Positions 1 to 23,718 of a stretch of DNA of 23,718 bases are shown here, in pieces. Origin of the DNA: a virus. Positions within the stretch are counted from its first letter, which is position 1. Every line of letters starts with the position of its first letter. The stretch is from positions 1 through 23,718 of the IMG/VR virus record IMGVR_UViG_3300006165_001806. One strand, given 5' to 3'. Made by a program: the position numbers and the translations under genes. The notes beneath the pieces were generated by a model, which was not told the DNA's origin, made no database searches, and saw nothing but the letters and a program-made list of their open reading frames with translations.

Positions 1-42
1 CTCCGCAAGGACTTCGCGTCTCTTCTCCCCTTGCTCGCTCAT
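1..42 (-). CDS. N-terminal 14 codons of an unknown gene running off the left edge
   Basis: An ATG at 42-40 opens a frame that reads MSEQGEKRREVLAE and leaves the window. An AGGAG ribosome site (read on the minus strand at 53-49) sits 6 bases upstream and overlaps the stop codon of the PurA-family gene, the same spacing seen throughout this operon. The visible peptide is charged and gives no clue to function. The start is well supported; the product is unknown. Confidence 0.6.
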   Translation of the reverse strand, partial: MSEQGEKRREVLAE

Positions 43-51
43 TTTTAACTC

Positions 52-1041
52 CTAAATGCTATGGGGATTATCCGAAAAGAATACTTCCATATTCTTGTCC
101 AGCCTGCTCTTGATAAACTCTCTAGTATTCTCTTCTGTTTGCAGGTCTGTCGTCTCTCCATCAATAATTAGGTTCCACTGCCCGAGTTCTCGCAGAATGT
201 CGACTTTATTGAAAACTATTTTGGTGACCCCGTTTATTTTACTTGCCTTCTCTATCAAAGAGACATCTGCCCAATTACATTGTCGAGGGCGACCAGTAGT
301 GGCTCCATACTCTCCTCCGATGTCGCGCAATTTTGAGAAAATGGGCTCATCAGGCTCGAAACTTTTACTTCCAACATATGTTTCATATATCTTTGCTACT
401 CCCCACACATCCCTGACCCACGCAGGAGGGATTGCGTTCAGCAGCGCCCCAGCGGTCGTACAGTGGCTTGAGGTGACGTATGGGTAGTCTCCATGGTCAA
501 TGTCTAGTCCGAACCCTTGTGCGCCCTCACAGAGGATGACCGGGGAAGTGCCGTTACCATGGAATTCCTCATAAAGGTCTATCAAGAACGGCTGAAGCTC
601 TGGTACATCTTTAGCTTGGATCCCTGCCCTAGCGTATTTGTCTCGGTAGGCAGGGCCATTCCCTCTCTTGGTAGTTCCTATCTTGTTCTCCGAGCTATCT
701 TCTTCAAGATGTGATTGGGTTATGACATGAGTGTTCGCCGCAACATAAACGAGACCTTCTACATCGATGCCGCCCTCTCGTAGTTCATCCATCTCTTTAA
801 AGAACTGTTCTACGTTTATAACGCAGCCGGAACCAATGATGGATTTAACTCCAAAGAATACCCCGGCAGGTATATGATGAGTTATAAATTTCTTGCCCTC
901 ATGATAGATCGTATGCCCCGCGTTGCAGCCACCATTGTAACGTAGCACATGGGTATAATAATTGTTCTTACACAGATGATGTGTAATTTTTCCCTTACCA
1001 CAATCTCCGTATTGGAGGTCTACAATTATGTCTGCGATCAT
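52..1041 (-). CDS. purA: Adenylosuccinate synthetase family protein (PurA/PurZ-like), short phage form
   Basis: PurA joins IMP and aspartate using GTP to make adenylosuccinate, the first step from IMP to AMP. This 329-residue protein carries the P-loop-like segment YGDCGKGK (11-18) with the catalytic Asp13, the GGCNAGHT segment with the acid His43, the IGTTKRGNGPAYRDKYAR segment, LDIDHGDYPYVTSS, the aspartate-binding loop GATTGRPRQCNW, and NKVD near the end, the guanine-recognition motif. It is about 100 residues shorter than bacterial PurA (~430) and close in length to archaeal PurA and phage PurZ (~340). The opening IVDLQYG resembles phage PurZ, the enzyme that makes the precursor of 2-aminoadenine, but the retained Asp13, NKVD and standard aspartate loop favour an IMP/GTP enzyme, or a PurZ0-like intermediate. 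An AAGGA site precedes the ATG. It has its own promoter after a terminator. Family is sure; substrate is not. Confidence 0.92.
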   Translation of the reverse strand: MIADIIVDLQYGDCGKGKITHHLCKNNYYTHVLRYNGGCNAGHTIYHEGKKFITHHIPAGVFFGVKSIIGSGCVINVEQFFKEMDELREGGIDVEGLVYVAANTHVITQSHLEEDSSENKIGTTKRGNGPAYRDKYARAGIQAKDVPELQPFLIDLYEEFHGNGTSPVILCEGAQGFGLDIDHGDYPYVTSSHCTTAGALLNAIPPAWVRDVWGVAKIYETYVGSKSFEPDEPIFSKLRDIGGEYGATTGRPRQCNWADVSLIEKASKINGVTKIVFNKVDILRELGQWNLIIDGETTDLQTEENTREFIKSRLDKNMEVFFSDNPHSI

Positions 1042-1075
1042 GTTGTGTTCCTTTGTTGTTTAATAACGTACCGGG

Positions 1076-1104
1076 ACCATAACACAGCCGATGGGGTTGT
1101 GCAA
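1076..1104 (-). promoter_or_regulatory. Candidate sigma-70 promoter for the PurA-family gene
   Basis: On the minus strand TTGCAC is followed after 17 bases by TATGGT, with TGT directly before the -10 (extended -10). It lies between the terminator at 1124-1156 and the gene start at 1041, leaving a leader of about 30 bases. The -35 is weak (3 of 6), so the call rests on the extended -10 and on position. Confidence 0.45.
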
Positions 1105-1123
1105 GCATGTTTTTATTTTATAC

Positions 1124-1156
1124 AAAAAAAACCCCTACCTAGACGGTAGGGGTTTT
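1124..1156 (-). terminator. Rho-independent terminator after the 179-aa structural gene
   Basis: A 12-bp perfect stem (AAAACCCCTACC, 5-base loop, GGTAGGGGTTTT on the minus strand) is followed by a run of T. It lies 38 bases past the stop codon at 1194. The A-run on the other side means it could also stop plus-strand transcription, but no plus-strand gene is present. Confidence 0.85.
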
Positions 1157-1193
1157 GAACATAACTTAAGTTATTTTCAGGGTATCAGTGGAT

Positions 1194-1733
1194 TTAGCCT
1201 CCAATGATGTGGAGTTTTATAGCAGTCGCGCCAGTGCGCTGAAATAAAAGTATTGCCGACTCGTTCTCGGCTAGCGTTTGTCCCGCGTCTGAGAGAGTGA
1301 CGCCCGTGCCACCGGCAAAAGTTAATACTTGATCCCCATCATTAATGTAGTAACACTTGACAGTTTGGTGGTTTGCCGTCAACCCAAGATTGCCGACAAT
1401 ATTAGAGGCAGTATCAGTAGTTACAGTGCCACCACCTGTCACTGACGTGTGAACTACGATACCCTTTGAGATATTCCCATGAGTTAGTGTGTGACTCCGT
1501 GCATCAACATCTGTTGTCTCCAAACCCTCTTTTATGCGACCAGCGGTCACTGTGAGGCCTCCAGCGGTGACTGTGACTCCTCCTGTCGTGGCCGTGAGGC
1601 CAGCGGCTGCCGTAACTGCTCCGACCACTCCTAGGGTACTCCCAACAGTTGCCGTGCTGTCTAGCGTCGCTGCGCCTTGAATATTAACCGTGTTCGTAAA
1701 TGTCGCTGGGGCTTTTTCTTCTACTCTAGCCAT
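1194..1733 (-). CDS. Low-complexity phage structural protein (fibre- or decoration-like)
   Basis: The 179-residue protein is rich in Thr, Gly, Ala and Val. Its first half has short repeats such as TVTAGGLTVTAG and an alternating pattern expected for beta-helix or fibre shafts, resembling the repeat region of the large fibre at 14082-16343. The second half (about 85-179) is less repetitive and may be a small globular tip ending in an LHIIGG tail. An AGGAG site lies 8 bases before the ATG. It is flanked by a terminator and by the TAAATAGT motif found before two other virion-type genes, which supports a late structural role. No specific family is recognised; fibre, head fibre or decoration protein are all possible. 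Confidence 0.7.
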   Translation of the reverse strand: MARVEEKAPATFTNTVNIQGAATLDSTATVGSTLGVVGAVTAAAGLTATTGGVTVTAGGLTVTAGRIKEGLETTDVDARSHTLTHGNISKGIVVHTSVTGGGTVTTDTASNIVGNLGLTANHQTVKCYYINDGDQVLTFAGGTGVTLSDAGQTLAENESAILLFQRTGATAIKLHIIGG

Positions 1734-1800
1734 TTTAATTTCTCCTGTGTTAGTGTTTTGAAAACTGACCTTCTGTTCCCAGAAGTTTTTATGTTCAATA

Positions 1801-1808
1801 TAAATAGT
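1801..1808 (-). promoter_or_regulatory. TAAATAGT motif (ACTATTTA on coding strand), candidate late promoter
   Basis: On the minus strand the sequence reads AACTATTTATATTGAA, 14 of 16 bases identical to the element before the fibre gene at 17636. It lies 68 bases upstream of the 179-aa structural gene in a 113-base gap (1734-1846). That gap otherwise holds a 6-bp hairpin at 1770-1785 whose T-run points the wrong way for these genes. Confidence 0.4.
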
Positions 1809-1846
1809 TCGTTATAACCGGAAAAGACATACACTTTGTACTACTA

Positions 1847-2077
1847 TTAGAAATCTAGTTCCAGTTGTTCATCTCCGTCTAGATAGGGGCGTCGATGCCT
1901 GTGATGGTAGTCCTGTACAATTTGGTTCCATATGTCAAGAGGAATTTTCACTGCCACCCTATCCGGGTCCACTTCAAAGTCTGTGTTCTCTACCTCAAGG
2001 AACACGTTTTCTCCGTCCGAAACGTCCTGGAATAAGTGGTGGGTGTCGCCAGATGAAATTGTGTCTTTAGACGACAT
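1847..2077 (-). CDS. Small acidic protein of unknown function
   Basis: A 76-residue frame with an acidic N-terminal half, a predicted strand VAVKIPLDIWNQIV, then a His/Arg-rich stretch (YHHRHRR) and an acidic end. I do not recognise a family. It starts inside the last codons of the zinc-ribbon gene (11-base overlap), so it is likely translated by coupling and belongs to the small-gene cluster driven from 3043-3071. It is the last gene of that cluster. Confidence 0.65.
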   Translation of the reverse strand: MSSKDTISSGDTHHLFQDVSDGENVFLEVENTDFEVDPDRVAVKIPLDIWNQIVQDYHHRHRRPYLDGDEQLELDF

Positions 2078-2345
2078 TTTTGCCTTCCTTCAAGTCGCTT
2101 ACCATACTTTCTATCATCGCTTGAGCCTCCGCCCAACAAGGAGGGCAGTAAAGGTTAACCTTGTTTTGTTCCTTCCTCACTACAACGAACCAGCTTTTTA
2201 CTTCTTCCTCGGATTCCTTGTCAAACGCCCGCTGGCACATCAGACACTCATCCGCGAGCCTGCCAAACATCCCTAGTTTCTTTTGGAGATCTTTTTTCGA
2301 GTTCTTCTCCTTCTTCCGGTTAATTTTTCTTGATATGCTACCCAT
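2067..2345 (-). CDS. Small zinc-ribbon-like protein
   Basis: The protein has a very basic N-terminus (residues 1-25, many Lys/Arg) followed by two CxxC pairs, C34-C37 and C67-C70, separated by a beta-rich segment (SWFVVVRKE). This is a typical small zinc ribbon. The reading frame stays open upstream to a GTG at 2381, but I place the start at the ATG at 2345: a GAGGA ribosome site lies 7 bases before it and the ATG overlaps the upstream stop as TAATG. The product is then 92 residues. Similar small CxxC proteins are common in phages infecting aquatic bacteria (from memory); the partner, nucleic acid or protein, is unknown. Confidence 0.75.
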   Translation of the reverse strand: MGSISRKINRKKEKNSKKDLQKKLGMFGRLADECLMCQRAFDKESEEEVKSWFVVVRKEQNKVNLYCPPCWAEAQAMIESMVSDLKEGKNVV

Positions 2346-2551
2346 TAGTAAGTCCTCATAATATTTTGGATTTGTTTCCACGGCAACAAATGTTTGCAGC
2401 CCCTGTCGTCAAGTACTACACAGCCGGAGGTTCTAGCCGTTATTATTTTCGCCTTGTGGGGGTGCCCGTCTATCATGGCAGTACAGAATTTCCCCACTAC
2501 TAAGGCTCGATGGTTTTTATCACGCACATCTATCGTGTTCATATGTGGCAC
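2345..2551 (-). CDS. Small protein of unknown function (68 aa)
   Basis: The protein is beta-rich with segments such as RALVVGKFCTAMIDG and GCVVLDDRG, suggesting a small barrel, and ends LPWKQIQNIMRTY. I choose the GTG at 2551 because an AGGAG site lies exactly 6 bases upstream, inside the end of the preceding gene; the in-frame ATG at 2581 has no ribosome site. Its stop overlaps the next ATG as TAATG. No family is recognised. Confidence 0.65.
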   Translation of the reverse strand: MPHMNTIDVRDKNHRALVVGKFCTAMIDGHPHKAKIITARTSGCVVLDDRGCKHLLPWKQIQNIMRTY

Positions 2552-2553
2552 GG

Positions 2554-2823
2554 CTAACTCCTTTTTCTTGTCCACGCACATCGGGAGTTCCCGAGAGCGC
2601 GATGCATTTTTTCTAAAGCGGGGGCTTCTTCTCGAAAGTAGGAGGAAGCTAGCTGCCCTTTCTCTTCAGTGTGGACACAGAAAGGGTATGTAGCTATTCT
2701 TTTTTCCCTTTCTCCTTCATCCACTAGTGTGTCTGCAAGCCTTAAAGTATCGAGGGGCCTGCCTCTGTAGGCGGCGATAAAGACCTTGGCTACCGTTAGG
2801 GCTTTTTTTAAAAACATAATCAT
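2554..2823 (-). CDS. Small protein of unknown function (89 aa)
   Basis: Its ATG at 2823 overlaps the TGA of the 53-aa gene as ATGA, which argues for this start. The frame stays open upstream to 2988, but that part is a shadow of the 53-aa gene. The N-terminus MIMFLKKALTVAKVFIAAYRG is hydrophobic/basic and could be membrane-associated; the rest is charged, with Cys at 48 and 82. No family is recognised. There is no clear ribosome site, so translational coupling to the upstream gene is likely. Confidence 0.6.
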   Translation of the reverse strand: MIMFLKKALTVAKVFIAAYRGRPLDTLRLADTLVDEGEREKRIATYPFCVHTEEKGQLASSYFREEAPALEKMHRALGNSRCAWTRKRS

Positions 2824-2981
2824 AATTGTATTATTACAACACTTCCGGTTGTACTCCCGGAAGGGGTCGCTATTTCTACGTCCTCCCTCTTCTTTCTTCT
2901 CTCTTGTTCTTCGATGTATCTCTCCCACTCCGGGGGCGGACGGGGTATCGGTATCCTTACATACGGGTACTCTTCCGACAT
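2820..2981 (-). CDS. 53-aa proline-rich small phage protein
   Basis: This short gene reads MSEEYPYVRIPIPRPPPE, then a highly charged Glu/Arg/Lys helix (about 18-36), and ends in the hydrophobic stretch SVVIIQL. A GGGGGAG ribosome site precedes the ATG, and its TGA overlaps the next start as ATGA. The Pro-rich start, charged middle and hydrophobic tail recall tiny proteins common in marine phages (from memory). It is the first gene after the strong promoter at 3043-3071. A 10-codon frame (start 3011) precedes it and ends at its start codon as TGATG, so it could be a leader. Function is unknown. Confidence 0.6.
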   Translation of the reverse strand: MSEEYPYVRIPIPRPPPEWERYIEEQERRKKREDVEIATPSGSTTGSVVIIQL

Positions 2982-3027
2982 CACCCACTCCCCCTGTGTC
3001 TCATCTTATACATCCCTGTCTCCTAAA

Positions 3028-3501
3028 CTAGAATATGCCGTTATCATAACTAGCTTGGTCTGTCTTGTCAAGGTCTATTTTTCTGTCATGCATTAATACG
3101 CCATCAAGATGATCTATCTCGTGTTGCACACATACAGTTTCTAGGATATTGTCTTCCGAGAAATAAAGCGGCGCCGGATGATTGTCTGCTTTAACTTCAA
3201 CATTCGCGTACCTTCCAGTTAACACCACATCCCCAGGGAAGGACAGGCACCCCTCTTGGAAACTGATCCTTTTAAACTGGCTGACGACCACCGGATTTAC
3301 CAGTATCAAGGGTTTGTCAACCTTTATCACACAAACCCTACTGTCAATTCCCACTTGGTTTGCGGCCAGGCCGACGCCACTGTCTTGCTCCTCCAGATAA
3401 GTAAGCATTTCCTCCCCTAGAGAAACTGCCGCGCTTAAATCCATGGCGGACATACATTTTTTCCTCAGTAATATTTCGTCTTTTACAATTTTAAACTTCA
3501 T
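3028..3501 (-). CDS. def: Peptide deformylase
   Basis: This enzyme removes the formyl group from the N-terminal Met of new proteins. All three family motifs are intact: GVGLAANQVG (42-51), EGCLSFP (83-89, metal ligand Cys85) and HEIDHLDG (127-134, ligands His127 and His131, catalytic Glu128). At 157 residues it is slightly shorter than bacterial enzymes (~165-170) and lacks a long C-terminal helix, as is usual for phage forms. The ATG directly follows the stop of a 29-codon frame (TAAATG). It lies in the small-gene operon downstream of GroEL. Phage deformylases probably sustain protein maturation late in infection; the target here is unknown. A promoter for the next genes is embedded in its 3' end. 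Confidence 0.95.
   Translation of the reverse strand: MKFKIVKDEILLRKKCMSAMDLSAAVSLGEEMLTYLEEQDSGVGLAANQVGIDSRVCVIKVDKPLILVNPVVVSQFKRISFQEGCLSFPGDVVLTGRYANVEVKADNHPAPLYFSEDNILETVCVQHEIDHLDGVLMHDRKIDLDKTDQASYDNGIF
3043..3071 (-). promoter_or_regulatory. Strong sigma-70 promoter inside the end of def
   Basis: TTGACA (6 of 6) is followed after exactly 17 bases by TATGAT (5 of 6) on the minus strand. It lies within the last codons of the deformylase gene and points at the small-gene cluster that starts at 2981, giving a leader of about 55 bases. Confidence 0.7.
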
Positions 3502-3591
3502 TTAATAATACTCAAGTATAGTAATACATAGGAACATAACTGCTAAAACGGCGCTCATCTCAAGGCAAAGTCTTAGTTCTTCTTCACTCAT
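3502..3591 (-). CDS. Possible 29-aa single-span membrane peptide
   Basis: The 98-base gap between the PAP2 gene and def holds an ATG-started frame of 29 codons: a charged head MSEEELRLCLEM followed by a hydrophobic stretch SAVLAVMFLCITILEYY that could span the membrane. It begins 8 bases after the PAP2 stop and its stop abuts the def ATG, so it fits the operon perfectly. There is no clear ribosome site. It is a candidate small membrane protein of unknown role; it could also be non-coding. Confidence 0.4.
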   Translation of the reverse strand: MSEEELRLCLEMSAVLAVMFLCITILEYY

Positions 3592-3599
3592 ACAGGTGA

Positions 3600-4220
3600 T
3601 TATTCTTCATATAGTTTACAATTTTCTATAACGGATTTTACCAGGAAGAAACTCATCGTTGCCAGAAGAAACCCCGAGCCTACATCAATAATATAATGTT
3701 GTTTCAAAACAAGAGTTGATAAAGATATTCCGATAGCCCACAAACAGAACAAAGACCGGAGCCCTCTTAATTTCTCTGCTGCCTCCGAGAAAAACATGCC
3801 CCAGTACATAAGCCATGCAAAACATACATGTCCACTTGGGAAGGTATTGTTCGCACCATCTATCTTCCTGGTGACCTCCACAACGATTTCTGAAATGGTG
3901 ATCGGCTCAAATTCTCCCCGAGGATAAAAAGAAGGGAAGTAAAGGTAGAAGAAGTTCAAGGCTACCGTGGCGATGATAAAAGACCAAAGGGTTGTAAAGA
4001 ATGCTTTCCTCGATTTTAATAATAGTAGCGTTGCCGCCCCGATAACCGGTACAATGCTGTGGTATACCCAGATGTATTCAGGCATGAAGGGGATCGCATG
4101 ATCCAACTCCGTCATAAGATCGTATTCGTTTCTAGTTACGTGATTTTGAATTAGGAAGTAGATTAGTAGGTTGATAGACAAGAAAAGTGATAGATATTTT
4201 GCCTTCACCCTCGTGGACAT
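3600..4220 (-). CDS. PAP2-family membrane phosphatase
   Basis: The protein has about six hydrophobic segments and PAP2 catalytic motifs: FPSGH (near 127-131) and KQHYIIDVGSG, whose His175 and Asp179 form the last motif. The first motif (KxxxxxxRP) is not in standard form; the arrangement resembles the inositol-phosphorylceramide-synthase-like branch. Such enzymes act on lipid phosphates, for example undecaprenyl or phosphatidate phosphates, at the inner membrane. I place the start at the ATG at 4220, which has GGGAG upstream; an in-frame TTG at 4265 would add 15 residues. The role for a phage is unclear: lipid remodelling or envelope changes are possible. The 88 bases upstream are A/T-rich and hold only a weak promoter-like sequence. 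Confidence 0.8.
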   Translation of the reverse strand: MSTRVKAKYLSLFLSINLLIYFLIQNHVTRNEYDLMTELDHAIPFMPEYIWVYHSIVPVIGAATLLLLKSRKAFFTTLWSFIIATVALNFFYLYFPSFYPRGEFEPITISEIVVEVTRKIDGANNTFPSGHVCFAWLMYWGMFFSEAAEKLRGLRSLFCLWAIGISLSTLVLKQHYIIDVGSGFLLATMSFFLVKSVIENCKLYEE

Positions 4221-4308
4221 CGATAAACTACTCCCATTACACCAGAAGAGCGCGTAACTGCTCAATAATAAATATGGTTTAGAACTCTGTAATGCAATAA
4301 AAAAAGGA

Positions 4309-4644
4309 TTATTTAAAATAAATTTGTATAAACATTATAATCAAACCGAGTACGAGGCAAATGATGGTCTTAGGGGTGAGCATACTTTCTTTCATTAAGG
4401 CGTAGGTCAATATAGAAAAAACCAGGTTGCTTACACCAAACCCAACGAGCTTCGACGTCCACAACTGCCCCCCATCCTCAACAATGTGTTTGATCGCATA
4501 CCAGAAACAAAGCCCCATCGGGATGGCGAATATAAGCTGCGCCAGCAGGGGACGATCCTTCCACCAAGGCCAGACAAACTGTGAGTTGAATTGGAACCAT
4601 GCAAGGATATTCCCCAACATAAAGTATAGGATCCCAGAGATCAC
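4309..4644 (-). CDS. Small four-helix membrane protein
   Basis: The 111-residue protein has four hydrophobic segments (roughly 3-20, 34-52, 66-84, 91-110), joined by short loops with NSQFVWPWWKDRP and KESMLTPKT. The layout and aromatic loop resemble a conserved small membrane protein of marine phages (from memory), without known function. It starts with GTG two bases after the preceding stop, which suggests coupling. A holin role cannot be excluded, but four spans and a length of 111 are also consistent with a small transporter-like protein. Confidence 0.7.
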   Translation of the reverse strand: MISGILYFMLGNILAWFQFNSQFVWPWWKDRPLLAQLIFAIPMGLCFWYAIKHIVEDGGQLWTSKLVGFGVSNLVFSILTYALMKESMLTPKTIICLVLGLIIMFIQIYFK

Positions 4645-4646
4645 AG

Positions 4647-4991
4647 CTAAACTTCTAAGTTAGATACGCGGAGGATGTTGGTCAGGTCCATCGAAGTATG
4701 GACGCTAGCAAGCATCGCCGTCTGTATGAACATCAATGTCTTCTCCTCAAGAGGGACAATTACTTTTCCGTCCTTCTCTTCTATGTCACGAGCCTCCTCC
4801 ATGATATAATTCAATTCAATTTTAAGTTTTGAACTTATAGAGTAGGCTTCGGTCAAGAGGGAAATGAGATATATATTTGTTTCTTCCTCTTGAAGAAAAT
4901 ATAAAAGATTACTCGTGTGCATAGAGATGTTGCGATCGCAGTCCGCAGCTATTTTCTCCATATTCTGCAATTCCATAGAATAGGTACTCAT
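4647..4991 (-). CDS. Helical protein of unknown function (114 aa)
   Basis: The sequence is almost entirely predicted helix with heptad-like hydrophobic spacing (for example LLYFLQEEETNIYLISLLTE, and a second helix over 84-104). There is no membrane segment and no recognised family. A GGAGAG ribosome site lies in the end of the preceding gene, 7 bases before the ATG. Part of the run of small genes downstream of GroEL. Confidence 0.65.
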   Translation of the reverse strand: MSTYSMELQNMEKIAADCDRNISMHTSNLLYFLQEEETNIYLISLLTEAYSISSKLKIELNYIMEEARDIEEKDGKVIVPLEEKTLMFIQTAMLASVHTSMDLTNILRVSNLEV

Positions 4992-4994
4992 CGG

Positions 4995-5315
4995 TTACTC
5001 TCCAGAAAATTTGGCGGCCACAGTCTTAATTGGTCCCACGACAGTTATGTTTAAAGCGCCATAGTTCGAGTTACTACTGAGTTGCACCCTGGTGAACTCT
5101 TGGTCTTTTCTTAGCCCTTCGGGTAGCAGTCCCTGTTCAAGCTTCTCTTTTTCTTGCAGAGCTTCTTTAAGGGTTATGACGTGATTCGTGTTGATATATA
5201 TAGTTCTCAAGGCATACCTATTCGTTGTTGTTACCTTTTTGTGGCTGCCAAGGGTCGTAAACGTCAAGTCCATAGGGGATTCATATAGTTGTGTCATAGC
5301 TACAAAATTATTCAT
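4995..5315 (-). CDS. Small protein of unknown function (106 aa)
   Basis: The N-terminal half is beta-rich with many Thr residues (MDLTFTTLGSHKKVTTTNRY), a central charged helix (KEALQEKEKLEQG), then another strand-rich part ending VAAKFSGE. No family is recognised. AGGAG lies 7 bases before the ATG; the gene overlaps the preceding one by 8 bases, so the two are probably translated together. Confidence 0.65.
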   Translation of the reverse strand: MNNFVAMTQLYESPMDLTFTTLGSHKKVTTTNRYALRTIYINTNHVITLKEALQEKEKLEQGLLPEGLRKDQEFTRVQLSSNSNYGALNITVVGPIKTVAAKFSGE

Positions 5316-5529
5316 TGTTATCTCCTGTTAGATAAACGTCTCTCTTCTCAACATACCAAACCGCTCCATCGTAGATTACCCCAACCGTACTGTTTTCTTT
5401 TGTTTCTACCACCAAGAGCTTCTTGGGCTCTTTCAATCGCATAAAAGTTATCGGATGTTTGTCGGGTTTATGTGTTAGTGTGGCCGAGGACGGGATATGT
5501 ACTAAGTCGCCTCGTTTAAATTTAATCAC
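5308..5529 (-). CDS. Small SH3-like barrel protein
   Basis: The 73-residue protein begins MIKFKRGDLVHIPSSATL and has the strand pattern and spacing of a small SH3-like barrel (KRGDLVHIP ... KKLLVVETKE ... VGVIYDGAVWYVEKRDVYL). Such domains usually bind protein or nucleic acid; no partner is known. It starts with GTG overlapping the upstream stop region, with GGAG 4 bases before. The fold is inferred from pattern only. Confidence 0.65.
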   Translation of the reverse strand: MIKFKRGDLVHIPSSATLTHKPDKHPITFMRLKEPKKLLVVETKENSTVGVIYDGAVWYVEKRDVYLTGDNNE

Positions 5530-5833
5530 ACTGCTCCTGTTCTTCCGCTAGCTTCTTTTGTTCCGACGCCATGGCCGCTTTGGCTGTTTGATAATTTATT
5601 AAAATCGCGTCTGTGTCACACAGAATCAAATCTACCTCGTATAAAGCCTCTCTCACCTCGTGTATGTTATCATGTACCGCCTGGGCGTTTATAGTTTCCT
5701 TATCCGCCTCCTGCGCGAGGGAGTTCATGAGTTCGTGGACTCTTATAGCTCCGTCTATGGCGGCAGAGAGCGCTTGTTTGGCTTCGCCGGGGGCGTCCTC
5801 CAGGTCTATAGTTCTTTCAATCTTTAGCTTCAT
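5522..5833 (-). CDS. Helical coiled-coil-like protein of unknown function (103 aa)
   Basis: The protein is acidic and Ala/Glu/Gln-rich, with long helices (AKQALSAAIDGAIRVHELM, and a C-terminal charged helix SEQKKLAEEQEQ) separated by a DTDAILINYQ segment. No family is recognised. AGGGA precedes the ATG, one base after the stop of the coiled-coil/TM protein. Its end overlaps the next GTG. Confidence 0.65.
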   Translation of the reverse strand: MKLKIERTIDLEDAPGEAKQALSAAIDGAIRVHELMNSLAQEADKETINAQAVHDNIHEVREALYEVDLILCDTDAILINYQTAKAAMASEQKKLAEEQEQCD

Positions 5834-5834
5834 T

Positions 5835-6122
5835 TTAATCCCTCATGACTCCACTTAGTAACGCAGCCGTGATTAGTCCGATTAAAGAGGTCGCGAAAAT
5901 CCACATAATCTTGGAGGAGGTTTCTTTCCAGCTTTCAAGCTCTCGCAATCTAGCGTAGATTCCCTCATCCGGATGGTAAACCGCCTCTTTTATTTGCGTG
6001 ATGTCAGTTGCCATGTCTTCTTGGCGATCTTTCACCATTTCTATGACATCAACCATGCGCTGTATTTTACTGTTGAGATCGACTAGATCCCGGTGTATTT
6101 GATTGACGTCTAAACCTTCCAA
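5835..6122 (-). CDS. Coiled-coil plus C-terminal TM protein (XhlA/holin-like)
   Basis: The 95-residue protein has a long amphipathic helix (about 7-50), a conserved-looking HPDEGIYARLRELESWK segment, then one membrane span (about 70-92, IMWIFATSLIGLITAALL) and a short tail. This arrangement matches small phage lysis accessory proteins of the XhlA type, which sit in the inner membrane and help release endolysin, but similar shapes occur in tail-associated proteins. Translation starts with TTG, supported by GAGGA 8 bases upstream. It follows GroEL by 32 bases. The amidase at 9009-9890 lacks a signal peptide, so a membrane partner for it is expected somewhere. Confidence 0.65.
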   Translation of the reverse strand: MEGLDVNQIHRDLVDLNSKIQRMVDVIEMVKDRQEDMATDITQIKEAVYHPDEGIYARLRELESWKETSSKIMWIFATSLIGLITAALLSGVMRD

Positions 6123-6153
6123 AATGTTAATCCTCAGTTATCTTTAAGTAGTG

Positions 6154-7725
6154 CTAGAACTCTACTACTGCATAATTAGTTGTTACCAACGTAGATGAAA
6201 CGGAGGTGGCATTTTGTAGCGCAGTCCTTGTAACCTTGGCTGGGTCTATCACCCCTACTTCAAACAAATCCGTCATCTCGTTAGTTACAAAATTATAACC
6301 CATGTTCTCCTCGGATGCAAGCACTTTCTCAACAATTAGATCGGGGGAGAGGCCACAGTTAATCGCCATCTGACGAAGAGGTGCTTCCACCGCACTAAGT
6401 ATCAACTGTTTCCCGAGCCTCTGGTCTTCGTTGTCGAACTCTATGTGGTCTATGTCCTGCGTCGCCCTTAGTAAAGCGACACCTCCTCCCAGCACCATCC
6501 CCTCTTCTTGAGCCGACTTAACCGCCTCCAGCGCATCCTCAATTCTATGCTTCTTCTCTATCATCTCAATCTCTGTTGCACCACCGACGCGAATTATTGC
6601 TACCCCACTCGCCAAACGGGTTATCCTCTCCTGTATCTTCTCACATTCCCTCATATCTTCCGTTTGTTTTATCTCTTCTTTCAGGGATTCAATTTTTTCT
6701 TCTATTGCTTCGACGTCGCCGCTTCCTCCAACCACGGTCGTGTGGTTTTTGATAACCTCTATCTTGTCACAAGTCCCCAGGTTCTCCAGCTTAACATCCG
6801 CCAAGCGTAGTCCTGATTCCCGTGAGACGAAGGTGGCTCCGACGGATACACTTAAATCTTTTAATGTGTTTCTACGTTCTTCTCCATAGTAAGGGGCCTT
6901 GACCGCCGCTACTTTCATTGTACCTCTCGTCGAATTCATAATCAGTGCCGCCAACGCCTGTCCTTCTATCTCCTCCGCAATCACAATTAGGGGACGTCCG
7001 TCCCTCGCCGATAGCTCCAGCACCGGATAGATAGAATCTACACTGTCTATCTTATAGTCGGTTACAAGGATAATAGGGTTATCATATTTTATTGCACCCT
7101 TGCGTTGATTGGTTATAAATGATTTTGAGAAGTATCCAGAATCGAATCTAAATCCTTCTACGACATCCAATGTCGTTTCCATTGATTTACCGTCTTCAAC
7201 AGAGATGGCCCCGTCCTTTCCTGCTTGGTCAACCGCCATCGTAATAAGGTCACCGATTGATTTATCGTTATTGGCAGAGATTGTTGCAACGTGTCTAATA
7301 TCTTCCTGTGTCTCCACTGGTCTAGAAAGCCCCTTGATGTTGCCCACGATAGCTTCTACCGTCTTGTCCATACCTCTCTTTAGTTCTACCGGGGAGGAAC
7401 CTGCTACAAGATATTTTTGAGCCTGTTGTAGTATGGCTCGTGCCAACACAGTGGAGGTGGTTGTTCCGTCACCCGCGCTAACATTTGTGTTACTCGCCGC
7501 TTGTTTGAGTATTTCCGCGCCTACATTCTTAATAGGGTCCTCAAAGTTAATAAAATTAGCGACGGTAACTCCGTCCTTAGTGACTATCGGGCTATGACCC
7601 TCTTTATGCAGGATTACATTGCGACCTCTCGGTCCTAGAGTGGAAGCAACGTTGTCAGCAAGCTCGTTGATACCCTCAAGTAGCTTCTCATGCAGGGCTC
7701 TCCCTGAAGAATAGTGTTTAGTCAC
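6154..7725 (-). CDS. groEL: GroEL-type chaperonin (phage-encoded)
   Basis: The 523-residue protein aligns over the whole group I chaperonin: GPRGRNV (31-37), KDGVTV (50-55), AGDGTTTSTVLAR (84-96) with the ATPase Asp residues in place, the apical domain with IVIAEEIEGQALAALI, and RIEDALEAV containing the equatorial catalytic Asp (398 in E. coli). It lacks the Gly-Gly-Met tail of cellular GroEL and ends AVVEF. A charged stretch around the second hinge (EIKQTEDMRECEKIQERI) matches the family. It would fold phage proteins such as capsid or fibre subunits. No GroES gene is in this window, so host GroES or a distant phage cochaperonin is needed. Start is GTG with GAGGT upstream; a near-consensus promoter lies directly before it. 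Confidence 0.97.
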   Translation of the reverse strand: MTKHYSSGRALHEKLLEGINELADNVASTLGPRGRNVILHKEGHSPIVTKDGVTVANFINFEDPIKNVGAEILKQAASNTNVSAGDGTTTSTVLARAILQQAQKYLVAGSSPVELKRGMDKTVEAIVGNIKGLSRPVETQEDIRHVATISANNDKSIGDLITMAVDQAGKDGAISVEDGKSMETTLDVVEGFRFDSGYFSKSFITNQRKGAIKYDNPIILVTDYKIDSVDSIYPVLELSARDGRPLIVIAEEIEGQALAALIMNSTRGTMKVAAVKAPYYGEERRNTLKDLSVSVGATFVSRESGLRLADVKLENLGTCDKIEVIKNHTTVVGGSGDVEAIEEKIESLKEEIKQTEDMRECEKIQERITRLASGVAIIRVGGATEIEMIEKKHRIEDALEAVKSAQEEGMVLGGGVALLRATQDIDHIEFDNEDQRLGKQLILSAVEAPLRQMAINCGLSPDLIVEKVLASEENMGYNFVTNEMTDLFEVGVIDPAKVTRTALQNATSVSSTLVTTNYAVVEF

Positions 7726-7757
7726 GCTTACCTCGCTTTTAGACTAGATGAGAGCAC

Positions 7758-7785
7758 TATATAACAACTACATTATAGTTGTCAA
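7758..7785 (-). promoter_or_regulatory. Near-consensus sigma-70 promoter for groEL
   Basis: TTGACA (6 of 6), 16-base spacer, TATATA, preceded by TGT (extended -10) on the minus strand. Its -35 begins three bases after the stop of the 191-aa gene, and the leader to the GTG is about 25 bases. It would give groEL its own strong transcription inside a longer operon. Confidence 0.8.
7764..7782. promoter_or_regulatory. Operator-like palindrome in the groEL promoter spacer
   Basis: ACAACTA, five bases, TAGTTGT: a perfect 7-bp inverted repeat filling the space between -10 and -35 and overlapping the -35 by three bases. This position would let a bound dimer block RNA polymerase. It is not the CIRCE element of cellular groE genes. 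The half-site recurs in a palindrome at 17669-17684. Confidence 0.5.
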
Positions 7786-7788
7786 GTA

Positions 7789-8364
7789 CTATTCTTCGTT
7801 TTGTAATGAGTGGATTGTTTTTGCAAGATCGGTTAGAGCATCCATGAGAGGTTCCTCGATCATTGACTCCAGGTCAGGCCACTCACGAGACTGTACACGA
7901 GCGGCGCGTAACATATTTCTGGCCGTTATGAGGGTGTACTTGGAGGCGGCTGTTACCAACTCATCTAATACGAACTCATGTGGGATTTCGCCTACTCCGA
8001 GATCGTCACCAAGTTCTTCTTCCAGACCGGCGCCTGATTTTGGCATACGATAGTATATATCATCCATTGTCTTGAAGTAGATGTGCTCCGGCGTGACGCC
8101 CAAGAGTAGGACCTCTTTTGGGTCTGCCATTTGTGTTGCAGTCTTAACCGTGGCGACGTTGGTGTGGTCGACCATTCTATACCCAGACATTTCTGCCCCT
8201 ACGGCTTGGAAATCTCTAGCGGTGTCACTGAAGAATGCTCTCTTATCCGCATCCCTAGCTGCTCGCATAATACTGGGGTCTATGCTCTCCGCATCATTGT
8301 CATCAAAAGGTCTAGCTAACTCTTCCTTGATAATTTGTTTTAGTCTTGATTTATTAATTTTCAT
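7789..8364 (-). CDS. Protein with N-terminal LKQIIKEE tag (191 aa), possible virion protein
   Basis: It begins MKINKSRLKQIIKEE, nearly the same tag as the next-door protein at 8368-8988; the bodies after the tag do not look related. The remainder is acidic, mixed alpha/beta, with a strand-rich middle (EVLLLGVTPEHIYFKTMDD) and helical C-terminal part. The tag contains I-K-E, matching the (I/L)-x-E cleavage rule of T4-type prohead proteases, so it may be a removable capsid-targeting peptide. That is inference. It starts 3 bases after the preceding stop (TAATAAATG). No enzyme family is recognised. Confidence 0.75.
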   Translation of the reverse strand: MKINKSRLKQIIKEELARPFDDNDAESIDPSIMRAARDADKRAFFSDTARDFQAVGAEMSGYRMVDHTNVATVKTATQMADPKEVLLLGVTPEHIYFKTMDDIYYRMPKSGAGLEEELGDDLGVGEIPHEFVLDELVTAASKYTLITARNMLRAARVQSREWPDLESMIEEPLMDALTDLAKTIHSLQNEE

Positions 8365-8367
8365 TTA

Positions 8368-8988
8368 TTAATTCCCCGATCTAGCCATTATGTCCTGCGG
8401 AGCCATTAGACCACCCTTAACCAAAAGAGCAAATGCGCGTTCGAAGTGAGGTCTTAGATCACTGTTCGCCTGTGACATCAAGCGTGTGGACCTCTCTACT
8501 AGATTCGGACCTTCCTTTGGGAGCGATTCCCTGTTCTTTAATAGCCGTACAAGTTTCGATTCCGTCTCTTTAATGCCGTTAAATAATTTAACAAGATGCT
8601 GTTCGGCCTGTGCAACGGCTGGGCTCGTCTCTCTCAGGTCATTTAATACCTCAAGCACTCTTCTCGTGTTTTGAATGGGATCGCTATAGCGATTTTCGAG
8701 TTCGTCATATCGGCTATAGATCCCGCGACCATTGGCCCATTCATTTAAAAGACCCATTTTACCCGGTTCGTCACCCTGGCCACCGATAAGAACCCACTGC
8801 ATGTACTTCCAGCTACTTTGTAATTTTTCTTTAAGCTTGGGGTCTACTTCAGCAGTTGGTTGGCCTTCAGGCTTTTTCTCGGCGCTGTCCGGAGGGAGAA
8901 AGCTTTCCATTGTATGGCCAATTTCTTTTTTGGCTCCCGAAATCTCTTCCTTGATAATCTGTTTAAGTTGTTGTTTTGTAATTTTCAT
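8368..8988 (-). CDS. Protein with N-terminal LKQIIKEE tag (206 aa), possible virion protein
   Basis: It starts MKITKQQLKQIIKEE, followed by a Pro/Lys/Glu-rich linker (about 30-50) and a mostly helical body with charged helices (for example HLVKLFNGIKETESKLVRLL). The tag is shared with the adjacent 191-aa protein. AGGAG lies 8 bases before the ATG. It sits between the amidase and the second tagged protein, in a segment that also has a ClpP-like protease. Internal (capsid-enclosed) protein is one reading; nothing in the body points to an enzyme. Confidence 0.75.
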   Translation of the reverse strand: MKITKQQLKQIIKEEISGAKKEIGHTMESFLPPDSAEKKPEGQPTAEVDPKLKEKLQSSWKYMQWVLIGGQGDEPGKMGLLNEWANGRGIYSRYDELENRYSDPIQNTRRVLEVLNDLRETSPAVAQAEQHLVKLFNGIKETESKLVRLLKNRESLPKEGPNLVERSTRLMSQANSDLRPHFERAFALLVKGGLMAPQDIMARSGN

Positions 8989-9008
8989 ATTATAAACTCC
9001 TAATTTAA

Positions 9009-9890
9009 TTAGTCTTTAGAACCAATAGGATACTCTTTTAAATCGTTAATAATTTCATCGAGCTTCAGTCCTGCTGTATCAATCTTTCTCTTCGTCACAT
9101 GATAGTGACATACAACCCCATTGAACTTACCCCTGGCTGCATCCTTATCAACCGTAGTTTTTAATTCTTCAAACTTCTCACGGGGATAATCTTCTGCGAT
9201 CTTATAGTGGAATAGAAGCGCTTCTAGTAAAGCTTTGTAAGCTTTAATCTGCACGGGGTAATACCCAAGGTGGGGGGATAGTTTTCTACCATGGACTATA
9301 CTATCTTCTAGTATAGGTCGCGCTCCATGACCTCTATCAATATAAGTTTTTTGATATCTAGTATAGTAGGCGTTGCTGAGATCTACACCTATGGAGTTAT
9401 TGTTAACTCTTCTAATCCCAGCATGCCATGCTACATCGTTACAGTCAACTAGCTGAACTATGGTGCCATCATTGTCAATACAAAAATGAGTGGAGATGTT
9501 TCTTTTCTCCAAAACTCTCCTACAGGAGTCAGCCGACAGACAAACGTCCCAGTGTGTCACAACCATATTGGGATAGCGAGCTTTAGTAGACCTCTTGTAA
9601 CAGTCTCGGTCCATCATATCAATCTTGACCTTATCCCAAGCAATTGGCACTTGCATCCCATTACATATAATAGAATTCTCCGACTTATTTTTCGCTTCCT
9701 TCGCGGTGAAGAGCCTTCTATAGGTCAACGGACCAACCAACCCATCCGGCTCCAGATCCCACTCAACTTGGAAGAGCTTGATCCTTTGAATCAATTGGGG
9801 GTAAAAGCCTTCTAGACCAAACCAAGAGGGCTTCCACCCATGTTTCTTAGAACTCCTTTTATTGTAGGAGAGCTTGCTAAACCAAACCAT
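9009..9890 (-). CDS. N-acetylmuramoyl-L-alanine amidase with peptidoglycan-binding domain (endolysin)
   Basis: The 293-residue protein has an N-terminal peptidoglycan-binding domain (about 28-62, IKLFQVEWDLEPDGLVGPLT) and an Amidase_2 zinc domain (about 85-275). Likely zinc ligands are His113 (VVTHWD), a His in CHYH (262-264) and Asp271 (KRKIDTAG), matching the H-H-D set of AmiD-like enzymes; Lys residues 267-269 lie in the usual catalytic position. STHFCIDNDGTIVQLVD and AWHAG are typical core segments. It cuts the bond between MurNAc and L-Ala. No signal peptide is visible, so a holin-type partner is needed for lysis. GAGG precedes the ATG, using the ClpP stop region. Confidence 0.92.
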   Translation of the reverse strand: MVWFSKLSYNKRSSKKHGWKPSWFGLEGFYPQLIQRIKLFQVEWDLEPDGLVGPLTYRRLFTAKEAKNKSENSIICNGMQVPIAWDKVKIDMMDRDCYKRSTKARYPNMVVTHWDVCLSADSCRRVLEKRNISTHFCIDNDGTIVQLVDCNDVAWHAGIRRVNNNSIGVDLSNAYYTRYQKTYIDRGHGARPILEDSIVHGRKLSPHLGYYPVQIKAYKALLEALLFHYKIAEDYPREKFEELKTTVDKDAARGKFNGVVCHYHVTKRKIDTAGLKLDEIINDLKEYPIGSKD

Positions 9891-9899
9891 TGTTAACCT

Positions 9900-10556
9900 C
9901 TAAATAATATGATCGGCAATTCCGTATTGGACTGCCTGTTTCGCACTAAAGTATATATTAGTATTTTTCGCAAAAAGATCTCTAATTTCTTTTTGACTCA
10001 TTTCGGAGTCTCTCGCAAGTGCCTGTATGTATTGTTTTTGCGCCCATTTCGCTTCAGCCAACTCATTTTTCAATTCGTCGATGTTACCCTGTTGACCAGA
10101 GGAGACACCATGGATCATCAATCTACAGTTTGCCCCGATGTACCGCTCCCCCTTCGTGCCTCCTGCTAACAAGACAACACCTGCCGACATAACTTTGCCA
10201 AAGCCGAAAGTACGTACATCACACTCCCGCTGCATCATGTTAATCACATCATAAACGGCGAACATGTCTACAACAGAACCACCCCAAGTTGAAATATAAA
10301 AGTCAACTGGCTCATAGCTCACGTATATTGTGTTGCTATCCTCGGGGTCCGGCATTGTTTTCCTCCCCGCCTCTTTTAAATATAAAAGATTGTATATGGC
10401 GTCACTGCACTTTTCCTGTGTTATATCCCCGTAAAGAGCCGCGACACGGAGCCTTACCTCCTCTCTCGCCGGGCCGGGGGTTCCCAACAACGAGGCGAGA
10501 AGCTCTTCTGCCGTCGCCTGTTCCTCTTTCTCCTCCTCCGATTTGTCAAACTTCAT
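9900..10556 (-). CDS. clpP: ClpP-like serine protease, catalytic Asp apparently replaced by Asn
   Basis: The protein has the ClpP core: DFYISTWGGSVVDMFAVYD (85-103), GFGKVMSAGVVLLAGG with nucleophile Ser124, and RLMIHG with His149. The third triad position, Asp in cellular ClpP (RDRFLSAPEAVEYG), aligns with Asn200 in TNIYFSAKQAVQYG. It has an acidic N-terminal extension of about 30 residues rather than a standard propeptide. Likely roles are protein turnover during infection or maturation of virion parts; whether it works with host ClpX/ClpA is not visible. Its ATG overlaps the upstream stop as ATGA with AAGGA before it. Family sure; activity needs testing because of the Asn. Confidence 0.92.
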   Translation of the reverse strand: MKFDKSEEEKEEQATAEELLASLLGTPGPAREEVRLRVAALYGDITQEKCSDAIYNLLYLKEAGRKTMPDPEDSNTIYVSYEPVDFYISTWGGSVVDMFAVYDVINMMQRECDVRTFGFGKVMSAGVVLLAGGTKGERYIGANCRLMIHGVSSGQQGNIDELKNELAEAKWAQKQYIQALARDSEMSQKEIRDLFAKNTNIYFSAKQAVQYGIADHII

Positions 10557-10942
10557 GACGTTTCCTTCTGGTGTTTGCTAAGGTACCTCATCGCAGTCCC
10601 CCAATCCCGGAACTTGACAGCGGCTCTAAGGTTTTTTGGGCATGAGTTGATTACCCCGGAGATCGTCATGTGACGCCAAGTATCTCGAACCAACCCGTCT
10701 ACTGCGATCTCCTGGTCGAGTTGCTCTCGACTTTTGCCCGTCTTCATCAAATCGTATTTGATTTTTAAGAGAGTCTCATAAGATTTGTCACTATACCAAA
10801 GAAGGTTAAGACAATTAATAATCGTTTCCTCCACTAATAAAAGTGAACGAGCAGAGAAGAGGATGGAACTAATAGCCGCGTATAGAAAGGATCCTAAGAA
10901 GAACCATATCGCACTATTAATAACTTCATTTTCTGCTAACAC
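10553..10942 (-). CDS. Membrane-anchored protein of unknown function (129 aa)
   Basis: One hydrophobic N-terminal segment (about 8-30, NSAIWFFLGSFLYAAISSIL) is followed by a helical cytoplasmic part with Cys44 and Cys101. The opening ENEVINSAIWFFLG is like a family of phage membrane proteins I recall from marine phages, without known function. It starts with GTG just after the terminator at 10957-10985, so it opens a transcription unit running into the ClpP-like, amidase and tagged genes. A TATAAG sequence right after the terminator could be a -10, but no matching -35 is clear. Confidence 0.7.
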   Translation of the reverse strand: MLAENEVINSAIWFFLGSFLYAAISSILFSARSLLLVEETIINCLNLLWYSDKSYETLLKIKYDLMKTGKSREQLDQEIAVDGLVRDTWRHMTISGVINSCPKNLRAAVKFRDWGTAMRYLSKHQKETS

Positions 10943-10956
10943 TCTTCCCGCCTTAT

Positions 10957-10985
10957 AAAAGGAAGGGAGACCTAAGTCTCCCTTC
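10957..10985 (-). terminator. Rho-independent terminator after the acidic protein gene
   Basis: GAAGGGAGAC, 4-base loop, GTCTCCCTTC: a 10-bp perfect stem followed by CTTTT on the minus strand, 23 bases past the stop at 11008. Confidence 0.8.
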
Positions 10986-11007
10986 TACTCACACACTAGG
11001 TTGGCTG

Positions 11008-11601
11008 TTATGCCTTTTTGCTAAGGTTTAAAAGTCTCTTCGCAACTCTCTTTGTTACCTCATTGAGGAAGTCTTCTTTGTTAGGATTCTCGTCCAGAGA
11101 AACGTCGGCCTCTTCCAAGGCCTCTTCTATCTCGTCCCATCCTTCCTCAAGCTCCTCCTCGTCTGAACTCATCTCCACTGCATCTTCCGCTGTGTCTACG
11201 AATTCTTCCTCTGGCATCTCCTCCTCTGGCATCTCCTCCTCTGCGCCCATGTCTACCTCCTCACCTCCTCCGGTAGAATCGACGTTGATCTCGACACCAG
11301 TCACTGACTCCAGTGCATCGGCAATTGCATCCACGATAGCCTCAACAGTCTCAGGTGATACCTCACCCATTGCGTCGCCCATTGCGTCGCCCATTGCGTC
11401 GCCTTCAGGAGGGGTATCTTCAATACCCATTTCCTCCTCATCTCTATTATACGCGGCGCCCATCCCCATTTCTTCAAGGGTTTCCTCTTCCGTGGTATCC
11501 TCTTCATTCACGTTCTTCTCGACAAAGTTCTCAGACAACCCTTCGATATTCGCTAGTTTCATAAACTTGCGGATGGTTGATTCATTTAAGGCCTTTTTCA
11601 T
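11008..11601 (-). CDS. Acidic scaffold- or virion-like protein with basic C-terminal helix
   Basis: The protein starts MKKALNESTIRKFMKLANI, has a long very acidic low-complexity middle (many Glu/Asp, GDAM x3, MPEEE repeats) and ends in a basic amphipathic helix (VTKRVAKRLLNLSKKA). An acidic body with a basic capsid-binding tail is the layout of phage scaffolding or prohead core proteins. LNE occurs near both ends (N-terminal tag and FLNEVTK), matching (I/L)-x-E prohead protease sites. I place the start at the ATG at 11601 (197 aa): AGGAG lies 7 bases upstream; an in-frame ATG at 11622 has none. It is flanked by the TAAATAGT motif and a terminator, so it is its own unit. Function is inferred from composition, not homology. 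Confidence 0.75.
   Translation of the reverse strand: MKKALNESTIRKFMKLANIEGLSENFVEKNVNEEDTTEEETLEEMGMGAAYNRDEEEMGIEDTPPEGDAMGDAMGDAMGEVSPETVEAIVDAIADALESVTGVEINVDSTGGGEEVDMGAEEEMPEEEMPEEEFVDTAEDAVEMSSDEEELEEGWDEIEEALEEADVSLDENPNKEDFLNEVTKRVAKRLLNLSKKA
11366..11401 (-). repeat. Three perfect 12-bp tandem repeats within the acidic protein gene
   Basis: CCCATTGCGTCG is repeated three times in frame, encoding GDAM units. A second in-frame repeat (CTCCTCTGGCAT type) lies near 11200-11245 and gives MPEEE units. Slippage could change protein length without a frameshift. Confidence 0.85.
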
Positions 11602-11638
11602 TTTAGTACTCCTAGTGCTCATTAAAGACTTGCACAGG

Positions 11639-11646
11639 TAAATAGT
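11639..11646 (-). promoter_or_regulatory. TAAATAGT motif (ACTATTTA on coding strand), candidate late promoter
   Basis: The motif lies 38 bases upstream of the acidic scaffold-like gene, in the 70-base gap to the sigma-like gene. It is one of three perfect copies in the window, each just before a virion-type gene. Confidence 0.4.
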
Positions 11647-11671
11647 ATCTTAACTCTGTAAATTCTAAATA

Positions 11672-11911
11672 TTATTCTAGTCTTTGAAGCATCTTTTGTA
11701 TCGCCTTTGTTTCTATCTGTTTTATTCTAACAAAGCTCAGCTTTAATCGTTTCCCAACCTCCTCTAGAGTTAGTGGTCTGCCCTCGGTATCAAAGCTTCT
11801 TTCTATGGCCTCAAGAGAACAATTATGTTCGGAACTGGATTCTATCCAAAGCCTACAATCTTTATTCGGACAAGATACTTCGTATTCTTTACATTTTTCT
11901 AAACATTTCAT
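11672..11911 (-). CDS. Small Cys-rich protein with sigma-70 region 4-like helix-turn-helix
   Basis: The 79-residue protein has an N-terminal Cys cluster (C3, C7, C14, C19, C31) that could hold zinc, then a helix-turn-helix (about 46-78) reading PLTLEEVGKRLKLSFVRIKQ, very like region 4.2 of sigma-70 (LTLEEVGKRLGLSRERVRQIE type). Region 4 binds the beta flap and the -35 element. A stand-alone region 4 could steer host RNA polymerase to phage promoters or act as an anti-sigma or co-activator. Its ATG overlaps the preceding stop as ATGA; it ends the dUTPase-led operon and sits right before the candidate late promoter at 11639. The HTH call is strong; the zinc site and role are inferred. Confidence 0.8.
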   Translation of the reverse strand: MKCLEKCKEYEVSCPNKDCRLWIESSSEHNCSLEAIERSFDTEGRPLTLEEVGKRLKLSFVRIKQIETKAIQKMLQRLE

Positions 11912-12336
11912 AGGTCCGGGTGCTCCTCTGCAATAATATCAAACAGGTCCTCTATGTCAGTGTCATCCAAAGAGAAATTCTTCTTTGTTTCCTCCGACTT
12001 CTTACGCAGAATCTTAGATTTACGCCGCTTCACAACATTATGTATTTCCATATCTTCTTTGTACTCTTCAACAAAAGACAAAATATGTGGGTCACAACTT
12101 AAGTAACCCGTGATCATCATTCTAAAAAACTCGGACTGTTTTAAGTTGTCATACTTGAGTTTAATATTTAGGTCTGTCCTTCTTTTGGCAGTATCATAAA
12201 ACATGATCTTTTTTCTTTCATCCATTGCCGGGATTGTAGGGTCTCTTAGTCTGGCATCGGGATTCATCCGACCCCTAACCCAGTCTCTATCATCTCCTTC
12301 CCTGGTTTTGTTTGAATACTTTTTTTCCTCACTCAT
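11908..12336 (-). CDS. Putative ribbon-helix-helix-like DNA-binding protein
   Basis: The centre of this 142-residue protein (about 54-80) reads RTDLNIKLKYDNLKQSEFFR followed by MMITGYL, a short strand followed by two helices, the pattern of ribbon-helix-helix repressors such as Arc and MetJ. The N-terminus is charged with LRDPTIPAMDERKK; the C-terminal half is Lys/Arg-rich (VVKRRKSKILRKK) and then acidic (DDTDIEDLFDIIAEE). It lies directly between the IMPDH/GMPR-type enzyme and the sigma region-4-like gene, with AAGGA 6 bases before its ATG, so a role in phage gene control is plausible. The fold is my inference; no family is known to me. Confidence 0.6.
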   Translation of the reverse strand: MSEEKKYSNKTREGDDRDWVRGRMNPDARLRDPTIPAMDERKKIMFYDTAKRRTDLNIKLKYDNLKQSEFFRMMITGYLSCDPHILSFVEEYKEDMEIHNVVKRRKSKILRKKSEETKKNFSLDDTDIEDLFDIIAEEHPDL

Positions 12337-12337
12337 G

Positions 12338-13486
12338 TTAGTTCCTTGTTAGAATGTGGGTGAAGCTCTCGTGCTGCCCTGCTGGCGTTTGTCTAACAAA
12401 CGCGGCTCTTGTTTGGAACTCCTCAATGTTTCGAGAACCAGAGTAGGAAAAGCCACTCTTGATACCTCCTTCTATGTCTCTTAAGATACCTGCCACCTTA
12501 CCTTTATAAGGTATTGTAGTTGACACACCCTCCGGAGTGGACGACTTTCCCCTCCAATCTTTCTGGGCCTCCGATGAGGCCATACCCCTATAAACTTTAT
12601 ACTTCTTTCCCTCCGCGCCCTTAAAAATCTGTCCCGGCGTCTCCGCTGTCCCTGCTAACATAGATCCAACCATGACAAAGTCTGCACCTGCCGCGATCGC
12701 CTTTACCATGTCTCCGGTTGTCTTGATTCCTCCGTCCGCAATCATCTTTACGTTGTACTCTGACCTAGCACAGTCAAGAATACTTTGCAGTGTTGGCACC
12801 CCGTGTCCGCTAACTAATCTCGTAGAACAAATACTACCTCCTCCGATGCCAACTCGGATAGAGTCTGCACCCCACCTAGCTAGTGCGTTGAAGGCATCTA
12901 ATGTCGCCACGTTGCCCGCCATGATGTGGACACCCTCTCCGAAGTCATCTTTAAGCGTCTTCAAACACCTCTCCATCATGATGTGATGTCCGTGTGCAAC
13001 ATCAACACAAAGAACTTTTACTCCACTATAATCGACTAAGTTCCTAGCTCTCTCCACATAGTCTCCGGTCATGCCAATGGCAGCGGCTTTAATGTCGGCA
13101 TCTACCTTGTCAATAGTTTTACATTGTTCGTCTATCTCATTATATCTGTGGAGAATACCAAGACCTCCAGCGTGTGCCATACGAGTTGCCATAACCCGAC
13201 CAGTAATAGTGTCCATGGGGCTGGAGATGACAGGCAAATTAAACGTTAGACCCTCCCCCAGGTCGCTTGAGATATTTACTTCCGTCCTGCTCTGGACGTC
13301 ACTATACCGTGGAACTAATAGTACGTCGTCGAAGGACAATGCTTCTTTCAGTCCTTCTACGGCATCGATAGCTTCATGCTTGGGTTCTCTCGACTTGTGG
13401 ACAGAAGGGTGGTTAACCACTTCTTTCTCACTTACCCCTCGGAAAATTCCCCTTCTATCTAGTTCATCTAAGTTCGCAGTGCTCAT
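12338..13486 (-). CDS. IMP dehydrogenase / GMP reductase family enzyme without CBS domains
   Basis: The 382-residue barrel has SFDDVLLVPRYSDV (51-64), a catalytic-loop Cys220 in GIGGGSICSTR, IADGGI (249-254), VGSMLAGTAETPG and the flap/end segment PYKGKVAGILRDIEGGIKSG. The CBS pair of standard IMP dehydrogenase (~120 residues, expected near 117-133) is absent, as in GMP reductases (~345 aa). GMASSEAQ and DVAHGH recall GMP reductase, while STPEGVSTTIPYKG resembles the IMPDH flap, so direction (IMP to XMP, or GMP to IMP) is open. The first 45 residues are an extra N-terminal extension. It overlaps dUTPase as ATGA and shares its promoter. Together with the PurA-type enzyme it acts at the IMP node. 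Confidence 0.9.
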   Translation of the reverse strand: MSTANLDELDRRGIFRGVSEKEVVNHPSVHKSREPKHEAIDAVEGLKEALSFDDVLLVPRYSDVQSRTEVNISSDLGEGLTFNLPVISSPMDTITGRVMATRMAHAGGLGILHRYNEIDEQCKTIDKVDADIKAAAIGMTGDYVERARNLVDYSGVKVLCVDVAHGHHIMMERCLKTLKDDFGEGVHIMAGNVATLDAFNALARWGADSIRVGIGGGSICSTRLVSGHGVPTLQSILDCARSEYNVKMIADGGIKTTGDMVKAIAAGADFVMVGSMLAGTAETPGQIFKGAEGKKYKVYRGMASSEAQKDWRGKSSTPEGVSTTIPYKGKVAGILRDIEGGIKSGFSYSGSRNIEEFQTRAAFVRQTPAGQHESFTHILTRN

Positions 13487-13935
13487 GATCCAGTACTCCC
13501 CAAGGCTCCATCGCCTCTTCCCGTCATTGCAATGTTCTCACTATATAAATTATTAGGCCCCTCGACCGCTCTAGCGTGTACTACTGGGACCAACACTAGC
13601 TGTGCTATTTTGTCTCCCGACTTTATAACTGTCTCTATCAGTCCGATGTTGTGTAAATCAATAAACACTTCGCCATCATAGCCTGCATCTATACAATGCG
13701 CCCCCACAACAAGATTTCTTTTCGCTGCCATACTAGACCTATTCATCACTTGTATCATATACCCATGGGGTACTCCAAATTTGAGTCCTGTGGCTAGAAT
13801 AGCATTCTGCCCCGGTCTTATGGCAAGGGATTCTTTATCTCCAGGGCAATAAAAAACGTCTAAACCTGCATCAGAGGCATTCGCCCTGGCCGGTTCTTTG
13901 GCGTCGGGTCGGACTTTGCAAAACTCAATGATCAT
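13483..13935 (-). CDS. dut: dUTPase (trimeric type)
   Basis: The enzyme splits dUTP to dUMP and pyrophosphate, keeping uracil out of DNA and feeding dTMP synthesis. All five motifs are present: SDAGLDV (21-27), NRSSMA (65-70), IDAGYDGE (82-89, catalytic Asp and Tyr), GDKIAQL (107-113) and GRGDGALGSTG (139-149). In motif 5 the Phe that normally stacks on uracil is Leu. I start at the ATG at 13935 (150 aa) because AAGGAG lies 5 bases before it; the frame stays open to 14049 but that part crosses the promoter and terminator. It is first in an operon with the GuaB/GuaC-type enzyme and two regulator-like genes. Confidence 0.95.
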   Translation of the reverse strand: MIIEFCKVRPDAKEPARANASDAGLDVFYCPGDKESLAIRPGQNAILATGLKFGVPHGYMIQVMNRSSMAAKRNLVVGAHCIDAGYDGEVFIDLHNIGLIETVIKSGDKIAQLVLVPVVHARAVEGPNNLYSENIAMTGRGDGALGSTGS

Positions 13936-13960
13936 CGGTACTCCTTCGATTTGGAGCTTT

Positions 13961-13989
13961 AAAGTAACATTGTTTTTTTTGCTTGTCAA
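13961..13989 (-). promoter_or_regulatory. Sigma-70 promoter for the dUTPase operon
   Basis: TTGACA (6 of 6), 17-base spacer containing an A8 run, then TACTTT preceded by TGT (extended -10) on the minus strand. The leader to the dut ATG is about 20 bases and carries AAGGAG. It starts right after the T-run of the fibre terminator. Confidence 0.7.
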
Positions 13990-13992
13990 CAA

Positions 13993-14037
13993 TAAAAAGC
14001 ATGAGGCCGGGGGAGGATTTCTCCTCCCCCGGCTCAT
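13993..14037 (-). terminator. Strong rho-independent terminator after the large fibre gene
   Basis: A 12-bp GC-rich stem (GCCGGGGGAGGA, 4-base loop, TCCTCCCCCGGC) extends by ATGA/TCAT past a one-base bulge and is followed by GCTTTTT on the minus strand. The stop codon is at 14082. Between them, 14047-14068 holds an 8-bp direct repeat CACTAAGT and the odd palindrome AGTGTC-g-GACACT. Confidence 0.9.
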
Positions 14038-14081
14038 TATGTACAACACTAAGTGTCGGACACTAAGTAATAAAGATTACT

Positions 14082-16343
14082 TTATTTCTTTAGCAAAGCT
14101 TTAAGCTCTTCAATCTGTGATTGCTGAGCCTTAACTGCCTCTACGAGGACTGAAGTTATTTTGCCGTAGTCAATACCATAGTTGCCGTCTGCGTCTCCGT
14201 AGACGACCTCTGGTACAAGCTGCTTCATTTCCTGAGCGATGAAGCCTACTTCCGTTCTACCTTCAGCACCCTTCTTCATTTCATAAGAAACGCCTCTCAT
14301 TGACATAACTTTCTCGATAGCTCCGTCAAGTTGCTTGACGTTCTTCTTGAGAGTTCCATCCGAGTAGGTGATGAACTGGCCAGCTTTAACAGCCCAGGTC
14401 TCAGGGGTAGCAATTGCTACTCCCGAAGAAGGTGCTGCGCCCATAACACATACTGTCGTTCCAGACAGAGGAGCAGCATTCAGTTTCAGCGTGTTCTGGT
14501 CTTCATCCCAGAGCATGTAAGAACCGGCTGTACCACCAAACATCTTAACATCAACACCAGTGCCGTTGACGCCGAAGTCTGCGTCACCATCGATATTAAC
14601 TCTACCGGAGATGTCAAGAGTGGCTGCATCCAGTTCACCAGTGATCGTAAGGTTACGACCGCCGGTAATATCAGCATTACCGTCTAGAACCATTGTTTTA
14701 GAAGCAGCGGCAGTACCGGCAGTAACACCGGAATTATGGTTAAGCTGAGCAGCAGTTGCTGTAAGAGCAGCTAACTTAGTGATATCGGCAGCCGTGAGGT
14801 CGTCGTTATCCAGGTAGTTAAGCTCAGCAGCAGTTGCCGTCATTTGAGTTCCAGCTATAAAGATACCCCCAGCAGCGTTGATAGACAAACCTGATCCACC
14901 TGCGCCAGCGCCGAAGGTATTGAACGTACCAGCAGCACCACTAACAGTGGTCGTGCCTTTAAGCAGTGGTCCACTAACACTGACAGAACCAGTTAGAGCA
15001 ACGCCAGTCAAGCTGTTGAAAGACGTGATGTCCTTCGTTGCGTTAACGACAACAGCCTTAGAAACAGTGACAGTACCACCGGTAAGGTCATCAAGTTTCT
15101 CAAGGTCAGCTTCGTTTAGCACTGCGGTACCAACGGTAAGACCGCCAGCAGTCACAACGCCACTAAAGGTCGCAGAGGCACCGTTGCTAATCACACCAGC
15201 GTCATAGGTAGCGGTTCCATCGTTGAGCGAACCAGCAGTGACAAGGCCACTAAAGGTCGCAGAGGCACCGTTGCTAATCACACCAGCGTCATAGGTGGCC
15301 GTTCCATCGTTGAACGAACCAGCAGTGACAAGGCCAGTGACGTCGAGGGCGCCGACAACATCAAATCCAGAAGCATCAGCGTGTGCAACGCGATTGCCAC
15401 CATAGTTGATGTTCAATCTGCTGTTGCCGTGGTCAAATAGAACCGAGGCATGGCCAGCAGTGCTTGCGCCGCCACCGATTCTAAGACCACCACCATCAGC
15501 AGCCGCCGATGAGGCGCTCAGAGCAGAAATAATTCTTCTGTCTGACACTTCAAGGTCGCTTACAGTAGACGTAATGCTGTTAATCTGGTTAACGTCAAGA
15601 ACGTCGATCTTCGCGTAAGAAGCTGTTAAATGACCAACACCCGACAGGTTGCCGGCAGCTAGAGTTGCTGTGCCGTCCGTAAACGAACCGGCGGTAACTG
15701 CGCTTGAAGCATTAAGTGTGCTAACACCAGCGATTGGACCAGCAGCAGTGATGCCGCCACTTTGCAGAGCTAATGAAGTCCCACCAAGTGCGTCAAATGT
15801 ACCAGCAGCACCAGAGACAATACCCTGGACAGTGGCAGTGCTTGAAGCAGCGAGAGTTGTGACACCGGTGACTGCACCAGAGTTAACACTAAAAGCGCCA
15901 TCAGTGAGAGTGCCTCCAGTAATTACGCCAGAAGCGCCAAGAGTAGTTACTCCAGCAACTGCACCAGCAGCAGTAATACCACCACTTTGCAGAGCTAACG
16001 AAGTGCCACCAAGTGCGTCAAATGTACCCGCAGCGCCAGAGACAATACCCTGGACAGTGGCATTGCTTGAAGCAGCGAGAGTTGTGACACCAGTAAGTGC
16101 TCCGCCCATTGCAAGGGTAGTTGCACCAGCGACAGCGCCTGCATTGCTAACCGTGAGAGTGTCAGCGACATTAATACCACCGTCAAGCGAAGCAAGACCG
16201 GTAGCAGTAATTGCAGTAAATCCGGCAGAGCCGGTTGTGGCAAGGTCACCGTTGAGTGTCAACGTACCTTCCGTGCCGAATTCAAGAACCTTAGTTGTAC
16301 TGTTACCAGTACGGACTCCTGATCCGGAAATTATAATAGACAT
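14082..16343 (-). CDS. Large tail-fibre-like protein with C-terminal S74 chaperone domain
   Basis: The 753-residue protein is a long Ala/Gly/Thr/Ser-rich shaft of short repeats (GVTTLAAS, VTAGSFNDGTATYDAG, TAAELNYLD-type units), then an endosialidase-type intramolecular chaperone (about 655-753): YSDGTLKKNVKQLDGAIEKV, MRGVSYE, VGFIAQEMKQLVPEVV, and a C-terminal coiled coil (VEAVKAQQSQIEELKALLKK). In this family the chaperone drives trimer folding and cuts itself off before the Ser, here Ser661 with Lys666. The position three after Ser is Thr instead of the usual Arg. The protein is likely a receptor-binding or side fibre. Ribosome site GGGGGA precedes the ATG; a strong terminator follows. The gap before it (16344-16484) holds a hairpin. 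Confidence 0.88.
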   Translation of the reverse strand: MSIIISGSGVRTGNSTTKVLEFGTEGTLTLNGDLATTGSAGFTAITATGLASLDGGINVADTLTVSNAGAVAGATTLAMGGALTGVTTLAASSNATVQGIVSGAAGTFDALGGTSLALQSGGITAAGAVAGVTTLGASGVITGGTLTDGAFSVNSGAVTGVTTLAASSTATVQGIVSGAAGTFDALGGTSLALQSGGITAAGPIAGVSTLNASSAVTAGSFTDGTATLAAGNLSGVGHLTASYAKIDVLDVNQINSITSTVSDLEVSDRRIISALSASSAAADGGGLRIGGGASTAGHASVLFDHGNSRLNINYGGNRVAHADASGFDVVGALDVTGLVTAGSFNDGTATYDAGVISNGASATFSGLVTAGSLNDGTATYDAGVISNGASATFSGVVTAGGLTVGTAVLNEADLEKLDDLTGGTVTVSKAVVVNATKDITSFNSLTGVALTGSVSVSGPLLKGTTTVSGAAGTFNTFGAGAGGSGLSINAAGGIFIAGTQMTATAAELNYLDNDDLTAADITKLAALTATAAQLNHNSGVTAGTAAASKTMVLDGNADITGGRNLTITGELDAATLDISGRVNIDGDADFGVNGTGVDVKMFGGTAGSYMLWDEDQNTLKLNAAPLSGTTVCVMGAAPSSGVAIATPETWAVKAGQFITYSDGTLKKNVKQLDGAIEKVMSMRGVSYEMKKGAEGRTEVGFIAQEMKQLVPEVVYGDADGNYGIDYGKITSVLVEAVKAQQSQIEELKALLKK
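15161..15334 (-). repeat. Two tandem 87-bp repeats in the large fibre gene
   Basis: Units 15161-15247 and 15248-15334 are nearly identical and encode 29-residue shaft units containing NDGTATYDAGVISNGASATF. In-frame recombination between them would shorten or lengthen the fibre. Confidence 0.85.
15738..16095 (-). repeat. Two 133-bp repeats 225 bp apart in the large fibre gene
   Basis: 15738-15870 and 15963-16095 are closely matched without gaps at a constant 225-bp offset (75 residues). They encode SGAAGTFDALGGTSLALQSG and its flanks. The high DNA identity, beyond what the protein repeat requires, suggests recent duplication. Confidence 0.8.
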
Positions 16344-16383
16344 AAATATATCCCCCTATATTTTGATAATTTATTAGTTAGAG

Positions 16384-16405
16384 GCCCCAAGGTCTCCCCT
16401 GGGGC
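16384..16405 (-). terminator. Hairpin after the 383-aa fibre gene, possible weak terminator
   Basis: GCCCCAGG, 5-base loop, CCTTGGGGC (one bulged T) forms a GC-rich stem 80 bases past the stop at 16485, but no T-run follows. It could be a weak or factor-dependent terminator or a transcript-end stabiliser. The rest of 16344-16484 shows no gene. Confidence 0.4.
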
Positions 16406-16484
16406 ACTTTAAGTAGTGCGGTTAGAGGGCTTGTTAAACATTAAAATGGTGTTCCTTACAGCGATTTTACTTAACCGAGTGCAA

Positions 16485-17636
16485 TTACTCACTATCTTTG
16501 TTTAACTTTTTTTTCGCCCATAGGAAAAGTTTCTTCCACCAAGGCAATTTATAATATTCAAAATCGTCTCTCAGAGACACCAAAGCGAGGTCAAGACCCT
16601 TGATCATCTTTTGTTGTTCTTTGACAACCTCGACTAACAAAGGGCCTACTTTAGAATACTCCATACTCTCAGCGTCAACGCCGTTGGATTCGTACTCCAC
16701 AATGGTTGGGAGGACTTCGCCTACTTCTTCAGCGATGAACCCTATATCGTCTACATCTCCATTCTTCCAGCGGAAGGTAACACCCCGCAACCGCATTACA
16801 GTGGAGATCGGGCTCGATATAGTTTCAATGTCTTTCTTATACCTTCTGGAACTGTAGGTTCTCCAGCTACCTGCTTTGCCGGAGCCAGAGACATTTGGGA
16901 TGTTCGGGAGGGTCAGCATGTTCGTGACTTCACTACCAGAGACCCCAACTCCAATAAACCCACCTTGACCTTCCCCCGTAATATGTATTCTTTGTTTATT
17001 GTTTGTTAAGACGCCAAGGGTATAGTTGGTCTTGTTACCAATAGTTCTATTGCCGACGTACTCATCACCGTTTGTTATAAAGTCATCGGTTCCGTCGCCG
17101 ACTGTTGCCCATTCAAGATTGCCGCTACCGTCGATAGTCAGTACTTGGTTCGCATTCCCCGAAGCAGTTGGCCAGTTATAGCTATAGTTGCCAAGAGTAG
17201 TAGACCCGGTAACTTTCAAGTAAGAAGCGGTTAATGAATTCGCGCTTAGCGCGAGGGTGCCAGACATATTTTGAGCAACGTATAGATGTTGGCTAACATA
17301 CACGGAGCCTGTAAACTGATGTGTATCTGTGTAGTCATCACCAAAGATGCTAGCCCCCGAAGAACTCAACTGGGTCTTGTGTTTGACAACAGTGTTTTGT
17401 AGGTAGGTTGTCCCAGTGACGTATAGGTCACCGAGGACTCTAAACGCGCCGGTTACGTGGAGGTCCCCTCGCTGTTTTATGTCACCCGGTTCACTCGACC
17501 AACTCTTCAGGCTGCTGTCATAGCGTAGAAGACCACAGTCGTAAGAAGAAAGCACGTCGATGTCTTTTATGTCACCGAACTTAGCTGACTTCAAGCCGGA
17601 CTTAACACCAGCGCTAAACTTACCAAAACTACCCAT
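16485..17636 (-). CDS. Second fibre-like protein with S74 chaperone domain
   Basis: The 383-residue protein has a non-repetitive N-terminal part (1-60, possible attachment region), short shaft segments of the DLHVTGAFRVLGDLYVTG type (about 58-90), a middle with Ser/Thr/Gly-rich strands, and an S74-type chaperone from about 260: SSRRYKKDIETI (Ser262, Arg265, Lys267), LRGVTFRWK, IGFIAEEVGEVLPTIV and a helical end. After the usual coiled coil it has an unusual tail, YYKLPWWKKLFLWAKKKLNK, aromatic and strongly basic, that could touch membrane or another protein. It follows dnaE and its own candidate late promoter. It is likely a tail-fibre or baseplate-associated spike. Confidence 0.85.
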   Translation of the reverse strand: MGSFGKFSAGVKSGLKSAKFGDIKDIDVLSSYDCGLLRYDSSLKSWSSEPGDIKQRGDLHVTGAFRVLGDLYVTGTTYLQNTVVKHKTQLSSSGASIFGDDYTDTHQFTGSVYVSQHLYVAQNMSGTLALSANSLTASYLKVTGSTTLGNYSYNWPTASGNANQVLTIDGSGNLEWATVGDGTDDFITNGDEYVGNRTIGNKTNYTLGVLTNNKQRIHITGEGQGGFIGVGVSGSEVTNMLTLPNIPNVSGSGKAGSWRTYSSRRYKKDIETISSPISTVMRLRGVTFRWKNGDVDDIGFIAEEVGEVLPTIVEYESNGVDAESMEYSKVGPLLVEVVKEQQKMIKGLDLALVSLRDDFEYYKLPWWKKLFLWAKKKLNKDSE

Positions 17637-17666
17637 GCAACACTCTCTTGGTATTCTCTTTCATTT

Positions 17667-17684
17667 TAAATAGTTGTAACTATT
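17667..17684 (-). promoter_or_regulatory. TAAATAGT motif overlapping a palindrome before the fibre gene
   Basis: On the minus strand AATAGTT-AC-AACTATT (17669-17684) is a perfect 7-bp inverted repeat continuing into AACTATTTAAAATGAA. The TAAATAGT copy (17667-17674) lies 31 bases before the ATG at 17636. A TTTACA 15 bases before TAAAAT could also be read as a weak sigma-70 promoter around the palindrome. Confidence 0.45.
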
Positions 17685-17692
17685 GTAAAGCA

Positions 17693-20600
17693 CTACCCCA
17701 GCAATTTAAAGTTATGCCTGATAGACCTCGTAGAAAAGCCCCATTGGTCGTCATAATCTAGCTTCGCCATATAGGGTCTGTTGATGTGCAATTCCTCATC
17801 CTTTTTTATCCCCCAGCACTTAATACTAGTAATCGTAGAGGTTGGGTCTAAGGCTCTTACAACCCAATAGTCTTTGCCATTTTTGGTCTTCTTTCTAACT
17901 ATCTCCCGAGGTATGAACCAAGCAACCCCCAGGTCCTCGTCCCATTCCCCAAGGGGCGGAACACAATACTCTTGCAGTTTTCTCTGTACGTCTTTGTTAA
18001 CAACAATATCGAAGGGGAACACTCCGGTCAAATCAGAGATATGCCTAATCTTCTCCTCATCACTAAAACTACCCTGCTCCGCAAATGCCTCAATATTATT
18101 TAGAAACTTTTTTTTGTTTTTAGGTCTCTCACATGCGACTGCCCCCCAGAAATGTTTGTCACCAGTAAATCTTTCATCTATAAGATTGTCTAGTGCTCCA
18201 CACCTACAAAGAACATCTATAACCTTTTTGTTCAACTTCGAATAAGAGATTCCTTCGTTAAATAGCAGTTCCTCCGCAGTGTTAAAAGGCCTGTTATCCA
18301 TAATTTGTTTAATCGCTGCTTCTCCAAGACCTTTTATGGAGTTAAACGGTTGGCGCAGACTCTTGTTATCTTCTTCAATAGACCACTTGGTCGTAGAAAG
18401 GTTAATATCAATCGGCTGCACCTCATACCCCATCTTTTTAACAATATTGATGGCTTGTTCCTTCCGGCCTTCCGGCTCCCGATCCAGGAAGGCAGCTACC
18501 CACTCAGAAGGATAGTAGTTCAGTAGCCACGCACACTGGTAACTTAGAACCGAGTACGAAACCGCGTGGCTCTTGTTAAACCCATAGCCGGAGAAGTATT
18601 CAAAGTTTGCCCATAGCTTCTCGGCGCTAACCTTATCTATGTTCTTCTCTATACATCCTTCAACAAATTTCTTTTGAATCTTGTCTTTCTCAGATGCGTC
18701 TTTCCCTGTACCCTTCTTTGTCAGAAGCTTTCTCAGAGCGTTCCCCTCATCAAGAGAAACATTCTTACCTAGTTTGTGTGCTAGTAGCGCAATCTGTTCT
18801 TGGAATATCAGGAAACCATAGGTCTCTTGGGTGACCTCCCTTAATAATGGGTGTATATAATGTATGTTATCCGGGTTCCCCTTCGCCTCAACATAGGATT
18901 TATCTACGTTGGCCCCTAACGGGCCTGGTCGGTAAATCGACGTAATCGCGGAGATGTCAATAATGTTTTTTGGTTTTGCTCTCATACAAAACTCTTGCGC
19001 TCCCTCCTGCGTAAACTGAAACACTCCCGCAAAGTTCCCCTTATGGAATATGTTCTCGTATACATTCTTATCGTTTAGATCTATGACATCGGGGTGGAGA
19101 TTTTTGTCGTAGTACTCTTTAACATCATTATAGGTCACGTCCTCTATTCCGTGATACCGCTCCAGAATGTGCTCGATGGCGACTTCAATCATTCTAAGGG
19201 TGCTTAGCCCCAGGAAGTCGAACTTGATGAACCCAAGGGGTTCCAGGTGCCTGACGTTCTGGCCCTCCGACCATGGTGTCTGTGTGACTCCCTTGTTTGT
19301 AATAAGGGGCATGTATTTATCTAACTGCTCCCCAATAACAACACCACCCGCATGTCGGCTGATCGAACGGACTGAGCCGTAAATTGCCTCAATATGAGTT
19401 TTTATGAAGGGATATTTTTCTAGGTACTTTTGTAGTGTAGTCGAAAATTCCATTGTCTCCTCAAAGGTGGGTGTGTACACCCCAGACTTAATACCATGCT
19501 TCTTCTTCGCCGCTGGTGTGGCCTCTTCAATCATCTTCGACGTGACCGGGTTCACCTCAGTGAAGGGCACATTATAAAACTTTGAGACATCCTTAATCAA
19601 GGAACGAAGCTGGAGAGTGTTATAGTTGGAGATTGGCACAACCGTATTCGCTCCCCATTCGTCGATTAACAAGTTCGTCAACTTCATCCGGTCACTAACA
19701 TCGTAGTCGATATCCGGATAATCGGTAGCGTCCCTTCTCATGAACCTGGAGAAGAGGAGGTCATACTTAATGGGGTCGATCTGCGTTATGCCCAGTACAT
19801 AGGATAAAAGAGACCCGGCAGCACTGCCTCTTCCAGGACCAGAGAGCATAACATCGTTAGCTCTATCCGCGATAGCCTTCATGGTCAAGAAATACTTGCT
19901 AAACCCTCTCTCATCAATAATTTTTATTTCCTCTTTCAACCTATCGATATAGTTCATCTTCTTGTGGAGGTCCATGCTTTTTAGACCCGTGATAGCTAAC
20001 TTAGTGAGTGCTCCTGTTGCTGTATGGTCCGGGGGTACGACAAACTCCGGCAGCCTCACCGTGCTGTCAGGCATAAAGGACTCGATTCTCTCAAAAGCAA
20101 TCTTGTGTGTATTCGTAATAGACTTCATTACGAGGTCGTCATCGTATTCCACCCCGCACAGAGAAGAATACTTTTTGTAGTCCTCCCACATCTGGTCTCC
20201 GTTTTTAGGGAACAGTTCCATCCCCAAATCCTCGACATCCATAGGTAGTTCATCTGTCATCCACTCCGGCTTCTGAGCCCTGCCGAGGAACCCAAGTCTT
20301 TTATATAGCTCACGGTCCTTCCACGCAGTTGGAGTTGGGTAGTGACTGTCTGCCGTCGATATCAACTCCATATTATACTCTTTAGATACGTCTATAATAT
20401 AATTGTTCAACTCGTGTTGTTCCGGGGCTGAGAACCACTGAAGTTCTCCATACCATCGGTCCCCAAAGATCGACTGCATATTTTCCGTGGTCTCTCTCAT
20501 CGCGGCTAGAACAGCATCCGCGCCATCATCACGATTATCCCAATAGTTACCTGCGTAAACACCGCCAAGGCAAGCAGACGAAGCAATAATACCCTCATTA

Positions 20601-21121
20601 TGTTCCTCCAATAATTTATAGTCAAGACGTGGGTAACGATAACGATTTTCCCCCTCATACGATTTAGATATGAGCGAGAATATGTTGTTAAGTCCTATTT
20701 GATTTTGCGCGATTAGTATAAGATGGTTCTTCTTCTTGATTATGTTGGCTTTCGCCTTGGAATCACCCTCGTTCTCGATAGCCATGTTGTCCGAGTTTTT
20801 TAGTTTCCTTGCTTCTTTCTTATCTTCTTTCGCTTTCTCATACGCTTCTTTCCACTTATCGATAGAAGGCAGGAAGTAAGCTTCAACACCGAAGATAGGT
20901 TTAAAGTCTTTCCCCTGCTCTTTCATCTTTCGAGCATGCAACACCTGGTAGGACATACCATTGGCGTTGCCATGGTCCGTGAGCGCGAGGGCATCACTGC
21001 CGTTCTCGTAGGCGAAGTCCATGTGTTCCTGCGGGTACCCAAGTGCATCGAAGGGGGACCCCACTACACTATGTGCGTGCAACCCTACAAAAGGTATTGA
21101 TGATTTTTTTCTGTCTGTCAT
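17693..21121 (-). CDS. dnaE: DNA polymerase III alpha subunit (DnaE-type replicase)
   Basis: The 1142-residue protein is a near full-length C-family polymerase (E. coli DnaE 1160). It has an N-terminal PHP domain (LHAHS 14-18, LTDHG 47-51), the finger/palm segment SGPGRGSAAGSLLSYVLGIT, catalytic Asp470 and Asp472 in YPDIDYD, the third Asp635 in KFDFLGLSTLRM, FQEQIALLAHKLG, the GYGFNKSHAVSYSVLSYQ segment, a helix-hairpin-helix region (near 900) and a C-terminal OB-like domain (KKTKNGKDYWVVRALDP). All catalytic residues are present. The phage therefore probably copies its DNA with its own C-family replicase; proofreading and clamp partners are not in the window. Its ATG overlaps the upstream stop as ATGA. 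Confidence 0.97.
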   Translation of the reverse strand: MTDRKKSSIPFVGLHAHSVVGSPFDALGYPQEHMDFAYENGSDALALTDHGNANGMSYQVLHARKMKEQGKDFKPIFGVEAYFLPSIDKWKEAYEKAKEDKKEARKLKNSDNMAIENEGDSKAKANIIKKKNHLILIAQNQIGLNNIFSLISKSYEGENRYRYPRLDYKLLEEHNEGIIASSACLGGVYAGNYWDNRDDGADAVLAAMRETTENMQSIFGDRWYGELQWFSAPEQHELNNYIIDVSKEYNMELISTADSHYPTPTAWKDRELYKRLGFLGRAQKPEWMTDELPMDVEDLGMELFPKNGDQMWEDYKKYSSLCGVEYDDDLVMKSITNTHKIAFERIESFMPDSTVRLPEFVVPPDHTATGALTKLAITGLKSMDLHKKMNYIDRLKEEIKIIDERGFSKYFLTMKAIADRANDVMLSGPGRGSAAGSLLSYVLGITQIDPIKYDLLFSRFMRRDATDYPDIDYDVSDRMKLTNLLIDEWGANTVVPISNYNTLQLRSLIKDVSKFYNVPFTEVNPVTSKMIEEATPAAKKKHGIKSGVYTPTFEETMEFSTTLQKYLEKYPFIKTHIEAIYGSVRSISRHAGGVVIGEQLDKYMPLITNKGVTQTPWSEGQNVRHLEPLGFIKFDFLGLSTLRMIEVAIEHILERYHGIEDVTYNDVKEYYDKNLHPDVIDLNDKNVYENIFHKGNFAGVFQFTQEGAQEFCMRAKPKNIIDISAITSIYRPGPLGANVDKSYVEAKGNPDNIHYIHPLLREVTQETYGFLIFQEQIALLAHKLGKNVSLDEGNALRKLLTKKGTGKDASEKDKIQKKFVEGCIEKNIDKVSAEKLWANFEYFSGYGFNKSHAVSYSVLSYQCAWLLNYYPSEWVAAFLDREPEGRKEQAINIVKKMGYEVQPIDINLSTTKWSIEEDNKSLRQPFNSIKGLGEAAIKQIMDNRPFNTAEELLFNEGISYSKLNKKVIDVLCRCGALDNLIDERFTGDKHFWGAVACERPKNKKKFLNNIEAFAEQGSFSDEEKIRHISDLTGVFPFDIVVNKDVQRKLQEYCVPPLGEWDEDLGVAWFIPREIVRKKTKNGKDYWVVRALDPTSTITSIKCWGIKKDEELHINRPYMAKLDYDDQWGFSTRSIRHNFKLLG

Positions 21122-21603
21122 TGATTTTTCCTCATAAGTTTAGCTGTCGAATCTGCCGGTTTCATAGTATCACTGTATTCGAATCCTTCCAGGAGTTGGT
21201 CTATATATATCTTGTCCCCAAACAAACCTTCACACCTATCATGAAAAATCCTAGCCCTCAAATGGACCGGAGTAGTACCCTTTGAGAACTCGTAACCCAA
21301 TCGGGTGGGCCTCCAGTGTCCCGGAGTGCCTCTCTCCACGAGACCCCAGTGTTTTAGTGTAGTCAGTTGTTTGCTGTTCAGATGATTTGGTATGTTGTGG
21401 GCGATATGAATGTAATTACCGCCGCAGGCTCCATCAAGCCATTTAAGACCCATGGCCATGGTTTTGTTTATGGGCCTATCATCGTATTTGACCCTTCTAT
21501 CACAAGCAGGACACTGGAAACCTTTACACTTTTTCTCTTCCGTAAAGAAATGTTTTCTAACCGTCTCCACACACATGTTAATCCACCCCTGCCTTGTGCT
21601 CAT
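21118..21603 (-). CDS. Zinc/winged-helix-like phage protein upstream of dnaE
   Basis: The N-terminal part has a Cys cluster (C26, C31, C34: KCKGFQCPACDRRVK) and the C-terminal part a winged-helix-like segment (SKQLTTLKHWGLVERGTPGH and GHWRPTRLGYEFSKG). This layout matches a family of unknown function widespread in phages (from memory). It may bind DNA or RNA. I choose the ATG at 21603 (161 aa): AAGGAG lies 6 bases upstream and a sigma-70 promoter lies just before, at 21623-21651. A TTG at 21651 would add 16 residues but would start inside that promoter. It overlaps dnaE by ATGA, suggesting co-expression with the replicase. Confidence 0.75.
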   Translation of the reverse strand: MSTRQGWINMCVETVRKHFFTEEKKCKGFQCPACDRRVKYDDRPINKTMAMGLKWLDGACGGNYIHIAHNIPNHLNSKQLTTLKHWGLVERGTPGHWRPTRLGYEFSKGTTPVHLRARIFHDRCEGLFGDKIYIDQLLEGFEYSDTMKPADSTAKLMRKNQ

Positions 21604-21622
21604 CATGTTCTCCTTTCCGAAT

Positions 21623-21651
21623 AGGATATCAAGCCCGCGCGGGTTTGTCAA
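21623..21651 (-). promoter_or_regulatory. Sigma-70 promoter before the dnaE pair
   Basis: TTGACA (6 of 6), 17-base spacer, TATCCT (4 of 6) on the minus strand, beginning at the stop codon of the cysteine synthase gene. The spacer contains the perfect 10-bp palindrome CCCGCGCGGG (21634-21643), a possible operator. The leader to the ATG at 21603 is about 12 bases. Confidence 0.6.
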
Positions 21652-22514
21652 TCAAAAATACTCAAGTATCTCTCGCCGCGATCACACAAGAATGTGACCA
21701 CAACACCCTCAAATTCATTATCTTCCATCCACCGCTCGGACGCCAATACATTAGCTCCCGCGCTAATCCCTACAAAGAGACCGTGCCCTCTCGCCAATTT
21801 TTTCGCTCTTTCAACGGCCTCCACCGTGGTGATATCGATTGTATCGTCTATTTCTTCACGATTAACAAGGTAGTCACCACCGTCTCCGATACCCTGTATG
21901 CCATGGTTGGCTCCCTCGGCAGGCATCACCATCAAGAACTTTGGTAGGGGGTCTGCGAAGCGTTCTAGAGCCCTCTTCACACCCATTATAGTCCCACCGG
22001 TCCCGGCTCCAGACACAATCGCCGCAATTTTTCCTTCTTTCCTCTGGATCAACTGCTTTTTAATCTCAAAGCCGGTTGTCCATTCATGACAACTGACGTT
22101 GTCGGCGTTGCTAAATTGTCTAGGAGAGAAATAGCTTTCATTCTCTTCTACCATCTTATCTCTTAGGGCTATAGCGCCTTTGAAGTCACTTTGCCCAACC
22201 TCTATTATTGTTGCTCCAAATAACCTTATCATCTGCTTTCTCTCCTCGCTCATGTTGCAAGGTAGGATCACGATAACGTTATAACCTTTAACAGAGCCGA
22301 GCATAGAAAAAGAAATTCCCGTATTCCCCGACGACGCCTCGACTATAGTATCACCCGGCTTTAGCTCTCCTCTCTCCTCCGCCTTTGTCAAGACGTAGTA
22401 GGCCATTCTGTCCTTAATAGACCCGGTCGGGTTATATGTTTCAAGCTTGGCGTATAGTCTTGGGTTTATTTGTATGAGGGGAGTCTCACCAATGTAGTTT
22501 AAAATATCACTCAT
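21648..22514 (-). CDS. cysK: Cysteine synthase-type PLP enzyme (O-acetylserine sulfhydrylase family)
   Basis: The 288-residue protein matches fold-type II PLP enzymes: NPTGSIKDRM with the PLP Lys34, the substrate loop SSGNTG (61-66), the phosphate-binding SGAGTGGT and the end motif CDRGERYLS. In cysteine synthase these make L-cysteine from O-acetylserine and sulfide. It is about 25-30 residues shorter than bacterial CysK (~315-320), mostly at the C-terminus, so it probably lacks regulatory contacts with serine acetyltransferase. Its ATG overlaps the nucleotidyltransferase-like gene by 8 bases. It may raise host cysteine supply, or act on a related substrate (the same fold includes CysM, CBS and diaminopropionate synthases). 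Activity is likely; exact substrate is not shown. Confidence 0.9.
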   Translation of the reverse strand: MSDILNYIGETPLIQINPRLYAKLETYNPTGSIKDRMAYYVLTKAEERGELKPGDTIVEASSGNTGISFSMLGSVKGYNVIVILPCNMSEERKQMIRLFGATIIEVGQSDFKGAIALRDKMVEENESYFSPRQFSNADNVSCHEWTTGFEIKKQLIQRKEGKIAAIVSGAGTGGTIMGVKRALERFADPLPKFLMVMPAEGANHGIQGIGDGGDYLVNREEIDDTIDITTVEAVERAKKLARGHGLFVGISAGANVLASERWMEDNEFEGVVVTFLCDRGERYLSIFD

Positions 22515-23376
22515 TCTCTATTCCGATTCCTTTTAATAGGTGGGGGCTTAGTATTCTTTTAGCGGGTCGGCATATGTCATCCGGTTTGTTGGCCATATAG
22601 TTTTGGTAACCATCCCAACTGCTTATATTAAAGTAGTAAGGGGTCTCCTCAATCCGCTCAAGCACTAGGTCATAGAATACATCATTTAAAGAGAAAAAGC
22701 GAGCAGAATATTGTTCTTCTATAGGAAGCGATACCTTTCTGTCCCCCCAATCTTGATTCTCATATCTAGCAGTGCCGTTCTCTTTGACCATATCTATAAA
22801 GTATAAGCACTGTTGATAATCGAACGTAAATGGTAAATATTCTTCGTCAATAACGGTTTTGCCCTGCCAAGATAGGGAAAAATTTTTCGGACTGGAAATC
22901 ACCCTCCGGTGGCTCCTTAAAAACTCCGGGTTATGGACCCCGTATGGGAAAGAAACAAAAAACTTGTTCGGCACTAGCCAACTGCTGAGTCTCCCGATCA
23001 TCTCGTTCGCGGTCTTAGTCCCGTAAAGGACACTCCACGCGAGGCTGTCTCTTTTGTCCCGGTCGTGCGGGTGGATCGCCACATAGTATATTGGGATCCT
23101 CACCCTAACTTCATGGGAAAAATTCTCGAAGTTCCTATACGCGTACACCGGGTCCTCTACAAAATCTCCGAGACGCGCTTTTATCAACGGCATCATGTCG
23201 GTATGACAAATAACGAATATTGTTTCACACCCGGCGTAGCTACAATCTATAATAGATCTCTCGACAGCGAGGTAATCTTGTGCTATCGGCATAAGGCAAT
23301 CGTGCCATGGCATATTAAAATCTAGCTTTCGCCCTGCAACAGGAACAATACCGGCAAGATGGTAGCCCGGCTCCAC
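22507..23376 (-). CDS. Nucleotidyltransferase-like protein (GT-A fold)
   Basis: The 289-residue protein starts YHLAGIVPVAGRKLDFNMPW, then PIAQDYLAVERSIIDCSYAG and CETIFVICHTD. This is the order of sugar-nucleotide or nucleotidyl transferases of the GlmU/RmlA type (G-x-G-x-R-like start, a proline-rich loop, an ERS helix and a strand with a downstream acidic residue). A second block, HDRDKRDSLAWSVLYG, may carry the metal-binding Asp. The C-terminal half is unique to me. Similar genes in marine phages are annotated as nucleotidyltransferases (from memory). It may make an activated sugar or modify a nucleotide; substrate unknown. It starts with GTG in TAGTG with GAGGA 6 bases before. Confidence 0.65.
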   Translation of the reverse strand: MEPGYHLAGIVPVAGRKLDFNMPWHDCLMPIAQDYLAVERSIIDCSYAGCETIFVICHTDMMPLIKARLGDFVEDPVYAYRNFENFSHEVRVRIPIYYVAIHPHDRDKRDSLAWSVLYGTKTANEMIGRLSSWLVPNKFFVSFPYGVHNPEFLRSHRRVISSPKNFSLSWQGKTVIDEEYLPFTFDYQQCLYFIDMVKENGTARYENQDWGDRKVSLPIEEQYSARFFSLNDVFYDLVLERIEETPYYFNISSWDGYQNYMANKPDDICRPAKRILSPHLLKGIGIENE

Positions 23377-23718
23377 TAAAGATCCTCATTATCAAAAGTT
23401 ATATTTCCAAACTTGACAAACTCTTTGGTTCTCTGTGGGAGAACCTCTCTTTTAACAAAGTCTAATTTTATGGGTCTGTACCTCGATACATCGGGTTTGT
23501 TTCTATAAAACCCGTTTCTTGGTCCTTTTATCTCATTTTGTTTAAGTATTTTCTCCAAACGGAACCTGCTCATCGTGTCAGAGAAATCAAACTTTTTAAG
23601 TTGTTTATCGTTTAAAAACGATTGTGCGATCACGAGGTTTCGGGGTCTTTTCCTAATAATAGTCTTCCTCACTAAAGCAGAACCTTCGTCGTGTAACTCA
23701 AGAAAATGTATATCCTTG
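23376..23718 (-). CDS. Basic protein of unknown function, probably cut by the right edge
   Basis: The frame from the TAG at 23376 runs open to the window end. A GTG at 23672 gives 98 residues, but its ribosome site (GAAGG, 11 bases away) is weak and the 15 codons beyond it read KDIHFLELHDEGSAL, a plausible protein, so the gene probably starts outside the window. The visible part is Lys/Arg-rich with a helical centre (RFRLEKILKQNEIKG) and an acidic last few residues. No family is recognised. It overlaps the nucleotidyltransferase-like start by a single base. Confidence 0.6.
   Translation of the reverse strand, partial: KDIHFLELHDEGSALVRKTIIRKRPRNLVIAQSFLNDKQLKKFDFSDTMSRFRLEKILKQNEIKGPRNGFYRNKPDVSRYRPIKLDFVKREVLPQRTKEFVKFGNITFDNEDL

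Follow-up and report, generated by a model that had tools for sequence, protein, structure and literature searches.

The N-terminal head shared by two adjacent but otherwise dissimilar genes of an uncultured virus is interpreted here as a capsid-targeting sequence (CTS) that belongs to a lineage of uncultured, T4-like and mostly marine phages and would serve to have cargo proteins packed, cut and delivered. We put the probability of this interpretation at roughly 0.83. The presence of the tagged proteins in the virion, their trimming and their injection are inferences only, and virion proteomics are not available for any tagged phage.

Two tandem genes and the family of tagged proteins

Both genes, W1 and W2, are flanked by an amidase gene and by groEL in the window, i.e., the complete stretch of 23,718 nucleotides of IMG/VR record IMGVR_UViG_3300006165_001806 that was analysed, and the gap between the W2 stop and the W1 ATG amounts to 3 nt (Table 1). 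The preliminary description, which named no strand, had noticed two neighbouring proteins with a common head and unlike bodies, and this was borne out by 12 identical residues of 15 in the heads and by the assignment of the bodies, compared without the first 27 residues, to separate clusters. The shared head is a real and general feature. In a blind scan of all N-termini of the window, W1 and W2 were the top-scoring pair, with 52 versus 31 for the next one, and the same N-terminal scan run on T4 recovered IPII/IPIII. The degenerate head pattern matched twice in the window and in 0 of 100 dinucleotide shuffles, and the best non-tag start reached a profile score of only -13.0. Neither protein had a significant match in Pfam or PHROG, and no relation of their bodies to T4 IPI, IPII or IPIII was found. 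AlphaFold models of W1 and W2 were of low confidence and gave no Foldseek match at E <= 0.001, and no relatives of the W2 body were detected in viral contigs or phage records. The low-confidence model of W2 consists of helices only, with a tag helix from residue 5 to 27 that is followed by a low-confidence linker.

Table 1. Positions of the tagged gene pair and its flanking features in the window
Feature	Position	Strand	Basis or remark
W2, tagged protein, 206 aa, helical body of unknown family	8368..8988 (8988->8368)	minus	ORF
W1, tagged protein, 191 aa, no known family	7789..8364 (8364->7789)	minus	ORF; orthologues
W2 tag MKITKQQLKQIIKEE, capsid-targeting-like head	8944..8988	minus	pattern match and profile score 51.2
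W1 tag MKINKSRLKQIIKEE	8320..8364	minus	pattern match and profile score 43.0
Predicted W2 cut IIKE/E, Glu14 (codon 8949-8947) / Glu15 (codon 8946-8944)	8944..8949	minus	alignment with capsid-protein cut site and tag family
Predicted W1 cut IIKE/E, Glu14 (codon 8325-8323) / Glu15 (codon 8322-8320)	8320..8325	minus	same alignments; [LI]xE scan
ACTAATTA, variant of candidate late-promoter element	9006..9013	minus	starts 25 nt upstream of the W2 ATG; role inferred
Amidase (endolysin-like), upstream anchor of the cassette site	9009..9890	minus	Amidase_2 9.2e-19; 85-95% identity in relatives
GroEL-like chaperonin, downstream anchor of the cassette site	6154..7725	minus	Cpn60_TCP1 5.4e-67; 89-93% identity in relatives

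A search for other proteins with the same head, as suggested in the preliminary description, revealed only these two in the window and hundreds elsewhere in IMG/VR. The pattern scan of this database matched at least 119 stretches. In the DNA fetched from the matches listed, at least 170 proteins begin with the strict pattern (up to nine genes per contig), and those with enough body represent at least 140 unrelated clusters. With looser members included by a position-specific score (threshold >=20), the family comprises at least 356 proteins with at least 283 unrelated body clusters, among which conservation stops by about residue 22. When the threshold was lowered to 10, there were 393 real hits, versus a single one among about 32,000 shuffled decoys. 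The family has a sharp edge, since eight heads of the 186-kb sister phage G001 score at least 10.3 and the next start scores -8.2.

A search of bacterial and archaeal genomes (257 billion bases) found a close pattern in nine stretches, located on a few metagenome-assembled contigs. The prohead protease family Peptidase_S77 is present in two of the five assemblies behind these matches. Contigs NHDW01000006 (305,838 bases, filed as a Methylococcaceae MAG) and PBIO01000025 (101,404 bases, filed as a Halobacteriovorax MAG) carry many tagged genes; on account of these genes and of the S77 peptidase in their assemblies, they are probably T4-like phage contigs that were binned with bacteria. The phages that carry the tag form an uncultured T4-like lineage that is marine for the most part. 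Among isolates, the pattern had no match in T4, HTVC008M and S-RIM2 with two mismatches allowed, and no exact match in Mel-JY01, which ranked first among isolates for the protease. A tblastn search of the tag alone against phage records found nothing, but the query is so short that the search is insensitive. A description of the tag was not found among 5.4 million open papers, and its letters gave no relevant match.

The head could in principle be a mere recombination or translation-start module, i.e., a shared 5' segment encoding a functionless peptide, since tagged genes are often arranged in tandem (241 of 361 adjoin another tagged gene), some of them share 18 nt upstream, and cassettes are swapped at a constant head. 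However, several synonymous codons are used at every conserved head position across relatives while the residues are fixed. The head is thus conserved as protein and not as DNA, and selection acts on the peptide. Together with the compensation for a missing Glu14 described below, which is a protein-level signal, this leaves the module explanation with hardly any credibility.

Cut-site motif and register with T4

The protease gp21 of T4 cleaves after (L/I)-x-E (PMC9026906). The capsid proteins of the tagged phages contain, at the end of their propeptide, LL[KR]E/[ASTQ] (the slash marks the cut), with LLDE/A in one and VLRE/A in some of them, aligned to the cut FLTE65/A of T4 gp23, and the corresponding site of the tag is IIKE/[EAST]. 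An [LI]xE motif is found within residues 12 to 26 in 375 of 380 tags, which documents the motif only, as no cutting was observed, and Glu14 belonged to the seed pattern. Glu14 is conserved in 278 of 283 clusters (98%), and it is followed in these 278 clusters by Glu (238), Ala (19), Ser (8), Thr (5), Val (3), Met (3) or other residues (two). A second [LIVMF]xE at residues 18 to 24 accompanies Glu15 in 175 of 238 clusters (57.7 expected from shuffles) versus 14 of 40 without Glu15 (7.8 expected; Fisher p=4.6e-6), and the contrast is also present inside the R-type heads (52/63 with Glu15, 10/31 with other residues). These p-values are only indicative, because the heads share ancestry although the bodies of the clusters are unrelated. 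Directly behind the second site, Gly (3x), Gln (2.4x) and Ala (1.6x) are over-represented, and Asp, Leu, Lys and Thr are under-represented. Among the tags without Glu14, 11 of 13 regain an [LI]xE just downstream, by residue 24, versus 2.9 expected, a value that is slightly low because residue 16 belongs to the profile. It may be inferred from these motifs that every tagged protein requires at least one good cut site.

W1 and W2 contain IIKE/E as their sole [LI]xE or consensus site (residues 12 to 40 scanned), and a Glu at P1' is absent from the capsid-protein sites of the tagged phages examined. Their trimming is therefore less certain than their targeting, and both proteins may be packed, yet poorly trimmed. 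Second sites are mostly present in the relatives at the same locus (KLGE/Q, VIAE/N, KLNE/G, TLNE/E), and the W1 orthologue of L123 has the second site TLNE. The absence of a second site from W1 and W2 would also be compatible with a helix for permanent docking to the scaffold, portal, tail or another virion part that is never cut and in which [LI]xE merely reflects the spacing of Leu and Glu in an amphipathic helix. The helix predicted over residues 5 to 27 of W2 and the continuation of the helix by L/I-xx-[LVI]-L-x-E in the Glu15 class are in line with this explanation. It is nevertheless improbable, given that the extension is gone if residue 15 is Ala, Ser or Thr, that [LI]xE is back when Glu14 is lost, that the preferences at P1' after the second site are cut-site-like, and that the motif of the tag equals the cut site of the capsid protein.

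Residues 4 and 7 of T4 IPIII matter for targeting, residues 8 and 10 for processing, and an Asp at position 10 leaves targeting intact but prevents processing (PMC9026906). Counted back from the cut, these four residues represent P7, P4, P3 and P1 and correspond to L8, I11, I12 and E14 of the tag, which are conserved at 99%, 93%, 98% and 98%, respectively (no mutants are available). The other residues fixed in the seed (2, 3, 5 and 15) are less strictly kept in the wider set, at 93%, 92%, 89% and 85%.

The CTS of T4 IPI, IPII and IPIII (MKTYQEFIAE/A; PMC9026906, PMC3012670) is likewise a short head on unrelated small proteins that is closed by an (L/I)-x-E motif, and its key positions P7, P4, P3 and P1 are in register with those of the tag. 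A gp21-type S77 protease, a gp23-type capsid protein, variable cargo behind a constant head and the clustering of cargo genes are further common traits. In contrast, the tag has no recognisable homology to MKTYQEFIAE (its pattern is unmatched in T4), is longer (14 to about 22 residues) and often contains a second cut motif; the tagged bodies have no relation to the T4 internal proteins and are acidic in most cases; contigs carry up to nine strict-pattern genes as opposed to about three genes in T4; and the tagged phages are uncultured, with 0 of 4 isolates checked carrying the tag. Judged from its sequence, the tag is a variant of the T4 CTS whose use in an uncultured lineage is far more extensive. 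N-terminal propeptides of head proteins in the giant phages phiKZ and SPN3US are thought to target inner head proteins and are removed after Glu by a diverged relative of gp21 (PMC5694885). The N-terminal peptide, the cut after Glu (inferred for the tag from its motif) and the gp21-related protease are shared with the tagged phages, but most giant-phage propeptides exceed the tag in length by far (several of >100 residues) and have no single short head in common, and the capsid protein and protease of the tagged phages are clearly of the T4 type.

Head genes, upstream elements and cassette exchange

Peptidase_S77, the family of the T4 prohead protease gp21, was detected in 16 of the 20 large contigs with tagged genes, G001 among them, a Gp23-type capsid protein in the same 16, and a T4-type portal in 17. 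Three of the remaining four contigs lack S77, gp23 and portal alike, as fragments would, and the exception is G016 with a T4-type portal, no detected S77 or gp23, and a single tag of weaker match. The random control of 12 contigs of at least 50 kb, drawn by an arbitrary 14-mer, contained S77 once and the tag never, but it is small and not limited to the sea, and the co-occurrence of S77 and tag may partly be due to shared ancestry instead of function. The window is a fragment without a protease or capsid gene, both of which are present in its syntenic sister G001. In G001, the protease is immediately preceded by a gene that starts with MTITKENLKKFILEQ, i.e., MTITKENLKKFILE/Q, and two tagged genes abut the protease in G007. 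A conserved gene close behind the protease starts with MNKSQLKKLIKPVVKECIQEVLIEEG, which is tag-like with a three-residue insertion as judged by eye. A ribosomal protein S21-like gene is also located close behind the prohead protease (L134:2895-3140 and L182:22183-22410); the phages with this gene are a tagged phage and Microcystis phage Mel-JY01.

Positions 9900-10556 of the window encode a ClpP-like protein, which is a head maturation protease according to PHROGs and a Clp protease according to Pfam. As the first choice for the trimming protease it was rejected, because G001 has a true S77 near its head genes besides the ClpP-like protein, and S77 is the protease that the cut motifs fit. The proximity of this gene, the location of the pair between an endolysin-like gene and groEL, and the retention of W1 beside groEL in 4 of 4 relatives could be indicative of a tag without any capsid role that addresses proteins elsewhere, e.g., to a phage nucleus or replication site, to RNA polymerase, or to the neighbouring GroEL or ClpP-like protease. 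This is very unlikely, since the tag is associated with T4-type head genes, is borne by a gene right beside that of the prohead protease and matches the register of the T4 CTS in its conserved positions, and since most tagged genes of G001 and G007 are not located beside groEL or clpP.

The element upstream of W2 occupies the same place in L121, L122 and L123. ACTAWTTA occurs at 29 sites upstream of tagged genes versus 3.9 expected, shows a strand bias to the coding strand of 35:0 and 33:1 in two relatives, and also precedes tail-sheath-, baseplate-, fibre- and scaffold-like genes, whose names are based on sequence resemblance and were not all searched. The T4 late promoter TATAAATA was not enriched, and ACTAWTTA is inferred to be the late promoter of this lineage in its place. 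In the window, ACTATTTA is found on the minus strand at 17667-17674, 11639-11646 and 1801-1808, in front of a tail-fibre-like gene, the gene of an acidic protein and another repeat-like gene, respectively. A near-identical stretch of 18 nt, TATGAATGGATTAGCAAC, directly precedes the ATGA of tagged genes in L028, L033, L044, L058, L095, L101 and L105; it forms a mini-ORF of six codons (MNGLAT), the stop of which overlaps the start of the tagged gene, possibly as a translational coupling or a recombination seam.

The amidase-groEL locus is common to four relatives (L121, L122, L123 and L124). W1 orthologues with 61-80% identity are located beside groEL in all of them, and the position of W2 is taken by other tagged genes, one of 118 aa in L123 and L124 and two each in L121 and L122. 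The similarity of W2 to these syntenic genes is restricted to residues 1-17. According to this comparison, the body of the second gene is swapped behind a constant tag while the flanks are kept, which is the pattern described for the internal proteins of T-even phages, diverse defence proteins of which the targeting sequence alone is conserved (PMC3012670).

Proposed function and cargo

In the proposed mechanism, the head would form a basic amphipathic helix, MKITKxxLKxIIKE, that docks late-made cargo on the scaffold core of the prohead, and the capsid shell would then close around it. The gp21-type S77 protease is predicted to cut after Glu14 (phi-phi-[KR]-E/) and/or at the second site, [LIV]-x-E/[G/A/Q/S] at residues 18 to 24, a step for which the motif is documented and the cutting is inferred. 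The cut would free the cargo inside the head, and the cargo would enter the host along with the DNA, as inferred by analogy with the internal proteins of T4. The bodies would be exchangeable cassettes, of which W1 and W2 are two.

The earlier proposal of a T4-type capsid-targeting-like head ending in (L/I)-x-E is hence supported by several independent lines: the co-occurrence with S77 and gp23, the shared cut motif, the compensation for Glu14, the register with the mutated positions of the T4 CTS, the exchange of bodies behind a constant tag, the tagged genes adjoining the protease in G001 and G007, and the upstream element shared with tail-, baseplate- and scaffold-like genes. G016, the lack of homology to the T4 head sequence, the possible role of ancestry in the S77/tag co-occurrence, the P1' Glu of W1 and W2, the acidic bodies, and the absence of head genes from the window fragment count against it.

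The tagged bodies are mostly acidic, with a median pI of 4.8. Pfam and PHROG searches of 141 tagged proteins found almost nothing, and the Pfam matches comprise eight families, each in one protein. A very acidic protein with the head LNESTIRKFMKLANI is encoded at 11008-11622 of the window. It contains ALNE/S, on the basis of which it is possibly a prohead core protein, and its type of head is a second shared N-terminal motif on acidic proteins of the tagged contigs L082, L110 and L121-L124. Program matches identified the genes for GroEL and the ClpP-like protease in the window, and PolIII-alpha-like polymerase, adenylosuccinate synthase-like, IMP dehydrogenase-like, cysteine synthase-like, peptide deformylase-like and dUTPase-like genes were named by reading the sequences.

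The injected internal proteins of T4 are few. On balance, we lean towards the view that a single transferable head marks a huge, rapidly exchanged, capsid-loaded repertoire that a widespread lineage of tagged phages delivers to its hosts at the very onset of infection, much of which possibly serves counter-defence, and that release follows a two-site rule with either a small residue after Glu14 or a second cut site. Since nearly all tagged bodies lack a known family, they form a labelled collection of early effectors of unknown nature and of possible anti-defence proteins. As a short peptide, the tag might also provide a new means of loading proteins into T4-like capsids. With a tag that is readable from genomes, the question of which proteins an uncultured phage injects becomes a database search, and the list of tagged proteins is a list of those that these phages probably carry into their hosts.
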